From: Planctomycetia bacterium
Lineage (GTDB): Bacteria; Planctomycetota; Planctomycetia; Gemmatales; Gemmataceae
DNA length: 64,000 bases
Reading direction: 5' to 3'
Assembly: GCA_005772955.1 (NCBI GenBank)
Contig: SXID01000056.1
Span: 1 to 64,000, forward strand
Shown: positions 1 through 64,000 of the stretch, one piece after another
Numbering within the stretch: position 1 is the stretch's first letter
How the letters are laid out: every line of letters begins with the position of its first letter
The notes under the pieces: generated by a model
Seen by the model: the letters and a program-made list of their open reading frames with translations, nothing else
Databases searched by the model: none
Told to the model about the DNA's origin: nothing
Program-made: the position numbers and the translations under genes

Positions 1-49
1 CCGGCCCCCCTCCCTGAAGGGAGGGGGGCCGGGGGGGTAGGTTCTTGGA
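1..49. repeat. Nested GC-rich palindrome, right half, in frame
   Basis: The window opens inside a copy of the CCTCCC-type palindromic element. A CCTCCCTGAAGGGAGG hairpin is followed by a G-run and GTAGGTTCTT, the same right end as the complete copy at 17320-17442. The upstream half is outside the window. It is read in frame by the DUF1553 gene. Confidence 0.7.
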
Positions 50-798
50 GCCTCAAGCACATTCACAAACTCATTGTGACAAGCGCCACCTACAAGCAGT
101 CGTCGCGCGTCACACCTGAACTGCTGAAGGCCGACCCCGACAACAAGTTGCTCGCGCGCGGCGCGCGGTTCCGGGCGGAAGGCGAGATCGTGCGCGACAT
201 CGCGCTGTCCGCGAGCGGCTTATTAAGCCCCAAGATCGGCGGTCCAAGCGTGTTTACTCCCGCGCCAGATTTCCTCTTCAAGCCACCCGCGAGTTATGGC
301 CCGTTCGAGTGGGTCGAGGCGAAGGGCGAGGATCGCTACCGCCGCGCGCTGTACACGTTCCGCCGGCGGTCCACGCCGTACCCGGCGCTCACGGTTTTCG
401 ACGTGCCCGTCGGTGAAGCGTCGTGTGTAAAGCGCACGCGCACGAACACGCCGCTTCAGGCGCTCACGGGCTTGAACGAAACGATCTTCGTTGAAAGCGC
501 CCGCGCGCTCGGCAAGCGGGCCGTCCTCGAAGGCGGGAAGACCGACCCGGAGCGCCTGACTCACGCGTTCCGCCTCTGCGTGTCACGCAAACCGACCGCC
601 GACGAACTCGCGATTCTCTCCACGCTACTCGAAAAGACCCGCAAGCGGTTCGAGGCGGGTGAAGCGAACGCCGCCGAGGTCGCCACTGGCACGAAGGACG
701 CCGAGAAACCCGAAGGGCTGACCTTCGCCGACTGGGGCGCGTACACCCTCGTCGCGCGTGTCCTGCTCAACCTGGACGAGACGGTTACGAAAGAGTGA
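1..798 (+). CDS. DUF1553 protein, C-terminal part (5' end outside window)
   Basis: The reading frame is open from base 1, so the gene starts upstream and only about 265 C-terminal codons are visible. The stretch around WSLKHIHKLIVTSATYKQSS and the later TNTPLQALTGLNE and RLCVSRKPTADEL segments are typical of the DUF1553 domain, the C-terminal half of planctomycete secreted proteins that also carry DUF1549 and often a cytochrome c domain. The family is thought to act in polysaccharide degradation, but its reaction is not established. The first roughly 45 bases are the right half of a GC-rich palindromic repeat read in frame as LPEGRGAGGVGS, just before the conserved WSLK segment. A stand-alone start at 76 would remove a conserved part of the domain and is unlikely. 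DUF1080 and DUF1501 genes follow closely on the same strand. Confidence 0.85.
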   Translation, partial: PAPLPEGRGAGGVGSWSLKHIHKLIVTSATYKQSSRVTPELLKADPDNKLLARGARFRAEGEIVRDIALSASGLLSPKIGGPSVFTPAPDFLFKPPASYGPFEWVEAKGEDRYRRALYTFRRRSTPYPALTVFDVPVGEASCVKRTRTNTPLQALTGLNETIFVESARALGKRAVLEGGKTDPERLTHAFRLCVSRKPTADELAILSTLLEKTRKRFEAGEANAAEVATGTKDAEKPEGLTFADWGAYTLVARVLLNLDETVTKE

Positions 799-815
799 AT
801 CGAAATGTTTAGCGT

Positions 816-832
816 GCGACCCGCAGGGTCGC
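816..832 (+). repeat. Short hairpin between DUF1553 and DUF1080 genes
   Basis: GCGACCC, three bases, then GGGTCGC form a perfect 7-bp hairpin in the 60-base gap between the two genes. It could be an mRNA processing or stability site; there is no T-run, so it is not a good terminator. Confidence 0.4.
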
Positions 833-858
833 CGCAACATCCACCAAGAGGTTTTCTC

Positions 859-1956
859 ATGCTCTCGCTGCGCTTACTCACCACCTGCCTTCTGGTTTCC
901 GTGGTAATCTCACTGCTCCCCGCAGAAGACAAACCCAAGCCCGCCGCGGCGCCCGCTGACGAAGCAAAATCGCTGTTCAACGGCAAGAACCTGGACGGGT
1001 GGGCGAACGTGAATTGCCACCCCAGCACATTCTTCGTGAAGGGCGACGAAATCGTCACCACGGGCACACCGACGGGGTTCTTGCGCACCGACAAGCAGTA
1101 CGAGAACTTCGAGTTGGACTTCGACTGGATGCACGTCGAGAAGGAAAAGATGGCGAACAGCGGGCTGTTCGTGTGGGGCGACCCGCTGCCGGGCGTCGGC
1201 ACGCCGTACACGCGTGGCATCGAAGTGCAAGTCCTCATCAACTTCGCCCCGAAGGACGGATGGGCGACGAGCCACGGCGATATCTTCAGCATCCACGGCG
1301 CACGCTGCACACCGGACCGCCCACACCCGACCCGCAAGGGCATGGAGCGGTGCCTGCCGAGCGAGAACCGCGTCAAGGGCGGCGGTGAGTGGAACCACTA
1401 CAAGGTCATCGCCAACGACGGCGCCATCAAGCTCCACGTCAACGGCAAGGAAGTTTCCGGTGTGAGCAAGAGCAACCCGCGTAAGGGGTACCTCGCGCTC
1501 GAAAGCGAAGGCGTCGAGTGCCACTTCAAGAACATCAAGATCAAGGAGTTGCCCAGTACGAACCCGAAGCCGGAAGAGATCGCAACGGTGTGGTCAGGAG
1601 AGGTGAGCCTCTTCAACGGCTCCGACTTGAAAGGCTGGACGACCGAAAAGGACGCCTGGAAAGTCGGCGGGGGCGTGCTGCGGGCCGCGGGCAAGGCCGA
1701 CCTGGTCAGCGCGAAGATGCTGACGAACGGCGGCGTGCTCCTCTTCGACTGGAAGGTGCCCGCCAAGTCCACGGGCGACGTGACCCTCGACCTCGGCGGG
1801 ACGAAAGTGGATCTGAAGGCCGACAAGCCAGGGAGCTGGCAGCGGAGCCGCATCCTGCTGGTCCCGAAGGCCGGCGGTTCGGCCATCACGTTCAAGCCGG
1901 TTGAGGGCCTGGAAATCATGAACGTGTTCGCCCGCGAACTCCCGGAGAAGAAATAA
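859..1956 (+). CDS. Secreted DUF1080 protein (3-keto-disaccharide hydrolase family), two copies of the fold
   Basis: This 365-residue protein has a signal peptide (MLSLRLLTTCLLVSVVISL, cleavage near LLPA) and a DUF1080 domain starting at KSLFNGKNLDGW. A second, shorter copy starts at VSLFNGSDLKGW around residue 250. DUF1080 is a concanavalin-like jelly-roll fold annotated as 3-keto-disaccharide hydrolase and is very abundant in planctomycetes, where it accompanies DUF1501, DUF1553 and sulfatase genes. The start at 859 is chosen over an in-frame ATG at 805 because it begins the signal peptide and follows AAGAGG. The second copy is truncated and probably structural. The stop overlaps the next start (TAATG), so translation of the DUF1501 gene is probably coupled. 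Confidence 0.85.
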   Translation: MLSLRLLTTCLLVSVVISLLPAEDKPKPAAAPADEAKSLFNGKNLDGWANVNCHPSTFFVKGDEIVTTGTPTGFLRTDKQYENFELDFDWMHVEKEKMANSGLFVWGDPLPGVGTPYTRGIEVQVLINFAPKDGWATSHGDIFSIHGARCTPDRPHPTRKGMERCLPSENRVKGGGEWNHYKVIANDGAIKLHVNGKEVSGVSKSNPRKGYLALESEGVECHFKNIKIKELPSTNPKPEEIATVWSGEVSLFNGSDLKGWTTEKDAWKVGGGVLRAAGKADLVSAKMLTNGGVLLFDWKVPAKSTGDVTLDLGGTKVDLKADKPGSWQRSRILLVPKAGGSAITFKPVEGLEIMNVFARELPEKK

Positions 1957-3359
1957 TGTCCGCGACTCAGATGAACACACTTCTCGAACGACAGCGGTTC
2001 CTCAACCGCCGGTGGTTCCTCCGCGACTGCGGTGTCGGACTCGGCGCGCTCGCACTCGCGGACATGGCTCGCGCCGACGCGCCCAAGCCCAAGACACACC
2101 ATGAACCAAAGGCCAAGCGCGTTATCTACCTCTTCATGGGTGGCGCGCCGAGCCACCTGGAACTGTTCGACAACAAGCCACAGCTCGCGAAGTTCGATGG
2201 CACACTCCCGCCGCCGGAACTCGTGAAGAACTACCGGGCCGCATTCATCTCTCCGAACTCCAAACTGCTGGGGCCGAAGTACAAGTTCCAGAAGTTCGGG
2301 AAGAACGCGACTGAGTTGGGCGAACTCTTACCGCACCTTGGCGAAGTCGTCGATGATATCGCCATCGTGAAGTCGATGCACACGGATGCGTTCAACCACG
2401 CGCCGGCGCAGATCATGGCGCTGACTGGGCACCAGCAATTCGGCCGCCCGAGCGCAGGCGCGTGGGTCACCTACGGTCTCGGCAGCGAGTCGAAAAACCT
2501 GCCCGGCTTCGTGGTATTTAGCAGCGGCAATAAGGGGCCGAGCGGCGGGAACTCGTGCTGGGGCAGCGGCTTCTTGCCGTCAAGCCACGCGGGCACGTTG
2601 TTCCGCTCCGCGGGCGACCCGGTGCTGTTCCTGAGTAACCCCGCTGGCGTCGATGCCGCGATGCAAAAGGACTCGCTCGACGCAATCAACGCGCTGAACA
2701 AGAAGCGCCTCGACGTGGTCGGCGATCCTGAGATTTCGGCGCGCATCGCGGCTTACGAGATGGCCGGGCGCATGCAGACGAGCGCGCCCGAACTGATGGA
2801 CCTCTCGAAGGAAACGAAAGAGACTCTCGCGATGTACGGCGCGGAGCCGGGCAAGCCGAGTTTCGCGAACAACTGCCTGCTAGCGCGCCGGCTCATCGAA
2901 CGCGGCGTGCGGTTCGTGCAACTGTTCCACGAAGCCTGGGACCACCACGGCGGCCTCACTAACGGCCTCAAGACCGAGTGCGGCAAGACGGACAAAGCAA
3001 GCGCCGCGCTCGTGAAGGACTTGAAACAACGCGGGCTGTTGAAGGACACGCTGGTGATTTGGGGCGGCGAGTTCGGGCGCACGCCGATGGTGCAAGGCGG
3101 CAACGACGGACGCGACCACCACCCGAACTGCTACTCCGTGTGGATGGCCGGTGGTGGTGTGAAACCGGGGTTGGTGCTCGGCTCGTCCGACGAACTCGGC
3201 TTCAACGCGGTGGAGGACAAGGTTCACGTTCACGACCTGAACGCTACCATCCTCCACCTGCTCGGACTGAACCACGAGAAGCTGACGTACCGGCTGCAAG
3301 GCCGCGATTTCCGGCTGACGGATGTGCACGGCGAGGTGGTCGAGAAGTTGATCGCGTAA
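1956..3359 (+). CDS. DUF1501 protein with twin-arginine signal
   Basis: A protein of 467 residues. Near residue 20 is a twin-arginine-type leader ([18 protein letters not shown]) followed by ADA, so it is probably exported folded through Tat. Segments [26 protein letters not shown] and NDGRDHHP are typical of DUF1501, an alkaline-phosphatase/sulfatase-fold family very common in planctomycetes and usually encoded beside DUF1549/1553 proteins. The reaction is not known. The gene overlaps the upstream DUF1080 stop codon by one base, so this is a three-gene operon. Its TAA stop forms the beginning of a long inverted repeat. Confidence 0.9.
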
Positions 3360-3458
3360 CGTAGTAGGCACACTCCGTGTGCCGTGGCTTCACGGGCCGC
3401 ACCGCAAGGCGTTCTTGAGTTGCGATGCGACGGCACACGGAGTGTGCCTACTACGTTA
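3357..3458. repeat. Long inverted repeat, family A, arms include the stop codon
   Basis: The left arm TAACGTAGTAGGCACAC continues to about 3384 and pairs with GTGTGCCTACTACGTTA ending at 3458. Each arm contains its own small hairpin (GGCACAC...GTGTGCC), so this is a palindrome of palindromes. It starts within the TAA stop of the DUF1501 gene. A second copy of the family lies at 6467-6565. Confidence 0.85.
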
Positions 3459-3580
3459 AGTTCACTCAAACAACTCCGCGTCTTCTGCGAGGCGGTTGGG
3501 GATCAGCGGCCGGTTCTGCCCGTGTCCGTCCGCGGTTACCGTTTGCGTATCGCGTTCATGGTTGGCTCGGTGGCGGTTTC

Positions 3581-3654
3581 GTCGAACCACCTGCGTCAGC
3601 GGGCCAGCTTGTTGGTGTTGTGGCAACCCGACCTGCTGACGCAGGCGGTTCGAC
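3581..3654. repeat. Long inverted repeat, family B
   Basis: GTCGAACCACCTGCGTCAGC at 3581-3600 pairs with GCTGACGCAGGCGGTTCGAC at 3635-3654 with one mismatch. A related copy with the core GAACCGCCAGCGTCAGC lies at 52100-52166. The rest of the 3459-3726 interval holds no recognisable gene. It separates the DUF1501 operon from the convergent ligase gene. Confidence 0.75.
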
Positions 3655-3726
3655 AATCCGGCACCCATTTCGCGAGAACGGTTCGTATTGGGTAATGATG
3701 GTACTCGTGTACCGCCCACGGGTGAA

Positions 3727-5034
3727 TCACGCTGGACGCGGCTTCGCGACGTAGCCCTTGCCGGTCTTCTCCGCAACCAATTTGTCGTATTCCTTTTGGG
3801 TCTTCACCGCGTCCGCAAACGACTTGCGTGTCTCGCGTCCCGGCGTACCGGTTTTGCCCCACTGCGTGACCACGTCGGTTCCGTCCGTCCACACTTCCCA
3901 GAACTTACTCGAACCGCTTTCGACGCACTCGAAGTACCGCTTCGTCGTGGTCGGCGCGCTCGCGGTGGGAGCAACCGCAACGACAGGCGTGGCGCTCTTG
4001 CGAGTCGGGGGAGCGGCGTTCGGGTCGCCGTCGGGTCGCAGTCCGACGTACACCGGGAATCGCGGAATGCCGTCGTTGGTCAGTTCCTGATACTTCACGT
4101 TAATGATGCTTCCCACGGCGGGCGGTGCCTCGCGTTCCTTATCCTTCAAGCCGGTGCCGACCTTGAACTCTTTTCCGTTGCCGAGCCGCGCGCGGAGCGC
4201 GCCGACGCGTCCGTCGTGCCGGCCGAGACCCGCTTCGTAGCCGATGACGATGGCCTCCGCGTCGAGGAACGTCTTGACCTTCAGAAGTGAGTGGGACCGG
4301 GTGCGCTCGTAGTTGGACCCAGGTTTGCGGAGCATCAGCCCTTCGCCGCCGAGCGCGTTGACGCGATTCAGTTCGGTGAGGAGGTGGTCGAGACCGCCGC
4401 ACACCGCATGGTCGTGAACGGTCGCGTACTTCGTCTTCCACGACGGCACCGCGTCGCCGAGGAACTTCATGCGGTCCTCGAACGGCCCCTTCGCGTCGGG
4501 CGCGTCGAAGACCACGTACCGGAGTTCGTTCCAGATGTCGGGTTTGTCCTGCCGCTTCACGATGCCGACGGCGCGTTGGAACGTCTTGCGCGCGATCCAC
4601 AACTCACCGTCGAGCGTGTGACCGGGCAGCCCAGCGGTGAACCAGTCCGGTGCGTAGAAGATGTTATTCTGGCGCGAGAGGAACTGCTTGCCGTCCCAGT
4701 AGGCGCGGACGCCGTCGAGCTTCTCGCTCATCCACCACCCAGTCGGGTCGTGCGCGTCGGTCCACACGTGGGCGAGCAGCACCGGCAGGCCCGCGTCCTC
4801 TTCGGCGCCTTCGGGCTTCTGCGGCTTCGGGGGCAGTGCGGACTGGATGCGGGCTTCTTCGTCCGCGTCGCCGCGGAGTTTCCGCAGGTGCTTGCAGGTC
4901 CGCTTCTCGATGGTCAGCGACTGGTTCCGCCACGCGGGGCAAGAGCAGGAGTACACGCCGCCGACGTTTTTCAGGATGTACGGCTTCGCGCCGGACCCTT
5001 GCATTTCGTGTGTTTGGCCGTCTTCAAGATCCAT
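3727..5034 (-). CDS. ATP-dependent DNA ligase with N-terminal SWIM and C-terminal WGR domains
   Basis: A 435-residue protein with three parts. Residues 28-50 hold a SWIM zinc-binding motif (CSC, about 14 residues, then CKH). Residues 90-330 hold an ATP-dependent DNA ligase core: motif I EKLDGVRAYWDG with the predicted adenylated lysine near 105, motif IV GGEGLMLRKP, motif V LLKVKTF and an OB-fold. Residues 358-420 form a WGR-type domain (KFWEVWTDGTDVVTQWGKTG), a nucleic-acid-binding module known from PARPs. The ligase core is of the small bacterial accessory type, used in repair rather than replication. Both extra domains suggest targeting to damaged DNA; that is inference. No strong ribosome binding site precedes the ATG, but the SWIM motif begins close to it, which supports this start. 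Confidence 0.85.
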   Translation of the reverse strand: MDLEDGQTHEMQGSGAKPYILKNVGGVYSCSCPAWRNQSLTIEKRTCKHLRKLRGDADEEARIQSALPPKPQKPEGAEEDAGLPVLLAHVWTDAHDPTGWWMSEKLDGVRAYWDGKQFLSRQNNIFYAPDWFTAGLPGHTLDGELWIARKTFQRAVGIVKRQDKPDIWNELRYVVFDAPDAKGPFEDRMKFLGDAVPSWKTKYATVHDHAVCGGLDHLLTELNRVNALGGEGLMLRKPGSNYERTRSHSLLKVKTFLDAEAIVIGYEAGLGRHDGRVGALRARLGNGKEFKVGTGLKDKEREAPPAVGSIINVKYQELTNDGIPRFPVYVGLRPDGDPNAAPPTRKSATPVVAVAPTASAPTTTKRYFECVESGSSKFWEVWTDGTDVVTQWGKTGTPGRETRKSFADAVKTQKEYDKLVAEKTGKGYVAKPRPA

Positions 5035-5111
5035 GAGTTAATCCCGCGGTTGGTGGTGGATAGAGAAGCTAACGCGGGAGCGGGAGAGTTGCAACGATCG
5101 TAGTATCGCGG

Positions 5112-5660
5112 TCAGGCGAACAGCGACGCGACCGACACGGAGAACCCCGGCAGCACGTCGGGGATAGTGAGGTCGTCCGTGGCTGACAGCGTCTGCGGCG
5201 GGGAGTCCGGGCGGTACAGACTGGCCGTTTTCGTGTAGGGGTCCAGCACGAGGACAACCTTCACACCCGCGATCAGGTAGTCCGCGACCCTTTCAAAGAT
5301 GTGCGCCCAGTTGTACGTCAGGGAACGCAACTCGACACAAAACTCCGGTGGCGCCTCGATCACCCAGTCCGGCGTGCCGCCTGTCGGGAGCGCCGCGTGT
5401 GCCCAGAAGCAGAAGTCGGCGCCGCGTACGCGCGGCGGGTTGTTGCGAATCAGCACGAAGGTGTCGTTCGAGTACGCGATACCCAGCCCGCGTTCCTCGA
5501 TAAACGACCCGAAAGCGGAAACCGTGTTCGCGGCCACCCGCCCGCACAGCATCCCGGCCGGAACGAGCGGCACGACGACGCCGTCGATCAGTTCCGCGTT
5601 GTCCCCGCCGTGTTTGCGCAGAAACTCGTCGAGTGTCAGTCGCGTCGCGGGTGCGTTCAT
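5112..5660 (-). CDS. Uma2-family (DUF820) putative endonuclease
   Basis: This 182-residue protein matches the Uma2/DUF820 pattern: AELIDGVVVPLVPAG near the N-terminus, the acidic positions in GADFCF and EFCVELRS, and the end segment DYLIAGVKVVLVLDPYTK. The fold belongs to the PD-(D/E)XK nuclease superfamily; biological targets are mostly unknown, and the family is strongly expanded in planctomycetes and cyanobacteria. The ATG at 5660 is preferred over an upstream GTG at 5681 because GGAGG lies 5 bases before it. The usual Lys/Arg after the VE..S motif is replaced by a Trp/His-containing stretch, so activity is uncertain. It stands alone, 77 bases upstream (on its strand) of the ligase gene. 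Confidence 0.75.
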   Translation of the reverse strand: MNAPATRLTLDEFLRKHGGDNAELIDGVVVPLVPAGMLCGRVAANTVSAFGSFIEERGLGIAYSNDTFVLIRNNPPRVRGADFCFWAHAALPTGGTPDWVIEAPPEFCVELRSLTYNWAHIFERVADYLIAGVKVVLVLDPYTKTASLYRPDSPPQTLSATDDLTIPDVLPGFSVSVASLFA

Positions 5661-5788
5661 CACGTCCTCCGTTCGCTCCACTCTATCACTTCAAATCTTT
5701 CACGCCACCGCCAGTCCGTCTCGTGAAAGACCTTGGGCGAGTCGCTAGCTATAACCGGTACGCCAACTCACTCGTTCTGGAGTCGTGC

Positions 5789-6436
5789 ATGTCCGCTGTT
5801 CCGCCCGAAACCGTTCTCGCCCAACTCGGCTGGCGGTACGCCACCAAGAAGTTCGACCCCACAAAGAAGATCGCCGCCGATCTGTGGGCGAAGCTCGAAC
5901 AGGCTCCCGTGCTGTCGCCGTCGTCCTACGGGATTCAGCCGTGGAAGTTCATCGTGGTCACCGACCCGGACATGCGCGCGCGGTTGCACCCCGTATCGTA
6001 CAACCAGCCGCAGATTCTGGACGCATCGCACCTCGTCGTGTTCGCCGCGAAGAACCCGCCGACCCCGGCCGACATCGACACCTACGTTCGCCGCACCGCG
6101 GAAGTGCGTGCAACCACCATCGAGGCGCTCGAAGGGTTCAAGCAGATGATGCTCGGTTCGCTCTCACGCATGGACGCGGCCCAGGCGCACCGGTGGGCCG
6201 CGCGCCAGACGTACATCGCGCTGGGGGTGTTTCTCACCGCCGCTGCGATGATGGGCGTGGACGCATGCCCGATGGAAGGTTTCCAGCCCGAGAAGTACGA
6301 CGAGATCCTCGGTCTGAAAGAGAAGGGGTTGGGGTCGGTCGTCATCGCAACCGCGGGGTATCGCGCGGCCGACGACAAGAACGCGACTGCCGCCAAGGTA
6401 CGGTTCGCCGTGAACGACGTGATCGTCCGCGTGTGA
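5789..6436 (+). CDS. Nitroreductase-family NAD(P)H-dependent oxidoreductase
   Basis: A protein of 215 residues. RYATKKFDPTKKI at the N-terminus, APVLSPSSYGIQPWKF, and a C-terminal GYRAADD...KVRF segment are typical of FMN-binding nitroreductases of the NfsB/NAD(P)H-dependent type, which reduce quinones, nitro compounds or flavin-linked substrates as dimers in the cytoplasm. The start at 5789 is taken because GGAG lies six bases upstream and the conserved RYATKKF motif begins about 15 residues in. It is a single-gene unit, divergent from the Uma2 gene, and is followed by a long inverted repeat. Confidence 0.85.
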   Translation: MSAVPPETVLAQLGWRYATKKFDPTKKIAADLWAKLEQAPVLSPSSYGIQPWKFIVVTDPDMRARLHPVSYNQPQILDASHLVVFAAKNPPTPADIDTYVRRTAEVRATTIEALEGFKQMMLGSLSRMDAAQAHRWAARQTYIALGVFLTAAAMMGVDACPMEGFQPEKYDEILGLKEKGLGSVVIATAGYRAADDKNATAAKVRFAVNDVIVRV

Positions 6437-6466
6437 GCGAGTGGCCCAGCGGGGCAGACCGATTAC

Positions 6467-6565
6467 AAAGTAGTAGGCACACTCCGTGTGCCGTTGCCGC
6501 GCCGCGCAAAACGCCCGTGATTTTGACCGGAGCAATAGCGGCACGCGGAGTGTGTCTACTACTTT
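6467..6565. repeat. Long inverted repeat, family A
   Basis: AAAGTAGTAGGCACACTCCG near 6467 pairs with the complementary block ending ACTACTTT at 6565, with about 45 bases between the inner hairpins. Arms share GTAGTAGGCACACTCCGTGT with the copy at 3357-3458. It lies 30 bases after the nitroreductase stop. Confidence 0.85.
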
Positions 6566-6634
6566 TCAAGACACTGGTCGCTTGGTGGGATCGCGTTGCC
6601 GTGTTAGTATCACACCTCTCACGGAGGCTCGCCT

Positions 6635-9175
6635 GTGTCCAAACACGACGAAACCAGCGATCCGCCCCCATCCGCCACGCCCACGTTCAGCCAACAGCCC
6701 GACGCGAACGGCACCCTTCTGACAATAAACGAGCAAACCGTCGCAGTATTGCCCGCGATTCCCGGTTACGAGTTGCTGGATAAACTCGGTTCCGGTGGGA
6801 TGGGCATCGTTTATCGCGCGCGGGAGATCGCGTTCAACCGCGATGTCGCGATCAAGATCCTGCGCGTGCGATACCGCGCCGAGGCGATCAGCACGCGGCG
6901 GTTCCTCGAAGAAGCCCGCGTCATGGGACAGCTCCAGCACCCCGCCATTCCGCCCATTCACCAGATCGGCACGCTCGCTGACGGGCGCCCGTTCCTCGCG
7001 ATGAAGCTCATCAAGGGCGAAACACTTGCGAACCTGCTTGCGGACGCATCCGCGAGCCGCGGCATGTTCATCGCGGCGTTCGCGCAGGTGTGTCAGGCGA
7101 TCGCGTACGCGCACAGCCGCAAGGTGATTCACCGCGACCTCAAGCCCGCGAACGTGATGGTCGGCGCCTTCGGCGAAGTGCAGGTCATGGACTGGGGACT
7201 GGCGAAGTTCCTCACGGATTCGACAAGCCCACAACGCGAGCAAGGGCCAGATGTCAAAGACGAACGCGTCGAGATTCAGACAATGCAATCGCCGGATTTG
7301 GCGACGCTAGCCGGGAGCGTGCTGGGTACGCCCGCTTACATGGCCCCGGAGCAAGCAGCGGGCGAGGTGGACAAGACCGACGAGCGTTCAGACGTGTTCG
7401 GGCTAGGCGCGATCCTGTGCACGATCCTGACGGGCAAGCCGCCGTATTCGGGTACGAGTCCCGAAACAATCCGACTGACGGCGATTCGCTGGGAATCCGC
7501 CGACACGCTAGCCCGTCTGGATGCGTGCGGTGCGGATGCGGAACTGATCGCGTTGTGCAAACGATGCCTTAGCGTGGAGCAAAACGCGCGTCCTCGCGAC
7601 GCGGGCGAAGTGGCGAAGGCGGTAGCGGCGCACCTGGCTGCGGTGGAGGAGCGGGCTTGGCAAACAGAACTGGATCGCGTGCGCGCGGAAGAACGACGGA
7701 AACAACGGCGGGTTCGGTTCGCGTTGACCGGGGTGGTGGCGCTGTTGCTCGCGCTCACCGGCTTCGGGGCTGGCCTCGTCTCGCTGTGGCGCAACGCGGA
7801 AAGCGCGAAGAAGCAACTCGGCGCCGAAAAGAAACTAACGGAAAACGCCCACGACGAAGCCGTGCGCCTGAAAGCCGACGCGGACGCGGGGCGTGTTGAA
7901 GCGGATCGTTTACGCGGCGTCGCGGAGAAAGCAGAGGCGAAAGAAATCCAGGCACGCAAGACGCTGGAAGTGTTCGAGTACGGCCGCACGATTCAGGTTG
8001 CCCACCAAGAACGGCGTGACAACAACATTCTCGGTGCCGGGACTTTACTCGAAGGCACCCAACCAGAGTTGCGTGGCTGGGAATGGTACTACGTCCACCG
8101 CTTGTGCAACGGCTCACTCCTCACCCTCAAAGGGCACACGGCATGGGTGACGTCCGCGTCGTTCAGCGTGGACGGTTCACACATCGTCACGGGCAGTTGG
8201 GACAATACGGCGAAGGTCTGGGACGCCAAAACGGGCGCCGAGGTCCGCACCCTCAAGGGGCACACGAATTTGGTATCGTCCGCGTCGTTCAGCGTGGACG
8301 GTTCACGCATCGTCACGGGCAGCCGTGACACAACGGCGAAGGTCTGGGACGCCAAAACCGGGACCGAGATGCTCACCCTCAAAGGGCACACGGAATGGGT
8401 GTATTCCGCGTCGTTCAGCGTGGACGGTTCACGCATCGTCACGGGAAGCCACGACAAGACGGCGAAGGTCTGGGACGCCAAAACCGGGACCGAGTTGCTC
8501 ACCCTCAAAGGGCACACGGAATTTGTGACTTTCGCGTCGTTCAGCCCAGACGGTTCACGCATCGTCACGGGCAGCCGTGACAAGACGGCGAAGGTCTGGG
8601 ACGCCAAAACGGGCGCCGAGGTCCGCACCCTCCAAGGGCACACGGACTTTGTGTATTCCGCGTTGTTCAGCGTGGACGGTTCACGCATCGTTACGGGAAG
8701 CCACGACAAGACGGCGAAGGTCTGGGACGCCAAAACCGGGGCCGAGGTCCGCACCCTCCAAGGGCACACGGCATGGGTGTCGTCCGCGTCGTTCAGCCCA
8801 GACGGTTCACGCATCGTCACGGGCAGTCAGGACAATACGGCGAAGGTCTGGGACGCCAAAACCGGGGTTGAGGTGCTCCCCCTCAAGGGGCACACGGAAT
8901 GGGTGACGTCCGCGTCGTTCAGCGTGGACGGTTCGCGCATCGTTACGAGCAGCCGTGACAATACGGCGAAGGTCTGGGACGCCAAAACCGGGGCCGAGAT
9001 GCTGACCCTCAAGGGGCACACGCACTTGGTGTATTCCGCGTCGTTCAGCGTGGATGGTTCACGCATCGTCACGGGCAGCCACGACAATACGGCGAAGGTC
9101 TGGGACGCGAGGCCACTGGACCGCGAGTTCCTGCTAAAGGAACTGGCCTCGCCGCCACGAGTCCTGAGCCGCTGA
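6635..9175 (+). CDS. Membrane Ser/Thr protein kinase with C-terminal WD40 propeller
   Basis: A protein of 846 residues starting at GTG 6635, seven bases after GGAGG. The kinase domain covers about residues 48-340: glycine loop [14 protein letters not shown] lysine, catalytic loop [13 protein letters not shown] in place of DFG, and MAPEQA. A transmembrane helix lies near 361-385 ([19 protein letters not shown]), then a charged coiled coil, then eight 42-residue WD40 repeats. The kinase should face the cytoplasm and the repeats the other side, or both may lie inside; the sequence does not decide. Pkn-type kinases with WD40 sensors are a planctomycete hallmark. The repeats are nearly identical in DNA as well as protein. 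No obvious partner gene is adjacent. Confidence 0.92.
8120..9127 (+). repeat. Eight tandem 126-bp WD40 repeats
   Basis: Eight consecutive 126-base units each encode LTLKGHT...ASFSVDG, then SRIVTGS..(N/K)[10 protein letters not shown]. Units differ at only a few codons (positions after GHT, VDG or PDG, SR/SH/SW/SQ). Eight blades exceed the usual seven of a closed propeller. DNA-level near-identity points to recent amplification or gene conversion. Confidence 0.95.
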
Positions 9176-9185
9176 GGGCCGTCCC

Positions 9186-10583
9186 TTACTTCTTCCCGTC
9201 TTTGAACTGCGCGCGGAGTTGCTTCAGGGCAGAGTCCACCAGCCGCTCGCCACCGCCTTCGGCGCAGCGGGCGCTGATCACTTCATACGCGCCCTGCGAA
9301 TACGCCACGCGGTTCGGAACGTAGCCGATGCTGCCGTTGGCGAGTTCCGCGATCATCGTCTGGCGGTACGGCGAGCCGCGCTTGATCTGAAGGCCCAACT
9401 CCACAAAGATTTCGCCTGGCAGACTGACCCACGCGAGGTCTTCGCCGAGTGAGATTACTTGCACTTCCACCTGATACGGTTTGCCGAGCCGCCCGGACAC
9501 GTCCACCGCTTTGAACGCCTGCACCTGATCGAGAAACTTCGGGACCGGCTTCACGCCCTTCTCGATGTCCAGGAGAACTTGCTTCGCCGCGGTTGCTTCA
9601 TCGGCCGTCACAGCGGGCAGCGCGAGTTCCACCATCTCGCTCGACACGCGAATCGCGCCGTCGGTGGGCTTCAGCACCTCGAAGGTGCGGAGCACTTCCG
9701 CCGCGAGCCGCGTCCCGATGCGCGCAGCTTCCCCATTACCTTTCTGCGGACGATCGCTCTCGACGTTGATGTGGTTGATGTCGCCACAGGTGCCAGTGGT
9801 GAACACCGTCACCACGTCGTCGCCCTTCGCGGCGGCGAGCGATTTCGACAGCGTGTACGGGTAATCGGCGGAGTAGTTGAGGCCGCCGACGGTGTCGAGG
9901 TGCATCGCGAAGTTCACGTACACCGCGATTGGCTTCGGGAGTTTGTCGTCGGTCTCGATGAACACAACCGGCACGCTCGAATCGGTCGGCCCGGCCGGGC
10001 GCACGATCTTCGGGTTCTTCTTGCCGGGGTTCCAGCCGATGGTGCCATCGGTCATGTGGAAGCGGCGGTTGAACGCGAGTCCTTCCTCTTTACCGGTGCC
10101 GAACGACACCTTCGCCGGCTTGCGTGCGACGTCGGCCTTCTTCACCGCGTCCGCGATCTTGCCGGGTAGTTCCGCGACGTAGTCCTTCGCGATTTTGCTC
10201 CCGCCACTCAGGACGTTGGTGAGCGGCGAACCGTCCCACAACACCGGGCCTGTGTGCGAGTGCGTCGCGGAGATCATCACGTGTGTTCCGGGAATCTTGG
10301 TCTGCTGCTCGATCAACTTGCGTGCCTCTTCGACCGTGCCCCGCCGGGTAGTGATGAGGTCGAGCGACACGATTGCAACCTTCGTGCCGTCCTTCTCGAA
10401 GACGAGCGCCTTGGCGAAGAGCGGGTCGTGCGTTCCCTCCGCGCCGCGAACGGAGTAGTAGCCGGCCATCGGGCAGCCCTTCGGCGGCGTGATGTCCACG
10501 GCCGAAGCGCCTGCGGAAAGCGGCCCAGCCAGGGAAGGAAGCGCGCATGCGATCGTGAGTGCGAGCGAAAGAAGAAGGCGCAT
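9186..10583 (-). CDS. Secreted neutral ceramidase-like (Ceramidase_alk N-domain) hydrolase
   Basis: A 465-residue protein with a signal peptide (MRLLLSLALTIACALPSLAG). The following SAGASAVDITPPKGCPMAGYY and the metal-binding SATHSHTGP are typical of the N-terminal domain of neutral/alkaline non-lysosomal ceramidases (PF04734); later FAMHLDTVGG and SLPGEIFVELG fit as well. The family uses zinc to hydrolyse amide or related bonds, but planctomycete members, which are abundant, are not proven ceramidases. The start at 10583 is chosen because it begins the signal peptide; the frame extends upstream through a repeat. A family C inverted repeat lies in the leader region. The gene is in the same direction as the PQQ-propeller gene at 10707. 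Confidence 0.8.
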   Translation of the reverse strand: MRLLLSLALTIACALPSLAGPLSAGASAVDITPPKGCPMAGYYSVRGAEGTHDPLFAKALVFEKDGTKVAIVSLDLITTRRGTVEEARKLIEQQTKIPGTHVMISATHSHTGPVLWDGSPLTNVLSGGSKIAKDYVAELPGKIADAVKKADVARKPAKVSFGTGKEEGLAFNRRFHMTDGTIGWNPGKKNPKIVRPAGPTDSSVPVVFIETDDKLPKPIAVYVNFAMHLDTVGGLNYSADYPYTLSKSLAAAKGDDVVTVFTTGTCGDINHINVESDRPQKGNGEAARIGTRLAAEVLRTFEVLKPTDGAIRVSSEMVELALPAVTADEATAAKQVLLDIEKGVKPVPKFLDQVQAFKAVDVSGRLGKPYQVEVQVISLGEDLAWVSLPGEIFVELGLQIKRGSPYRQTMIAELANGSIGYVPNRVAYSQGAYEVISARCAEGGGERLVDSALKQLRAQFKDGKK

Positions 10584-10595
10584 GGGGTGTAGCCT

Positions 10596-10690
10596 CAAGG
10601 CGAGCGGGGGGCGTAAGTCCCCTGTTGAGAGTGAAGCACCACGAAGGCAATAATACAAACAGGGGGCTTACGCCCCCCGCTCGCCCTCAA
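10596..10690. repeat. Long inverted repeat, family C
   Basis: AAGGCGAGCGGGGGGCGTAAG near 10598 pairs with CTTACGCCCCCCGCTCGCC near 10687, with a spacer of about 40 bases. A related copy is at 52848-52930. It lies between the PQQ-propeller gene and the ceramidase-like gene and would be transcribed in the leader of the latter. Confidence 0.85.
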
Positions 10691-10706
10691 ACGTTCGCGT
10701 TCCGCG

Positions 10707-12101
10707 TCACTCCGTTGCGAGTGAGTAGCACGCGAGTTCCTTGTCGTTGCGGACGAACACACACTTGTTCGCGAACGCGGGGTGCGTCCACAGCACCTTG
10801 CGGCCGAACGCGGCCCCGGTTGGGTCGAGCAACTTCGCCCGGCTCACCTCGACATACTCTTTTGGCGTCAGACGCGCGATGATCAACTCGCCGGTCTCCG
10901 CGAACAGGAAATAGCGGTCGCCGTTCTTCACCACGAACGCGGTGCCGCTCCCTGCACCTTTGAAGTCCTCCGCTTCTTCCTTGCCGATCACCGGCTTGTG
11001 CGTGAACCAGAGCTTCTTGCCGGTTTCCAGGTCCACCGCGCGCAACATGCCGGGTTGATCGACGCCGTAGATCGTGCCCGCGTCCACGAACGGCGTCATG
11101 TTCACCGGGTGCAGCCCGCGGTTCTTTGGCGCCTTCTCGCCCTTGTCCTTGTCCTTGCCGACGAGTTCAGTCCACAGCACCGAGGCGTTCGGTTTGTCCC
11201 GGTCCAGTTTCAGAACCGAGCACGCGCCGATGCCGCCCGCGAACAGGCGGTCGCCGTCTTGACGCGGCCCCATGATGGACATGCCGTACCTCGGCACCAA
11301 CGCGACGGTCCAGTACAGGTTGCCCGTAAGCGGATCGAGAGCGTTGATCGCGGAGGAATGCCAGATCACGACCTGATCGACGCCACCGGCACGGATGAGC
11401 GTGGGCGGGCTGTAACCCGGTTCGCGAGCATCGAGCGCCTTCCACTTCTCGGCACCGGTGTCCTTGTCAAACGCAACCGCCGTTGCCTTCTCGCCACCAA
11501 CGAGGCAGATGACCAGGTTCTTGTACACGAGTGGGTGACCGCAGAAGCCCCAGAGCGGCGTCTTCGCGCTGTAGTTGTTCACGAAGTTCTTCGACCAGAT
11601 CACTTTGCCGGTATCGGCGTTCAAGCAGTACAGGTCGCCCATCGCGCCGAGCGTGTATACCTTCCCACCGCTCACGGTGGGCGTGCAGCGCGGCCCGACC
11701 GGGTAACTGATCTGGTACGTGCAGTCGTACCCGTGCTTCCACAGTTCCTTGCCGCTCTTCGCATCGAAACACAGCACGCGCTCGGTGCTGGCAACCTTCT
11801 GCTTGGTGTCGAACGGGTCGTCCGGGTTCTTCGCACCCTTCGCGAGTACGCGATCGACGACGTACACCTTGCCACCGGCCACCGCGGGACCGGCGTAGCC
11901 GGCGGAGACGGGCACCTTCCAGACTTCCTTCGGACCCTTCGCGGGGAGCTTTTCCAGAATGCCGGTTTCGGCCCACACGCCGTCGCGGTTCGGTCCCATC
12001 CACTGCGGCCAGTCGTCTCCTTTGGCGAGCGGGGGAGTGGAGAGCCACCCGGACGCGACGAGAACGATGGCACCGACAGCAAGTGGTGCGAAGCGGGTCA
12101 T
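10707..12101 (-). CDS. Secreted PQQ-type beta-propeller protein
   Basis: This 464-residue protein has a signal peptide ([20 protein letters not shown]) and a [17 protein letters not shown] motif, the usual entry to planctomycete PQQ-like (BamB/quinoprotein) propellers. Blades contain [38 protein letters not shown] and similar AxxGxxxW motifs. Such proteins are numerous in planctomycetes; most lack a proven quinone or reaction and may be scaffolds or outer-surface proteins. GGAG eight bases before the ATG at 12101 decides the start. It precedes the ceramidase-like gene on the same strand and is divergent from the sulfatase gene. Confidence 0.88.
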
Positions 12102-12212
12102 GCAATTCTCCAGACGGGCTACGCGAGTGCCTTCAGGAATGATACCGAAAGCGCACGCGGGGCTTACAACCGGTGCTGGCAAACGATCTTCGAGCGGGGT
12201 ATCGTGTGCGCC

Positions 12213-14843
12213 ATGAAACCCACACTCCTCTCTCTCGCGTCGCTTCTGTTCCTCGCCTCATGCGCGCGCGCGGCGGACACACCGAACGTCGTGCTGATCT
12301 TCACCGACGATCAAGGCTACGGTGATGTCGGCTGCTTCGGCGCGAAGGGGTTTTCGACACCGAACCTCGACAAACTCGCGAAGCAAGGCGTCAAGTTAAC
12401 CGACTTCCACAGCTCGCAGCCGGTGTGTTCCGCGAGCCGCGCCTCACTCATGACGGGCTGTTACGCGAACCGCATCGGCATCCACGGCGCGCTCGGGCCG
12501 AACTCGCGTCACGGCATCCACAGCGACGAAACGACCCTTGCCGAGGTGTGCAAGTCGAAGGGCTACGCAACCGGCATGGTCGGGAAGTGGCACCTCGGCC
12601 ACCATCCGCAGTTCCTCCCCACTCGCCACGGCTTCGATTCGTACTTCGGACTGCCGTACTCCAACGACATGTGGCCGCACCACCCGGAGGCCAAGAAAGG
12701 CACCTATCCGAAGTTGCCGTTGTTCGAGAACGAGAAAATCATCGACGCGGACGTGACACCGGAAGACCAGCCGAAGCTTACGACGCAGTACACCGAGCGC
12801 GCGGTGAAGTTCATCGCCGATAACAAAGCGCGCCCGTTCTTCTTGTACCTGGCGCACTCGATGCCGCACGTCCCGTTGTTCGTGAGTGACAAGTTCAAAG
12901 GCAAGAGCAAGTCCGGGCTGCACGGCGACGTGATGATGGAAATCGACTGGTCGGTAGGCGAGATCCTCAAGGCGCTCGACGTCCACAAACTCGCGGACAA
13001 CACGCTGATCATCTTCACGTGTGACAACGGCCCGTGGCTCAGTTACGGGAACCACGCGGGCACTGCGGGCGCGCTGCGCGAGGGCAAGGGAACCGTGTGG
13101 GAAGGCGGCGTGCGGGTGCCGTTCATCGCGCGCTTACCGGGGAAGATTCCCGCGGACTCCGAGTGTCACATTCCCGCGATGATGATCGACATCCTGCCCA
13201 CAGTGGCGAAGCTCATCGGCGCCGAACTGCCGAAGCACAAGATCGACGGCAAGGACATCTTCCCGCTGCTCGCGAGCGCCCCAGACGCGACCTTCGCGCA
13301 CGACGCCTACTTCCACTACTACGCCACGAACGAACTACAAGCAGTGCGCACCAGCAAGTGGAAGTTGATGCTTCCGCACACGTACCGCACGATGGAGGGT
13401 CAGGCGCCTGGCAAGGACGGTACACCGGGCAAGTACAAGCTGGTGAAGATCGAGAAGCCCGAGCTTTACAACTTGCTGAAAGACCCCGGTGAATCGAAGA
13501 ACGTCGCGGACGCGAACCTCGACGTTATGAAGCAACTCCTCGCGCTCGCGGAGCGGGCGCGCGAAGACATGGGCGATTCGCTCACCAAGCGCACCGGGAA
13601 GGGAGTAAGGGAACCGGGACGGTTGCCACCGGAAGAGAAGAAACCTCTCCCCCCCTCCCCTAAGAAGGGAGGGGGAGAAAATCCGGCTCCCCCTCCCTTC
13701 TTAGGGGAGGGGGCTGGGGGGAGAGGTTCTTTCCACACCTCCGAACTCGTCTTCCCGCTTCACAAGCAGCACAACCACGCGCCCGGCATCGTCGAGTGCC
13801 CCAACGGTGACCTGCTCGTGTCGTGGTATCGCGGCAGCGGCGAGCGATCCGCCGATGATGTCGCCGTGTACGCCGCCCGCAAGAAAGCGAAAGAGGAGAA
13901 GTGGAGCGACGCGTTCCTGATGGCCGACACGCCGGGCTTCCCGGACTGCAACACCGCGATGTGGATCGACAAGGAAGACAAACTCTGGCTGTTCTGGCCG
14001 GTCATCCTCGCAAACTCGTGGGAATCGTGCCTCACACACTACCGCACGTCATCGGACTACCAGAAGGACGGCGCGCCGAAGTGGTCGTGGCAGGGGAATA
14101 TCCCGCTCAAGCCAAAAGACTTCGAGGAGGTGATGCTCCGCGAGTTCGGCGCCTGGAAGAAGCAAATCCGCGACGCGACCAAGCTCCCGGTTACACTCAG
14201 CGACGAACTCGTGAAGAAGCGCGTCGGCGACAAACTGCTCTCGCGCCTCGGCTGGCAACCGCGTTGCAAGCCAACCGAGTTGAAATCCGGGCGCATCTTG
14301 CTGCCTCTGTACTCGGACACGTACTCCGCGGGCCTCATGGCGATCAGCGACGACAACGGCAAGACCTGGACCGCGTCGCAACCGCTCGCGGGGTTCGGGA
14401 GCATTCAGCCGTCGGTGCTCGAACGCAAGGACGGCACGCTGGTCGCGTACATGCGCGAGAACGGCGCGTTCAAGACGATTCGCGTTTCGGAATCGAAGGA
14501 CAAGGGCGAAACGTGGGGCACGGTCACGTCGAGCGAGTTGCTAAATCCCGGAAGCGGCCTCGACGCGGTGCGCCTCGCGAGCGGCAACTGGCTGCTCGTT
14601 TACAACGACACCGTGAAGGGCCGCAACAGCCTCGCGGTGTCGCTCTCCGACGACGAGGGCAAAACCTGGAAGTGGACGCGCCACCTGGAGAAGCAGGAGA
14701 GCGGTTCGTACCACTACCCGGCGGTGATCCAGGCGAAGGACGGCGGCATCCACGCGGTGTACAGCTACTTCGTCGCGGGTGGCAAGAGCATGAAACACGC
14801 CCGCTTCAACGAAGCGTGGGTGAAGGAAGGCGACCCGAAGTGA
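12213..14843 (+). CDS. Sulfatase-sialidase fusion, joined by a palindromic repeat
   Basis: A protein of 876 residues. Residues 1-21 are a signal peptide with a lipobox-like LASC. Residues 23-465 are a type I sulfatase: [11 protein letters not shown] metal ligands and CSASR at 72-76, where Cys72 would be converted to formylglycine; GKWHLGH and CDNGP follow. Residues 508-876 form a BNR sialidase with Asp-boxes [16 protein letters not shown] and SDDEGKTW. The two parts meet at residues 476-506, which are encoded entirely by a nested GC-rich palindrome ([12 protein letters not shown]... [14 protein letters not shown]). The sialidase half has no signal peptide of its own. Together it could remove sulfate and then a sugar from a sulfated glycan; this is inference. 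The start has no strong Shine-Dalgarno, but the signal peptide fixes it. Confidence 0.88.
13640..13731. repeat. Nested GC-rich palindrome inside sulfatase-sialidase gene
   Basis: The left half AAACCTCTCC..., the right half ending GGGGAGAGGTTCT. Each half contains a hairpin around CTAAGAAG or CTTCTTAG, and the halves are complementary to each other. It is read in frame at the junction of two domains. The right half is translated [14 protein letters not shown], the same peptide as in the copies at 26157 and 53482. Confidence 0.9.
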
Positions 14844-14952
14844 CGGCACTCATTTGCCCGTCGTAGCCCTCAATCGATCAAGCTTTCTGGTGCGATTTAC
14901 CCGCACCACAAGTTACCATAACGGGTATCCGATATCCTCCCGGAGCGCTGCC

Positions 14953-16233
14953 ATGTCCGCGACTCGTCGTCAGTTCCTTGCCACGTCCGCACTCACGCTG
15001 TCCGCGGCTTCGTACAACCGCGCCGCCGACAAAGCGAACGAGAAGGTTCGCGTTGCCATCATGGGACTGCGCGTGCGTGGCAAGCAACTCGCGCCGCCGT
15101 TCGCCGCGACACCCGGTGTCGAGATCGCGTACCTCGTCGATCCCGACCCCGCGATGGTGAAAGGCGCGCTCGACGCGCTCAAGAACCCGGACCCGGCACC
15201 GAAGGTCGAGACCGACATTCGCAAGGTGCTTGAGGACAAGTCGGTGACGGCGGTGGTGGTGTCGGCCCCGGACCACTGGCACGCGCTCGCGACCGTGTGG
15301 GCGGCCGAACGCGGCAAGCACGTGTATTGCGAGAAACCGGTTTCGCACAACCTGAACGAAGGCAAGCGGATGGTCGCGGCGGCACGCAAGTACAAGGTGG
15401 TGATACAGGCCGGCACGCAGCGCCGGAGCCAACCGAGCGTGATCGCGGCCCGCGAATACGTGCAGTCGGGCAAGCTCGGAAAGGTCGCGTTCGCGCGAGC
15501 GTGGATCGCGGGCGCGCGGCCCAACATCGGATTCACAAAGCCCGAAGCGGCACCGAAGGGCGTCGATTACGACCTGTGGCTCGGGCCGGCGTCCGGTGAG
15601 TTCACCAAGAACCGATTCCACTACAACTGGCACTGGTTCTGGGATCTCGGCACCGGCGAAATCGGCAACAACGGAATCCACGGGCTTGATGTCGTTCGCT
15701 ACGTGCTTCAACTCGAAGCGCCGGTGAAGGTGAGTTGCGCCGGCGGCAAGTACCACTACGACGACGAACAGCAAACCCCGGACACGCAGATCGCGACGTT
15801 CGACTTCGCGGGCGGCCCCGGCGGCGCGGCCGGTTGCACCGTGCTGTGGGAACATCGCGTGTGGGAGAAGAAGGGGCAAGGCCCAGAAGGGCAGTCCTAC
15901 GGCATCTCGATTCACGGCGATAAGGGGACGCTGTTGTTCGATGGTGACACGTGGAAGGTGCGCGGCGGCGACGACGCGGCCGAGAAGCCAAAGGGCGACA
16001 TGGTCGGCCTCCATATCCGCAACTTCATCGACGCGATTCGCGGGGACGCGAAGCTAAACGCGGAGATCGAGGAAGGGCACAAGAGCACGCGGTTGTGTCA
16101 CCTCGGCAACATCGCGTATCGCACCGGGAAGGTTCTGAAGTTTGACGCGAAGACCGAAACGACCGACTCGCCGGAGGCCAACAAACTCCTGAGCCGCGAG
16201 TACCGCAAGGGCTTCGAGTTGCCCGCGGTGTAA
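14953..16233 (+). CDS. Gfo/Idh/MocA-family oxidoreductase with Tat signal
   Basis: A protein of 426 residues with a Tat leader (MSATRRQFLATSALTLSAAS). The Rossmann domain VAIMGLRVRGKQLA and the NAD-side lysine in CEKPVSHN are typical of the glucose-fructose oxidoreductase/inositol dehydrogenase family. HYNWHWFWDLGTGEIGNNGIH in the C-domain is the usual planctomycete pattern. It probably oxidises or epimerises a sugar in the periplasm with a tightly bound nicotinamide cofactor; the substrate is unknown. The ATG at 14953 starts the Tat signal and follows GGAG by eight bases. It may be co-transcribed with the sulfatase-sialidase gene 109 bases upstream, fitting glycan catabolism. Confidence 0.9.
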   Translation: MSATRRQFLATSALTLSAASYNRAADKANEKVRVAIMGLRVRGKQLAPPFAATPGVEIAYLVDPDPAMVKGALDALKNPDPAPKVETDIRKVLEDKSVTAVVVSAPDHWHALATVWAAERGKHVYCEKPVSHNLNEGKRMVAAARKYKVVIQAGTQRRSQPSVIAAREYVQSGKLGKVAFARAWIAGARPNIGFTKPEAAPKGVDYDLWLGPASGEFTKNRFHYNWHWFWDLGTGEIGNNGIHGLDVVRYVLQLEAPVKVSCAGGKYHYDDEQQTPDTQIATFDFAGGPGGAAGCTVLWEHRVWEKKGQGPEGQSYGISIHGDKGTLLFDGDTWKVRGGDDAAEKPKGDMVGLHIRNFIDAIRGDAKLNAEIEEGHKSTRLCHLGNIAYRTGKVLKFDAKTETTDSPEANKLLSREYRKGFELPAV

Positions 16234-16237
16234 AAGC

Positions 16238-16270
16238 AACCTACCCCCTTCCTGAAGGAAAGGGGAGCAA
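16238..16270. repeat. Solo left half of the nested GC-rich palindrome
   Basis: AACCTACCCCCTTCCTGAAGGAAAGGGGAGCAAA matches the left half of the complete copy at 17320-17442 (AACCTAC...CTGAAGGG...GGGGAGCAAAA). No matching right half follows. It starts five bases after the stop codon of the Gfo/Idh/MocA gene. Confidence 0.7.
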
Positions 16271-16285
16271 AGCAAAGAACGGCGA

Positions 16286-16318
16286 GGAGCGACGCTCCGG
16301 CCCGGCCGCAAGGCCGGG
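16286..16318. terminator. GC hairpins between convergent genes
   Basis: GGAGC-GAC-GCTCC at 16286-16298 and CCCGGCC-GCAA-GGCCGGG at 16301-16318 lie between the Gfo/Idh/MocA gene and the convergent ABC ATPase gene. There is no T-run, so intrinsic termination is only a guess; they could also be part of a degenerate repeat. Confidence 0.4.
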
Positions 16319-16350
16319 GGTGTTGGGCACCCCGCCGCTTACCCCCGACC

Positions 16351-17046
16351 TTACGGTCCGGGTTCGTCCGGCTTCACAGCACCGGCTTCCAGTCGGAACA
16401 CCACGTCCGCGAGGCGCTCCGCTTCGGTGCGGTTGTGCGTCACGTGCAGCACGGTCACTTCGCGCGTGTCGCGCAACCGGGCCAGCATTGATACGAGGTG
16501 GTCGCGGGTGGCGTCATCGAGCGACGCGAGCGGTTCGTCAAGCAACAACACCGGCGGGCGGCTCGCGAGCGCCCGACCGAGCGCGACGCGATGCTTCTCG
16601 CCACCGCTCAGGAAATGCGGTTTGCGGTCCATCAAGTGCGCGACTTCGAGCCACTCCGCGAGTTCCGCGACGCGAGTCGCAACATTGGCGGAAGCGTCCC
16701 CGCGAACCGCGAGCGCGAAGCCAATGTTGTCGCGCACGGTCATCGTGGAGAACAGCACGCCGTCTTGCGGCACGTAGCCAACGTGACGCGCCGCGGGGCG
16801 CAGAAGCGTCACGTCGCGGCCCGCGAGGACGATCGTTCCATTCTCCAGTTTGCGCAGACCCGCGACCGCTTCGAGAACGGTGGTTTTGCCGCACCCGCTC
16901 TTGCCCATCAGCATCGCGTACCGGCCTTGTGGGACGGCGAGCGACACGCCGCCGAGCGTGAACTTCCCTTGCCGAACGGATAGGTTCTGAATGTCGATCA
17001 CGCGACTGTTGTAGGGCGCGTGAACCTTCGCGCCGGCACACTCCAT
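16351..17046 (-). CDS. ABC transporter ATP-binding protein
   Basis: A 231-residue ATPase subunit. Walker A GKSGCGKT near residue 48, Q-loop VPQDGVLF, signature LSGGEKHR, Walker B VLLLDEPLASLD and switch VTHNR are all intact. The length and motif style resemble import ATPases of the molybdate/spermidine/iron group (for example ModC without its regulatory C-domain). No permease or binding protein is next to it, so the substrate cannot be told. The ATG at 17046 is taken; only a weak AAAGAA lies before it. The C-terminus ends soon after the H-loop. It converges on the Gfo/Idh/MocA gene. Confidence 0.85.
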   Translation of the reverse strand: MECAGAKVHAPYNSRVIDIQNLSVRQGKFTLGGVSLAVPQGRYAMLMGKSGCGKTTVLEAVAGLRKLENGTIVLAGRDVTLLRPAARHVGYVPQDGVLFSTMTVRDNIGFALAVRGDASANVATRVAELAEWLEVAHLMDRKPHFLSGGEKHRVALGRALASRPPVLLLDEPLASLDDATRDHLVSMLARLRDTREVTVLHVTHNRTEAERLADVVFRLEAGAVKPDEPGP

Positions 17047-17048
17047 TT

Positions 17049-17201
17049 CTTTGCGCGTGGTTTTATCTGAGGCTCCGCGAGCGCAACGGCGATCGCGTGA
17101 AGCGCGTACCGGAGCGCGTCTGGGAGCGGCTGTTCGACAAACTCGACGTGCCGACGTTGGCGGAATGCCACCAAGTCGAATATTTGGTGGGCAATCTCTG
17201 A
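17049..17201 (+). pseudogene. Possible 3' remnant of an unknown gene
   Basis: Without a start codon, the plus strand here reads WFYLRLRERNGDR, then VKRVPERVWERLF, then DKLDVPTLAECHQVEYLVGNL and a TGA at 17199-17201. The composition is protein-like and unlike chance translation of GC-rich DNA. I do not recognise the family. It lies just upstream of the divergent ABC ATPase gene and may be a leftover of a deleted gene. Confidence 0.3.
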
Positions 17202-17208
17202 TGGTCTT

Positions 17209-17228
17209 TCGCCGCAAGCGGCGAAACC
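17209..17228. repeat. Small hairpin, CCGCAAGCGG type
   Basis: TTTCGCCGCAAGCGGCGAAA is a perfect hairpin with a CAAG loop. The same CCGCAAGCGGCG core occurs twice at 60977-61030. It directly follows, on the minus strand, the stop of the remnant at 17229-17317. Confidence 0.7.
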
Positions 17229-17317
17229 TCACTTCTTTCCAATCGCCTTGAACCGGATCGTCACCTCATGCGGGTTGCCGTCGGTCAGCACCTTGTTGAA
17301 CAGCCCCTTCAGCGGAA
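17229..17317 (-). pseudogene. C-terminal remnant of a minus-strand gene cut by a palindromic element
   Basis: The minus strand reads FPLKGLFNKVLTDGNPHEV then TIRFKAIGKK and a TGA stop, a natural-looking protein end. Upstream the frame runs straight into the palindromic element at 17320-17442 and continues only into sequence without recognisable protein character. No start codon belongs to it. It may be the 3' end of an interrupted gene; a second protein-like fragment on the same strand lies at 20640-20752. Confidence 0.4.
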
Positions 17318-17319
17318 AG

Positions 17320-17442
17320 AACCTACCCCCCAACCCCCTCCCTGAAGGGAAGGGGAGCAAAACCCTTGCACTTCGCTTGTGCTCAACGGCACGCCCAACT
17401 CCTACTCCCCTTCCCTTCAGGGAGGGGGTTGGGGGGTAGGTT
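17320..17442. repeat. Complete nested GC-rich palindrome, intergenic
   Basis: Outer ends AACCTAC and GTAGGTT pair; inside are two hairpins, CCCTCCCTGAAGGGAAGGGG and CCCCTTCCCTTCAGGGAGGG, separated by about 47 bases of unrelated sequence. This copy shows the full architecture outside a gene. It separates a minus-strand gene remnant from the sigma factor region. Confidence 0.9.
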
Positions 17443-17629
17443 CTGCAATTCGTATCGACGGGAATGTTACGTTGCGAAGGGCGGCCGGACGAGAGCCGGC
17501 ATCGCAACCGCGACCCGCATTCGTAAAATGTCCCGCACTGGTAGCCGGCACTCATTTCTCGACCTTCACCTGGGCCGGGCGCGTAAGTCGTCGCCCGTGG
17601 AACCGGTATCACCCACTGGAACGCCCCGT

Positions 17630-18241
17630 ATGGCCGAACCTCCGCTGACACGCGTCACGCTGCTGACCCGTCTGAAAGACGGGCGCGACGCCGACGCGTG
17701 GCGCGAGTTCGTCCAACTTTACGGCCCGGTCGTATACCAGTTCGCGCGTAATCGCGGGTTGCAGGACGCCGACGCCGCTGACCTCATGCAAGACGTGATG
17801 CGGAGCGTTGCCCGCAACGCCCACCGCATGGAGTACGACCCGAAACGCGGCACCTTTCGCGGCTGGCTGTACACGGTCACGCGGAACAAGATTTACAACT
17901 TTCTCAGCAGCCAGCGGAACCGCCCTCGCGGCACCGGCGACACGGACGCGCAAGAGCGGCTCGACGCCACGCCCGCCCGCGAGGAAGAAGGCCCGGACGC
18001 TGACTGGGAAAAAGAATACCAGCGCCGCTTGAGTGCCCGCGCCATGGAATTTGTGAAGGGCGAGTTCCAGCCGAACACGTGGTCCGCGTTCTGGCAAACC
18101 GCAGTGGAAGGAAAAAGTGCCGCGGAGGTCGGCATCGCGCTGAAGATGAGCGCCGGGGCCGTGTATGTCGCCAAGAGCCGCGTCCTCGCGCGATTGCGAG
18201 ACGAAGTACAGAAGATGATGAGTGAAGAGGACCAAACGTAG
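17630..18241 (+). CDS. ECF-type RNA polymerase sigma factor
   Basis: A protein of 203 residues. Region 2 is at about 20-90 (WREFVQLYGPVVYQFARNRGLQ..DADDL-like ADAADLMQDVM, then FRGWLYTVTRNK), and region 4 is at about 140-195 (helix-turn-helix SAAEVGIALKMSAGAVYVAKSRVLARL). The spacing is that of extracytoplasmic-function sigma-70 factors. In planctomycetes, ECF groups encoded beside Ser/Thr kinases with zinc-finger N-termini are known, and this gene is followed 66 bases later by exactly such a kinase. The ATG at 17630 is preferred; an in-frame ATG at 17528 would add a tail unlike the family. The TAG stop begins a long inverted repeat. Confidence 0.88.
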   Translation: MAEPPLTRVTLLTRLKDGRDADAWREFVQLYGPVVYQFARNRGLQDADAADLMQDVMRSVARNAHRMEYDPKRGTFRGWLYTVTRNKIYNFLSSQRNRPRGTGDTDAQERLDATPAREEEGPDADWEKEYQRRLSARAMEFVKGEFQPNTWSAFWQTAVEGKSAAEVGIALKMSAGAVYVAKSRVLARLRDEVQKMMSEEDQT

Positions 18242-18292
18242 CCGCGACCCGGAGGGGAGCGCGAACGTTCGCGCTCCCTCTGGGTCGCGGCT
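18239..18292. repeat. Inverted repeat between sigma factor and kinase genes
   Basis: TAGCCGCGACCCGGAGGGGA at 18239 pairs with the block ending GGGTCGCGGCTA at 18292. The left arm starts with the TAG stop codon of the sigma gene. It could weaken read-through or set the sigma/kinase ratio; no T-run follows. Confidence 0.85.
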
Positions 18293-18307
18293 AACCGAGT
18301 GAAACTT

Positions 18308-20629
18308 ATGGCCGACAACGTGATTACCCCAACCGAGTGCCCGCCGCAGAGCGAACTGGAACGGCTCATGCGTGGGCGCTGCACCGATGCACGCATGGCG
18401 TGTTTGTGTGACCACGTCGGCAACTGCTCCGCGTGCCAGAAGCGGCTCGACGCGCTCAGCGGTTCCGCGTCCGGCCTCGCGGACCACTTGCGCGAAGCCA
18501 GCGCCGAGATTCCCGCCAACAATTCGGCGTACTGGAAAGCACTGGCCGAAGCCGAGGAGGAACTGCGCCGCACCGCCCTCTTCCAGGCAAACGGCCTCGC
18601 CGACACACCGGTCCCGCAAGACGAACCGAAGCTCGACTTCCTTCAGCCCCCCGACAAACCTGGGCAACTTGGCAAGCTCGCACAGTTCGACGTGATCCGC
18701 ATCGTCGGCCGCGGCGGTATGGGCGTCGTGCTTCACGCCTACGACCCGTCGCTCGACCGCGACGTGGCCATCAAGGTCATCGACCCGCAACTCGCGAACA
18801 ACGAAGTCGCACGGCAGCGGTTCTGCCGCGAAGCACGCGCCGCCGCCGCCGTGACACACGATAACCTCGTCGCGGTCCACCAGGTGAACGAGGACGAACC
18901 GTCCGGCCTGCCGTATCTGGTGATGCAACTCATCAACGGCGAGTCGCTCGAGCAGCGAATCCGGCGTGCCGGGAAGATAACCGCGAGCGAGGTCGCGCGG
19001 CTCGGGATGCAGGCGGCGGCCGGTCTCGCGGCGGCACACGCGGGCGGGCTAATTCACCGCGACATCAAGCCCGCGAACATCCTGCTCGAATCGCCGTTCG
19101 ATCGCGTGAAGCTCACCGACTTCGGGTTGGCGCGCGCCGTGGAGGACGTGAAACTCACGCGCATCGGGTTCGTCGCGGGATCGCCGCTGTACATGGCCCC
19201 GGAACAGGCGCGCGGCGAAGAAGTATCCGCTCGCGCCGACCTGTTCAGCCTCGGCACGGTGCTCTACGAGGCCGCGACCGGCACCGCACCGTTCGACGCG
19301 AAGACACCGCTCGCGGTACTGCGCCGTGTGTCCGACGAAACGCAGATGCCGCTCGTGCGCACCAATCCCGACATCCCAAAGTGGCTCTCGGACGCGGTGG
19401 ACAAGCTATTGCAAAAGGAACCGGCAGACCGGTTTCAGACCGCGTCGGAAGTGGCGGAGGTGTTCGCCGCGGGACTCGTCGAGATGCGCCTGCTCTCGCC
19501 ACTCGACGTGCCCGCGGAAGTGTGCGCGGCGGCCCACACGACGGCCACCCGCGCGCCGCGACAGCCGATCTGCTGGAAAGCGATCGGCTGTCGCGTCCGG
19601 CCGTGGGCTGGCGGCGCGGTTCTCGGCGCGATCATCATCGGCCTCCTTTGGGTGTTCGCGGATACCAACAAGCCCGCGCCCGCAGAGCCGCAACCGATCG
19701 TGATCGCGCCCGCGGAACCCGGCCCCGAGCCGAAGGTCGTGCTGCGGGGCGACCCTGGCGCAGTGTGGGCGCTCACCTTCCTGCCCAACGACGAGTTGGT
19801 TGTGGGCATGGAGTCGGGCGCGCTCAAGATTTGGAATCTGAAGACCGCGACCGTGTCCAAGTCGCTCGAACAACCGGACCGGAACAACGGAAACGTCTGG
19901 TCCGCGGACGTGTCGTCCGACGGCAAGTATCTGATGACCGCGTCCGACGACTCGGCCGTCACCTTCTGGAACCTCAAGACGCTCCGTGTGGAACTCACGT
20001 TCCCGGAAGCGATCACCACCAAGACGGCCACGTTCAGCCCGTGCGGGAACTTCCTCGCGACCGGAAACCGAAACTCAACGGTCAAGATTTGGGATTGGGT
20101 GAACCAGATCCCGCTCGTGCAACTGAGCCACCGCGGGACGGTTCACGCGCTCGCGTACAGCCCGGACGGCCGGTATCTGGCGAGCGCCGGCTCGGACGGC
20201 AAGGTGCGTGTGTGGGATCTGAAGAAGATCACGGAAATCAGGTCGCCTGAAGCCCCGGTGCCGGCGCTGGACCTGGCCGAACACAAGGGAGCAGTGTACG
20301 CGGTTACGTTCAGCCCAGACGGGTCGAAGATCGCGAGTTCCGGGTGGGACGGGTACGTGCGGGTCTGGGACGCCGTCAACGGGCGGCAACTTCAACCGAT
20401 CAAGGCGCACGACTACGACGCGGGGTCGGTGAGCTTCGGGAACGGCGGCGAGTGGGTCGCCAGCGCCGGCCCGGACGGGGTCAAAGTTTGGGACACGGAG
20501 ACGGGCAAGGAAATGTTCGCGTACCGCGGCCCGCGCCCGTTCCACGTCGTGCGGTTCGCCCCGAACGGCACCACCCTCGCCGCCGGCGACCACGACGGCA
20601 CCGTGCGAGTGTGGGACATCAAGAAGTGA
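18308..20629 (+). CDS. Ser/Thr kinase with N-terminal zinc-finger and C-terminal WD40 repeats
   Basis: A protein of 773 residues. Residues 35-50 contain CDHVGNCSACQKRLD, the H-x3-C-x2-C pattern of zinc-binding anti-sigma domains. A Pkn2-type kinase follows at about 123-390: GRGGMGVVL, VAIKVID, HRDIKPANIL, TDFGLARA, MAPEQARGEE. A transmembrane helix lies near 438-455 (GAVLGAIIIGLLWVF), and about seven WD40 blades follow to the end. Encoded directly after an ECF sigma factor, it probably binds and controls that factor, with the propeller as sensor; the wiring is inference. The ATG at 18308 is chosen over GTG at 18299 by family pattern. In contrast to the kinase at 6635, these WD40 repeats are diverged. 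Confidence 0.9.
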   Translation: MADNVITPTECPPQSELERLMRGRCTDARMACLCDHVGNCSACQKRLDALSGSASGLADHLREASAEIPANNSAYWKALAEAEEELRRTALFQANGLADTPVPQDEPKLDFLQPPDKPGQLGKLAQFDVIRIVGRGGMGVVLHAYDPSLDRDVAIKVIDPQLANNEVARQRFCREARAAAAVTHDNLVAVHQVNEDEPSGLPYLVMQLINGESLEQRIRRAGKITASEVARLGMQAAAGLAAAHAGGLIHRDIKPANILLESPFDRVKLTDFGLARAVEDVKLTRIGFVAGSPLYMAPEQARGEEVSARADLFSLGTVLYEAATGTAPFDAKTPLAVLRRVSDETQMPLVRTNPDIPKWLSDAVDKLLQKEPADRFQTASEVAEVFAAGLVEMRLLSPLDVPAEVCAAAHTTATRAPRQPICWKAIGCRVRPWAGGAVLGAIIIGLLWVFADTNKPAPAEPQPIVIAPAEPGPEPKVVLRGDPGAVWALTFLPNDELVVGMESGALKIWNLKTATVSKSLEQPDRNNGNVWSADVSSDGKYLMTASDDSAVTFWNLKTLRVELTFPEAITTKTATFSPCGNFLATGNRNSTVKIWDWVNQIPLVQLSHRGTVHALAYSPDGRYLASAGSDGKVRVWDLKKITEIRSPEAPVPALDLAEHKGAVYAVTFSPDGSKIASSGWDGYVRVWDAVNGRQLQPIKAHDYDAGSVSFGNGGEWVASAGPDGVKVWDTETGKEMFAYRGPRPFHVVRFAPNGTTLAAGDHDGTVRVWDIKK

Positions 20630-20639
20630 CGCGTGGCGA

Positions 20640-20752
20640 GTGAAGCCGGTTGTGTAGGTGAGTTCGGCGGTCTTGCCGTCCTTCGACAGCGCGGCAGCGA
20701 GTTTGTCGCCACCGGAACCGCTCCACACGCCTTTGATGTTGGGCGAACGCGC
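20640..20752 (-). pseudogene. Protein-like fragment downstream of a stop codon
   Basis: On the minus strand, directly after the TAA of the small secreted protein gene and in the same frame, the DNA reads PNIKGVWSGSGGDKLAAALS then KDGKTAELTYTTGF before running into antisense of the kinase gene end. It looks like real protein but has no start of its own. It is either a decayed extension of the upstream gene or the 5' side of a gene interrupted by the sigma/kinase module. Confidence 0.35.
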
Positions 20753-21163
20753 TTACTTTCCCTTTACCGTTACTTCGGCGGCCTTCGGGACCACGAACAG
20801 TTTGACGTGCTGACGCAGGTCACGAGTGCGGCCGGGCGTGAACGCCACGGTCACCACGGGCTTGCCGTCCTTCGTCTCGCCGGTAACGGCAACCGCGTCC
20901 TGCCCACTGCCGGCCCACGCGAATACCAGCAACTTCTCCTTCGCGAAGTCGATCTGCTTCTTGATTGCGTCCGCTTCGCCACCAACCACCGGCGACTTGG
21001 CCAGTTCTTCGGCTGTGCCGATGGTCGCGGGTTCGATCGGCTTCCCGCCGCGAGCCGGTGTAACCTTCAGGTCTTTCGTGGCAATCTCCTTCACCACCGG
21101 CTTGTCCTCGGCCGCGAGAACCGGAGCCGCCAGGAACACCGCCGCAAGAATCGCGATTCGCAT
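20753..21163 (-). CDS. Small secreted protein of unknown function
   Basis: A 136-residue protein with a signal peptide (MRIAILAAVFLAAPVLAAED) and a beta-rich remainder ending in LFVVPKAAEVTVKGK. GTAEELAKSP, KLLVFAWAGSGQD and KPVVTVAFTPG suggest a PrcB-like or similar small sandwich fold, but I cannot name a family with confidence. The ATG at 21163 starts the signal peptide and follows GGGAG. It is 77 bases downstream of the SDR gene on the same strand and may share its transcript. The frame after its TAA continues into protein-like sequence. Confidence 0.7.
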   Translation of the reverse strand: MRIAILAAVFLAAPVLAAEDKPVVKEIATKDLKVTPARGGKPIEPATIGTAEELAKSPVVGGEADAIKKQIDFAKEKLLVFAWAGSGQDAVAVTGETKDGKPVVTVAFTPGRTRDLRQHVKLFVVPKAAEVTVKGK

Positions 21164-21240
21164 GGCCTCTCCCTCAAGTTGTTTCGTACGGGCACGTTGC
21201 CGGTACATCATGAAGACGTGCAACCCATCCACTCGGATTG

Positions 21241-22041
21241 CTACTTCTGCCGATCCGCGACGGCTTGCTGGGCTTCGGCGTCGTAGTCGCCCATCACCCA
21301 GTTCATCGCGCGGTCAGGCAACCACCGGCTCAGTTTGATGAGCATGTGGAGCCGCCACGGGAAGTTATATACCTTCTTGCCCGCCTTGATCGCGCGGATC
21401 ATCTTGCGGGCGGCGTAGTCCACCTCCATCAACTGCGGCATGTGGAACTTGTTCGTCGCGGTCATTGGGGTCTTGATGAAACCTGGGCAGAGAGTGGTGA
21501 CACGCACGCCGGTGCCGCGAAGGTGCATCCGAAGTCCGTCCATGTACACGCTCACGGCGGCCTTGCTCGCGCAGTACGCGGACTCCGCCGGCAACCCGCG
21601 GTATGCGGCCAGACTGGACACCGCGACCAGGTGGCCGCTCTTGCGTGCGAGCATCTCCGGCAGCGCCGCGGAGACGGTGTAAACGACACCCATCAGATTG
21701 ATGCGGAACGTGTCTTCCACATCGCCCATGTTCACCGGGTCGCGAAGCGTGGGCCGACCAACGCCCGCGTTCGCGATCACGAGATCGATCGGGCCGAATC
21801 TCGCGCGCACACTTGCGAACGCTCCTTCAACTTGGTCGCGCTGCCCGACGTCGGTGGGCACCGCGAACGCCTGCCCACCCGTCGTAGCGATTTGCGACGC
21901 GAGTTCGTTGAGCGGTTCGGCGCGACGCGCAATGACGCCGACCTTGCACCCTTCTGTCGCGAGCTGCTTCGCCAGTTCCCAGCCAATGCCGCTTGACGCG
22001 CCGGTAACGAGCGCGACCTTCCCTGTTAATGACCGTGCCAC
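21241..22041 (-). CDS. Short-chain dehydrogenase/reductase
   Basis: A protein of 266 residues of the classical SDR type. The cofactor motif TGASSGIG, NAGVG, catalytic SS with YCASK (Tyr-x3-Lys), and a downstream PGFIKT are intact. An R in IARRAEP after beta-2 suggests NADP preference. The hydrophobic, basic C-terminus (WRLHMLIKLSRWLPDRAMNWV) resembles SDRs acting on lipids or steroids near a membrane; the substrate is unknown. It starts at GTG 22041, with GAGGA about nine bases upstream; no ATG is nearby. Confidence 0.87.
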   Translation of the reverse strand: MARSLTGKVALVTGASSGIGWELAKQLATEGCKVGVIARRAEPLNELASQIATTGGQAFAVPTDVGQRDQVEGAFASVRARFGPIDLVIANAGVGRPTLRDPVNMGDVEDTFRINLMGVVYTVSAALPEMLARKSGHLVAVSSLAAYRGLPAESAYCASKAAVSVYMDGLRMHLRGTGVRVTTLCPGFIKTPMTATNKFHMPQLMEVDYAARKMIRAIKAGKKVYNFPWRLHMLIKLSRWLPDRAMNWVMGDYDAEAQQAVADRQK

Positions 22042-22556
22042 CAGGTGTCCTCAGACTGTGGTTCGTTGCGAGCAATGTACGAAACACGGCACAAAAAATG
22101 CGCGACCGGTGGGCGAGTGAGCGTGCGCCGCGTCCTTCGTGAGAAAGAGAACCGCTTGCGGAAGGCAAATCCGCAGGCGGAATGTTCGATTATTCCATCA
22201 ACGAACGACGCTATCTATAATGTCGAACCGCCTCCGGCAACCCCCGGAACAAAAATGTATTGCATGATTCTGATGACCCGCTATATCCGCGTCATCACTC
22301 CGCGAAGCCCCAACCGCTGATTGCCCGGGCTTACCCGGCACGAGTTACTTGAAGCGCGTTCGCGGTGCGAAGCCGGATCGCCGAGGCCGGGCTGACAGCC
22401 GCACCGGAACCAACGGAGCGGACCCTCTCCACGTCAGCCGCCGGCACCTCCCCGACCCGACACTCTGGGTGTCGCAACACGGGTTCTCTTCAACCAACGT
22501 GCACACGCGCGGCACCGCCGCTCCGTCCACGCACGCACCTTCAGTTTGGTGCTCCT
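22042..22556. other. 515-base intergenic region
   Basis: No gene is recognisable between the divergent SDR gene and the unknown gene at 22557. A TATAAT hexamer at 22216-22221 could be a -10 box for the plus strand, but no good -35 stands 16-18 bases before it. ATCCGCAGGCGGAATGTTCGAT and TGTCGAACCGCCTCCGG flank it and look like a worn inverted repeat related to family B. Confidence 0.5.
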
Positions 22557-23114
22557 ATGTCAGCTTCCGATCTGGTCTTGGCCGCGACGCTCCTTTCCGC
22601 GCCTGTAGGCACGCCGGAGCAAACGCCTCCCGAGGAGCGTTGGGTACAGGTCCGCGACGCGATCCACAAGACGGCCGTTGCGTGGGAGATCATGGACCCA
22701 CGCGAGGAGCGGTATCTGATGGCCTCGCGCGACGACTTCGAGCCAGACCTGAACCTGCTGCGAACGCGGTTCGTCGAACTGGCCAACGCGCCCAAACTCG
22801 TTGACTGCCACCGCCTGCCGGACCGCCGCACGGTGAACGAACTGATCAAGTTCAACCGGGCATTCCGCAAGCATCTCGAACAGCGTGAGGTCTTTGAACC
22901 GGATCGGGCCGACCTGTTCCACGAGGCAATGCAGGAGACCGACCAGTTCTACCGCCAGTGGGACGCGGTGCGCGACGCGCAGTGCGACTTCTACTACGTG
23001 ACGGTGCGCCGCGCAGCCCTGCAGAAGTTCCGCGACTCCCTCGGCGCCGACGCCTTCGCCGTCGGAGCGATGCCGCCGTACGTCCCCGAATGGCGGTTCG
23101 CGTTGGCACCGTGA
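22557..23114 (+). CDS. Unknown protein, 185 residues
   Basis: I do not recognise a family. The first 20 residues (MSASDLVLAATLLSAPVGTP) could be a weak signal or a hydrophobic start; the rest is charged and mostly helical, with WEIMDPREERYL, HRLPDRRTVNELIKFNRAFRK and a C-terminal PPYVPEWRFALAP. The ATG at 22557 has only a poor ribosome binding site. Homologues may be limited to planctomycetes. A hairpin at 23396 may end its transcript. Confidence 0.6.
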   Translation: MSASDLVLAATLLSAPVGTPEQTPPEERWVQVRDAIHKTAVAWEIMDPREERYLMASRDDFEPDLNLLRTRFVELANAPKLVDCHRLPDRRTVNELIKFNRAFRKHLEQREVFEPDRADLFHEAMQETDQFYRQWDAVRDAQCDFYYVTVRRAALQKFRDSLGADAFAVGAMPPYVPEWRFALAP

Positions 23115-23491
23115 GCAGGGTTCTCCTTACCGGTAAGAGTTGCAACGCAACCGCGAGAAATTGCAAACGCGTCTCCAGTTCCTGAGCCGCTTCTGCGCCA
23201 CCTTGAAAATCGCGCAAGCTATTTCCGCTTGTCTTGCATCAGGTTGCGTGTTTTTTCCGGTATCGCAGCGCACTCTGGCACGGAGCGTGCTTCGGTCTCA
23301 TCTGTCGATACGGTTCTCCCCCAGAACCCCGACAGAGGCCGGGCGGTTCCCCCAAGACACCGCCGCCTCCGCATCCGGTTTGCTCCATCCCCCAAGTAAG
23401 CCGCCCGGTCCCCCACCGGGCGGCTTACTCGTTTTCACCCCCTCCTCCGTATAATCACGTCACCATCCCCCAACGCCCCGCGAGCGCGCTC
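23115..23491. other. Intergenic region with hairpin
   Basis: About 375 bases without a credible gene. It contains the strong hairpin at 23396-23428 and, before it, C-rich sequence with several CCCCCA runs. Confidence 0.5.
23396..23433 (+). terminator. Strong hairpin, probable terminator
   Basis: GTAAGCCGCCCGGT, five C, ACCGGGCGGCTTAC form a perfect 14-bp stem, followed by TCGTTTT. It lies between the 22557 gene and the 23492 gene and would terminate the former. Confidence 0.65.
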
Positions 23492-23917
23492 ATGAGTGCC
23501 CCGGTCTACGTGATGCCACCGCTGCTGACCGGCCCGATCCCGGCTAGCCCTGCACCTACCGAACTCGCGGACCTGCTGCGCCAACTGATCGCGGTGCAAC
23601 AGGAGCAGGTGTCCTTGCTCAAGGCACAGGCCGCAAATCAGGACACCACGACCCGGTGGAAGGCGTTCCTCGCTCGCTGGGCTGACGAGTTCCCCGGCAT
23701 CGGCGGCGCGTGCAAACAGACACTCCCCGCGCTGGAGCGTGCGTACCTGGGCCTGATTCGCGAGGTAACCGAGAAGGTCGCTGCCGACCCCGACGCACTG
23801 ACTGACGAGTTCGTACTCGCTGAGTTCCTCGACCGTTATGGCATGAAGTTGGCCCAGATGGGAAACATCGTGAGCCAACTCTCGCCGCTCGCAGACGCAT
23901 CACAAGAGAAGGGGTGA
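23492..23917 (+). CDS. Unknown protein, 141 residues, with coiled-coil
   Basis: Not recognised. Residues 1-20 are Pro-rich, 23-48 (ELADLLRQLIAVQQEQVSLLK) form a helical or coiled-coil segment, and the rest (WADEFPGIGGACKQTLPALERAYL onward) is helical and acidic. The ATG at 23492 is the first Met in a region of coding character; ribosome binding is poor. It precedes the giant TPR gene by 86 bases on the same strand and may be co-expressed. Confidence 0.6.
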   Translation: MSAPVYVMPPLLTGPIPASPAPTELADLLRQLIAVQQEQVSLLKAQAANQDTTTRWKAFLARWADEFPGIGGACKQTLPALERAYLGLIREVTEKVAADPDALTDEFVLAEFLDRYGMKLAQMGNIVSQLSPLADASQEKG

Positions 23918-24003
23918 AAGGGTGACCAGACGACACATTCGCGTCGTCGCGTCGATGAGTTTTGTCTCCCCTTCTCCCTCTCTCTTTCTTCTGGATCCGC
24001 GGC

Positions 24004-27000
24004 ATGGAAATCGCACCCGCCGACCTGACCCGCGTTCGCGAACTGTACATGCAAGGGCGCTACCGCCAGGCTTACGACGCGGCCACCGCTCTCGGCCCGC
24101 TGCGGGAGTGGTCCGGTACGGCCGCGCGGCTCATCGGTGGGCGGCTCGCGATCCAGCTTGCCGCGCCGAAACTCGGCCGACGGATGCACCTGATCGCGTT
24201 CCGCGCAACGCCCGCGTACCCCGAAGCGATCTACTACCACGCACGCTACCGCCTGGAGCGGTTCGGTCCGCTGTCCACGTGGCGGTTCATGCGGGACCAC
24301 CCCGACTGGTCCGACTCGCCACCGGAACTTCACGCGGACTGGATCGCGCTGAACGCGTTCCTCGTTGCCCGGCTGCGCGACTTCGACCGCGCCGAACGAC
24401 TCCTGAACCGCGCCGAGGCGATCACCCCGGATCGGCCGTGGCCGTGCATCGAGCGGTCGAGCGTGTACGAGTTCGCCGACCGACTTGACGACGCGATGAC
24501 CGCCGCACGCCGCTCTTTGGAGATTCACCCGTGGTTCAGGCCCGGCGTGCAGTCCGTCGCGCACCTTCTGTTGCGTCAAGGCCGCGACCGCGAGACGCTG
24601 GACTTCCTCACGGAAGCGAACCGCAACCTGGAAAGCGGTCTTGTGGTGGCGCAACTCGCCGCACTCCAGACCGACCTCGGCCACTACACCGACGCCCGGC
24701 GCACGCTCGACCGGTACGCGGAACTGTCGCCGCTGATCGAACCGGAAGTTGCGAAGTGGCTGACGGCACGCCGCGCCGACTCCGCGTACTTCCTGGGCGA
24801 ACCCACTGTCGCCGCGCGCTTCGCCCGCGAGGTGAAGGACGAGTTCTACGACCGCTTCGCGGAGCGGTTGGAGAACCTCTCCCCCCAACCCCCTCCCCTA
24901 AGAGGGGAGGGGGAGCCGGATTTAAGCCCCTCCCTTCTTAAAGGAGGGGTTGGGGAGGGGTTGCTTGCCACCCCAAGAAACATCATCAAGCTCGACTTCC
25001 CGCCCGCGCCCGCGGCACCCACGGTGTACGAACTGCTCGCGCGGTTCTGGAACCACCCACTGCCGAGAATGAGCGAAGGCGTTCCGCCCGCCGATGGTTT
25101 GCCGGACGCGGGCGAGCGCCGCCGCGCCGAAGAAGCAGGCTGGGTCGCGCGCGAGTTCACGCTCTCGCGCGATGCCGCTGTCGCGCTCATTGAGCGGAAC
25201 GTGCCTTTTATTGTCACGCTCGTTGAGGCCGGTTTCTCGCAACCGCGGTTGTGCGTCGGCGCCGACGCAATGCGCGGCTCCCTCTCCATCATCGACGGCG
25301 CGGATCGTAGGCCCGTTGATGCGCCGGTAGATTCGCTTGTGAAGCGGTTCGCGCCGTTCGGCCCACGCTGCCTCGTGATCGTGCCAGCATCGGAAGCGGG
25401 TGCGTTCGACGGCCTGCCAGAACTGGCGGAATCCGACCCGCGCGAATCGCTCTACGCGGTACAAAAACCGCTGCTCGCGCACGACCGCGACGCGGCCGAA
25501 GCCGCGCTTCGCATCATGCGAGACCGCTTCACCGACAGCAAGTTCACCCTCTATGGCGAACTCGCACTGAGCCGCTACGATGCGCACCCGCTGCGTCTCC
25601 TCGCACTGTACGACGCGCTGCTCGCGAAGAACCCGCACGAATCAACGTGGGTGCTCTTGAAGGCGAACGTGCTACGCGAACTGAACCGCATGACGGAGCG
25701 CGAGGCGCTGCTCGAAACCGAAGGCTCGCGCCTCGACGCGGAGCCGATGGTGTCTCAGACGTTCGCGCAGTCCATTCTTCCGTTCCCACACCGACAAGCG
25801 GACGCAACGCGCATCTTACGCCGCTCGGTGCAGGACCGGCCAACGGCCGCCGCGGGTTACTATCTGCTCGCAACTCAGTGGTGGGAAGAACGCCACTTCG
25901 ACGAGGCCGCCGAACTGTACCGGTTCGCCTGCACGCTCGAAGAGCGCGAAGACCAGTTCGCGGACGCCTACTTCCGCGCGGCCCGCGCCACGGCACAAGT
26001 GCCAGAAGCGCTCAGGCTGTTCCAGCAGCGATCCGGCCGCGCCGCGGTGCCGGTGCCGGCCGCGACGCGCGCACTGTTCCACGCGCTGATGGATCGCGAC
26101 GAACCCCAACAGGCCGCAACCGCGGTCAATCTGGCGATCCGCAAGTTGCAGGAATCTTCCCCCCCACCCTTCTTGGGGGAGGGGGTTGGCGGAAAAGGTT
26201 CTTCCGAGCGATCCCAGTCGCTCGGCGAGTTACTCCTCTTCCGCGCGGAGTGTCACGCCTCCGCGGACCGGTTCACGGAGGCCGACGTCGACCTCACCGC
26301 TGCGAAGCCACTCGTTCAACCGGTCGCGTGGCACAAGGCCGCGGCACGGGTCTCGCGCACCAAACCTGACGTGGCAACCGCCGGCGCGCACTACCTCGAA
26401 GCGATCAAACTCGAACCGCTCTCGATGGAATCGCACCGCACGCTCACCGCTCTGCTCGCAGACACGGACGGCCGGGCGGCGGCACGCACGCACCTCGCGC
26501 AGTCGTGCCAGCGGTTCCCGCACTACTACCCGCTGCTCAAGCTCCACGCCGAGTTCCTTTCTGGCGATACGGACGCGGACGCCGACCGCGCGATTCAAGA
26601 TTTGCTCGCCGAACACCCGAACGACGCCTGGGCACTTCGGCAGCGCGCGCTCGTGCTAGCCGACCACAAGCGCGCCGACGAGGCGCTGCGCGATGTGCTT
26701 CGCGCGGGCGAACTCGAACCAAACCACCTGTGGTACTTCTCGGTGCTGGCGCAGGTTCACAAGCGCGCCGACCGCACGGCCGACGCACTGACCGCGATTC
26801 GCGACGGGCTGCGACGCAACATCGACCAGGAGCCGCTGATCGCGGAGCTGATGCAACTCAGCCGCGGGCGCCGCGAGAAGCGCGACGCGCTGGAGTTCGT
26901 GGAAACCGAACTGCGCCGGCAGCCGCACACCGGCGAAGGTTTGGTTGCCTTTGTCGGCACCTCGCACCATGTCTTCCAGGGCGCCGGCAGCGACCCGGAC

Positions 27001-29970
27001 GACCACGCGCGGCTGCTCGAAACGCTGGAACACATACTCGACGACCGTCCGGACCTGTGGCAGGCGTGGTCCGTCGTCGTTCAGCAGTTGACCGGGCTAG
27101 GGCGCCTGGAAGAGGCGCATTCGCTCGCGCGCGAGGCAACCAACCGCTTCCCGCTACTCGGCAAGTTGTGGCTTGATCTCGCGCAGATTTGTCACGCGAT
27201 GGGCAACGGCGAAGCCCGGCTTGAATCGCTGCGGCAAGCGGTCGCGGTGTCGCCGGGTTGGTCCCTGGCCGCGCGCGAGTTGGCCGACGCGCTCGACGAC
27301 AACGAACAGCGCGAAGAAGCCATCGTCGTGCTTGAACGTGCGACGGTACGCAACCCGCTCGACGCGCTCTCGCATGGGTTCCTGGCCGAACGGCTCTGGG
27401 AAGAAGGCAGGTCGCGTGAGGCGATCGAGCGCGCGAAAACTGCAGTCCGACTCGAACCGGGATACGATTGGGCGTGGCACGCGGTTCAAATGTGGGCCGA
27501 GCGACTGGACGAACCCGACGAGCCGGCCGAACTGACGCGCGAACTTTCGCGCGACCGGGCCGGCGACCCACGTGTGTGGCTCCGGCTCGCGCGCATTCTG
27601 CAACACCCGCGACACAATGACGAGGTGCTTTCCGCACTCGACCGCGCCGTCTCGCTGGACCCGAAAAACGTAGAGGCACACGACCTGCGGTCCGAACGTC
27701 TCGCGGAGATGGGCCGATTCGAGGCCGCGCTCGAGGCCGCGCAGCCGCCGCAGTTCGCTGACGACATGCCGATGATTTTGCAAGGGCGCGAAGCGTGGGT
27801 GCAGGCGCGGCGCGGCGACTACACGTCCGCGATCCACCACATGCGCGCGCTCGTCTCCGTCGATCCCGCTTATGTGTGGGGCTGGCACCAACTCGCCGAC
27901 TGGTACAACGAGACCGGCAGTTCCGAGTTCTACCGCGAAGCCGCGTCCGAACTGGTCCGACTTCAGCCGCACCATCCGACAGGGTGGACCATGCGCGGCG
28001 AAGCAAAACTTCAAACAGGCGATCGCGTTGGCGGCAAGAGCGACCTGCGTGAAGCGCTGAAGATCAGTGCCACCTACTCGCCTGCCGCCGCGATCCTCTT
28101 CGATGCGTGTCTCGCGGACGAGGAGTTCCGCGAAGCACGCGTCGCGCTGGCGGTACTTCAAGAGCATGCGGGCGGGGCCGAGGTCACGATCAAGCAGATC
28201 CAGCTCGCGTGCAACACGGACGACCCGGAAACCGCGGCGCGCGCCTTCGCGGAAGTGTGCGAAGGCCCAGGCACGTCCGCGTTTCCCATTCAGGCCGCGC
28301 TCAACGAACTCCGCGTGGCCGGCTGGGAGGACCGCGGACAGCGCGTGTTGCGCGAAGCGTGGCAGAGCGGCGGCCCATTCCACCCGTGGGCGCCGATCTT
28401 CTGGATCGACTCGTCGGAAGGCCAGAACGCGGACCCCGGCGACCGGCTCCGCGCGGCCGACGCGGTCATCAAGGCGTACCCGAAGTTCATGCCGGGCCAC
28501 GACTGTAAAGCCGAGCAACTCGCGCTCGCGGGGCGCTACGACGAGGCGCTCGCCGCGTGCAAACCGGCGGAACTCGGCGACCCGCCTCCGGCCGAACTGC
28601 GTGGCCGCACCGCGTGGATCGAGGCGCGCCGCGGCGACCGCGCGCGGGCCATCTCCATCATGCGGCAACTCGTCACGGAACAGCCGCACTTCGTCCTGGG
28701 CTGGCGTCAACTCGCCGCGTGGTACGACGCAACCGGTCGGCCACGCGACTGCCTCGACGCGAGCGAACAGTTCGTGAAGCTCGAACCAACCAACCCGCTC
28801 GCGTACATCTATCGCGGCGAGGCTCGGCGCAGCGTCACGGACCGGCGCGGCGCACTGGCCGACTTCCAGAAGGCATTCGATCTCGATCCGACCTTGGAAG
28901 CGGCCGGGTTGAACCTCATCACGGAACAACTCGCGGCGGGCGACGTGGCGTCCGCGGCTCGCACGCTTGGCACCCTCCAGGAACACGCGGACGGCCCGCT
29001 GGTGTGTCTGCGCGACGTTCAGATCGCGTGCCGGCAGGGCGCGATCGAACCCGCGTTGTCGAGCTTCCGCGAACTCGCGTCCGACCCAGAAGTAACTCGC
29101 GGTACGCTCCGCGAGGCTGTGCAAGCGTTCGACGCCGAGGGTTGGGGCGCGAAGCTCACCGACGAGTTGAAGGAACTCGCGTTCGCGGACGACGCGAGCG
29201 CAGACGTGGCCGGCTTGTGGGCCGACCGCGCGGTCGCGGCCGGCACGTCGGACGCGGTGTCCGAGCGACTCCCGGACCTGCTCGCGCGAAACCCAGAAGC
29301 CGGGCGTGAGGTGGTGCTGGCCTACCTCTGGGCGCTGGCCGCGGCCAGCAAACCGGTGCAGGCCACCGTGCAGAAGTACTACGACATTCTTCGCGCCGAC
29401 GATGACGCCTGGGCACGGACCGGCGCCGCGCTGGTCGCGGCCGGGCACCACGGCATGGCGTCCGCGTGGTTCGCCGACTGGCGAGACCGACCCGACGTGG
29501 AAGCGTGGATGCTGCGCCCGCTGGCGATGACGTTCCGGCTGTTGGATCAGGACGAACGCGCGGCCGACGTGTGCCGCGCCGCGGTGAAACTCGGCGGCCC
29601 CGAGGACGTGCTCGCGGACTTCCGCGCGTGGCTCGCGCTCGATCTGGCGCTCAGCGGCCAACCGGACGAAGCCAGCACGCACACCGCGAAGATCGACGCG
29701 GTCACCGTTTCCGACAGCACGCGATTGATCCTGGCGATGGCGCAAGCGGTGGTGATGGTGAAGCAGGCCGGTCCCGACGGCAAAGCGGCGGCGTTCAAGG
29801 AAGCGAAGGAGACGCTGCGTGTGGCGGCGGACGCGTGTGCCGCGAAGGACGTGCCCGCGGGCGCGGCGCGGGCGTACCGCCGCGTGGCGGCGGGCGTCGC
29901 GGGCGAAGCCGGCGCACTGACCGCGAAACTGTGGGCGGTGTGGCAGCGCATCGCCCCGTGGGTGAAGTGA
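24004..29970 (+). CDS. Giant tetratricopeptide-repeat protein with degenerate C39-like domain
   Basis: A protein of 1988 residues built almost wholly of TPR-type helix pairs, for example DFDRAERLLNRAEAITPDRPW, EEAHSLAREATNRFPLLGKLW, RSREAIERAKTAVRLEPGYDW. Around residues 365-470 is a different domain (REFTLSRDAAVALIERNVPF, IVTLVEAGFSQPRLCVGAD, GPRCLVIVP) resembling C39-like peptidase domains of planctomycete TPR proteins; the His expected before the VxG motif is Gln, and no catalytic Cys is evident. There is no signal peptide or membrane helix, so it is probably cytoplasmic and a protein-interaction scaffold. Two GC-rich palindromic elements are read in frame, at residues 291-320 and 718-733. 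The DNA is among the most GC-rich of the window. Confidence 0.85.
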   Translation: MEIAPADLTRVRELYMQGRYRQAYDAATALGPLREWSGTAARLIGGRLAIQLAAPKLGRRMHLIAFRATPAYPEAIYYHARYRLERFGPLSTWRFMRDHPDWSDSPPELHADWIALNAFLVARLRDFDRAERLLNRAEAITPDRPWPCIERSSVYEFADRLDDAMTAARRSLEIHPWFRPGVQSVAHLLLRQGRDRETLDFLTEANRNLESGLVVAQLAALQTDLGHYTDARRTLDRYAELSPLIEPEVAKWLTARRADSAYFLGEPTVAARFAREVKDEFYDRFAERLENLSPQPPPLRGEGEPDLSPSLLKGGVGEGLLATPRNIIKLDFPPAPAAPTVYELLARFWNHPLPRMSEGVPPADGLPDAGERRRAEEAGWVAREFTLSRDAAVALIERNVPFIVTLVEAGFSQPRLCVGADAMRGSLSIIDGADRRPVDAPVDSLVKRFAPFGPRCLVIVPASEAGAFDGLPELAESDPRESLYAVQKPLLAHDRDAAEAALRIMRDRFTDSKFTLYGELALSRYDAHPLRLLALYDALLAKNPHESTWVLLKANVLRELNRMTEREALLETEGSRLDAEPMVSQTFAQSILPFPHRQADATRILRRSVQDRPTAAAGYYLLATQWWEERHFDEAAELYRFACTLEEREDQFADAYFRAARATAQVPEALRLFQQRSGRAAVPVPAATRALFHALMDRDEPQQAATAVNLAIRKLQESSPPPFLGEGVGGKGSSERSQSLGELLLFRAECHASADRFTEADVDLTAAKPLVQPVAWHKAAARVSRTKPDVATAGAHYLEAIKLEPLSMESHRTLTALLADTDGRAAARTHLAQSCQRFPHYYPLLKLHAEFLSGDTDADADRAIQDLLAEHPNDAWALRQRALVLADHKRADEALRDVLRAGELEPNHLWYFSVLAQVHKRADRTADALTAIRDGLRRNIDQEPLIAELMQLSRGRREKRDALEFVETELRRQPHTGEGLVAFVGTSHHVFQGAGSDPDDHARLLETLEHILDDRPDLWQAWSVVVQQLTGLGRLEEAHSLAREATNRFPLLGKLWLDLAQICHAMGNGEARLESLRQAVAVSPGWSLAARELADALDDNEQREEAIVVLERATVRNPLDALSHGFLAERLWEEGRSREAIERAKTAVRLEPGYDWAWHAVQMWAERLDEPDEPAELTRELSRDRAGDPRVWLRLARILQHPRHNDEVLSALDRAVSLDPKNVEAHDLRSERLAEMGRFEAALEAAQPPQFADDMPMILQGREAWVQARRGDYTSAIHHMRALVSVDPAYVWGWHQLADWYNETGSSEFYREAASELVRLQPHHPTGWTMRGEAKLQTGDRVGGKSDLREALKISATYSPAAAILFDACLADEEFREARVALAVLQEHAGGAEVTIKQIQLACNTDDPETAARAFAEVCEGPGTSAFPIQAALNELRVAGWEDRGQRVLREAWQSGGPFHPWAPIFWIDSSEGQNADPGDRLRAADAVIKAYPKFMPGHDCKAEQLALAGRYDEALAACKPAELGDPPPAELRGRTAWIEARRGDRARAISIMRQLVTEQPHFVLGWRQLAAWYDATGRPRDCLDASEQFVKLEPTNPLAYIYRGEARRSVTDRRGALADFQKAFDLDPTLEAAGLNLITEQLAAGDVASAARTLGTLQEHADGPLVCLRDVQIACRQGAIEPALSSFRELASDPEVTRGTLREAVQAFDAEGWGAKLTDELKELAFADDASADVAGLWADRAVAAGTSDAVSERLPDLLARNPEAGREVVLAYLWALAAASKPVQATVQKYYDILRADDDAWARTGAALVAAGHHGMASAWFADWRDRPDVEAWMLRPLAMTFRLLDQDERAADVCRAAVKLGGPEDVLADFRAWLALDLALSGQPDEASTHTAKIDAVTVSDSTRLILAMAQAVVMVKQAGPDGKAAAFKEAKETLRVAADACAAKDVPAGAARAYRRVAAGVAGEAGALTAKLWAVWQRIAPWVK
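24874..24963. repeat. Nested GC-rich palindrome inside the TPR gene, first copy
   Basis: AACCTCTCCCCCCAACCCCC at the left end and GGGGTTGGGGAGGGGTT at the right end pair, each half with its own CCCCT(A)AG / CTT(A)AAGG hairpin. It is read as [15 protein letters not shown], then LSPSLLKGGVGEGLL. It interrupts the linker before the C39-like domain. Confidence 0.9.
26157..26203. repeat. Half copy of the GC-rich palindrome inside the TPR gene
   Basis: Only the right half is present: CCCCCCACCCTTCTTGGGGG followed by AGGGGGTTGGCGGAAAAGGTTCTT. It is read as [15 protein letters not shown], matching the peptide of the copies at 13640 and 53482. Confidence 0.8.
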
Positions 29971-29977
29971 GGCGACT

Positions 29978-30358
29978 GTGACATCGGGAGGAGCCGAGAC
30001 GGACTCGCGATTCGAGTTGCGGCCCTCGACCACCGCGGGCGCGGGACAGGGCGTGTTCGCTCGCGTCGATCTGCCGACCGGTGCGGAACTGGAGATCATC
30101 GGCGTACTGGTCGAGCGCGATTCCGCGACCGACCGCTGTTCGCACTTCGCCGACCATCACAAGTTCGTCGTCGGGGAGAAGTGGCTTCTGGTGCCGCTCG
30201 GCTTCGGCGGGATGGTGAACCACTCCGACGAGCCAAACATGGTGCGCGAAGTGCGCGGCGAGCGGGTGTTCTTGCGAACCCTGCGCACCGTCGCCGCGGG
30301 CGAAGAACTCTTCCATTGCTACTCCCCACTCGCAATGGAACGCCTCGGGCTGTGTTGA
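29978..30358 (+). CDS. Small SET-domain protein (putative protein lysine methyltransferase)
   Basis: A 126-residue protein that is essentially one SET domain: GAGQGVFARVDLPTGAEL, then NHSDEPNMVRE, then RTVAAGEELFHCYSP. These are the SAM-binding and active-site segments of SET proteins (NHS..PN and GEE..xxY). SET methyltransferases act on lysines of histones in eukaryotes and of ribosomal or other proteins in bacteria; the target here is unknown. The GTG at 29978 follows GAGG at a good distance. The gene starts eight bases after the giant TPR gene, so the two are probably one operon and may act together. Confidence 0.8.
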   Translation: MTSGGAETDSRFELRPSTTAGAGQGVFARVDLPTGAELEIIGVLVERDSATDRCSHFADHHKFVVGEKWLLVPLGFGGMVNHSDEPNMVREVRGERVFLRTLRTVAAGEELFHCYSPLAMERLGLC

Positions 30359-30380
30359 CTACGCGAAAGTCTTCTCGGTT

Positions 30381-30405
30381 CCAAGGCTTCAATTCCCGGC
30401 CTTGG
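30381..30405 (+). terminator. Weak hairpin after SET gene
   Basis: CCAAGGC, an 11-base loop, then GCCTTGG. No T-run follows directly; a CT-rich stretch with TTTCCAC repeated about every seven bases follows at 30417-30445. Confidence 0.35.
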
Positions 30406-30528
30406 CGGTTGTACCTTTCCTCCTTTCCACTTTCCACTCCGCCAAAGGCGGTTCACCTTGCCGCCGGACACGCGGTTGCAGTATCGTGCCAGATGAAAGT
30501 CGCCTTGGTCCCGCACGGACGCACACCA

Positions 30529-31599
30529 ATGATCCGTTCCCTCGCGTTCTGTTCGCTCGTCGTTCTGCTTGCAGGATGTACACGCGACCACACACGCGCG
30601 CAAGGGCCGTTCGGGAAGTCCATGAAGGAGCCGGCGCCACCCTCCGGCGCGATCACACCACCCAAACCTCTCGGAAATCAGTCACCGCTGGGAATCGCTT
30701 CCGCCGATCCGCGACCGACTCCATCGGACGAGCGCCCGCTCATTCCGCCACGTACCGATGGCACGGCGTCCCCGCCGGAAATCGACGCGGACCAAAACAC
30801 GTTTCCGCCGTTCCGCAAGCGGTTCCCCGAGCCGAAGTTACCCTCGCCGTTCGTGCCAAAGACGCCCAACACCGAAGCACTTATCGCAAAGAGCCTTGCC
30901 GAACTGAAGGCGGTTCTCGCGGTCGCGAGCGCTGCGTGGAAAGCTCTGGACACGTTCGAGGGCACACTCACGCGGCGAGAGATCAGCCCGCAAGGCACGG
31001 CAACCAACGAGGTTGTGCTATTCCAGTTCCGCAAGGAACCGATGAGCGTGTATACGCGAACGACCGGCGAGAACGGCAAGGGTCGCGAAATGATCTACAG
31101 CCCCGGCAAGCACGGCGACAAGTTGCACCTCGCGCTCGGCCAAGGTGACGCCAAGTTGATCCGGGCCGGGACCGTTCTGCCTGCCCTTTCGCCCGACGAT
31201 CCGCGTGTGAAGGAGAAAGCCCGGCACAGCATCCGCGACGCCGGATTCGGGAAGAACCTCGCGAAACTCGCGGACATGCTCGCGAAGATCGAGGCGGGGA
31301 AACTCCCGTCCGACACACTCACGTTTCACGGGCCGGTGAAACGCGACGAGTACCCGTACCCGCTCGTGGCCATCACGCATAACCTTCGCGTCGAGGACGA
31401 CCCGCTGTTCCCCAAAGGCGGGAGCCGCACGTTCTTCTTCGACCCGAACGAGAAGTCGCCGTCATATGGGTTACCGGTGTTGGTCGTCGCAACCGACGCG
31501 ACCGGCAAGGAAGCGGAATACTATCTATTCGAGAAGGTGAAGTCGCCAGCGAAACTCACCGACGCGGACTTCAACCCGGACCGGTTGGGGAAGAAGTAG
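30529..31599 (+). CDS. DUF1571 lipoprotein
   Basis: A protein of 356 residues. MIRSLAFCSLVVLLAGC ends in a lipobox, so Cys17 is the likely lipid-anchored residue. A Pro-rich disordered stretch runs to about residue 115. The DUF1571 domain follows: LDTFEGTLTRREIS, FQFRKEPMSVYTRT, GREMIYSPGKHGDKLHLALG, and RHSIRDAGFGKNLAKLADML. The function of DUF1571 is unknown; it is common in planctomycetes and is likely to lie in the outer or inner membrane facing the periplasm. The ATG at 30529 is fixed by the lipobox; in-frame starts upstream have no signal. Confidence 0.82.
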   Translation: MIRSLAFCSLVVLLAGCTRDHTRAQGPFGKSMKEPAPPSGAITPPKPLGNQSPLGIASADPRPTPSDERPLIPPRTDGTASPPEIDADQNTFPPFRKRFPEPKLPSPFVPKTPNTEALIAKSLAELKAVLAVASAAWKALDTFEGTLTRREISPQGTATNEVVLFQFRKEPMSVYTRTTGENGKGREMIYSPGKHGDKLHLALGQGDAKLIRAGTVLPALSPDDPRVKEKARHSIRDAGFGKNLAKLADMLAKIEAGKLPSDTLTFHGPVKRDEYPYPLVAITHNLRVEDDPLFPKGGSRTFFFDPNEKSPSYGLPVLVVATDATGKEAEYYLFEKVKSPAKLTDADFNPDRLGKK

Positions 31600-32040
31600 C
31601 CGCAACGTTCTTGGTTTTGTGGCACCGACATTCCTGTCTGTGCATCATCTTCGGCGGTTCTCGCGGAGCGAGCACTGGCCCAAACACCTGCCCATTGCGC
31701 GACAGATACCACTGCTTTTCCGCCACGGTGTCCCGTTTTGTATCGCGTGCGATTGTGAAGCCTGTTCATCGACCCGGCTCCGATGGTCAATTCTCCCGTT
31801 TGTCCCTGTCATCGTGTCAGAGAGAGTGAAGTCGTGTCAGGCAGGTGGGCAGGGGAAACGCACAGGCTGGCTTGACGCGATGTTCGCATCTGATGTATTT
31901 TACAGTAGTTAGCGCCGTACTTCTCGCCTCTCCTCGGACTTCGGCACCCAGTTTGCTCCGATTCAATTCCCAGGCTCCTTCCACGTGGCGCTGTCAGACC
32001 GGTTTTTGCCGTCTCTTGCGCGTCCGGGGAGGTAACAACA
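31600..32040. other. Intergenic region before response regulator
   Basis: About 440 bases without a gene. GGCACCGACATTCCTGTCTG at 31621-31640 resembles a diverged repeat arm, but I see no clean partner. A candidate promoter lies at 31872-31901. Confidence 0.5.
31872..31901 (+). promoter_or_regulatory. Candidate sigma-70 promoter for the response regulator
   Basis: TTGACG at 31872-31877 and TATTTT at 31896-31901 are separated by 18 bases. Transcription would start near 31908, giving a leader of about 130 bases to the ATG at 32041. The same TTGACG box with 18-base spacing occurs at 63908. Confidence 0.45.
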
Positions 32041-32547
32041 ATGACTTCCGCGACGCGTAACGACCTTCGCCCCGATGGCGGCGAACCGACGAAGACCGGA
32101 CCCGCGAACAACCCGCCGCGGTTCTCGATCCTCATTGCCGACGACGATCGCGGCGCGCGCGAAGCGCTGGGCGAGATGCTTGCGGCTCGCGGGTTCCGCA
32201 CCGTCTTGGCCGCCGACGGCGGTGAGGCCGTCGAACTGGTGCAGGTGGACCTCGTTCACCTTGTCCTGTTCGACATGCACATGCCGCGGCTCACGGGATT
32301 GGAAGCGTTCGCGGTGATCCGCCAGACGCTCGACCGCATCCTGCCAGCCGTGCTGATGACCGCCGACGCGAACAACGAGTTGATCCGTCAGGCGTTCGCG
32401 GCGCAGGTATACAGCGTGATTCCGAAGCCGGTGAACGGGAACGTCGTATTACACACCTTGGAACGGGCGCTCGCGAAGGTGTACGGCCCGCGCCCGAACC
32501 CGCAAGACAAAGTCGATGGGCCGCGCCCACCGGCGAATGACGAATGA
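32041..32547 (+). CDS. Single-domain response regulator
   Basis: A protein of 168 residues with one receiver domain at about 27-150: acidic pocket ADDD, phospho-acceptor aspartate in VLFDMHMPRL, Thr in LMTAD, and Lys in IPKPV. There is no DNA-binding or enzyme domain, so it would act as a phosphorelay intermediate or by protein contact. No histidine kinase is encoded nearby. GGGGAGG lies eight bases before the ATG. The last residues (PPANDE) and stop are provided by a heptamer repeat, so the original C-terminus may have been replaced. Confidence 0.9.
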   Translation: MTSATRNDLRPDGGEPTKTGPANNPPRFSILIADDDRGAREALGEMLAARGFRTVLAADGGEAVELVQVDLVHLVLFDMHMPRLTGLEAFAVIRQTLDRILPAVLMTADANNELIRQAFAAQVYSVIPKPVNGNVVLHTLERALAKVYGPRPNPQDKVDGPRPPANDE

Positions 32548-32568
32548 CGAATGACGAATGACCGATGA
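32534..32568 (+). repeat. Heptamer direct repeat at the response regulator stop
   Basis: GCGAATGACGAATGACGAAT and so on: about four tandem copies of GAATGAC, then CGATGACC. The stop codon of the response regulator lies within it. Similar seven-base tandem units occur at 55231-55306. Confidence 0.85.
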
Positions 32569-32590
32569 CCACTCAACAGGAGATTTCCCG

Positions 32591-32887
32591 ATGGCGGCAT
32601 TGAAGATCGTCCCGCTGAACGACAAGATCGTGGTCGAGCGGCTCGAGGCCGACGACAAAACGGTGGGCGGCATCATCCTGCCCGACAGCGCCAAAGAGAA
32701 GCCGAAACAAGGCAAGGTGCTCGCGATCGGCGACGGCAAGGCGCTCGACAACGGTAAGCGTGCCCCGTTCCAGGTAAAGGTCGGCGACCGCGTTCTTTTC
32801 ACGAGTTACGCTGGCAGCGAAGTAACCATCGACGGCAAAGAATACCTCATCGTGACCGAAGACGATCTACTCGCTGTTGTGGACTGA
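32591..32887 (+). CDS. groES: Co-chaperonin GroES
   Basis: This 98-residue protein has the Cpn10 pattern throughout: LKIVPLNDKIVVERLEADDKT, the mobile loop GGIILPDSAKEKP, QGKVLAIGDG, VKVGDRVLFTSYAGSEV and the end KEYLIVTEDDLLAVVD. It should form the heptameric lid of the GroEL folding chamber in the cytoplasm. AGGAG stands 10 bases before the ATG. There is no groEL next to it, unlike the usual groESL operon. The region between it and the response regulator is only a heptamer repeat and a ribosome binding site, so the two may share a transcript. Confidence 0.95.
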   Translation: MAALKIVPLNDKIVVERLEADDKTVGGIILPDSAKEKPKQGKVLAIGDGKALDNGKRAPFQVKVGDRVLFTSYAGSEVTIDGKEYLIVTEDDLLAVVD

Positions 32888-32889
32888 AG

Positions 32890-32970
32890 CAGTCGCGAGT
32901 GACGAGCAAAGGCAGAAGAACGGAGGCGGTTTCGCTTCTGGTCTTCTGCCTTTACTCGTCACTCGCGAGT
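32890..32970. repeat. Long inverted repeat, family D, after groES
   Basis: AGTCGCGAGTGACGAGCAAA with GGCAGAAG following pairs with CTTCTGCC then TTTACTCGTCACTCGCGAGT ending at 32970. The GAGTGACGAG core recurs at 57341-57437. It may also terminate groES transcription. Confidence 0.85.
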
Positions 32971-33131
32971 ACAACTTCTTGCGGCCTCGTTCGCGCGGAT
33001 TATCGTGTGACGATTATTCCGGTCTCGCCGGGATGATTGCGTGCTCGGCTCTCTCGCGGCGTGTACCCGCTCTGTGTTTGGGTGGGGCCGGGGAGCGTGC
33101 CGACACGGGCGCATGGTGGCCTCGGTTCCGC

Positions 33132-33377
33132 ATGGCTACGAACATCTACGTCGGCAACTTACCCTGGTCCACGACGGACGACGAACTGTCCGCAATGTTC
33201 CAACAGTTCGGCACGGTGACCCGTACCCCGATCGTGATGGACCGCGAAACCAGGCGTTCGCGCGGGTTCGGGTTCGTCGAAATGGCCAACGATACCGAAG
33301 CCCAGGCCGCCATCGCCGCTCTGAACGAGCAGCAGATGAACGGACGCCCGCTACTCGAATCCCAGCATCCCCAGTGA
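33132..33377 (+). CDS. RNA-binding protein with one RRM domain
   Basis: An 81-residue protein with RNP2 IYVGNLPW at 4-11 and RNP1 RGFGFVEM at about 44-51, the RRM pattern of cyanobacterial and planctomycete glycine-rich RNA-binding proteins. It should bind single-stranded RNA, possibly in stress or cold response. The usual end NGRPL(T/V)VNEARP plus Gly/Arg tail is replaced by NGRPLLESQHPQ and a stop, seven bases before a very strong hairpin. The C-terminus therefore looks shortened. The ATG at 33132 has no clear Shine-Dalgarno but begins the RRM directly. Confidence 0.88.
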   Translation: MATNIYVGNLPWSTTDDELSAMFQQFGTVTRTPIVMDRETRRSRGFGFVEMANDTEAQAAIAALNEQQMNGRPLLESQHPQ

Positions 33378-33383
33378 ATCGCA

Positions 33384-33447
33384 GTTTAGCGTCGGCCCCA
33401 GCGGGGCCGTCTTTCGGACGACGGCCCCGCTGGGGCCGACGCTAAAC
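33384..33447. repeat. Near-perfect long hairpin after the RRM gene
   Basis: GTTTAGCGTCGGCCCCAGCG continues through GGGCCGTC and pairs without mismatch over about 28 bases with the block ending CGCTGGGGCCGACGCTAAAC; the loop is about eight bases. It could terminate transcription from both sides, or be a repeat element. Confidence 0.85.
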
Positions 33448-33635
33448 ATTCTCATTGCTTGGTAGGCACCAACATTTCACGCTGCGCATCGTCTGTCGTG
33501 GCCAGGGACTTGAGGCAATCTTTACAGCCCGCGCGGTTTTTTCTTGACCTTCGCGGCCGAAATCGGCAACCTATCCCCACGTCGCTCGATGGATCAGCGA
33601 CGCCCCATCACTCAAGGCCAGGGAGGGTCACACCA

Positions 33636-33911
33636 ATGCTCGTTACCACCGAATCCAAGGCGCAGGGCTGGCGCGCGGTCGCGATCTTCGATGATCGCGG
33701 GGACGCACTCGTCTTCGTCGGCCGCTCGTCCACTCAGGTTCGCCAGCAGTACGTCGAAGCGTTCGCCGAAGTGCTCGACGAGGAAGAACGCGAACACGTC
33801 ACCACAATCCAGCTCCAGCAGTGGAGCGGTGCCCCGGACGCGGGCCGCTGGGTGCTCAAGAACACGCTGAAGGTGCCGGTGCCGGTCGCGAAACTCCGCC
33901 TCGCCGCGTAA
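33636..33911 (+). CDS. Unknown protein, 91 residues
   Basis: Not recognised. RAVAIFDDRGDALVFVGRSS, then QVRQQYVEAFAEVLDEEER, then a C-terminal TLKVPVPVAKLRLAA suggest a small alpha/beta protein. GGGAGG eight bases before the ATG supports expression and start. It stands alone between the RRM gene and a 530-base gap. Confidence 0.65.
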   Translation: MLVTTESKAQGWRAVAIFDDRGDALVFVGRSSTQVRQQYVEAFAEVLDEEEREHVTTIQLQQWSGAPDAGRWVLKNTLKVPVPVAKLRLAA

Positions 33912-34440
33912 CTCAACCCGGTCATTGCGAACACCCGGCCGTTCTCGTATCGTGGCATCCGCCGCGGCGCGAGAGCGGCCGACGCCATTGATACGAGCGA
34001 AAGCACAAAAACTTTCCTTTCTGTCGCGGTCGTTCCCTTGTTATGATTTCACACCGTTGGACTCGAGGAATTGGGTCTGATGGGGGACAAAGCAACACCA
34101 GTGACGAACGTGCTACTTGTAAGGCTTCGAAGGGAATTGTCCGGTCGAGCGGGGCGATCCACCCGGGGGCTATCGGAGTACGAGCAGGTGTACTTCACCA
34201 CTCTTAAACAGATCAAACCGACAGACGCCGGGAGTCTTCTAACAGCTGCGGTCTGAAACTCCCCCCTCTACGTCACTTCAGATTCCCTCACCAACATGTT
34301 CGGCGCAGACTGGCTCGCTTACCGGGCTTGCAACCGGACAGTCCCCGTCGAACAATAGAGCAGTCCCTTCAAGTCGGTCGCGTGCTGTTCCGTGACGGGC
34401 GCCTCTCCGCGCGCGCCGACCCAGACGAGAGGAATCGGAG
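33912..34440. other. Intergenic region of about 530 bases
   Basis: No gene can be supported. A reading frame at 34071-34256 would give 61 residues, but it has an ordinary basic, low-complexity composition, no clear ribosome binding site, and no recognisable motif. TATGAT at about 34041 could be a -10 box, but no -35 box stands in front of it. Confidence 0.45.
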
Positions 34441-35187
34441 ATGAACTCTTACGCTTCGCTGTGCGACGACTTCGGCGTCTCGACCTACGTCCACGGCAAG
34501 CTCGAAATGCCGTCCGGGCGCGAAACCGTGCTCCACTTCTTCGAGGCCATTCAGAAGGTGGCCCCGAAGATGACCGAGTTCGAGAAGCGCAGCGACACCG
34601 AATACATGCTCGAAGAAGACCGCGAGCCCGGCAGTTACCGGTGGACCTCACTCGACCACCGCCGTCTGAGTTCGGGATACGTCAACCCGCCCACGCTCGA
34701 TGACGCCGACGTTCACAACGAGCGCGTCCTCGACATGGCTGCGGCGCACCTCGACCTGGGCACATTGCAAACCGAGTCGATGGACGTGCTGTACTATTTC
34801 GACTTCCTCTATCAGGGAAACCACGACGAAGTGGTCGCCGAAGCACTCACGAGCGGTACGCCGCTGGAGTCGCTCATTGCGGTGCCCGCGGCCCGCGTCC
34901 TGCACTACCAGCCGACGATGATGCTTGCGCTCGACGACGCCTGCCAGCTTCAAGCGCGGCTGAGTATCGAGACTCGCACGAACGCGTATCAGGTGCGCAC
35001 GAACACGTTCCCGGAGTCACCGGTGACGGTGTACTTCACGGTGCGGCAGTTCTGGGGGAAGCAGCCGTACAAGACGTTTGCGGAGAGCTACCACAACCAG
35101 CGCCGCGTACTCGACGAACTGGTCAGCACCTACGTCGTGCCGCAGATCATCAACCCGCTGGCGAAGGCCATCAGCGCGAAGCAGTAA
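34441..35187 (+). CDS. Unknown protein, 248 residues
   Basis: I do not recognise the family. The protein is soluble, acidic and without signal peptide; features are YVHGKLEMPSGRETVLHFFE, MDVLYYFDFLYQGNHDEVVAEAL, and a C-terminal VTVYFTVRQFWGKQPYKTF followed by VVPQIINPLAK. The last part suggests a length-conserved fold rather than low complexity. GAGGA eight bases before the ATG sets the start. It is followed by a clear terminator and is probably a single-gene unit. Confidence 0.7.
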   Translation: MNSYASLCDDFGVSTYVHGKLEMPSGRETVLHFFEAIQKVAPKMTEFEKRSDTEYMLEEDREPGSYRWTSLDHRRLSSGYVNPPTLDDADVHNERVLDMAAAHLDLGTLQTESMDVLYYFDFLYQGNHDEVVAEALTSGTPLESLIAVPAARVLHYQPTMMLALDDACQLQARLSIETRTNAYQVRTNTFPESPVTVYFTVRQFWGKQPYKTFAESYHNQRRVLDELVSTYVVPQIINPLAKAISAKQ

Positions 35188-35198
35188 CGCAAAGCACA

Positions 35199-35230
35199 AG
35201 CGCGAGCCGGGCACAGACCCGGCTCGCGCT
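35199..35230 (+). terminator. Strong hairpin terminator
   Basis: AGCGCGAGCCGGG, a six-base loop, then CCCGGCTCGCGCT: a 13-bp perfect stem 12 bases after the stop codon of the 34441 gene. It lacks a T-run. Confidence 0.6.
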
Positions 35231-35412
35231 GCGGTTGGCTCGGCCCTCTCCCAACGCGGTCGCTGCTCCTCCACACAAATTCACACGACCAACTGTTAAA
35301 CTGGCACGGATAGTTCGTCTTCCCTAAATGGGCGTAATTTGTCATTTTGGGACGTTGCGCCGAACTGTCCTCCAACCGTGAATCGGTCGCCCTCCCACAA
35401 CAGGTTGTCAGC

Positions 35413-36054
35413 ATGAGCACCTCGCTCCGTCTGGCCGCAGCGCTGGTTGCCAGCGTCATCGGCCTCACACCCGTCCTCGCCCAGCCCGCGCCGCCGAAAT
35501 CGTCACCGAAAACAACGCCGAGTGATGCGGAATTGAAGGCGCTCGAAGAGAAACTCCAGAAGCTCGTCCAGGAACTCCGCGAGCAGGAACTGAAAAAGGC
35601 CACCCGGCCCGAAACTCCGAGGCCCGTCCCTGCCCCGCCGACACCCGCGCCGGTTCGCCCGACTTGGGTTGTGCCCGCTTCGCCAGCGGACGCGACCAGC
35701 GCGCTTCGCGGACTCGTTCGGCACTCGGATCCGAAGATCGCCGCACTGGCTGCGGAACTCCTTGAACGGCTCGCCAAGGTAACCCCGCCGGTCGCGGTCG
35801 TCCCGGCACCCCGCACCCCGTGGAAGGTCGAAGTGTTGACTCCGCCCGGCAGCAACCCGGCCCCGCCGACGATCGAGTTCAAGCCCACGCCTCGGATGAT
35901 CGTGATCGGGGACCGCGCACCTGCGCCCACCGCGTCGAGCCTGAAGCTGTCCACCGACGGCAAGACGGCCGCGGTCGTCGGCGCCGACGGGGGCGTGGTC
36001 GTTTACGATGTCGCATCGGGTCGCGAGTTGATGCGGTTCCCCGGCAAGAAATAA
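35413..36054 (+). CDS. Secreted protein with coiled coil and single WD40-like end
   Basis: A protein of 213 residues with a signal peptide (MSTSLRLAAALVASVIGLTPVLA), a coiled coil at about 37-62 (SDAELKALEEKLQKLVQELREQ), a Pro-rich linker, a helical segment (LRGLVRHSDPKIAALAAELLERL) like one HEAT-type pair, and a last segment STDGKTAAVVGADGGVVVYDVASG that looks like one WD40 blade. Function unknown. It is probably periplasmic. A 16-bp hairpin with TTTG follows. Confidence 0.7.
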   Translation: MSTSLRLAAALVASVIGLTPVLAQPAPPKSSPKTTPSDAELKALEEKLQKLVQELREQELKKATRPETPRPVPAPPTPAPVRPTWVVPASPADATSALRGLVRHSDPKIAALAAELLERLAKVTPPVAVVPAPRTPWKVEVLTPPGSNPAPPTIEFKPTPRMIVIGDRAPAPTASSLKLSTDGKTAAVVGADGGVVVYDVASGRELMRFPGKK

Positions 36055-36102
36055 CCGGCGACACCCGCGAAGTTTCTTCGCTGCCTCCTCGCCCGGCAAT
36101 CC

Positions 36103-36142
36103 CGAACGCCGCCCGTAGCCATCTACGGGCGGCGTTCGTTTG
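36103..36142 (+). terminator. Intrinsic terminator
   Basis: CGAACGCCGCCCGTAG, loop CCAT, CTACGGGCGGCGTTCG, then TTTG: a 16-bp perfect stem 49 bases after the 35413 gene. Confidence 0.75.
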
Positions 36143-36182
36143 ATGAGTGCATCCCTCTCCTACCCAAATTGAGCCGCACCCC

Positions 36183-37439
36183 ATGAGTACCAGCGTTCCC
36201 GCCCTTTCCTCGTTCGCCAGCGGGTTGACGGCCGAGACCGCGTTCGACGTGCTCGCGGTCGCGCGTCAACTCATGACCGGCGGGAAGGACGTGATCGCGC
36301 TCCAGATTGGCGACTCCCCGTTTCCGACTACCACGAGCGCGATCCAGGCGGCGCACGCAGCCATCGACGCCGGCCTCACCCGCTACTGCCCTTCAATGGG
36401 CCTGCCGGAGTTCCGCGAGACGATCGCAAAAACCGTGAACGCGGAGTTCAACATCCCCGCGACCGTGGACAACGTGGTGGTCGGGCCTGGTGCGAAGGTG
36501 TTCGAGACGTACTTCTGCGAAGCGTTCCTCGAACCGGGCGACGCGGTGTTGGTGTTCCAGCCGGCGTTCCCGACGTTCGAGCCGAACATCCTGCGGCGCG
36601 GGGCGCGCCCGGTGTACGTTCCCTTGAAGCAAGAGAACCAGTTCCGCCCGGACATCGGCGCGATCGAGAAGTTCGTGAAGACGGAACCGCGTGCCCGCGC
36701 GATGTTCCTCAACTTCCCGCACAACCCCACCGGCGGCGTCGCAACTCAAGCCGACCTGAAAGCCATCGCGAACATCGTCCGCGGAACGAACGTCGCAGTG
36801 TTCAGCGACGAGCCGTACTGCCACATGATCTGGAACGGTAAGCACCACAGCATCCTGGCCGAACCAGGAATGATGGAGCAGTGCGTGGGCGCGTACACGT
36901 TCTCGAAAAGTTACAGCATGAGCGGGTGGCGCTGCGGGTACATGATCGCGGCACCATCGGTGGCGCAGATCGTGGGCAAGATGATCAACACGTCGCTCTC
37001 GTGCGTGCCGCCAATCGTGCAGATGGCGGGCAAAGCCGCACTGGAACACGACGCCGCGGAGCGCGACGCGGTGATGGCGAAGTTCCACAAGAAGGTTGAG
37101 TTGCTCGTGAGCGAGTTGCGAAAGGTGCCCGACGTAACCGTGCTGATGCCAGAGGGCACGTTCTATGTGTTCCCAAACGTCAGCCCGATTTGCGCGCGAC
37201 TGGGCATCACCTCGCACGGCCTCGCGATGTACCTCTTGGAAGGCGCAGACGCCGCTCGCGGCGTAGCGTGCTTGGGCGGTGAGTGCTTCGGCGCCGCCGG
37301 TCAAGGGTTCTTGCGGTTCAGTTGTGCCGAACCAGACGAGAAGCTTGTGTCGGCGGTGGCGTTCTTCGCAGACGCCGTGAACCGCCTGGACCGCGTGAAA
37401 GCCTACCTCGACGCGCACCCAAAGTACCGCGCGAAGTGA
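36183..37439 (+). CDS. Class I/II pyridoxal-phosphate aminotransferase
   Basis: A 418-residue enzyme of fold type I. Seen: DSPFPTT near the N-terminus, NFPHNPTGG (Asn binding PLP), SDEPYCH (Asp pairing with the pyridine nitrogen), SKSYSMSGWRCGY with the Schiff-base lysine, and RFSCAEP with the carboxylate-binding arginine. It transfers the amino group of an amino acid to an oxo acid in the cytoplasm; aspartate- or alanine-type specificity is possible but not shown. ATG 36183 begins an N-terminus of normal length. It converges with the polX gene, leaving seven bases between stops. Confidence 0.88.
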   Translation: MSTSVPALSSFASGLTAETAFDVLAVARQLMTGGKDVIALQIGDSPFPTTTSAIQAAHAAIDAGLTRYCPSMGLPEFRETIAKTVNAEFNIPATVDNVVVGPGAKVFETYFCEAFLEPGDAVLVFQPAFPTFEPNILRRGARPVYVPLKQENQFRPDIGAIEKFVKTEPRARAMFLNFPHNPTGGVATQADLKAIANIVRGTNVAVFSDEPYCHMIWNGKHHSILAEPGMMEQCVGAYTFSKSYSMSGWRCGYMIAAPSVAQIVGKMINTSLSCVPPIVQMAGKAALEHDAAERDAVMAKFHKKVELLVSELRKVPDVTVLMPEGTFYVFPNVSPICARLGITSHGLAMYLLEGADAARGVACLGGECFGAAGQGFLRFSCAEPDEKLVSAVAFFADAVNRLDRVKAYLDAHPKYRAK

Positions 37440-37446
37440 GGACTGC

Positions 37447-39192
37447 TCACGCCTTCTGTTTGCGCCGCGCGAGTTCCTTCGTCACTTCGGCCAAGCCGCG
37501 CGTGTTGAACACGTCGTCCTTCGTCAGCCACCCGCGGCGCGCCACCTGAACACCGAACGTGTACAGCCCCAACTCGCCGGTGCTGTGCGCGTCCGGGTTG
37601 ATGACGATCGGAATGCCCATCGTCTTCGCCTGCTTCACGTACTTCCAGTCGAGATCGAGTCGCGACGGTTGCGCGTTGATCTCGATCATCTTGCCGTGCT
37701 TCGCGGCGACCTTCAGCACTTCGTCGAGGTTGATCTTGTAGCCCTCGCGTTTCAAGAGGAGGCGCCCGGTCGCGTGGCCGAGCATCGTCACCGCGGGGTG
37801 CGCGAGCGCCTTGCACACGCGAGCCGTCATGTCGGCTTCGGCCATTCCGAACAGCGAGTGAACGCTCGCCACCACGTAATCGAAGCCTTCAAGCAGTTCG
37901 TCGTTGTAGTCGAGCGAACCGTCTTCGAGGATGTCTACCTCGCTGCCCTTGATGATGCGGACACCGGTTAACTTCGCGTTCACCCGATCAATCTCCGCCC
38001 ATTGCTTCCGCACCGCGCCCGGCGGCAGGCCTCGTGCGATGGTCAGCGACTGCGAGTGATCCGCCACCCCGAAGTACTCCCAACCGAGATGCGTGCACGC
38101 GAGCGCCATCTCTTCCAGGGAGGCGGTGCCATCGCTGGCGGTCGTGTGGTTGTGAAACACGCCGCGAATGTCGGAATCGGCTACCAGCGCGGGGAGTTTC
38201 TTCAACTCGCCAGCTTCGATCTCTCCTGTGTCTTCGCGCAGTTCGGGCGGGATGAAGGGCAAGTCGAGCGCCGCGAAGATGTCTTCTTCCGTCTTGCACG
38301 GCACCGATTTCGCCTCGTTCGCGAGCGCGTACTCGTTGAGCGTGAGGTCGCGGTTGATCGCGCGCTGCCGCATTCGGATGTTGTGTTCCTTGCTGCCTGT
38401 GAAATAGAGCAGTGCAAACGGGTATTGCCCGTCTTCGACCACGCGCAGATCGGCTTGCATCGTGACCTTTGTCCCGTGAACGTGCAGCGCCGCGAGCACG
38501 CTCGATTTGGTCGGCCCCTGCCCCAACACCTGCACCACTTCGGGCAACTTCACGAACGCATCCATGATGGGCTGCGCGTTGGTGCTGCTCGCGAGAATGT
38601 CGAGGTCGCCGGTCGTCTCCTTACGGCGGCGCAGGCTGCCGCACAGTTCGGAGCGGATCACGCCGGGAAAGCCGCGAATCTGTTCGAGCAGTGCCAGCCC
38701 CAGAGGAAGCGCAAGGTCGATCCGAACGCGATTTCCGATCTTGTCGATGTAGACAATCCCTTCGAGGATCTTCGCCTGGGTCTTCGCGCCAAAGCCTTTC
38801 TGCTTCGCGACTTCGCCAGACTCGCACGCGGCCTTCAGTTTCTCGATGGTGTCGATCTGGAGCAGGTCGTGAAGCGCCTTCACCTTCTTAGGCCCCATCC
38901 CCGGAAGGCGGAGCATCTTCACGAGACCTTCGGGAATGGAGGCCCGCAGGTCTTCGAGGTAGGGGAGCTTTCCCGTGGTGACGAGCGTGGTGATCTTCTC
39001 GGTGAGCGCTTCGCCGATACCGCGAACTTCGGATAGTTTCCCGTCGGCGACCATTTGCTTCAGATCACCGGGGAGTTGCTGAACGAGCCGGGCCGCGTTG
39101 TGGTACGCGTTGGTGCGGAACGAGTTCTCGCCCTTCAGTTCGAGAAGGGTTCCGATCTCATCGAGCGCGTCGGCAACGTCGTCTTTGGACAT
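37447..39192 (-). CDS. polX: DNA polymerase/3'-5' exonuclease PolX
   Basis: A protein of 581 residues, normal for bacterial PolX. Order: helical N-domain and helix-hairpin-helix motifs (GIGEALTEKI, LPGMGPKKVKAL), nucleotidyl-transferase palm GSLRRRKETTGDLDIL with DxD and a third Asp in MQADLRVV, then a PHP exonuclease domain with FHNHTTASDGT, GSEVDIL, GHATGRLLL, EINAQPSRLDLD and DAHST metal ligands. Such enzymes fill gaps and trim 3' ends in base excision repair. The ATG at 39192 follows GAGGAGA. All catalytic acids are present. Confidence 0.94.
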   Translation of the reverse strand: MSKDDVADALDEIGTLLELKGENSFRTNAYHNAARLVQQLPGDLKQMVADGKLSEVRGIGEALTEKITTLVTTGKLPYLEDLRASIPEGLVKMLRLPGMGPKKVKALHDLLQIDTIEKLKAACESGEVAKQKGFGAKTQAKILEGIVYIDKIGNRVRIDLALPLGLALLEQIRGFPGVIRSELCGSLRRRKETTGDLDILASSTNAQPIMDAFVKLPEVVQVLGQGPTKSSVLAALHVHGTKVTMQADLRVVEDGQYPFALLYFTGSKEHNIRMRQRAINRDLTLNEYALANEAKSVPCKTEEDIFAALDLPFIPPELREDTGEIEAGELKKLPALVADSDIRGVFHNHTTASDGTASLEEMALACTHLGWEYFGVADHSQSLTIARGLPPGAVRKQWAEIDRVNAKLTGVRIIKGSEVDILEDGSLDYNDELLEGFDYVVASVHSLFGMAEADMTARVCKALAHPAVTMLGHATGRLLLKREGYKINLDEVLKVAAKHGKMIEINAQPSRLDLDWKYVKQAKTMGIPIVINPDAHSTGELGLYTFGVQVARRGWLTKDDVFNTRGLAEVTKELARRKQKA

Positions 39193-39268
39193 GGTTGCGG
39201 TCTCCTCACAAGGGTGGTTATGAGGATACCAGAAGGGTCGAGGAGAGGGGATGTGCGAAGCAAGGAGT

Positions 39269-39304
39269 CGCTTGCGGCTTCGCGAGTTCGCGAAGCCGCA
39301 AGCG
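39269..39304. repeat. Inverted repeat, family E
   Basis: CGCTTGCGGCTTCGCGA and TCGCGAAGCCGCAAGCG pair perfectly with a two-base spacer. The same CCGCTTGYGGCTTCGCGA core occurs at 43938. It lies between the polX start and the stop of the upstream gene. Confidence 0.8.
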
Positions 39305-39312
39305 GCCAAACG

Positions 39313-40416
39313 TTACGCCGCGATCTTCAGTCCGTGGTTCGGCGCGAACGACGCGGCCCGCTTCCGCACGGGGCTGTGGAGCATAATCTCTAACCCGTTC
39401 ACGATGCGGTCCGGGCCGCGGCCGTCGAACGTGTTCCGCGCACAGCGTGTCATGCCCTTGCGTTCCATCGGGTCGTCGTGAAGCAGATCGACCGCCTCGC
39501 GCAACTGGTCGAAGGTCACGTCCGCCGCATTGCCCAGGTAGGTCGCAACGCCATCCTCGTCGAGCTTCTTCGCGTTCCCCGCGTGGCGCTTTGTCTGGGT
39601 CAGAATCAGTTGCGGGATCCCCACCACGCACAACTCCGGGGACCAGCCATCGCCGCACGTCAGCGCGAAGTGAGCGCGGACCAGGCGCGTCATCAGTTCC
39701 TTCGTCTCGGTCACGATCTCGACCTTCGTGCTGTTCTCGTCGGCCAGCGCCAGCAAGTCGTCGTAGCGTGGGTGGTGCGTGCGGGCCGTGATCGTGATCT
39801 TCGCGACCTTCGGCATCTGCAGGAGTTGCTCGGTGCGGAGCAGCGCTTCGCCGCCGAGATCGTCGTCACCCATCGCGACCAGCGCGCGGAACGGCATCGG
39901 CGGCTCGGTCGCGCGAATCGTGCGCTGCCGGCGAAACACCCCGCGACACAGTGCGTAGCGGTGGCCGAGCAGGATCTGACATCCAGGCTCGACGCGATAC
40001 GCCTTCCGCGCCGGGTACAGTCCGGGGTTCACCACGAGATCAGCCGGGAAGCGGATATCCGCGGTGGAGTCGAACGCCATCACCAGCGCGCCGGTCTTTT
40101 TCAATTCGCGAAGGTAGTCGGCGGAGTAGCCTTCGCCCGCGACCACGACCGCCGCGGCGTTCTTCTTCCGCACCTGGGCGATGGTGGCTTCGAGGTCGCC
40201 GTCGTCCCCGATGCGCTGCTCCGCGGGCACCCAGTCGTTGTTGCCCCGGTTGATGACCGTCGCCAGCGAGAGCGGGTCGAGGTAGCTGAGAAAATGCGTT
40301 CCCCGGCGGCGACGCTGAAGGGCCGCTGCCAGCGACAGACACTGGTAGAACGGCTCCCAGCCGTGCTCCCGGGTGCCGTCGCAACGAAACAAAATCGGTC
40401 CACGAGTCGCATCCAT
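39313..40416 (-). CDS. PseG-like nucleotide-sugar hydrolase or glycosyltransferase
   Basis: A protein of 367 residues. ILFRCDGTREHGWEPFYQCLSLAAAL is similar to the N-terminus of PseG (UDP-sugar hydrolase of pseudaminate synthesis) and GT-B enzymes; later LLRTEQLL, HFALTCGDGWSPELCVVGIPQLIL corresponds to the nucleotide-binding half of that fold (SAGGSSxxEAxxxGxP in PseG). The usual GxGH after the first strand is here REHGWEP, so the catalytic His of PseG may be absent. A role in surface sugar modification is inference. The ATG at 40416 is preferred over a TTG six bases earlier; AGGAG lies nine bases before it. Confidence 0.6.
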   Translation of the reverse strand: MDATRGPILFRCDGTREHGWEPFYQCLSLAAALQRRRRGTHFLSYLDPLSLATVINRGNNDWVPAEQRIGDDGDLEATIAQVRKKNAAAVVVAGEGYSADYLRELKKTGALVMAFDSTADIRFPADLVVNPGLYPARKAYRVEPGCQILLGHRYALCRGVFRRQRTIRATEPPMPFRALVAMGDDDLGGEALLRTEQLLQMPKVAKITITARTHHPRYDDLLALADENSTKVEIVTETKELMTRLVRAHFALTCGDGWSPELCVVGIPQLILTQTKRHAGNAKKLDEDGVATYLGNAADVTFDQLREAVDLLHDDPMERKGMTRCARNTFDGRGPDRIVNGLEIMLHSPVRKRAASFAPNHGLKIAA

Positions 40417-40807
40417 GCGCAACGCTCCTGGTCAACCAGCGGTTGGAAAGGTGTGCGAACGACGCCTCGCGAGCGATGGGATTCCTCCCCATCGTCGTCA
40501 GCCAACGTTCGCGCGTACCGGTTGGTGTGAGCGTTGCTTCCGCCTCGGACGAATGTCCCTGCGCGAGCGAGCCGCGCGGCGGGGAGCCAATCTCGACACC
40601 TCTTCTCCGGTTGGGTCATTACTGACCCGAACGACGCGCTTTCGGGTTCCGGTCCGTTGTCGCGTCGTGTTTGGCCTTCGGGTTCCGGTCCGTTGGCCCA
40701 ACGGGGCGGATGGTAATTCAGTTTTCTCGCAACCGACAAGGCCACTTTCTTGACGCGATGTCAAAATCCATTTTGTTACGTTGCGCACTCAGGTCAGTCA
40801 CGCAGAA
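40417..40807. other. Intergenic leader before parS cluster, with 19-bp direct repeat
   Basis: No gene is supported. TTCGGGTTCCGGTCCGTTG occurs twice, at 40641-40659 and 40677-40695, a period of 36 bases. I see no dnaA boxes. Confidence 0.5.
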
Positions 40808-40982
40808 TGTTCCACGTGGAACGGTCCGCTGGGCCGAGCGGAATTCGCCTAACGTTCCACGTGGAACGGTCCGCTGGGCTGAGCTGAATTCGCCTAACGT
40901 TCCACGTGGAACGGTGCTGGAAATGCCGAATCCGCCGTCCGCGATGGTCATTCTCACATCCATCAACGTTCCACGTGGAACG
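40808..40982 (+). promoter_or_regulatory. parS: Cluster of four parS centromere sites
   Basis: Four copies of the 14-bp palindrome GTTCCACGTGGAAC stand at 40809-40822, 40854-40867, 40899-40912 and 40968-40981. This is the core of the bacterial chromosomal parS sequence bound by ParB. The first three are 45 bases apart and share flanking GGTCCGCTGGGC...GAATTCGCCTAAC, so they arose by tandem duplication; the fourth is 69 bases further. The parB gene starts 63 bases after the last site. ParB loading here probably nucleates chromosome segregation and could also repress parB. Confidence 0.93.
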
Positions 40983-41044
40983 TACCCCCAAGCACCTCAC
41001 CGATCACGTCCCCGATTCCACTTCTCACAGCCGCAGAGATTGCT

Positions 41045-41974
41045 ATGAACCTGGACAAGTTGTTCGCACTCGGAGACTTTCGCATGGAAGCGACCGCCAA
41101 AGCCCCGCCGCGTCTCGCCCGCGGGCTGAATGCCCTTCTCGGGGATCTGTTGATCCCTGACGCCGAAGACGCGACTGTCTGCCGGCTCGCGATCGGACAG
41201 ATCGCGTTCAACCCCTACCAGCCGCGAAAACAGTTCGACGGCGACGAACTCGCCTCGCTCACCGCGAGCGTGAAAAACCACGGCATCCTGCAACCGCTCG
41301 TGGTGCGTCAGGTAGCCGATGGCTACCAACTCATCGCTGGGGAACGCCGGCTCCGTGCGGCGAAGGAAGCCGGACTCGCGGAGGTACCCGTTCACGTTGT
41401 CACGTTCGACGACCAGCAGGTTTGCGAGGCAGCACTTGTCGAGAACATCCAGCGTAGCGACCTGAACCCGATCGAAAAGGCGACGGGGTTCAAGGAGTAC
41501 ATGGACCGGTTCGGCCTGACGCAGGACAAAATCGGTTCGCGTCTGGGTCTCGATCGCTCCACGGTGAGCAACCTTCTTGGTCTCCTGCACCTCCACACCG
41601 ACGTGCAGGCCGCAGTGCGTAACGGGCAACTCACGATGGGGCACGCGAAGGTGCTGAAAGGCGTCCCGGACCTTGAGGAGCAACTCGCGTTCGCGAAAGA
41701 CGCGATCCTGAAGAACTACTCGGTTCACGCGCTGGAATTGCTGGTGAAGCAGCACAAACTCGCGGCCGCCGGGGCGGAACCAATCGAGGAGCCGGCCGCA
41801 AAGAAGGAACCGGCGGAAAAGACGGCACACGTGAAGGGACTGGAAGACGACCTGCGCCAAAGGTTGGCGGTGCGAATCGAGATCAAGGTGAAAGCGAAGG
41901 ACAAGGGCCAGATCGTGCTCGGGTTCGAGTCGAACGACGACTTCGAGCGCATCATTCAAGCCTTGCAGAAGTGA
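41045..41974 (+). CDS. parB: Chromosome-partitioning protein ParB
   Basis: A protein of 309 residues. RLARGLNALLGDLL near residue 23 is the N-terminal ParA-contact type segment; IAFNPYQPRKQFD and AGERRLRAAKEAGL form the CTP-binding ParB/Srx domain (GERR motif present); LVENIQRSDLNPIEKA and the helix-turn-helix TQDKIGSRLGLDRSTVSNLLGLL bind parS; the C-terminal part dimerises. It forms sliding clamps on DNA near the origin. No parA is next to it. MEATAKA at 41084 is an alternative start. A canonical terminator follows. Confidence 0.95.
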   Translation: MNLDKLFALGDFRMEATAKAPPRLARGLNALLGDLLIPDAEDATVCRLAIGQIAFNPYQPRKQFDGDELASLTASVKNHGILQPLVVRQVADGYQLIAGERRLRAAKEAGLAEVPVHVVTFDDQQVCEAALVENIQRSDLNPIEKATGFKEYMDRFGLTQDKIGSRLGLDRSTVSNLLGLLHLHTDVQAAVRNGQLTMGHAKVLKGVPDLEEQLAFAKDAILKNYSVHALELLVKQHKLAAAGAEPIEEPAAKKEPAEKTAHVKGLEDDLRQRLAVRIEIKVKAKDKGQIVLGFESNDDFERIIQALQK

Positions 41975-42003
41975 CAACCAACACAACCCCGCCGACTACC
42001 TCC

Positions 42004-42036
42004 AAACCCAGCGACTGCAGTCGCTGGGTTTTTGCT
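42004..42036 (+). terminator. Intrinsic terminator after parB
   Basis: AAACCCAGCGACT-GC-AGTCGCTGGGTTTTT: a 13-bp perfect stem followed by a run of five or more T, 30 bases after the parB stop. Confidence 0.9.
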
Positions 42037-42110
42037 TTCCCTCTCCCTCTTGCTCCCCAGCCACCAAATCGACTACCCTGCGCCCTTTCAGTTCCCACGG
42101 AGGCTACCCC

Positions 42111-42632
42111 ATGCGGGCACGGACGTTCGCGCTGATCGCGATTCTCGCAACAACTTCGCTCGTTGCCAGAGGGCAGGACTTCAAGCAACACGCCTCGGCC
42201 GACGGCAAGTACAAGGTGCTGTTCCCCGGCCCGGTGAACACCGAGACGACCGACATCCAGGCCGGCAAGGACACGCTGAAGCTCACGCTCGACTCGGTGG
42301 AACTCAAAGGCGACATCACGTTTCTGGTGAGCTACGTCGACGCCTCGGACGAGGTCGCGAAGAAGCCCGCCGGGCCGCGTCTCGAAAAGGTTCGCGACGG
42401 GAACAAGGGCGAGAACGGGAAGGTGCTCAACGACAAGGAGATCACTGTCGCGCTGGGCGACGAGAAGTTCCCAGGACGCGACGTACTGATCGAAACACCG
42501 ACCGGCTTCATCCGCAATAGAATAGTCATCGCCGGCAGGCGACTCTACCAGGTGATGGTTCAGGGGTCGAAGGAGATCGTGACTTCGGCTTCCGCAGACA
42601 AGTTCATTAGCTCGTTCGAGATCACCAAGTAA
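42111..42632 (+). CDS. Secreted protein, first of three paralogues
   Basis: A protein of 173 residues with a signal peptide (MRARTFALIAILATTSLVARG). It shares with the next two genes the plan: DGKYKVLFPGP, a central beta-strand region (FLVSYVDASDE), a PGRDVLIETP element, then RRLYQVMVQGSKE and SADKFISSFEITK at the end. The family is widespread in planctomycetes; no function is established, and I cannot name a Pfam family. GGAGG lies 8 bases before the ATG. Confidence 0.75.
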   Translation: MRARTFALIAILATTSLVARGQDFKQHASADGKYKVLFPGPVNTETTDIQAGKDTLKLTLDSVELKGDITFLVSYVDASDEVAKKPAGPRLEKVRDGNKGENGKVLNDKEITVALGDEKFPGRDVLIETPTGFIRNRIVIAGRRLYQVMVQGSKEIVTSASADKFISSFEITK

Positions 42633-42643
42633 CCGGGGGCGGT

Positions 42644-43165
42644 ATGCGTGCGGTTGTTCCAGGACTGGCGTTCGTGTTCTTTGCGGGAGCGCTTGCCGCG
42701 CAACCCAAGACCGAGACGTACACCTCCTCGGACGGCCGGTACGTGGCGCGGTTTCCCGGCAAGCCGAAGGTCACGACACCGACCGCGAAGAGCGCGATCG
42801 GCGACCTTCAGGTGACCGTCGCGACCTACGCCACAGCTGATGGAAACGTGTTTCTGGTGAGCTTCACCGATTACCCTGTGGTGGCGACAAAGGCCGAGAA
42901 CAGCAAGACGCTGTTCGACGGCGTTCGGAACGGCTTGAAAGGGAGTAATGGCGAAATCGTCAGGGAAAAGGAGTTCGAGTTCGGGCCGGACAAGTTGCCC
43001 GCCCGCGAAGGAGTCGTAAACAGAGACAAAGGAAAACAGCGGATAAAGTTCCGGGCGGTCCTCCGCGACAACCGACTTTATCAGGTCGCGGTCATCGGAA
43101 CGGCGGACTTCGTGTCGAGCAAGGACGCGACCGCTTTCGTGGAGTCGCTGGAACTGACCAAATAA
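42644..43165 (+). CDS. Secreted protein, second of three paralogues
   Basis: A protein of 173 residues with a signal peptide (MRAVVPGLAFVFFAGALAAQ). It has the family plan: DGRYVARFPGKPKV, VFLVSFTDYP, a Lys-rich middle, DNRLYQVAVIGTADF and ATAFVESLELTK. It starts 11 bases after the stop of the first paralogue, so they are one transcript. Its sequence is clearly diverged from both neighbours, so the duplication is old. Confidence 0.75.
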   Translation: MRAVVPGLAFVFFAGALAAQPKTETYTSSDGRYVARFPGKPKVTTPTAKSAIGDLQVTVATYATADGNVFLVSFTDYPVVATKAENSKTLFDGVRNGLKGSNGEIVREKEFEFGPDKLPAREGVVNRDKGKQRIKFRAVLRDNRLYQVAVIGTADFVSSKDATAFVESLELTK

Positions 43166-43173
43166 CAGGAGCA

Positions 43174-43260
43174 GTGTGGGTGTGAGTGTGAGTGAAACGC
43201 AGAATACCGGCCCGGTTTGTCTCTTTTCTTCACACGCGCACTCCCTCACACTCCCACTTA
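43174..43260. repeat. Imperfect inverted repeat between paralogues
   Basis: GTGTGGGTGTGAGTGTGAGTG at 43174-43194 pairs imperfectly with CACTCCCTCACACTCCCACT near 43240-43258. The units are short GTGAG-like tandem repeats. It separates the second and third paralogue by 105 bases. Confidence 0.6.
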
Positions 43261-43270
43261 AGGAGTAGCC

Positions 43271-43780
43271 ATGCGGACGATTCTCACCGTGGCCGTGCTG
43301 GTGGTGTTCAGCGCCACTCTAACTGCGGCCGACACGAAGTTCGAGTCAAAGGAAGGCAAGTACTCCGCGAAGTTCCCCGGCGAGGAGAAGCCGAAGACGA
43401 TCTCGCAGAAGGCCGGCGGGCTGGACCTTTACATCACGATCGTTGAGAAGGGTAAAGGCGGGTACGCGGTGATCTACTCGGACGTGACCCCAGACGTGGT
43501 AAAAGCGGCACCGGCGGCCCAACTGCTCGCGGGCGGTCAGAAGGGACTGGAGGATAACTTCAAGGCGAAGATCACCAAGTCCGGTGAGGCAAAGGTCCTG
43601 GCCAACGGCAAGGAGTACCCGGCGCGCGACATCCTCGCCGAGAAGGAAGAAATGCACCTGCGGATCATGCTCATCCTCGTGGACAACCGGCTGTACCAGG
43701 TGTTCGTGGTCGGGTCGAAGGAACTCGTGTCCGGACCTGACGCGGACGCCTTTATCAAGTCGTTTGAACTCGCAAAGTGA
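43271..43780 (+). CDS. Secreted protein, third of three paralogues
   Basis: A protein of 169 residues with a signal peptide (MRTILTVAVLVVFSATLTAA). Family plan: EGKYSAKFPGEEKPK, GGYAVIYSDVTPD, PARDILAEKE, DNRLYQVFVVGSKELV and DADAFIKSFELAK. Separated from the second paralogue by a repeat, but in the same direction. Probably periplasmic or surface located. Confidence 0.75.
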   Translation: MRTILTVAVLVVFSATLTAADTKFESKEGKYSAKFPGEEKPKTISQKAGGLDLYITIVEKGKGGYAVIYSDVTPDVVKAAPAAQLLAGGQKGLEDNFKAKITKSGEAKVLANGKEYPARDILAEKEEMHLRIMLILVDNRLYQVFVVGSKELVSGPDADAFIKSFELAK

Positions 43781-43853
43781 ACCTGCCCTACCGCAAACGT
43801 GTCCGAGAGCGTAGCATGAGTAGGTGGGTCGCTCGGTGGCCCACACATCACAT

Positions 43854-43928
43854 CGGGGCGTAGCGCAGTCCGGCTAGCGCGCCTGCCTTGGGAGCAGGAG
43901 GCCGTGGGTTCAAATCCCGCCGCCCCGA
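43854..43928 (+). tRNA. tRNA-Pro (anticodon TGG)
   Basis: All four arms fold. The acceptor stem is CGGGGCG with CGCCCCG, followed by the discriminator A at 43928. The D-stem GCGC pairs with GCGC. The anticodon stem CCTGC/GCAGG encloses loop CTTGGGA, so the anticodon TGG is at 43889-43891. The T-loop is TTCAAAT. CCA is not encoded. A hairpin with T-run follows. Confidence 0.96.
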
Positions 43929-43937
43929 CTACACCCC

Positions 43938-43992
43938 CCGCCGCTTGTGGCTTCGCGACAAACCCGCTAAGCCACAAGCGGCGGAACTTTTT
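43938..43992 (+). terminator. Family E inverted repeat acting as tRNA terminator
   Basis: CCGCCGCTTGTGGCTT pairs perfectly with AAGCCACAAGCGGCGG (43969-43984), followed by AACTTTTTCCC. Placed 10 bases after the tRNA, it fits a terminator. The CCGCTTGYGGCTTCGCGA core is shared with 39269-39304, so it is also a repeat family member. Confidence 0.75.
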
Positions 43993-44169
43993 CCCTTGCT
44001 CGTGCTGCTCGCTAACTTTTCTTAACACTCCCGATTTCGCGCAAACCATTTCGGCAATTCCTACCCACTTTCCTTGCATCCCGCGAAATCCGCACTAGCT
44101 TCTCGCCCCCTGTTCCCCCTACTCTTTTATGACGTACGGACGTGATCCCTTCACCACCGAGCGTCGGAA

Positions 44170-44997
44170 ATGAACCGTCGGGTCTTCCTGAAAGCCGCAC
44201 TCGCCTCGCTCGTTACCGGAACCACCGGGGGCGCGGCGTATGGTCTGTTCGAGTCGGGATGGGTGCAGATTACACGCCCCGCGCTCGTCCTCCCGAATCT
44301 GCCGAAGGCGTTCGAGGGCACGACGGTCGCGTTCCTCACCGACATCCACCACGGGCCATTTACTTCACTCGATTACGTGAACGCGGTGGTACGAACCACG
44401 CTCGCGTTGTGCCCCGATCTGATTGTGTTGGGCGGCGACTACTCGTTGAAAGAGAGCAAATACATCCGCCCGTGCTTCGACGCAATGGCCGGGTTGAAGG
44501 CGCCTCTTGGCGTGTACGGCGTCCTCGGGAACCACGACTACTGGCACGGGCTGTCCGAGACGCGCGACGGCTTCGCTGCCGCGAAGATCGGCGAGCTAAC
44601 GAACCGCGGCGTGTGGCTCGAACGCGGTGGAAGCCGGTTCCGTCTGGCGGGTGTGGACGATTTGTGGATGGGCAAGGTGGACATAACAGGTGCGGTTGGG
44701 GACGCAGGCGAAAATGACGCGTGCCTGCTCGTGAGCCACAACCCAGATGTAGCGGAAAAGATGCGCGACCCACGCGTGGGTCTGATGCTGAGCGGCCACA
44801 CGCGCGGCGGACAGGTGGTGGTCCCGGCCGGCGGCGCGCCGTTCGTCCCGAGCCACTATGGGCAGAAATACCTGAAGGGTTTGGTGAAAGCACCGCACAC
44901 GTCGGTGTACGTGTCGCGCGGTCTCGGCACGACGAGCGCGCCGTTCCGCGTCGGAAGCCGGCCCGAGTTGACGCTCATCACATTGAAGAGCGCGTGA
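44170..44997 (+). CDS. Metallophosphoesterase with Tat signal
   Basis: A protein of 275 residues of the YkuE/LpxG-like calcineurin superfamily. Tat leader MNRRVFLKAALASLVTG, metal-binding motifs TDIHHG, GGDYS, GNHDYW, SHNP, SGHTRGGQ: the complete set for a dinuclear metal site. It hydrolyses a phosphoester or pyrophosphate bond, outside the cytoplasm if the leader is used; LpxG-type members cleave UDP-diacylglucosamine, but others have unknown substrates. Its TGA stop is the end of the left arm of a 93-bp palindrome. Confidence 0.9.
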   Translation: MNRRVFLKAALASLVTGTTGGAAYGLFESGWVQITRPALVLPNLPKAFEGTTVAFLTDIHHGPFTSLDYVNAVVRTTLALCPDLIVLGGDYSLKESKYIRPCFDAMAGLKAPLGVYGVLGNHDYWHGLSETRDGFAAAKIGELTNRGVWLERGGSRFRLAGVDDLWMGKVDITGAVGDAGENDACLLVSHNPDVAEKMRDPRVGLMLSGHTRGGQVVVPAGGAPFVPSHYGQKYLKGLVKAPHTSVYVSRGLGTTSAPFRVGSRPELTLITLKSA

Positions 44998-45087
44998 GTT
45001 GTGGTTCGCGACGCCGCGAGCGGCGAAGAGTTGGTGCTGACGCGGCGCCAATTCTTCGCCGCTCGCGGCGTCGCGAACCACAACTCA
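44995..45087. repeat. Long palindrome spanning two convergent stop codons
   Basis: TGAGTTGTGGTTCGCGACGC continues for about 40 bases and pairs, with one mismatch, with the block ending GCGTCGCGAACCACAACTCA. The outermost TGA and TCA are the stop codons of the convergent metallophosphoesterase and haem-protein genes. It could act as a bidirectional terminator. Confidence 0.9.
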
Positions 45088-48000
45088 CTTCTTCAGCGGT
45101 TCCTTCAATCCCGACAGGAACTCGACCACGTCGCGAAGTTCGCGACGCGACATCTTCTTGTGCAGATCGTCCGGCATCGCGCTCGGACCGGTGCGCCGGG
45201 CCGCAATGTCTTGCACCGCGATCGTCAGTTCCTTCGCCTCCGCGGTGATTAACTTCACCTGCTTCTTGTCTTCAGCCTTGATGATGCCGGTCACGATGCG
45301 GTCGTCGGTCAGCGTCAGCACCGCCGTTTCGTAGCCTTTCGTGATCTTCGCGCTCGGCAGCACAATCGATTCGAGAAGGTAGAGCCGGTTCTTCTCCTTG
45401 TCGGCCGCAAGTCCGTTCATCAGCGGACCGACCTCGCCGCCCTGCCCGTCGAGCTTGTGACACCGCTGGCAGTACACCGCGGAGTTGTTCAGGAAGAGAC
45501 TGCGGCCCTTCTCGGCATCGCCGCCCTCGAGCGTGTCGGAGTACGGCGCGAGCTTGTTGCCCTTCGGGTCACTCGCGATCCTGTTCTGCTCCGCGCGGTA
45601 CTTGTCCACCTTCGGTTTGAGCTGCGCGTACAGCTTGAGCTTCGCGGTGCTGGCACGCATTTCAGCCGCGTCGAGGACGTCGAGGACGAGCGTGCGGGGA
45701 ACCTGGCCATCAATCGCTTGATCGAGCCATTCGGCGAGGAGCTTATCCGTTTCCTCCGAAGCCTTCATCCCCGCCAGGATCGCGAAAGCGCCCTGCTTCT
45801 CGGGAACCGAAACCTTCTCGTCCTTGAGCAGGGCGGGCAGTTCCTTCAGCACCGCGGCGGGGTCGAGGTGCGCCGTCACGGTGCGGCCCGCGGCGCGAAG
45901 TCGCGGTTCGTCGCTGTCGAGCGCGAACTTCGCCAGTTCTTTCGTGCCCGCGTCCTTCAGTGCCTCCACCGCGAACAGCGCTTCCACGCGCGTCGAAACG
46001 GGGTTCTTCGCGTCCTTCACGAGCGCAACCATCGCGGGGCCGAACTCCTTGATGTTCAGCTTCGCGACCGTTTGCGACGCTTCTTTCCGAACCACATCGC
46101 TGCCGATGAAGATGCCGCCCCCGACCTTGATGAGCGAGTCGGCCGCGAGCTTCGGGTCGCGTGGATTGATGTCGAGCGTCAGCCCGGTGATCGGGTCGCG
46201 GCGCGGCGGCTTGGCCCAGTCGCCGAGCAACTTCAGCGCGAATGCGCGAACGTAATCAGCTTCACTTTGGCGCGCGGCGAACGTCGCGACGCGGCTTGCC
46301 GCGTTGCTATCGCCGAGAACGTAGTTCGCGGCCAACGCGCGGAAACTGATTGCATCCGACTGCTGCCCCTTGTCAGCGAGCTTCGCCAGTGCATCGCCGG
46401 TGCCGGTGCGCTCGTCGTAGGTTGCTCGCGCGGCTTCTGCGACGATCTTCGGATCGCTGTCCGTCAGGAACTCCGCGACCTTGTCGCTCTTGTGTTTCCG
46501 CAGCGCGAGCACCACGCCCATGCGCACCGCGGGCACGTCGTACTTGTCCTTCGCCTGTTCCTTCGCAGTGTTCCACGCGTTCACCAAATCCGCCGGATTG
46601 CGCGCGACGTGAACCAGACCCATCACCGCGGCGTGGCGCAGGTACGGATCCTTGTCGTTGTTCGCCTTCAGCATGTCGAACAGCGGCGTGTAGTAACCCA
46701 TTTCGCCAACCGGCCGGCGCTGCAGCGGCTGCTGCCCGATCTTGCCAAACGCGACCGCAGCCGTTGCCTTCACGCGGTCGTCGGGGTCGGTAAAGTGCTT
46801 CAGAATCGCGTCCTGAATCTCACTCGCACCAGGCGCTTGTTCCAGCCCTCGACCGCTGTGGTGTACCACGTTACCGAGTTGCTCGACCGCGGCCCGTTTG
46901 ACCTCAGCGTCCTTATCCTTCAGTGCCTCGATGAGTGGTGGCAGCGCTTCGCGGTGCTTGCGAGCGACTTGCCCCAAACCCCAAACCGCGTGCAGCCGGG
47001 CGAGCCGGTCCTTCGAGTCTTTCAGGATGTCCGCGAACGCCGACACCGACACGCCGGGAATGCGTCCCGCGAGTTCGTACTGCGCTTCCTGGCGAACGAG
47101 TTGGTGTGGGAAGTGGAGGCGCTTCACCAGATTCTCAACGCTCTGGTGTTCCGCGCCTTCTGCGATGAACTTCTGCGCCTCGGCAACCTGCGGGTTCTTC
47201 ATCGCAACGGGGTCCGTGACGCGGAAGATGCGCCCGCGGTTCTGCGGCGCCCAGCCGCCAATCCAGTCAGACCAGTAGAACGCGCCGTCCGGCCCGAACT
47301 CACAGTCGGTCGGCACCAAGCCCTTCACGAACGGTTCCGGCTTGGTGATTTCAAAGCTCGCGCCTTTCGGCTTCACAGCCAGCGACCAGATGACGCTGCT
47401 GTTCGCGTTTGAGGTGAAGTCGCACGCGAAGAAGTGGTCCTTGTACTTGTCGTTGAGACCGATGCCGGGGTAGTGCGTGATGCCCGCGGGGCCGCTGCCG
47501 AAGTTCGCGAGCGGCGGCACAATCCACGCCGGTTGGCCTTCATGCTGCGGCATCCACAACTTCTCGGTGTTCCACGCGCCACGGTTGCCCTGCGGCACGG
47601 CGGGCGTGTGATAACCCGTTTGGTACTGGAAGCCGCCGCGCCAGCCGCTATCGCCACCTTCGACAATGTGAACCCACCGCGCCCGGTCGCCGCTGTCGCA
47701 GTTGTTGTCGTAGGTGAACAGGTTGCCGAAATCGTCAAACGCGATCTCTTGCGGGTTGCGCAAGCCGCTGTGAACGACTTCGAGGTTGTTGCCGTCGGGA
47801 TCGCAACGAAGCACCGCGCCGGTGTTCGGATAGAGGAGTTGCCGCTTCTCCTTCGTGGTGACGTTGAACCCGCGATCACCCATGCTGAAGTAGAGTTTGC
47901 CGTCCGGCCCCATTCGAAGGCCGTGCAGGTCGTGCCCGAGGAACTGCACGGTCGGCCCGAACCCGGTGAACAGCGACTTCTTCTCGTCGGCCTTGTTCGC

Positions 48001-48555
48001 GCCCTTCGTGTCCTTAAGAACGTACAGGTCGGGGATGCAGGTGAGGTACACTTGGCCCTTGCGCGCGAGCACGCCGGCCGCGAGTCCATCTTGTGGCCGG
48101 TTGAAGCCGCTGGCGAACACCTCGCTCTTGTCCGCTTTGCCGGTGCCCGTGCTGTCCCACACGATCCGGACCTGATCGTCGTACTTCTCGAAGCCCTCAT
48201 ACTTGTGGTTCTTGTACATCTTCAGCAGGTCGTCGATGGTGCGGTTCGCGAGGTCTTCGTCGAGCCACTTCATGTGTCCGCGCGTGTCGGGGACGCCCTT
48301 GTCGAACCGCGTCGTCTCCGCGACGTACACGCGGCCCTTCTCGTCGAAGCAGAACGCAACTGGGTTCGCCATGAGCGGCGCCGCGGCCCACACATCGACC
48401 TTCAGGCTCTTCTCGGCGAACTGCACCTGCGCGAGTGATTCCGCGTCGCCCTTGTTCTTGGGTTGCGCGATCGCATTGGGTGCGCCTTCCGGGGACAACG
48501 CGAGGAACAGCGTGCCCGCGGCAAATAGCGGCAGCGCGAGAAGGTAGCGAGGCAT
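45085..48555 (-). CDS. PVC-type haem-binding CxxCH protein with propeller and HEAT repeats
   Basis: A protein of 1156 residues. A signal peptide (MPRYLLALPLFAAGTLFLAL) leads to a sugar-dehydrogenase-like beta-propeller (FCFDEKGRVYVAETTRFD, GLRMGPDGKLYFSMGDRG, NCEFGPDGAFYWSDWIGG-type segments), then HEAT-like helical repeats at about 480-1000 (VRQEAQYELAG, AEVKRAAVEQLGN, DPYLRHAAVMGLVHVA), and a C-terminal cytochrome c domain with CQRCHKLDGQGGEVGP. This arrangement is the PVC superfamily haem-binding type, found by the dozen in planctomycetes. It should be exported and carry one c-type haem. The biological electron partner is unknown. It starts at ATG 48555, which begins the signal peptide. 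Confidence 0.92.
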   Translation of the reverse strand: MPRYLLALPLFAAGTLFLALSPEGAPNAIAQPKNKGDAESLAQVQFAEKSLKVDVWAAAPLMANPVAFCFDEKGRVYVAETTRFDKGVPDTRGHMKWLDEDLANRTIDDLLKMYKNHKYEGFEKYDDQVRIVWDSTGTGKADKSEVFASGFNRPQDGLAAGVLARKGQVYLTCIPDLYVLKDTKGANKADEKKSLFTGFGPTVQFLGHDLHGLRMGPDGKLYFSMGDRGFNVTTKEKRQLLYPNTGAVLRCDPDGNNLEVVHSGLRNPQEIAFDDFGNLFTYDNNCDSGDRARWVHIVEGGDSGWRGGFQYQTGYHTPAVPQGNRGAWNTEKLWMPQHEGQPAWIVPPLANFGSGPAGITHYPGIGLNDKYKDHFFACDFTSNANSSVIWSLAVKPKGASFEITKPEPFVKGLVPTDCEFGPDGAFYWSDWIGGWAPQNRGRIFRVTDPVAMKNPQVAEAQKFIAEGAEHQSVENLVKRLHFPHQLVRQEAQYELAGRIPGVSVSAFADILKDSKDRLARLHAVWGLGQVARKHREALPPLIEALKDKDAEVKRAAVEQLGNVVHHSGRGLEQAPGASEIQDAILKHFTDPDDRVKATAAVAFGKIGQQPLQRRPVGEMGYYTPLFDMLKANNDKDPYLRHAAVMGLVHVARNPADLVNAWNTAKEQAKDKYDVPAVRMGVVLALRKHKSDKVAEFLTDSDPKIVAEAARATYDERTGTGDALAKLADKGQQSDAISFRALAANYVLGDSNAASRVATFAARQSEADYVRAFALKLLGDWAKPPRRDPITGLTLDINPRDPKLAADSLIKVGGGIFIGSDVVRKEASQTVAKLNIKEFGPAMVALVKDAKNPVSTRVEALFAVEALKDAGTKELAKFALDSDEPRLRAAGRTVTAHLDPAAVLKELPALLKDEKVSVPEKQGAFAILAGMKASEETDKLLAEWLDQAIDGQVPRTLVLDVLDAAEMRASTAKLKLYAQLKPKVDKYRAEQNRIASDPKGNKLAPYSDTLEGGDAEKGRSLFLNNSAVYCQRCHKLDGQGGEVGPLMNGLAADKEKNRLYLLESIVLPSAKITKGYETAVLTLTDDRIVTGIIKAEDKKQVKLITAEAKELTIAVQDIAARRTGPSAMPDDLHKKMSRRELRDVVEFLSGLKEPLKK

Positions 48556-48717
48556 GAGTGAGATGCTCCGGTTGGCGGGAACTCGGCGATGTACTGAGGC
48601 TACCGCAGATGGGTGGACGCGGCAACCGCGGACAGAATGCGGTCACGCCCAGCGGGGTCAACTGATATACTTTCACTATCGTGCGCGGTTTCGGCGATCG
48701 GTTCTCGGAGTTCCTTC

Positions 48718-49650
48718 ATGCACCCCGTTCGTTCTCGTTCTGCGTTTACCTTGATCGAGCTATTGGTGGTGATCGCGATTATCGCGATCCTGATCGGCCT
48801 GCTGCTGCCCGCGGTTCAGAAGGTGCGCGAAGCCGCCGCGCGGATGCAGTGCGGCAACAACCTCAAGCAGATTGGCCTCGGCTGCCAGACGTACCACGAC
48901 ACGGTCGGGTTCCTGCCGCCGAGCCGCATCGCCGACCACTACGCGACGTGGGCGACGCTGATCCTACCCTACATCGAGCAAGACAACGGGTTCAAGTTGT
49001 GGACCCTCACAAACCAGTACTACCAACAACCGCTCACGGCACAGCAACTTCAGGTGAAGACGTTCTTCTGCCCCAGTCGGCGCACGCTCGGTGCGTTGAG
49101 CACGAGCGGGGACAACCCGGACAACGGTTTCCCGGCGGCCCAGCACTACCCCGGCGCCCTGTCCGATTACGCCGGTGTCAGCGGCAACGCGGGTAGTTAT
49201 CCAGGCGCAAACCCAACGTGGTACGACGGGCCATTCGGAAACGGAACCATCATCGGGGCCGACGCTTGCACCAACTCCACAGCCGCGAGGATCGCGTCGT
49301 TCCGAGGGCTGGTGCCGCTCACCGCAGTCATCGACGGGACGAGCAACACGTTCCTTGTGGGTGAGAAGCAGGTGCCACGCGCCTCGCTGGGCGTCGGGGT
49401 CGGTGACGGGTCAATCTTCAACGGGGACCACGAGTGGAACTATTGCCGGTGGGTGGGACCGGGCAACGGGCTGTCCACCGGCCCGACGGATACGACCTCG
49501 TGGACAATCCGCTTCGGCGGGAGCCACACGAACATCGTAATGTTCGTGTTCTGTGACGGCAGCGTGAAGGCGGTCTCGACCTCGACCGACACGACGACGC
49601 TCGGTAACCTGGCCACCCGACTCGGGGGCGAGGTGGTTAGTCTGCCGTAA
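48718..49650 (+). CDS. DUF1559 protein with prepilin-type N-terminus
   Basis: A protein of 310 residues. [25 protein letters not shown] at the start is a prepilin cleavage/methylation signal with the conserved Glu five residues after the cleavage site. [34 protein letters not shown] and [11 protein letters not shown] are typical for DUF1559 (SBP_bac_10), a family with dozens of copies in each planctomycete genome. These are pseudopilin-like surface proteins of unclear role. GGAG seven bases before the ATG fixes the start. Convergent with, and touching, the next gene. Confidence 0.95.
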
Positions 49651-50073
49651 TCACTTCCGCTGGACCGTGATGGGATAATCGTTTTTGGCATCGGGCTTGA
49701 CCTCGAAGGTCAGCCCGGAGTTGGCGTATTCGGCGTAACGTACGGGCACCGGCGTCGGCCGTGGTCCCGGCGACGAGGACGCCGACGCCGAAACCACGAT
49801 AACCTTGTGCGGCCCGGTCAGGGCGCCGTCTTTTTCCTTTCCGTTGAGCACCGTCTTGAGTTGGTACGAACCGTCCTCCTTCACCTCGCCGCGCGCGTTC
49901 ACCGTTTTCCCGTCGTGCTGTGCCGCGAACTCGACCGTGGCCCCTGCGGCCGGCTTCCCATCTGGGAACTTGACGCTCCCGCTGACGGGGTGCAACGCCG
50001 GTTCCGCCGGCCCACACCCGGACAGCCACGCGCACACGACAAACGCCACAACCACGACCACGACACGACACAT
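49651..50073 (-). CDS. Small lipoprotein with carboxypeptidase-regulatory-like domain
   Basis: A protein of 140 residues. MCRVVVVVVAFVVCAWLSGC ends in a lipobox. HPVSGSVKFPDGKPAAGATVEF begins a transthyretin-like/carboxypeptidase regulatory-like beta-sandwich, the usual small lipoprotein encoded beside DUF1559 proteins in planctomycetes. The gene ends exactly one base after the stop of the convergent DUF1559 gene. No function is established. Confidence 0.83.
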   Translation of the reverse strand: MCRVVVVVVAFVVCAWLSGCGPAEPALHPVSGSVKFPDGKPAAGATVEFAAQHDGKTVNARGEVKEDGSYQLKTVLNGKEKDGALTGPHKVIVVSASASSSPGPRPTPVPVRYAEYANSGLTFEVKPDAKNDYPITVQRK

Positions 50074-50163
50074 ACGAAATCCTCTGGGATAAAGCGCAAC
50101 GACCGACAGGTTATGCTTTCTCCCGCGCCAAGTCGAGAACTCAGCGATCAGCGATTCGTTCAG

Positions 50164-50188
50164 GCAACCCCGCGGGGTGCGGGGTTGC
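50164..50188 (-). terminator. GC hairpin after acyl-CoA dehydrogenase gene
   Basis: GCAACCCCGC, five bases, GCGGGGTTGC: a 10-bp perfect stem 17 bases beyond the stop of the minus-strand acyl-CoA dehydrogenase gene. No T-run. Confidence 0.5.
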
Positions 50189-50204
50189 GGCTAATCAAGA
50201 CGCG

Positions 50205-52004
50205 TCAGAACTTCCCAATCGTACTCTTCGCGCTCTCCAGCAGTGAAGCGTCGTCGTTGTCGTCGAGGCTCGCGAAACGTTCGCGGATGCGCCGGAATGC
50301 GAGCTTCAGGAAGTACTTGCCCGCCACGGGGTCCGCGTACGGATCGGCTGTGGCCGGCTTGCCATTGTTGCCTTTCCCCGCGAGCAGGTGATCGAGCCGC
50401 GCCAGCACACATGCGCTCACGTAGCAGTCAATCGCGATGTCCGCGATGCGCTCGTGAACCAGTTCTGCCTGCGCAAACGTCTCCTCGTTCTTCATCGCCA
50501 TAAACACGTGCGGCAGTTTCAGCCCGAACTCGCGGACCAGGCGCGCGAGTGTGTGCGCGTCGTCCTGCAACTCGGGCGATTGCACCGGCACCGTCGGCGC
50601 GCTCGTCGTCAACCACGGGGCCGCGAGTTTGCCCACCACGCCAAGCGATTGCCCGATCTTCCGCAGGCTCCACTTCCCGCCCAACATGTCCACTTGAAGA
50701 CCCTTCAAGTACATCCCCGGTCCGCGACAACCTACCACCGCGATGAACGCCTTCAGCACGTCGTTCGCGCCCTCGCCGATGGTGTTGATGCGCGCGTCGC
50801 GCATCCAGCGCTCAATCGGTTGGTCGCAGAAGTAACCCTTCCCGCCGTACACCTGGAGCGTGTCGTTCACGATCGTCCACAGATGCTCCGTCGCAAACAC
50901 CTTCAGGATAGCCGTTTCGAGCATGTAGTCGGGAGCGCCCTTGTCGATGAACGCGGCGCACTCCGCGGTCGCGGCCTCCATCGCGAAGCAGTGCGCCGAC
51001 GCAAACGCGATCTTCTTCTGAACGAGATGGAACTCACTGAGAGGTTGCTGGAACTGCACGCGGCGCTTCGCGTGTTCGGTCATCGCTTTGATGCACGCCT
51101 TCGCGTGCCCGGTGCAGGTCGCGCCGAACGTCACGCGGCCGTAGTTGAGCACGGTTAGCGCCGCTTGCAGCCCTCGCCCGAGTTGGCCCAAGATGTTCTC
51201 TTTAGGAACGCGCATGTTGGTGAACCGCATCTTGCCGGTCGCGGTGCCGCGAATGCCGCACTTCTCCGCGCGCGCTTCCACGACCTCGAAGCCCGGCATG
51301 TCCGGCGTGACCATGAACGCCGTGACCTTGCCCTTCGGGTTTGCCTTGTCGGGCGTGCGGGCCATCACCGTGAGGATGTGTGCAATGCCGCCGTTCGTGA
51401 TGTAGTGTTTCGTGCCGTTGAGGATGTACGCGGAACCGTCTTCGGTGGGTGTCGCGGTTGTCTGCACGTTGCCCGCGTCCGACCCGGCTTCCGGTTCGGT
51501 GAGCGCAAACGCGCACAGTTTCGAGCCGTCATAGAGGCCCGGTAGCCACTTCGCCTGTTGCTCTTTCGATCCGAACAGACACAGCGCGCGAACCCCGATG
51601 CTGTGGTGCGCGTTCACGAACACCGCGACGCTCGCGTCGTGCCCGCCGAGGATTTCCATCGTCTTGAGGTACTGCTGCTGACCGAAGCCGAGGCCACCGA
51701 ACTCCGTGGGAATGGTGAGCTTGTACAGCCCGATCTCGCCCAACCCGAGCACCACGCTGTCGGGAATGCGTGCCTCGCGGTCGATTTTCATGTGGTCGAT
51801 GTGTGCATCGGCGTACGCGCGAACCTTCGTCGCCATCTCGTCGGACGCGGTCTGCTTGTCGGCCGCAAGTGTCGGGTACGGATAAAGCAGCTCCGATTTG
51901 AACTTGCCGAAGAAGAGCGCCTTCGCGAAGCCCACGTCCGGGCCCGCGATCAGTTCTTCGACTTCCTTGCGTTGCTCATCGATCTGCTGCGCGGTCAGAG
52001 CCAT
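50205..52004 (-). CDS. Acyl-CoA dehydrogenase family protein (very-long-chain type)
   Basis: A protein of 599 residues. Motifs LTEPEAGSD (FAD/substrate contact), NGTKHYITNG, RVTFGATCTGHAKAC, VYGGKGYF and INTIGEGANDVLKAF are those of the acyl-CoA dehydrogenase fold. The length, with a C-terminal helical extension of about 170 residues, resembles the VLCAD/ACAD9 type. It oxidises an acyl-CoA to the enoyl-CoA with FAD in fatty acid breakdown. GEGAND replaces the usual YEGTNE; the Glu is kept. AGGGG lies before ATG 52004; an in-frame ATG further upstream lacks a ribosome binding site. Followed by a small hairpin; probably transcribed alone. Confidence 0.9.
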   Translation of the reverse strand: MALTAQQIDEQRKEVEELIAGPDVGFAKALFFGKFKSELLYPYPTLAADKQTASDEMATKVRAYADAHIDHMKIDREARIPDSVVLGLGEIGLYKLTIPTEFGGLGFGQQQYLKTMEILGGHDASVAVFVNAHHSIGVRALCLFGSKEQQAKWLPGLYDGSKLCAFALTEPEAGSDAGNVQTTATPTEDGSAYILNGTKHYITNGGIAHILTVMARTPDKANPKGKVTAFMVTPDMPGFEVVEARAEKCGIRGTATGKMRFTNMRVPKENILGQLGRGLQAALTVLNYGRVTFGATCTGHAKACIKAMTEHAKRRVQFQQPLSEFHLVQKKIAFASAHCFAMEAATAECAAFIDKGAPDYMLETAILKVFATEHLWTIVNDTLQVYGGKGYFCDQPIERWMRDARINTIGEGANDVLKAFIAVVGCRGPGMYLKGLQVDMLGGKWSLRKIGQSLGVVGKLAAPWLTTSAPTVPVQSPELQDDAHTLARLVREFGLKLPHVFMAMKNEETFAQAELVHERIADIAIDCYVSACVLARLDHLLAGKGNNGKPATADPYADPVAGKYFLKLAFRRIRERFASLDDNDDASLLESAKSTIGKF

Positions 52005-52099
52005 AGGAACCCCTTGTTCCGGCGTTGGGAGAGGTGAACGCAGTCGCACCGTGGTGCGGTATTATAGCACCCCCCGCAGCGGGAATCGCACCCACGCTA

Positions 52100-52166
52100 C
52101 CGACCGGCTGGCGGACGCTGGCGGTTCAACAGAGCGTTTGTCGAACCGCCAGCGTCAGCCGGTCGG
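52100..52166. repeat. Long inverted repeat, family B
   Basis: CCGACCGGCTGGCGGACGCT then GGCGGTTC pairs with GAACCGCCAGCGTCAGCCGG then TCGG. Related to 3581-3654 by the core GTCGAACC.CC.GCGTCAGC. It lies between the divergent acyl-CoA dehydrogenase and folE genes. Confidence 0.8.
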
Positions 52167-52214
52167 GTCAGCCTTGTACAATACTCCCGCAGGCGCCCTC
52201 TCCGGAGTCACAAC

Positions 52215-52850
52215 TTGAGCAAGACCACCCGCGCTGCCGTTCCCAACGACGACGGTCCTTCACCTCGCTCGTGCGATCTCGCACCGCTACCGGTCGATCA
52301 CGAACGCTTGCGCCGCGCGGTCCGCGAGATTCTGATCGCCGTCGGCGAAGACCCGGACCGCGAAGGGTTGCTCGACACCCCGGACCGCGTTGCCCGCATG
52401 TACGCGGAGATCTTCGCGGGACTGCACACCGATCCGGCCATCTACCTTCAGAAGACGTTCACGCAGAAGCACGACGAAATGGTGCTGGTGAAGGACATCG
52501 AGTTCAGCAGCATGTGTGAACACCACCTTCTCCCGTTCAGCGGGAAGGCGCACATCGCGTACCTGCCGAACGGCCAGATCGTCGGCCTCTCGAAGCTCGC
52601 TCGCGTGGTCGATGCGGTGGCGTGCCGGCCGCAGGTTCAGGAGCGCATGACGGAAAACATCGCGGACCTCGTGATGACACACCTGAAGGCGCGCGGCGTG
52701 GGCGTGGTGATCGAGGCGAGCCACTCGTGCATGACCATCCGCGGAGTGCGCAAGCCGGCCGCGATGACCATCACCAGTTCGATGCGCGGCGGCTTCCTCG
52801 ACAACCCGGCCACACGCGCCGAGATGATGGCGCTGGTTTTTGGGAAGTAG
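52215..52850 (+). CDS. folE: GTP cyclohydrolase I
   Basis: A 211-residue protein. The zinc ligands are in [10 protein letters not shown] (Cys101, His104) and [21 protein letters not shown] and [11 protein letters not shown] complete the type I enzyme. It makes dihydroneopterin triphosphate from GTP, the first step to folate (and possibly other pterins), as a decamer in the cytoplasm. The start is TTG at 52215, eight bases after GGAG; the first 25 residues are not part of the fold and no ATG fits. Its TAG stop begins a family C inverted repeat. Confidence 0.93.
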
Positions 52851-52930
52851 GCGAGCGGGGCGCGTGAGCCCCTGATTGCTCCGGGATGGTTGCTTGTATC
52901 GCATCAGAGGCTTACGCCCCCCGCTCGCCT
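52848..52930. repeat. Long inverted repeat, family C, starting in the folE stop
   Basis: TAGGCGAGCGGGGCGCGTGA (with GCCCC) pairs with GGGGC-type sequence ending CCGCTCGCCT at 52930. The family shares GGCGAGCGGGG..CGT(A/G)AG with 10596-10690. It ends shortly before the start of the following oxidoreductase gene. Confidence 0.82.
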
Positions 52931-52944
52931 TCAGAAAAGCACCC

Positions 52945-55900
52945 GTGCTCGACCAAAAGCAAATCACCGACGACCTCCACGGCCAGTTCCGCGGGCGGTT
53001 GCACTTCGATCGGCTCACGCGCGGCCTGTACGCCACCGACGCCAGCCCGTTCCAGATCGAACCGCACGCCGTGGCCGTTCCCGAAGACACCGAGAGCGTT
53101 TCGGTTCTCGTGCGCTACTGCCACGATCACGCGATACCCATCATCGCGCGCGGCGCGGGAACCGGCCTCGCGGGCGAATCGCTCGGACCGGGTGTCGTAC
53201 TCGACCTGAGCGTTCACTTTCGGAGCATTTTCACGGTCGGCTCGGACACCGTGACCGTGCAGTCGGGTGTGGTGCTGAACCAGCTCAACGCGGAACTCGC
53301 GAAGACCGGACGCCGGTTCGCGCCGAACCCGGCCAGTTCCGCGACCTGCACCATCGGCGGGATGATCGCGACGAACGCGAGCGGCGGCAACGCGTTCCAC
53401 CACGGCTACACGCGCGACTACGTCGCGAGGTTGGAGGTGGTGTGGGACAACGGCGAAGTGGCTTGGATTGGCGCGGTGCAGAACCTCTCCCCCCAACCCC
53501 CTCCCCTAAGAAGGGAGGGGGAGTCAGAACACTCTGCGAGTCACGACGCGTCGCCGGCGCGCGAAGGTTCGGCTCCCCCTCCCTTCTTAGGGGAGGGGGT
53601 TGGGGGGAGAGGTTCTTCGCGAACAAACTCAATAACCCAAGAAGTCACGAAACTCCTCACCAAGAACGCGGAGCGCATCGCGATCACGCAAACACGCACG
53701 CCGTTCGACCGGTGTGCGTACCAGCTTCACGGAGTTTTGGGCGGGAACGGCATAGAGTTAGCGAAACTGCTCGTCGGCAGCGAAGGCACGCTCGCGATCA
53801 CCACGCAAGCAACGCTGCGCACGATCCCGGTCGCGGGCGGAACGTGTCTTACGTTGCTCGGCTTCCCCACGCTCGACGACGCGGTTCGTGCGGGACTCGC
53901 GCTCAGGCGTTGCGGCCCGGTCGCGTGCGACCTGCTCGACCGGCGGTTGCTCTCGCTCACCCGTGGGGCCGGAATCCCGGATGTCGGTGCCGCGATTCTG
54001 GTAGTGTTCGAGGGCGACACCGAGCGAGAAGCGGTCGAGCGCGCGTGGGGCGAGGTCGAATCTCTTCAGCGCACACACGTCCTCCGCATACTCGCGGAAC
54101 CGACGTGCTCCCCGGCGGGCATCGCGTACATCCGCGCCGTCCGCGATGTGGCCGTATCTGGACTGTACGCGCAGAGCGGAGCACGCCCGGTCGCCTTCGT
54201 GGAAGACGTGGGCGTGCCGGCCGATTCGCTGCCGGAGTTTCTCACCAAGGTTCAAGACATCCTGAAGAAGTTCGAGACGAGCGGCACGTTCCTCATTCAC
54301 GCGCTCACGGGCCAGGTTCACACGCGACCCTTACTCGACCTCAACAAACCCACCGACCGCGCGAAACTGTGGCCGCTTGCGGAGGCGGTGCATTCACTGG
54401 CACTGGCTCTGGGCGGTACGGTCAGCACCCAGCACGGCACCGGCATCGCACGCACGCCGTGGGTGGAGCGACAGTACGGCCCGCTCGTGCCGGTGTTCCG
54501 CGAACTCAAGCGCGTCTTCGACCCAAAGGGCATTCTGAACCCCGGCAAGATTGTCGGTCCTGATCCGAGCCGCGAAGCGTGGCCCCTGCGCCCTGAGGTC
54601 GGCGGACCGAGAGCAGAGGACAAAAGACAAAGAACTGAGGTCGAAGAACCAGAAAGTTCCGTTAGCCGCGAACCAGCGGTGATCGCGCCCGCCAGTGTGC
54701 CCTTGTTTGTCTGGGGAAACTCGTCCCCAGCGCAAGAAGTCGCGCGGTGCAACGGGTGCGGCAACTGCCGGACTCGCACCGCCCCGGAACGCATGTGCCC
54801 GAGTTTCCGCGCGAGCGGGAGCGAACACGCCACACCACGCGCGATGGCGAACATGCTCCGTGTCCTCACCGATCCGACCGCGGCGACTCCGGAAGAGGTG
54901 CGAGCGGTCGCTGAACTGTGCGTGAACTGCAAGATGTGTCGCGACGAGTGCGACGCGCGCGTGGACATCCCCAAACTCATGCTCGAAGCGAAGGCCCAGC
55001 GCCACGCGGAACACGGTTTGGAGCGCGGCGACTGGCTCCTGGCCCGCGCCGAAGGGCTTGCCGGTATCGGCAGCAACTTCGCCCCGATCGTAAACGCGAT
55101 GCTCGGCCGCCGCTCCGTGCGCTGGTTCATGGAGAAACTGCTCGGCCTCTCGCGCCAGCGCCGACTCCCCGCGTTCACGATCCGTACTTTCTTCCGCCGC
55201 GCCCGCGGGGTCGGGCTGACCAGGCGGTTTCAAGTTCCAAGTTCCAAGTTCCAAGTTGAAAACCCGGCTTCCAACTTGGAACTTGGAACTGCTGGAACTT
55301 GGAACTCGACCCGAAAGGTCGCAATCTTTGTCGATGTGTTCGCAGCGTACAACGACCCCCTCATCGGCATGGCCGCGGTCGCGGTGTTGCAGCACCACGG
55401 TATCGAGGTCTACGTCCCGCCGCGACAGGTTGGGAGCGGCAGCACACCGCTCGCGAAAGGCGACATCGACGCGGCCCGCGATGCCGCCCGCCGCAACATC
55501 CGGGTGTTTGCGGATCTTACACGCGAAGGTTACCGCATCGTGTGCCTGGAACCGACTTCGGCCCTCATGCTGACGCAAGACTACCTCGACATCCTTAACG
55601 ACCCCGACGCCGCCACGGTCGCAGAGCACACGGTCGAACTCACCACCTACCTGGGCGAACTACACGCAGCCGGGCGCTTGCGCACAGACTTCCGCACTCT
55701 CGACGTCACACTGGGGCACCACATCCCCTGTCACTTGAAAGCACTCCGCGGTCCGACAAACTCACCGAGTTTGTTATCGCTCATCCCCGGCGTTCGCGTG
55801 CATACGATAGATGCGGGCTGCTCGGGGATGGCGGGCACGTGGGGCCTGAAGGCCGAAAACTACGAAACCTCACTCGCGGCCGGCGCCGGGATGCTCGCGG

Positions 55901-56082
55901 AACTGAACCGTCCGCGCGTGCTGTTCGGTTCGACAGAGTGCAGCGCGTGTCGGATGCAGATGGAACAGGGCAGCGGCAAGCGCACGCTCCACCCAGTGCA
56001 ATATCTCGCGTACGCGTACGGGCTGCTGCCCGAACTCGAACCGCGATTCCACCGCCCACTCGGCGACCTCGTGAGCGACTGA
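52945..56082 (+). CDS. FAD-linked oxidase/Fe-S oxidoreductase fusion (GlcD-GlpC type) with in-frame repeats
   Basis: A protein of 1045 residues from GTG 52945. An FAD-binding domain (ARGAGTGLAGES, CTIGGMIATNASGGNAFHHG) is followed by a GlcD-type C-domain (HALTGQVHTRPL, STQHGTGIART), two 4Fe-4S motifs (CNGCGNC...C and CVNCKMCRDEC near 600-670) and a CCG-type Fe-S reductase domain (DAGCSGMAGTWG, STECSACRMQ). This is the YdiJ/D-lactate dehydrogenase arrangement that oxidises a D-2-hydroxy acid and passes electrons to quinone or an acceptor. Three different repeats are read in frame, at about residues 180-224, 551-573 and 763-787, all in linkers. The frame upstream of 52945 is within a family C repeat, so the GTG is the likely start, although ribosome binding is weak. 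Confidence 0.88.
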   Translation: MLDQKQITDDLHGQFRGRLHFDRLTRGLYATDASPFQIEPHAVAVPEDTESVSVLVRYCHDHAIPIIARGAGTGLAGESLGPGVVLDLSVHFRSIFTVGSDTVTVQSGVVLNQLNAELAKTGRRFAPNPASSATCTIGGMIATNASGGNAFHHGYTRDYVARLEVVWDNGEVAWIGAVQNLSPQPPPLRREGESEHSASHDASPAREGSAPPPFLGEGVGGRGSSRTNSITQEVTKLLTKNAERIAITQTRTPFDRCAYQLHGVLGGNGIELAKLLVGSEGTLAITTQATLRTIPVAGGTCLTLLGFPTLDDAVRAGLALRRCGPVACDLLDRRLLSLTRGAGIPDVGAAILVVFEGDTEREAVERAWGEVESLQRTHVLRILAEPTCSPAGIAYIRAVRDVAVSGLYAQSGARPVAFVEDVGVPADSLPEFLTKVQDILKKFETSGTFLIHALTGQVHTRPLLDLNKPTDRAKLWPLAEAVHSLALALGGTVSTQHGTGIARTPWVERQYGPLVPVFRELKRVFDPKGILNPGKIVGPDPSREAWPLRPEVGGPRAEDKRQRTEVEEPESSVSREPAVIAPASVPLFVWGNSSPAQEVARCNGCGNCRTRTAPERMCPSFRASGSEHATPRAMANMLRVLTDPTAATPEEVRAVAELCVNCKMCRDECDARVDIPKLMLEAKAQRHAEHGLERGDWLLARAEGLAGIGSNFAPIVNAMLGRRSVRWFMEKLLGLSRQRRLPAFTIRTFFRRARGVGLTRRFQVPSSKFQVENPASNLELGTAGTWNSTRKVAIFVDVFAAYNDPLIGMAAVAVLQHHGIEVYVPPRQVGSGSTPLAKGDIDAARDAARRNIRVFADLTREGYRIVCLEPTSALMLTQDYLDILNDPDAATVAEHTVELTTYLGELHAAGRLRTDFRTLDVTLGHHIPCHLKALRGPTNSPSLLSLIPGVRVHTIDAGCSGMAGTWGLKAENYETSLAAGAGMLAELNRPRVLFGSTECSACRMQMEQGSGKRTLHPVQYLAYAYGLLPELEPRFHRPLGDLVSD
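53482..53616. repeat. Nested GC-rich palindrome inside the FAD/Fe-S gene
   Basis: Complete copy: AACCTCTCCCCCCAACCCCC at the left, GGGGGTTGGGGGGAGAGGTT at the right, each half with a CTAAGAAG / CTTCTTAG hairpin, and 54 bases of unrelated sequence between the halves. Translated [14 protein letters not shown] at the left and [15 protein letters not shown] at the right. Confidence 0.92.
54601..54655. repeat. Low-complexity in-frame insert in the FAD/Fe-S gene
   Basis: GGACCGAGAGCAGAGGACAA with AAGACAAAGAACTGAGGTCG after it encodes GPRAEDKRQRTEVEEPESS. The AGAGGACAAAAGACAAAGAA core has seven-base periodicity, like other heptamer repeats here. Composition differs from the surrounding enzyme, and it lies between the FAD and Fe-S domains. 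Confidence 0.5.
55231..55306. repeat. Heptamer-based palindrome inside the FAD/Fe-S gene
   Basis: (AGTTCCA) tandem units at 55233-55258 pair with (TTGGAAC)-type units at 55271-55306. It is read in frame as FQVPSSKFQVENPASNLELG and following residues, in the linker between the Fe-S domain and the C-terminal CCG domain. Confidence 0.85.
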
Positions 56083-56083
56083 C

Positions 56084-56329
56084 ATGACCATCACCGTGAA
56101 GCTCTTCGCCGCGATGCGCGACCTGGCCGGTTCCGATACGGAAACCGTCGAACTCCCTGACGGAGCAACGGTGGCCGAACTGCGCCGCGAGTTGGGCAAA
56201 CTCCTCCCGATCGCGCGCACCTTGCTGTCGCGTTCCGCTGTAGCGGTGAACCACAACACCGTGGACAACGATTGCCCACTGCTAACGAACGACGAAGTCG
56301 CGGTGATTCCACCCGTGAGCGGCGGTTAA
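56084..56329 (+). CDS. moaD: Molybdopterin synthase small subunit MoaD
   Basis: An 81-residue ubiquitin-like protein: VKLFAAMRDLAGSDTETVEL, AELRRELGKLLP, AVNHNTVDNDCPLLTNDEVAVIPPVSGG. The C-terminal Gly-Gly is the site where sulfur is carried as a thiocarboxylate in molybdopterin synthesis. It starts one base after the stop of the FAD/Fe-S oxidoreductase, suggesting coupled translation. MoaE and MoaA follow directly. Confidence 0.93.
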   Translation: MTITVKLFAAMRDLAGSDTETVELPDGATVAELRRELGKLLPIARTLLSRSAVAVNHNTVDNDCPLLTNDEVAVIPPVSGG

Positions 56330-56345
56330 GAGGTATACTGACGGA

Positions 56346-57344
56346 ATGTTCCGGCTCACGCACGACGCCATCGACCTCACACCGCTCCTCGAAAGTGTAC
56401 GGTCACCGCACTGCGGAGCGGTCGTGCTGTTCCTCGGCACCGTGCGCGACCTGACCGGGGAGCACGTCACCGTCTTCCTGGAGTACGAAGCCTACGCGCC
56501 GATGGCGGAGAAGAAACTCGCGGAGATCGAACTCGAAGTACGGAAACGCTGGCCGGTCGGCGAGATCGCGATGGTTCACCGCCTCGGTCGCCTGGACGTG
56601 GGCGAAGTGAGCGTCGCCGTCGCGGTCAGTTGTCCGCACCGCGGGGATGCGTTCGAGGCGTGCCGCTACGTCATTGACACATTGAAAGAACTTGTTCCAA
56701 TTTGGAAGAAAGAGAACGCACCAGACGGAACCGGAGAGTGGGTCCACCAATCCGCCAAACCACGGAGCAATATGAGCACCGTACCGACTGTGTACCTCGC
56801 GCGTCACGGCGAAACCGAGTGGTCGAAGTCCGGTCAGCACACCGGCCGCACAGACCTCCCACTCACCAGTTCGGGCGAAGACTCGGCCCGCCTACTCGGC
56901 AAGCGCCTCGCCGGGATGACCTTCGGTCACCTGTTCACAAGCCCGCTGTCGCGCGCCCGGCGCACCGCTGAGTTGGCCGGCTTCGCGCCCGTGGTGGACC
57001 CTGATTTGCTCGAATGGAACTACGGCGACTTTGAAGGGCTGAAAAGCGCCGAGATCACCGCGAAGAAACCGGGCTGGAACCTCTTTCGCGACGGCGCCCC
57101 CGGTGGTGAAACACCTGACGAAGTTACCGCCCGCGTGGACCGGCTCGTTACAAAACTGAAGGGGTTGAATGGCAACGTGATCTGCTTCGCGCACGGGCAC
57201 ATCCTGCGCGTGATCGCGGCCCGGTGGATTCAACACCCGGTCGTACTCGCAAGTTCGATGCTGCTCGGAACCGCCACGCTCAGCATCCTGAGTTTCAACC
57301 ACCACAACCTCGCCGAACCCGCGATCCAGGTGTGGAATTCGTGA
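56346..57344 (+). CDS. moaE: MoaE fused to a histidine phosphatase (PGAM) domain
   Basis: A protein of 332 residues. Residues 1-135 are MoaE, the large subunit of molybdopterin synthase: CGAVVLFLGTVRD, LEYEAYAPMAEKKL, VHRLGRLDVGE, CPHRGDAFEACR and the catalytic-lysine stretch VPIWKKE. Residues 145-332 are a histidine phosphatase: ARHGETEWS (phospho-His), SPLSRARRTAEL, WNYGDFEGL and FAHGHILRV. An ATG at the domain boundary (MSTVPTVYLARHGE) suggests two genes once separate, now in one frame with no stop between. The phosphatase substrate is unknown. It overlaps the moaA start (GTGA). Confidence 0.88.
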   Translation: MFRLTHDAIDLTPLLESVRSPHCGAVVLFLGTVRDLTGEHVTVFLEYEAYAPMAEKKLAEIELEVRKRWPVGEIAMVHRLGRLDVGEVSVAVAVSCPHRGDAFEACRYVIDTLKELVPIWKKENAPDGTGEWVHQSAKPRSNMSTVPTVYLARHGETEWSKSGQHTGRTDLPLTSSGEDSARLLGKRLAGMTFGHLFTSPLSRARRTAELAGFAPVVDPDLLEWNYGDFEGLKSAEITAKKPGWNLFRDGAPGGETPDEVTARVDRLVTKLKGLNGNVICFAHGHILRVIAARWIQHPVVLASSMLLGTATLSILSFNHHNLAEPAIQVWNS

Positions 57345-57437
57345 GTGACGAGCGAAAAACAGCCTTGCGATGGCCGCTGGGGTTGCTCGAGAGACAACCT
57401 CCCGCCCCCGGCCCTGACTCGTCACTCGCCGCTCACC
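57341..57437. repeat. Inverted repeat, family D, at the start of moaA
   Basis: GTGAGTGACGAG at 57341 pairs with CTCGTCACTCGCCGCTCAC near 57418-57436. Shares the GAGTGACGAG core with 32890-32970. It covers the last codons of the moaE fusion and the first 30 or so codons of moaA. Confidence 0.75.
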
Positions 57438-58423
57438 ACTCGTCTTTGATCGACACCTTCGGGCGCCGGCACAACAACCTTCGCGTCTCGGTCACGGACC
57501 GGTGCAACCTCCGCTGCACCTACTGCATGCCCGAAGACGTGACGTTCCGCGACAAGTCCGAGTTACTCACCTTTGAAGAGATCACTGCGTTCGTGCGGGT
57601 AGCCGCGACGCTCGGCGTGAACAAGGTGCGACTCACCGGCGGCGAACCGTTGATGCGAAAGGAACTGCACAAACTTGTGCGGCTGATCGCGGCCGTGCCG
57701 GGCATCATGGACATCGGCGTGACTACCAACGGCATCCTGCTCGCGGAACAAGCTCAATCGCTCTTCGACGCGGGCTTACGACGGATGAACGTGTCACTCG
57801 ACACTCTCGACCCCGGCCGCTTCCGCGAACTCACCCGGCGCGACGGCGTCGAGCGGGTGATTGCGGGTCTGGACGCCGCGAAACGCGCTGGCTTCGCCCC
57901 GATCAAGGTGAACGCGGTCGCGATTCGCGGGTTCGCGGAGTACGATGTGGTGCCGCTCGCGCGGTACTGTCGCGACAACGGTTTTGAGCTACGCTTTATC
58001 GAATACATGCCGATCGGCGCGGATTTGTGGGAGCGAGAGAAGGTCTTCTTCGCGTCCGAAATCCTGGCGTTGATCGGCCGCGAAGTAAGCGAGTTGATGC
58101 CCGCGAACACGGACCCATCCGCACCCGCGCTCGAGTACGCTTACCGCGACGGTAGCGGAACCGTGGGCGTGATCGCGTCGGTGTCGCGGCCGTTCTGCTC
58201 TTCCTGCAACCGCATCCGGCTGACAGCCGACGGCAAACTCCGAAACTGCCTCTTCGCACTCGACGAAACCGACGTCAAAGAACTGCTCCGTGGATCATCT
58301 ATCAATGAAGAAGCGATCAAGGGTGCGCTGAGACAGAGCGTGTGGGCCAAGTGGGAGGGCCACGAGATCAACGCCGCAACCTTCGTGAAACCCGACCGCA
58401 CCATGCACGCCATCGGCGGCTAA
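57341..58423 (+). CDS. moaA: GTP 3',8-cyclase MoaA
   Basis: A 360-residue radical-SAM enzyme: TDRCNLRCTYCMPE holds the N-terminal Fe-S cluster Cys, RLTGGEPLMRKEL follows, CSSCNRIRLTADGKLRNCLF the C-terminal cluster, and the protein ends in HAIGG with the conserved Gly-Gly. It converts GTP to 3',8-cyclo-GTP, the first step of molybdenum cofactor synthesis. The start is uncertain: GTG 57341 overlaps the moaE stop, but it lies in a repeat and adds about 35 residues before LIDTFGRRHNNLRVS, where family members normally begin; TTG 57446 is the alternative. Confidence 0.93.
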   Translation: MSDERKTALRWPLGLLERQPPAPGPDSSLAAHHSSLIDTFGRRHNNLRVSVTDRCNLRCTYCMPEDVTFRDKSELLTFEEITAFVRVAATLGVNKVRLTGGEPLMRKELHKLVRLIAAVPGIMDIGVTTNGILLAEQAQSLFDAGLRRMNVSLDTLDPGRFRELTRRDGVERVIAGLDAAKRAGFAPIKVNAVAIRGFAEYDVVPLARYCRDNGFELRFIEYMPIGADLWEREKVFFASEILALIGREVSELMPANTDPSAPALEYAYRDGSGTVGVIASVSRPFCSSCNRIRLTADGKLRNCLFALDETDVKELLRGSSINEEAIKGALRQSVWAKWEGHEINAATFVKPDRTMHAIGG

Positions 58424-58439
58424 GGCCTCGGAGCCACCC

Positions 58440-58739
58440 ATGAGGAAGTACAACGAGAGCGACAGCGACGACTTCAACAGTCCCGAAAAGACGGACTCCG
58501 TCATTCGTGAGTTACGAACCGAGATCATCCGGCGCGAAGCGCAACTCGATCAGCTCACGGCGAGCGTTCGCGAACGGTCCGAAGAGTCGGCCGTTATCTC
58601 GGCCCGGCTCGCCCTGCTTGAAGAAACTGTCGCGCGCCTCCGCGTCCGACAGCGGCGCGATGCGCGGCTCTTGATCCTCGCGTGGGTGATGGTCGTCGTG
58701 TCGCTCGCGATGTCGGTGTTCACGTACTTCACGATGTGA
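58440..58739 (+). CDS. Small coiled-coil membrane protein
   Basis: A protein of 99 residues: an acidic start, a coiled coil at about 20-70 (VIRELRTEIIRREAQLDQLTA ... ARLALLEETVARLRVRQR), and one membrane helix at about 76-96 (LLILAWVMVVVSLAMSVFTYF). No family is recognised. CGGAG is seven bases before the ATG. It lies between moaA and ispF in the same direction. Confidence 0.65.
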   Translation: MRKYNESDSDDFNSPEKTDSVIRELRTEIIRREAQLDQLTASVRERSEESAVISARLALLEETVARLRVRQRRDARLLILAWVMVVVSLAMSVFTYFTM

Positions 58740-58817
58740 CCCACTTCTATTGACGTTGTCACGCCGGGCGGCCCACAGATACAATTCCCGCAACTTACAC
58801 CTCCGCGGGAGCGCACG

Positions 58818-59297
58818 GTGACTTTTCGCGTCGGCAGCGGCCACGACACGCACCGGTTAGCCGAAGGCCGGTCGCTCATCCTCGGCGGGGTCATCGTCCC
58901 GCACACGAAGGGTCTCGTCGGCCACTCCGACGCGGACGCGGTGCTACACGCCATAACAGACGCGCTACTCGGTGCGGCGGCGCTGGGCGACATCGGCGAC
59001 GCCTACCCCGACACCGACCCGAAATGGAAAAACGCGGACTCACGCCTTTTCCTGACGGAAACGCTCGCAAAGCTGAACCAGATGGGCTGGAAACCGGTCA
59101 ACGTGGACGTGACCATCTTCGCGCAAGAGCCGAAACTCAGCAGCGTGAAGGCTGCGATCAAGAGCAGCCTCGCGCACCTGCTCGGCCTGGACGCGAACTG
59201 CGTGAACGTGAAGGCAAAGACCGGCGAGAAGGTCGGGCACATCGGCCGCGGTGAAGCCATCGGCTGCCACGCGGTAGTACTGATTGAGAAGGCATAG
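58818..59297 (+). CDS. ispF: 2-C-methyl-D-erythritol 2,4-cyclodiphosphate synthase
   Basis: A protein of 159 residues. Metal-binding GSGHDTHRL, substrate HSDADAVLHAITDALLG, GDIGDAYPDTDPKWK, and the C-terminal KAKTGEKVGHIGRGEAIGCHAV are the IspF signature. It makes the cyclic diphosphate in the MEP pathway of isoprenoid synthesis, as a trimer. It starts at GTG 58818, seven bases after GGGAG. It precedes cysS by 35 bases; this order is common in bacteria. Confidence 0.96.
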   Translation: MTFRVGSGHDTHRLAEGRSLILGGVIVPHTKGLVGHSDADAVLHAITDALLGAAALGDIGDAYPDTDPKWKNADSRLFLTETLAKLNQMGWKPVNVDVTIFAQEPKLSSVKAAIKSSLAHLLGLDANCVNVKAKTGEKVGHIGRGEAIGCHAVVLIEKA

Positions 59298-59332
59298 GTC
59301 GGTCCCACCGACCTCACAAGAAGGATTCTGGT

Positions 59333-60913
59333 ATGCCGCTGCGCGTGTACAGCACGTTAACTCGCGACAAGAAAAACTTCACCGAAGCCACCGGCAAGAA
59401 GCCGGGCGACACGGTCGCGATGTACGTGTGCGGGCCGACAGTCTACAAGCCGTCGCACATCGGCCACATGGTCGGTCCGGTCATCTTCGACACCGTGAAA
59501 CGCTACCTCGCGTACCTCGGCTACAACGTGAAGTGGGTCGTCAACATCACGGACGTCGACGACAAGCTCATCGCGCAGGCGGAAAAGCTGAACACAACGG
59601 TTCCCGAATTGTCGGCACGCATGACGGAAGACTACTTCGCGTGCCTGAAATCGTTGAACGTCACCGGCATCGACACGTTCCCGCGCGCGACGCAGCACAT
59701 CGGCGGCATGGTTGACGTCATCAACGCGCTCATCAAGAAGGATTACGCCTACGAGGTGGACGACGGCGTCTACTTCGACGTGTCAAAGGACGATGACTAC
59801 GGCAAACTCTCGAACCGCGACCCAGAGCAAATGGAGTCGGGCACGCGGATGGAACCGAACGCGAAGAAGCGCAACCCCGGCGACTTCGCACTGTGGAAGT
59901 CGAAGCCTGGCGAGCCGAAAGAAGTACAGTTCGACAGTCCGTTCAAGTGCGGTCGCGGTCGTCCGGGGTGGCACATCGAATGCACCTGCATGGCAATCGC
60001 GCTGCTCGGCCAAACGCTCGACATCCACGGCGGCGGGTTGGACCTTCAGTTCCCACACCACGAAAACGAACTGGCGCAGAGCGAGAGCTGGACCGGCAAA
60101 GCCTTCGCGCACGTCTGGATGCACAACGGGCTGCTAAAGCTGAAGGACAAGGACGGCAACGAAGCAAAGATGGCCGGGTCGCTCGGCAACGTGCTGAACG
60201 TGGCCGACGCACTCAAACACGTGAGCGGTGACGCGTTGCGATTCTTCATGCTGAAGACGCACTACCGCACACCGATCGACCTCGGCATCTGGGACTGGAA
60301 CAACCCAGGTACGCCGGTCCCGAACGGTCTGGTCGAAGCCGCGGAGTCGCTCCAGACGTTCTACCGGTTCTTCGAGCGGTTCGAGCGGATCACCGGGGCG
60401 AGCTTCTTCGCGCTCGACAAGTCGATGCTCACCAACTTCGGCCTCGATGACCCGATTCAGAACGAGATCAAGTCGCTCCGAACGCGGTTCTTCGAGTACA
60501 TGGACGACGACTTCAACACCGGCGGCGCGGTCGGCGTGCTGTACGAACTAATTTCCGCGCTCAACCGCTTCGCGGACCAGAAACGCCTTGAAGACCCCGC
60601 GACCGGTTCGCGTGAGAAGACCACGCTGCATGTCGGCACGACGGTCTTCCGCGAATTGTCAGCGGTGTTGGGGCTGTTCAAGTCCGCGCCCGCGAAGAAA
60701 TCACTCGACAACGGCGACGAACTCGTCAGCGGACTAATGCAACTGTTACTCGACCTGCGCGAGAATCTTCGCACTACCGCGAAGGGCGCCGTGAAGGACA
60801 ATCCACTCAAGAAGCCGCTGTTCGACCAAACGGACCTGATTCGCAAGCGGCTCGGCGAACTCGGCGTGACCCTCGAAGACCGCCCCGGCGGAACGACGTG
60901 GCGCGTCGGTTAA
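59333..60913 (+). CDS. cysS: Cysteine-tRNA ligase
   Basis: A protein of 526 residues, slightly longer than the usual 460-500. CGPTVYKPSHIGHM holds a zinc-ligand Cys and the HIGH signature; WHIECTCMA and HHENELAQSE are further zinc and substrate segments. The second class I signature reads KMAGSLGN, where KMSKSLGN is expected, so the second lysine is missing. It charges tRNA-Cys with cysteine. AGAAGGA before the ATG supports the start. Possibly co-transcribed with ispF. Confidence 0.95.
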   Translation: MPLRVYSTLTRDKKNFTEATGKKPGDTVAMYVCGPTVYKPSHIGHMVGPVIFDTVKRYLAYLGYNVKWVVNITDVDDKLIAQAEKLNTTVPELSARMTEDYFACLKSLNVTGIDTFPRATQHIGGMVDVINALIKKDYAYEVDDGVYFDVSKDDDYGKLSNRDPEQMESGTRMEPNAKKRNPGDFALWKSKPGEPKEVQFDSPFKCGRGRPGWHIECTCMAIALLGQTLDIHGGGLDLQFPHHENELAQSESWTGKAFAHVWMHNGLLKLKDKDGNEAKMAGSLGNVLNVADALKHVSGDALRFFMLKTHYRTPIDLGIWDWNNPGTPVPNGLVEAAESLQTFYRFFERFERITGASFFALDKSMLTNFGLDDPIQNEIKSLRTRFFEYMDDDFNTGGAVGVLYELISALNRFADQKRLEDPATGSREKTTLHVGTTVFRELSAVLGLFKSAPAKKSLDNGDELVSGLMQLLLDLRENLRTTAKGAVKDNPLKKPLFDQTDLIRKRLGELGVTLEDRPGGTTWRVG

Positions 60914-60976
60914 GATGGACGCGCGGGAATCGTTGCTCTGACATTCCGGCGGGTCGCACACTCGGCTATCGGGAAC

Positions 60977-61030
60977 GCCCGCTACGCCGCAAGCGGCGAT
61001 CACTGTTTCGCCGCAAGCGGCGTAGCGGGC
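60977..61030. repeat. Double-hairpin inverted repeat, CCGCAAGCGG type
   Basis: GCCCGCTACGCCGC at 60977 pairs with GCGGCGTAGCGGGC ending at 61030. Each side has an inner CCGCAAGCGG hairpin, another nested palindrome. It lies between cysS and ruvC. Confidence 0.82.
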
Positions 61031-61052
61031 ACCCCGCACCAAAAGCGTTCAC

Positions 61053-61667
61053 ATGACCACTCCCACCACATCGACCATGCCGCGGCGCATACTCGGCCTC
61101 GACCCCGGCTTACAAACGACCGGGTACGGCGTCCTCGAAGCCACCGACAAGGGGCCGCGTGTCGTCGATGCCGGTGTTATCCGTTCTACCGAGGGCGATC
61201 CTTCCAACATGGCACAGCGCGTGAAGGCCCTTTACGATGGCCTGTGTGAAGTGCTCGATGAGTGGAAGCCAAACGCGATGGCCGTCGAGCAACTTTACGC
61301 ACACTACGACCACCCACAAACCGCGATCCTGATGGCCCACGCGCGAGGCGCGTACTTCCTCGCGGGCGCGCAGCGGAACATTCCCGTGACGAGCTACGCG
61401 GCCACAAAGGTGAAGAAGCTCGTGACCGGTAGCGGACGCGCAAGCAAGGAGCAGATGCAGTTCGCGGTGGCACGCGAACTTGGCCTGGCGGGGCCGCCGG
61501 AACCGCACGACGTGGCCGACGCGCTCGGAATCGCGCTGTGCCACTACTTCGCAACCGGCAACGGCGTGATGGGCGGCGCTCGCGGCGCAACCTTCACCGG
61601 CGTAAACATGCAGGCGCTGCTCGGCAACGGCCCCGAAGACGAAGACACCCGGAGCGGATCCGCATGA
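61053..61667 (+). CDS. ruvC: Holliday junction endonuclease RuvC
   Basis: A protein of 204 residues. Catalytic acids: Asp in ILGLDPGLQTTGYG, Glu in AVEQLYA, and the pair in HDVADALGIALCH, the RNase H-like RuvC set. It cuts Holliday junctions symmetrically during recombination repair. The last 35 residues (GVMGGARGATFTGVNMQ onward) exceed the usual length. Its TGA overlaps the ruvA start (ATGA). A short N-terminal tail precedes the first motif; MPRRILGLD (ATG 61077) is an alternative start. Confidence 0.95.
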   Translation: MTTPTTSTMPRRILGLDPGLQTTGYGVLEATDKGPRVVDAGVIRSTEGDPSNMAQRVKALYDGLCEVLDEWKPNAMAVEQLYAHYDHPQTAILMAHARGAYFLAGAQRNIPVTSYAATKVKKLVTGSGRASKEQMQFAVARELGLAGPPEPHDVADALGIALCHYFATGNGVMGGARGATFTGVNMQALLGNGPEDEDTRSGSA

Positions 61668-62377
61668 TTACCAAAATGACGGGACTTCTTACTCGCGTCC
61701 TCGACGACGAAGTGCGGCTCCAAATCGGGCCATTCGAGTATCAGGTGATGGTGTCCGAAGCGGTGCGCCGGTACATTCAGCTTCGCACAGGTCAAGAAGT
61801 CACGTTCCACATCATTGAGTATCTGGAAGGCAACTCCGTCGGCAGCCGGTTCGTCCCGCGGCGCATCGGCTTCAACACCGAAGCCGAACTGGACTTCTTC
61901 GAGTTGTTCTGCACGGTCGAGAAGATCGGCGTGAAGAAAGCGCTCAAGGCGATGGCGTTCCCGATCAAGACCATCGCGGACGCAATCAGCCGTCAAGACG
62001 CGAAGTGGCTGTCCTCGCTCCCCGGCATCGGCCCAACAACCGCGGAACAGATCGTCACCACACTGAAACGCAAGGTGACCAAGTTCGCGATGGTGAGCGC
62101 ACCTGCCGCGCCCGCGGGCGAAGCCACCCCGGACGCGGTCGTGGAGAAGAAGGGCAAAGCCTCCAAGAAATCCAGCGATGCGGAACCTCCGGCACCCGAA
62201 GCGCTCGTCACCGCGGCCGACGGTCAACTGATCGAAGACGTGTACCAGGCGCTGATGGGCTTGGGTCTGAACCCCATCGAAGCGCGTACCAAGCTCGACG
62301 CGCTGCTGATGTGCGGCAAGCCGTTCCGCACGCTGCAAGACGCGTTCGCGATCATCTTCGCGAAGCAGAAGGAGTGA
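61664..62377 (+). CDS. ruvA: Holliday junction DNA helicase subunit RuvA
   Basis: A protein of 237 residues, longer than the usual 190-205. The OB-fold N-domain (MTGLLTRVLDDEVRLQIG), helix-hairpin-helix motifs (ELFCTVEKIGVKKALKAM, SLPGIGPTTAEQIVTTLKRK) and C-terminal RuvB-contact domain (YQALMGLGLNPIEARTKLDALL) are present. The extra length lies in the linker between domains II and III (about residues 143-185, Ala/Lys/Pro-rich). RuvA binds the junction and recruits RuvB. Overlaps ruvC by 4 bases. Confidence 0.95.
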   Translation: MITKMTGLLTRVLDDEVRLQIGPFEYQVMVSEAVRRYIQLRTGQEVTFHIIEYLEGNSVGSRFVPRRIGFNTEAELDFFELFCTVEKIGVKKALKAMAFPIKTIADAISRQDAKWLSSLPGIGPTTAEQIVTTLKRKVTKFAMVSAPAAPAGEATPDAVVEKKGKASKKSSDAEPPAPEALVTAADGQLIEDVYQALMGLGLNPIEARTKLDALLMCGKPFRTLQDAFAIIFAKQKE

Positions 62378-62381
62378 GGCG

Positions 62382-62813
62382 ATGCGCGATCCCGCGCGAA
62401 TCGACCGCATGATTGAGCGCCTGCGCGAAGTCTGGCACGCATCGCCGGACATGCGCCTCGGCCAGCTATTGGTGAACGTCATCCGGCCGAGCCAACCATG
62501 TCCGCAGATCTTCCACGCGGAAGATACGGAGACCGAGGCGAAGCTGGCACGGTACCCCGCGCTGGGCGACCGCCACACCGAGAACGAGGTGACGCTCGGT
62601 CTCTCGAAAGCGGAAGCGCTGGTGCTGTTCGTCTTTCTGATGCGGTTTCGCGACGAGGAAAAGCTCAAACTCGAACACAGCGCAGAAACCCAAATTCTCT
62701 GGGACGTGTGCGCGCTGCTCCAGAACCATCTGGGGACCGAACTTCGCGACCCCGCGTGGCTCGCCCTCGTCGAAGAGGCACGGAACTGGGTCAACGACAT
62801 GTCGCATGAGTGA
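62382..62813 (+). CDS. Unknown protein with YihD/DUF1040-like start, inside the ruv operon
   Basis: A protein of 143 residues. The N-terminal MRDPARIDRMIERLREVW, SPDMRLGQLLVNVIRP, IFHAEDTE has the pattern of the small YihD/DUF1040 family. The second half (EALVLFVFLMRFRDEEKL onward) is helical and not recognised. It starts four bases after ruvA and ends 30 bases before ruvB, so it is co-expressed with them. No link to recombination is known. Confidence 0.75.
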   Translation: MRDPARIDRMIERLREVWHASPDMRLGQLLVNVIRPSQPCPQIFHAEDTETEAKLARYPALGDRHTENEVTLGLSKAEALVLFVFLMRFRDEEKLKLEHSAETQILWDVCALLQNHLGTELRDPAWLALVEEARNWVNDMSHE

Positions 62814-62843
62814 CCACCGTTCACAAACGAAGGAACCCCGACG

Positions 62844-63881
62844 ATGGCGCGCGAGAAAGTGATTACCACGGTTCCGGCCGATGAAGCACTGAAGCACGAC
62901 GCAGCGCTCCGGCCGAAGTTGCTCAAGGAAGTTATTGGGCAGCGGAAGGTCGCGGAGCGACTTGAGATCGCCGTGCGCGCGTCCAAGAAGCTCAACGAAC
63001 CGCTCGGCCACATTCTCTTCGACGGCCCGCCGGGACTCGGCAAAACCACGTTCGCCACCGTGCTGCCGAACGAACTCGGCACGTCCATTCAGATGACCAG
63101 CGGGCCGGCGCTCTCGAAGCCCGCGGACCTGCTGCCGTTCCTCACCAACCTCGACGAAGGTTCGGTGCTGTTCATCGACGAAATCCACCGCATGCCGCGC
63201 ATCGTGGAAGAGTTCATCTACCCCGCGATGGAAGACTTCCGCATCGACATCGTGCTCGGCGAAGGCATGAGCGCGCGAACCATCTCCATGAACCTCAAGC
63301 GGTTCACGCTGATCGGCGCGACCACGCGCAGCGGCATGCTCTCCGGGCCGATGCGCGACCGCTTCAAGATGCACGAACACCTCGAGTTCTACAGCGTCGA
63401 AGAGCTGGCCACGATCGTTCGCGTGAACGCCGCGAAGTTGAACACGCCGATCACGCCCGAAGCAGCCTACGAACTCGCGCGGCGCAGTCGCGGGACGCCG
63501 CGTGTCGCGAACTCACGGTTGCACTGGACGCGAAGTTACTCCGCCGCGAAGCACGACGGACCGATCACGGAGCCGATTGCACGAGCCGCGCTCGATATGG
63601 CTGAAGTAGACGCCGACGGCTTGGACAAGAACGACCGCAAGTACCTCGAAACGCTCATCGACCTCTACGGCGGCGGCCCGACCGGCGTGGAAGCGCTCGC
63701 GGCGACGATCAACCTCGCATCGGACACGCTCTCCGACGAAATCGAACCGTACCTGTTGCGTGAGCAGTACATCACGCGATCACCTCGCGGGCGCGTGGCC
63801 ATGCAGCGCGCGTACACCGCACTCGGCAGGTTGCAACCCAAGCCAAAACCCGAAGACAAACAGGGTATACTTTTCGAGTAA
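62844..63881 (+). CDS. ruvB: Holliday junction DNA helicase RuvB
   Basis: A protein of 345 residues. N-terminal LRPKLLKEVIGQRKV, Walker A GPPGLGKTT, Walker B LFIDEIHRM, sensor 1 IGATTRSG, RDRFKMHEHLEFYS, and RSRGTPRVAN (sensor 2 Arg) are present, and the winged-helix DNA-binding C-terminus is complete (QYITRSPRGRVAM). It drives branch migration as a hexamer with RuvA. After GTPRVAN the usual RLLRRVRDY helix reads SRLHWTRSY, an unusual change at a conserved site. The ATG at 62844 begins a short basic tail typical for the family. Confidence 0.95.
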   Translation: MAREKVITTVPADEALKHDAALRPKLLKEVIGQRKVAERLEIAVRASKKLNEPLGHILFDGPPGLGKTTFATVLPNELGTSIQMTSGPALSKPADLLPFLTNLDEGSVLFIDEIHRMPRIVEEFIYPAMEDFRIDIVLGEGMSARTISMNLKRFTLIGATTRSGMLSGPMRDRFKMHEHLEFYSVEELATIVRVNAAKLNTPITPEAAYELARRSRGTPRVANSRLHWTRSYSAAKHDGPITEPIARAALDMAEVDADGLDKNDRKYLETLIDLYGGGPTGVEALAATINLASDTLSDEIEPYLLREQYITRSPRGRVAMQRAYTALGRLQPKPKPEDKQGILFE

Positions 63882-63907
63882 CACCGAAGTGATTCAAAAG
63901 TTTCGCG

Positions 63908-63937
63908 TTGACGCTTCCCTTCGCGAATGGGTAAATT
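63908..63937 (+). promoter_or_regulatory. Candidate sigma-70 promoter leading out of the window
   Basis: TTGACG at 63908-63913 and TAAATT at 63932-63937 are 18 bases apart in a relatively AT-rich stretch after ruvB. It would drive a gene beyond the window end. Same -35 hexamer and spacing as at 31872. Confidence 0.45.
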
Positions 63938-64000
63938 GTGAGAAGAAATTCGCCTCAATCCTTTCCTCCCGGTCGCGGGCGGACTTCGAGTTTTCAAGCC

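Follow-up and report, generated by a model that had tools for sequence, protein, structure and literature searches.

The DNA analysed here, referred to as the window, is a stretch of 64,000 nucleotides (positions 1–64,000 of contig SXID01000056.1) from the Planctomycetia bacterium assembly GCA_005772955.1, a genome designated G000 below. One gene on its minus strand encodes a protein of 435 residues composed of an N-terminal SWIM-like module, an ATP-dependent DNA ligase core of the Lig E type and a C-terminal WGR domain. Its features are as follows:

3727–5034, minus strand: gene for the 435-aa protein (SWIM–Lig E ligase–WGR), from the ATG at 5034 to the stop codon at 3729–3727
4840–5028, minus strand: N-terminal SWIM-like zinc module, residues ~3–65, assigned by motif and profile comparison; pLDDT 78–90 over residues 1–60
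4888–4947, minus strand: predicted zinc ligands C30, C32, C47 and H49 (CxCx14CxH), invariant in 28/28 bacterial homologues with a complete SWIM motif
4024–4785, minus strand: Lig E-type core (nucleotidyltransferase and OB fold), residues ~84–337, assigned by NCBIfam PRK09125, PDB matches and fold
4711–4722, minus strand: ligase motif I, K105-L-D-G108, invariant in 18/18 aligned proteins
4036–4230, minus strand: OB-fold domain, residues 269–333 (Pfam DNA_ligase_OB_2, E = 8.5e-25)
3742–3939, minus strand: C-terminal WGR domain, residues 366–431 (Pfam WGR, E = 3.7e-15; match to the WGR of PARP3)
3853–3861, minus strand: WGR signature W392-G393-K394, with aromatic-G in 18/18 aligned proteins and K/R third in 16/18

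The initial annotation had proposed that SWIM, ligase and WGR parts are combined in one polypeptide, and this was borne out, WGR by Pfam and SWIM by profile and motif. Pfam places a ligase nucleotidyltransferase, an OB-fold and a WGR domain in that order along the protein. A plus-strand gene at 3727–5034 was ruled out, as that strand holds unrelated frames. A chance fusion or an assembly artefact was also ruled out, because the three-part protein recurs in other genomes at 75% down to ~47% identity. The AlphaFold model of the protein (pLDDT 79, pTM 0.53, 11 sequences in the alignment) has two linkers, residues 68–93 and 342–362, with pLDDT below 50; at this pTM, the relative placement of the domains is not informative.

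The core is of the Lig E type, with its ligase motifs intact. It matches NCBIfam PRK09125 (3e-92, 308.6 bits against a 200-bit cut-off) and, over residues 97–254, Pfam DNA_ligase_A_M (1.6e-7). Its best PDB sequence matches are the Lig E proteins of Psychromonas (4d05, 1.1e-57), Alteromonas (6gdr) and Neisseria gonorrhoeae (8u6x), with which it shares fold, motifs and ~39–40% identity in structural alignments. Lig E structures are also the best rows when the AlphaFold model is searched with Foldseek and VIA-align; the top VIA-align row is DNA-bound Lig E, 6gdr (Z 23.9, r.m.s.d. 3.3 over 245 residues), and since the rows shown are ligases throughout, the search bears on the fold of the ligase core and not on that of WGR or SWIM. 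K105, D107, G108, E144, E231, K252 and K254 are invariant across 18 aligned proteins, K105 of motif I being presumably the residue that is adenylated. Such a core would be expected to seal nicks with ATP. The initial annotation had thus recognized an ATP-dependent ligase correctly but had missed its Lig E type.

The WGR domain scores 56.2 bits against a Pfam cut-off of 22 (PF05406), and so lies far above the threshold, over residues close to the 358–420 originally proposed. A profile of 16 such WGR domains matches the WGR of PARP3 (2eoc, 4.4e-8) and the Bacteroides WGR protein 2ra8 (7e-24). In PARPs, WGR reads DNA 5′ ends through its W-G-R signature, which is W-G-K in the window protein; the first position is W, Y or F in all 18 proteins aligned. 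The window protein therefore resembles PARP1, PARP2 and PARP3 in its WGR sequence family and its aromatic-G-basic signature, but the PARP-type ADP-ribosyltransferase catalytic domain is absent (no Pfam match in the protein). Many bacterial proteins of unknown function contain WGR, searches of Planctomycetota and Myxococcota returning numerous WGR-only matches; DNA-end binding by the window domain would therefore be an extrapolation from PARPs.

The SWIM assignment stems from profile similarity and an invariant motif, and not from a curated single-sequence cut-off. Pfam SWIM has no match at E ≤ 1 in the whole window protein; the isolated N-terminal domain reaches 11.1 bits (E = 0.31) with PF04434, below the cut-off of 19.6, and in a PF04434 search of the whole genome the same site scores 9.9 bits (E = 5.5). 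At E ≤ 10, 14 of 26 homologous N-terminal domains match Pfam SWIM (best 8.8e-4), compared with 5 for the next most frequent Pfam family. In a profile–profile comparison (hhalign), the ligase N-termini were aligned with SWIM proteins, namely the Pfam SWIM matches from the same genome together with retron SWIM proteins, giving E = 1.9e-6 and a score of 32.1 with all four ligands aligned. This score was reached by none of 150 fully column-permuted controls (maximum 19.6) and by none of 150 controls in which the four ligand columns were kept fixed (maximum 29.9). The C30-x-C32-x14-C47-x-H49 pattern shows no change in any of the 28 bacterial relatives whose N-terminal module is complete, a set selected for a motif-bearing N-terminus in which rows lacking the motif (plain Lig E or truncated) are uncounted. 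When the SWIM profile was compared with the PDB, none of the 11 matches with E ≤ 10 (the best at 0.43) was to a SWIM-named chain. These comparisons support a SWIM-like module whose similarity extends beyond the ligand residues, and the module may bind zinc. The proposal of a SWIM motif in residues 28–50 therefore stands as regards the motif (C30, C32, C47, H49) and the profile comparison, whereas the Pfam match remains below its curated cut-off; taken to the letter, a curated profile match is lacking, but in substance the proposal is not refuted.

Lig E has been described, in the available part of PMC6144786, as devoid of appended domains and unable to complete DNA encirclement, and, in that of PMC8455567, as essentially proteobacterial and mostly periplasmic, with a leader in 144 of 208 sequences. 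Unlike these proteins, the window protein comes from Planctomycetota, has SWIM in front of and WGR behind the core, and has no periplasmic leader: its N-terminus, MDLEDGQTHEMQGSG..., runs directly into SWIM and, as read from the sequence, contains no hydrophobic leader. It is in this respect like a leaderless Lig E cluster reported from Myxococcales (Myxococcota) and fungi (PMC8455567, available part). The same report includes fewer than ten Lig E sequences from Planctomycetes and Verrucomicrobia, within its length limit of 250–370 aa; because its network is restricted to that range, WGR proteins of the present length fall outside it. Neither SWIM nor WGR is mentioned in the available portions of PMC8455567 and PMC4220977.

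The WGR part is already known from one species. According to the available text of a 2021 study (PMC8567305), Tuwongella immobilis GMBLW1_22390 is a short ligase homologue with a C-terminal WGR, labelled a LigA homologue, and was detected as protein only in the SDS fraction, alongside UvrABCD and MutSL. That fraction also held ribosome and tRNA enzymes, and a repair complex is therefore not proved. The Tuwongella and window proteins, compared by description alone, are alike as planctomycete ligases with a C-terminal WGR; the available text mentions neither a SWIM domain nor a Lig E nature of GMBLW1_22390. In a literature search covering mostly papers outside subscription, we found no earlier description of the SWIM module, the Lig E identity, the exchange of WGR and BRCT, the phage forms or the retron operon described below, and no paper joining WGR with a SWIM domain, or a retron with WGR or WHSWIM.

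A survey for the same architecture, which the initial annotation had called for, showed that it recurs in Planctomycetota and Myxococcota. A scan of genome contigs gave 16 loci, 10 of them with a SWIM-ligase (3 Gemmataceae or Isosphaera records and 7 delta/Myxococcota-type records). In larger genome searches, the tallies of which are lower bounds (best 5 candidates per genome), a SWIM-ligase was present in at least 7 of 294 sampled Planctomycetota genomes, that of the window included, and in at least 16 of 329 sampled Myxococcota genomes. In two of the seven, G279 and G191, the ligase pieces are split, and three further Myxococcota genomes have a Lig E core lacking SWIM.

A feature of these proteins is how the accessory modules are exchanged. 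In 21 of the 28 bacterial proteins whose SWIM motif is complete, the ORF also includes a clear WGR, which lies behind the core in 19 (the window protein, L003, L004, L005, L006, L007, L009, L012, L077, L078, L079, L080, L134, L137, L139, L140, L141, L143 and L144) and in front of it in two (L133 and L145). One of the 19, L137, has BRCT in front as well as WGR behind. Three others (L135, L138 and L142, the last reaching the contig end) start with BRCT and show no WGR; searches with Pfam BRCT gave 1.6e-9 for L135 and 3.8e-9 for L137, and the BRCT of L138 and L142 was read by eye from the sequence. In three more (L010, L132 and L136), a separate WGR gene lies beside the ligase gene, the L136 ligase having an additional weak WGR-like stretch (E = 0.001), and in L146 the reading frame is broken. 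WGR or BRCT thus accompanies SWIM-Lig E nearly throughout. Both are modules that bind DNA ends or nicks, and their repeated choice argues for a break-binding role; of the comparative evidence, this exchange points most strongly to DNA-break binding as the possible role of the added parts.

In the genome of the window, this gene is the only match to PF01068, PF01653 detects one NAD+ LigA, and Ku has no match. Ku was not detected in 21 of the 30 genomes with the ligase (G000 and 20 others) and is present in the remaining 9; the ligase is therefore not simply a Ku substitute, and substitution for Ku was rejected as a general rule. The protein is like LigD and LigC acting with Ku in being an ATP-dependent accessory ligase with a proposed part in break sealing. 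It differs from them in the lack of a detected Ku in G000, in having no polymerase or nuclease domain by Pfam, and in an NHEJ_ligase_lig score below the cut-off (58 bits against 228), on which ground a LigD/LigC identity was rejected. Clustering of 503 neighbouring genes within 5 kb revealed no conserved repair gene around the ligase. Directly upstream of the ligase gene, on the same strand and 75–77 nt away, is a gene for a Uma2-family nuclease, both in the window (5112–5681) and in L003 (1805–2422). The translation of window positions 6635–9175 reads as a large protein resembling Ser/Thr kinases and bearing WD40-like repeats.

Three Myxococcota loci, L009, L010 and L144 (genomes G300, G301 and G589), link the ligase to type XIII retrons. 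Each has the order msr-msd RNA, reverse transcriptase (RT), small WGR gene, SWIM-Lig E gene, the small WGR genes of L009 and L144 and the RT of L009 being read from open frames. The apparent operons span L009:150–3988, L010:2332–7772 and L144:879–6496. The genes are separated by 12 and 20 nt in L009 and by 46 and 86 nt in L010; in L144, 3 nt lie between WGR and ligase. The L009 RT matches PADLOC RT_XIII (5e-147). For L010, the SWIM protein encoded upstream of the RT is a SWIM_XIII match (4e-126), and the small WGR protein has only a weak match to WGR_XIII (0.001). The two ligases tested with PADLOC, those of the window and of L010, have no match, and annotation of the ligase itself as a defence gene was rejected. 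Upstream of the RT, all three loci share a conserved RNA that is closed by inverted repeats and includes a long hairpin, as expected for an msr-msd; in 23 of its 93 predicted pairs, at least one sequence has changed on both sides with pairing kept. A search of six loci with Rfam detected no retron family, all rows scoring below the gathering threshold.

The window protein thus shares SWIM and WGR modules with type XIII retrons (PADLOC RT, SWIM_XIII, HEAT-ARM_XIII, WGR_XIII), three of its ligase relatives standing in such an operon, but it differs in lying away from the RT of its own genome. That RT, type XIII-like and 51% identical to the L010 RT, adjoins a SWIM_XIII-like protein (36% to that of L010) at L083:6703–10062 (G000:C248). 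It is the only RT of its kind in the genome; no ligase gene lies beside it, and no RT is found among the neighbours of the window ligase. Ligase and such an RT occur together in 2 Planctomycetota genomes (7 with ligase and 3 with RT of 294; hypergeometric P = 0.0014) and in 7 Myxococcota genomes (16 with ligase and 25 with RT of 329; P = 4.5e-5), a co-occurrence to be read as a lead only, as the RT bit-score limit was chosen after viewing the list and kinship and genome size are uncontrolled. At G490:C38:170682–172170, another type XIII-like RT has a WGR gene directly behind it, and that genome encodes its ligase at a different site.

SWIM-Lig E proteins are also encoded on viral contigs. A viral scan with a single protein gave four weak matches, and a scan with an alignment gave 258 relatives, 80 of which were kept. 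The SWIM motif is present in 20 of these 80 loci (contigs of 20 to 527 kb), and WGR has no match in any of the 80. The viral SWIM-Lig E genes without WGR are at L159–L172, L174, L208, L213, L214, L224 and L231. An uncultured phage of 485 kb in INPHARED, LR745208.1, covers residues 1–341 of the window protein at 44% identity; most other phage ligases listed match mainly over the core, at ~30%. Two of the viral SWIM-Lig E contigs, L159 and L164, carry NAMPT genes of a phage family, and 7 of 10 neighbour proteins tried from viral contigs are without a named function or without a match.

A tree was built from 68 core sequences, including 30 viral rows chosen from the 80; the incomplete L081 and L082 were left out. 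All bacterial SWIM-Lig E proteins fall in a supported group of 39 rows (96/93), together with nine viral proteins with SWIM and two without, and Photobacterium Lig E falls apart from it. The remaining 10 viral proteins with SWIM are placed immediately outside this group, next to viral Lig E lacking SWIM. Within the tree, the window ligase groups with L003, L004 and L012 (100/100). The BRCT proteins are united with L143 in one clade (100/100), and a second clade (98/77) consists of the pair with WGR in front. Support is lacking for 22 of the 65 inner branches, and whether transfer ran from phages to bacteria or the reverse cannot be read from this tree.

On balance, we favour the view that the window protein, which has no leader and is most likely cytoplasmic, is an accessory ATP-dependent ligase acting in DNA repair beside LigA and without Ku. 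The Lig E-type core would seal nicks, and the N-terminal SWIM and C-terminal WGR, on flexible linkers, would bind DNA around the break. In this way the two modules could give the minimal Lig E core a hold on DNA that it lacks by itself, replacing DNA encirclement. By analogy with PARPs, WGR may sit on the 5′-phosphorylated end of a nick or break. Repair would then proceed alongside the NAD+ ligase LigA in a genome in which Ku was not detected. A break-repair role, which the initial annotation had also suggested, appears the likeliest because the ligase motifs are kept, the accessory modules that vary among the relatives are WGR or BRCT, and LigA but no Ku was detected; the end binding that it presupposes is something we infer. 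Less secure is the further suggestion of the initial annotation that the enzyme recognises and seals ends unaided, double-strand ends being no more than a possible substrate: Ku is present in 9 of the 30 genomes with the ligase, in several relatives WGR is on a separate protein encoded alongside, and three relatives belong to a retron operon.

SWIM and WGR might instead be mainly docking modules for protein or RNA that recruit the ligase to a partner, for example a type XIII retron, with break recognition secondary. The close spacing of msr-msd, RT, small WGR and SWIM-Lig E in L009, L010 and L144 fits this, as do the use of SWIM by type XIII retrons themselves, the existence of a WGR_XIII model in PADLOC and the co-occurrence of ligase and RT above expectation (2/7 against 3/294, and 7/16 against 25/329). 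The RT of the window's genome, however, is on another contig (C248) without a ligase, and the three operon loci belong to one subclade, which also has unlinked members; the co-occurrence, moreover, depends on an RT threshold set after viewing the list, with kinship and genome size uncontrolled. We rate docking as the main function as improbable.

Somewhat less probable still is a captured phage ligase, in which SWIM-Lig E would have originated in large phages and gained WGR later, in bacteria, with generic nick sealing as its present role. The distribution of SWIM (20 of the 80 viral loci kept from 258) and WGR (none) is what such a history would leave, as are the match of the 485-kb phage to residues 1–341, the clustering of viral with bacterial SWIM-Lig E in the tree and the phage-family NAMPT genes on two of the contigs. 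Transfer from bacteria to phages would fit too, however, given the unsupported inner branches, and this account concerns origin more than mechanism. We consider it very unlikely that the protein is a ligase of the envelope or of extracellular DNA, like proteobacterial Lig E with extra domains only. Its core is closest to Lig E, whose members mostly have a periplasmic leader, but here the leader is absent, the N-terminus is a Cys-rich zinc-type module and the tree sets window-type ligases apart from Photobacterium Lig E; as a counterweight, planctomycete membranes are heavily invaginated and the Tuwongella WGR ligase was found in the SDS fraction (PMC8567305, available part).

Under the favoured break-repair reading, the window protein is a concrete candidate enzyme for the accessory sealing of breaks in those Planctomycetota whose genomes have no Ku. 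Lig E has been held up as a ligase that works with its catalytic core alone, mostly outside the cytoplasm; a recurrent leaderless branch with SWIM plus WGR or BRCT would be a natural experiment in which one core occurs both with putative end-binding modules and bare. The three operon loci give a first lead to a retron-tied ligase. More speculatively, and with considerable doubt, SWIM-Lig E could be a new class of break-recognising ligase common to bacteria and very large phages, one branch of which is a working component of type XIII retrons, with RT, RT-DNA, WGR protein and ligase acting together on DNA ends, for example by sealing or capping in phage defence or its recovery.

Two further observations concern the accessory modules in other contexts. 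At L132:8862–10298, directly downstream of the SWIM-Lig E gene, WGR is fused to a β-propeller (PQQ-like). In Myxococcota, the protein encoded at L150:4159–6084 (G519:C37) combines the same kind of SWIM domain with an HPF1-like (histone PARylation factor) domain (Pfam HPF1, 6.3e-12), ankyrin repeats and a tudor-like end.

Follow-up and report, generated by a model that had tools for sequence, protein, structure and literature searches.

Palindromic repeats that are read as part of proteins are known above all from Rickettsia, as the Rickettsia palindromic elements or RPE (Ogata et al. 2000, 2002; for reviews see PMC2229807 and PMC10969869), which comprise several families of about 100-150 bp that lie in frame and are free of stop codons. 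Roughly half of the RPE copies are intragenic, in many conserved genes (PMC2229807, PMC10969869), and their arms are reported to lose identity over time (PMC6649704). Intragenic GTAG/CGTC REPs have been described as dimers inside ORFs, with uvrA among the targets and linkers proposed as tolerant places, and two Xanthomonas species carry different REPs at about the same recB site (PMC3733652). The REPINs of Pseudomonas combine two inverted palindromic units and a variable spacer into one long hairpin, and they are described as extragenic and RAYT-associated (PMC3116915). In the mitochondria of nematomorphs, near-perfect inverted repeats with matched arms are gained and lost within coding genes between species (PMC6649704).

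The repeats reported here come from the Gemmata group, and no description of them in Gemmata was found among the papers searched. RPE and the related Wolbachia repeats are closest to them in behaviour, and it is on behaviour that the likeness rests. The host phylum differs from that of RPE, the Gemmata group having large free-living genomes; several families here use the same linkers and replace one another between species; and a shared old copy of one family, the GC doublet, retains 44/44 paired arms in the genome under study (G000). With the intragenic REPs (PMC3733652) our repeats share dimers in ORFs, a location in linkers, uvrA as a host and differing repeats at one site, but the GC family differs in lacking the GTAG/CGTC tag and the RAYT link, and in its high intragenic share in G000. 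The architecture is that of REPINs, whereas GC doublets are often intragenic and occur in a carrier genome without any Y1_Tnp match. Nematomorph arms encode conserved protein, whereas the arms here would amount to extra linker peptide and belong to dispersed families. We regard the addition to what is known as well supported: a family of its own, in a phylum far from that of RPE, with a high intragenic share in G000, linkers shared by families and turnover at single sites.

In the window, that is the whole stretch of 64,000 nucleotides analysed, one uninterrupted ORF (52876-56082, forward strand; GTG at 52945 is the likely start) holds a 137-bp GC palindrome, a purine heptad tract and a TTCCAAG palindrome. 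This agrees with an earlier note on this DNA, which had described one oxidoreductase gene carrying three repeat types in frame. The features of the locus are as follows, the three inserts being referred to as sites 1, 2 and 3.

52849..52930, no strand assigned: further palindrome GGCGAGCGGGG...CCCCCGCTCGCC, just 5' of the host start codon
52945..56082, forward: host gene (1045 aa), GlcD-like FAD-linked oxidase fused to a GlcF/GlpC-like 4Fe-4S / CCG-type protein
53480..53523, forward: site 1, GC doublet, left arm; hairpin CCCCCTCCC-CTAAGAA-GGGAGGGGG with outer tail, read as 14 aa; family at about 40 genome places
53524..53572, forward: site 1, GC doublet, variable centre, 49 nt; strongly diverged from sister species G001 despite an identical left arm
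53573..53616, forward: site 1, GC doublet, right arm; 100% reverse complement of the left arm, read as 14 aa
54601..54655, forward: site 2, linker 2, degenerate purine-rich heptad tract C-AGAGGA-C-AAAAGA-C-AAAGAA-C; several congeners have clean heptads there
55224..55310, forward: site 3, linker 3, TTCCAAG-heptamer palindrome, read as RFQVPSSKFQVENPASNLELGTAGTWNS

The GC palindrome, which had been reported as complete and nested at 53482-53616, consists of two 44-nt arms (53480-53523 and 53573-53616) that are 100% complementary, without a mismatch, and 49 nt apart. Its predicted folding energy is -121.6 kcal/mol as RNA (z = -13.8 against shuffles) and -71.5 as DNA (z = -15.0). It thus has the length of a long stem-loop repeat of about 100-150 bp, as in RPE, and the form of a doublet of inverted palindromes, as in REPs and REPINs. 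The heptamer palindrome, placed by the note at 55231-55306, was recovered at 55224-55310 and folds as RNA at -50.9 kcal/mol (z = -9.7). At site 2 the folding test gave no palindrome (54601-54655, z = -0.33), and the best lag of the tract is 7 (z = 3.0), a modest period-7 signal that is weak by itself. Across the genus period 7 peaks at this site, with a mean match of 0.44 at lag 7 against about 0.30 at most other lags; the corresponding lag-7 match at site 3 is 0.38 against about 0.29. The low-complexity insert claimed for site 2 is real as a heptad tract, while in part it is an ordinary variable loop. Cyanobacterial STRR heptamers are tandem 7-bp units; the heptads here have the same unit length, but they are arranged as palindromes and are found within coding linkers.

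A match to the host gene was present in 41 of the 41 relatives searched. Pfam domains in the protein are FAD_binding_4 (40-175), FAD-oxidase_C (302-536) and Fer4 (598-672), and the insert residues are approximately 180-224 for the GC palindrome, 553-571 for the heptad tract and 761-788 for the TTCCAAG palindrome, so that all three lie between or outside the domains. An AlphaFold2 model of the enzyme was built from 30 orthologues (mean pLDDT 83, pTM 0.82). Segments with pLDDT below 50 were confined to 179-222, 553-582 and 765-788, with merely 541-545 and the C-terminus in addition. Because these segments coincide with the inserts, the latter are predicted to be disordered loops, the rest of the enzyme being well folded, and their disorder suggests that they are exposed at the surface. 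The placement between conserved domains that the note described was thereby borne out.

Orthologues of the host gene from 19 congeners were aligned and the DNA was read at each site (L-numbers denote loci and G-numbers genomes). Strong folding (z<-3, 120-nt windows) was found across these orthologues in 24% of windows at site 1, 6.7% at site 2 and 8.6% at site 3, compared with 0.8% in the remainder of the gene (1520 windows). Ten species carry GC doublets or pieces of them at site 1, with species-specific arms. Other palindromes at this site are AAGCCGC in L042 and L048, a GTCATTC heptad palindrome in L038 and GAGCCGGGAGC in L043; the site is empty in L044-L047, and L037 was given no family call. 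At site 2 many species have heptads, namely AGAGGAC, AGGAGAC, AGAGGTC, AGGGGAC, AGTGGGC or AGGAAAC, with (AGAGGAC)x4 in L036 as a cleaner version of the window tract, and palindromes are GGGTATC in L043 and CCCCAACGGGG in L040 and L046. The heptads of site 3 are TTCCAAG in L030, CAAGTCG in L031, and CCGCATT in L038 and L046. The family found at a given site differs between sister species, and the tree requires a minimum of 7 changes at site 1 and of 5 each at sites 2 and 3, family states having been assigned by eye. That more than one repeat family can enter genes, as the note had argued, is supported by these differing palindromes and heptads at the same three places.

Long linkers within the genus mostly hold recognisable repeats, and orthologues without an insert are shorter by about 38 aa at site 1 and by some 20 aa at site 3; the difference at site 2 is less clear. 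This result departs from the unrelated but equally long linkers at all three sites that the note had named as the mark of ordinary variable loops. Presence of a repeat at a site also followed its presence in the genome. The GC family was detected in 14 of the 19 congeneric genomes and went undetected in 5; a GC doublet occupied site 1 in 10/14 genomes holding the family and in 0/5 without it (Fisher p about 0.01, calculated by hand and indicative, as the species are related). Matches to the CCGCATT heptad numbered 55 in G008, 64 in G003, 11 in G004 and 1 in G000, and it is only in G008 and G003 that this heptad is found at site 3. Arrays of AGAGGAC occur in 12 of the 19 congeneric genomes and of TTCCAAG in 10. 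Perfect long AGAGGAC arrays of more than 15 units were observed in congeners at G012:C1:2814-2937 and G018:C635:3-126.

Within G000 the GC family gave 112 BLAST rows, corresponding to about 40 places, and arms at unrelated loci are up to 100% identical over 45-47 nt; the TTCCAAG family is found at about 25 places. Sites were fetched from two genomes (60 in G000, 40 in G007) and called intragenic, strictly or leniently, when they lay within an ORF with coding-like flanks by a simple codon-usage test. In G000, 18/40 GC copies are clearly in genes by the strict call and 26/40 by the lenient call, which includes weak cases. Random placements in the window gave 39% and 48%, respectively, and the GC family is therefore not depleted from genes. 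About half to two thirds of the G000 copies appear to be intragenic. When scored with the G000 model, just 5-13 of 40 GC copies in G007 passed. Copies of TTCCAAG elsewhere in G000 are intergenic except for 0/20 strict and 1/20 lenient calls, so entry into genes is frequent for the GC family and hardly ever seen for TTCCAAG. GC copies bordered on either side by coding sequence of one strand kept the same open frame in 18/19 cases (G000) and 5/5 (G007), in total 23/24, where about one third is expected by chance. Many in-frame, stop-free copies in conserved genes, as in RPE, are accordingly a property of the GC family and not of the TTCCAAG family.

Besides the host gene, the GC family is found in about 20 other genes of G000. 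Element-bearing ORFs above NCBIfam cut-offs are AroC, FolC, HpnE, QueG and an STM4011-type radical SAM protein; hosts matched by Pfam are UvrA, a polyprenyl synthetase, a CoaC-like flavoprotein, a two-domain ABC ATPase, a P-type ATPase and a sulfatase. In aroC the doublet is carried by G000 and G001 only. The folC linker holds differing palindromes in seven species (G000, G001, G003, G012, G018, G015 and G016) and measures 28-35 aa without a palindrome in G005, G007, G008, G009 and G013; in G015 and G016 the palindrome is of the same type as that at 52849..52930 of the window. The description of the oxidoreductase gene as a trap tolerant of insertions holds in so far as sister species fill the same linkers differently, but the gene is not unique in this, given the other genes and the turnover in folC. 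A further GC doublet in the window (13637-13733) lies in frame between the sulfatase and BNR-repeat domains of one ORF. At 24872-24918 a single GC unit is open in frame (16 aa) within a long ORF, the coding score being weak on one side. A MobA-DUF559 fusion ORF (L120 / L137, G000:C11:3218-3783) contains two separate GC elements, with weak coding scores. In the orthologue L039, TTCCAAG-like heptads were observed in the 5' flank directly ahead of the start, which means that a single locus can hold intergenic as well as linker copies.

The site-1 doublet is common to G000 and G001, and its centres are related. Divergence of the gene between these species is 14% over all bases and 33% at fourfold sites, compared with 3/88 in the arms and 0 in the left arm, and the indels inside the element are 3 nt each. 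Arm conservation therefore exceeds that expected from neutral drift, and homogenisation, re-insertion or hairpin constraint is needed. The site-1 doublet of G007 matches the arm consensus of its own genome and is eroded in the close relative G009. The GC arms are thus kept or renewed. Concerted evolution of arms within an element was considered and is unsupported overall: in G000 the own right arm is 0.909 similar compared with 0.920 for arms of other copies (own higher in 11/24), and in G007 own similarity is slightly higher (0.919 vs. 0.903). Since the two arms of an element in G000 match each other no more closely than they match those of other copies, conversion by such copies or re-insertion would explain the renewal better than self-correction of the hairpin.

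We consider it likely that the inserts derive from dispersed repeats, palindromic and heptad, as copies or as what is left of them, and that such repeats survive in genes only in frame and in disordered linkers. Observed here are their repeat nature, dispersal and frame keeping, the disorder of the sites, the turnover between species and the correlation with the resident family. Palindromic and heptad repeats would multiply in Gemmata-group genomes, with new copies arising widely, and intragenic copies would be kept only if they are in frame, free of stops and located in a disordered inter-domain linker. Such copies may then be transcribed and translated as extra disordered peptide, probably neutral. 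As the linkers seem to accept nearly any sequence, they would be filled by the family that happens to be abundant in a species, and later copies would replace earlier ones. A bolder version, which we put forward tentatively and think somewhat doubtful, is that several unrelated families are inserted, replaced and homogenised across coding linkers by a mechanism independent of RAYT, and that resident selfish DNA, not selection on the protein, sets the linker residues of essential enzymes.

The sites could instead be ordinary fast-evolving loops in which slippage and palindrome-forming template switching act locally, no dispersed element having arrived. The disorder of the linkers, heptads suggestive of slippage, and the unrelated long linkers at site 2 in several congeners (68-78 aa without a clear repeat in L032-L034, L037, L044 and L045) would agree with such local growth. 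The same GC arms and TTCCAAG palindromes are nevertheless common to dozens of unrelated loci, presence at site 1 tracks presence of the family in the genome, and such structures are almost absent from the rest of the gene. Local growth is largely refuted for sites 1 and 3, and as a general account we find it improbable.

It is similarly unlikely that the GC doublets are REPINs moved by RAYT (Y1 HUH) transposases. The doublet-of-hairpins architecture is REPIN-like (compare PMC3116915), RAYT-type genes are present in the genus, and the outer end of the doublet has GGGGAGAG, in agreement with GGGGWSAS, a motif reported for the TIRs that adjoin RAYT relatives (PMC3733652). Against this, the unit ends lack a GTAG or CGTC tag, the outer ends reading AGAACCTCTCCCCCC...; the single-contig complete genome G007 has about 50 GC copies and zero Y1_Tnp matches; and 36 Y1 loci scanned for doublet arms or heptads yielded no adjoining doublet, just stray short motif matches. 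The GC family therefore has neither the RAYT association nor the tag by which REPs and REPINs are recognised. The transposase search covered the Y1 family, and among the compared congeners no empty site was close enough for a target-site duplication to be read.

Other repeats were observed in the window. A separate REP family (GTTTAGCGTCGGCCCC) is present at 33384-33447 and occurs as an inverted pair beside a Y1_Tnp/RAYT-type gene, L083 (G000:C106), with which it likely constitutes a genuine REPtron. This pair (GTTTAGCGTC) was the only clear REP pair seen next to a Y1 gene, and its family is not the GC family. The palindrome GTAGTAGGCACACTCCGTGTGCC has two copies (3357-3458 and 6467-6565) with GTAG at the end and is probably a true GTAG REP. 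At 40783-40983 a 45-bp unit is tandemly repeated on the palindrome GTTCCACGTGGAAC (core x4), and at 8118-9108 there are eight 126-bp tandem repeats, 86% alike and coding-like, of WD40 type by eye.

That the inserts are selected for a benefit to the enzyme or mRNA, through stability, dosage or localisation, is very unlikely: between G000 and G001 the arms have changed less than the gene around them, as selection would have it, but close relatives carry an unrelated insert or none at the same site, and the same repeats lie within unrelated enzymes. The byp hairpins of yeast mitochondria are bypassed by the ribosome. Splicing, excision or bypass leaving the protein without the palindromes is scarcely credible here, even with such stable hairpins within essential genes, because bypassed or spliced elements need no frame, whereas the open frame was kept in 23 of the 24 copies with coding flanks on one strand and the indels of the site-1 element preserve it.

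Protein-coding palindromes have so far been treated mainly as a peculiarity of Rickettsiales, with scattered REP cases elsewhere. Under our preferred reading, that of dispersed repeats surviving in tolerant linkers, a free-living genus has dozens of copies in housekeeping genes, and its linkers, which related species have left empty, filled or filled differently, offer a natural experiment on the conversion of selfish DNA into protein sequence. The system allows tests of the insertion mechanism, of fitness cost and of the maintenance of hairpin arms. For annotators it carries the warning that repeat DNA accounts for many of the proline-rich "variable regions" of these proteomes.
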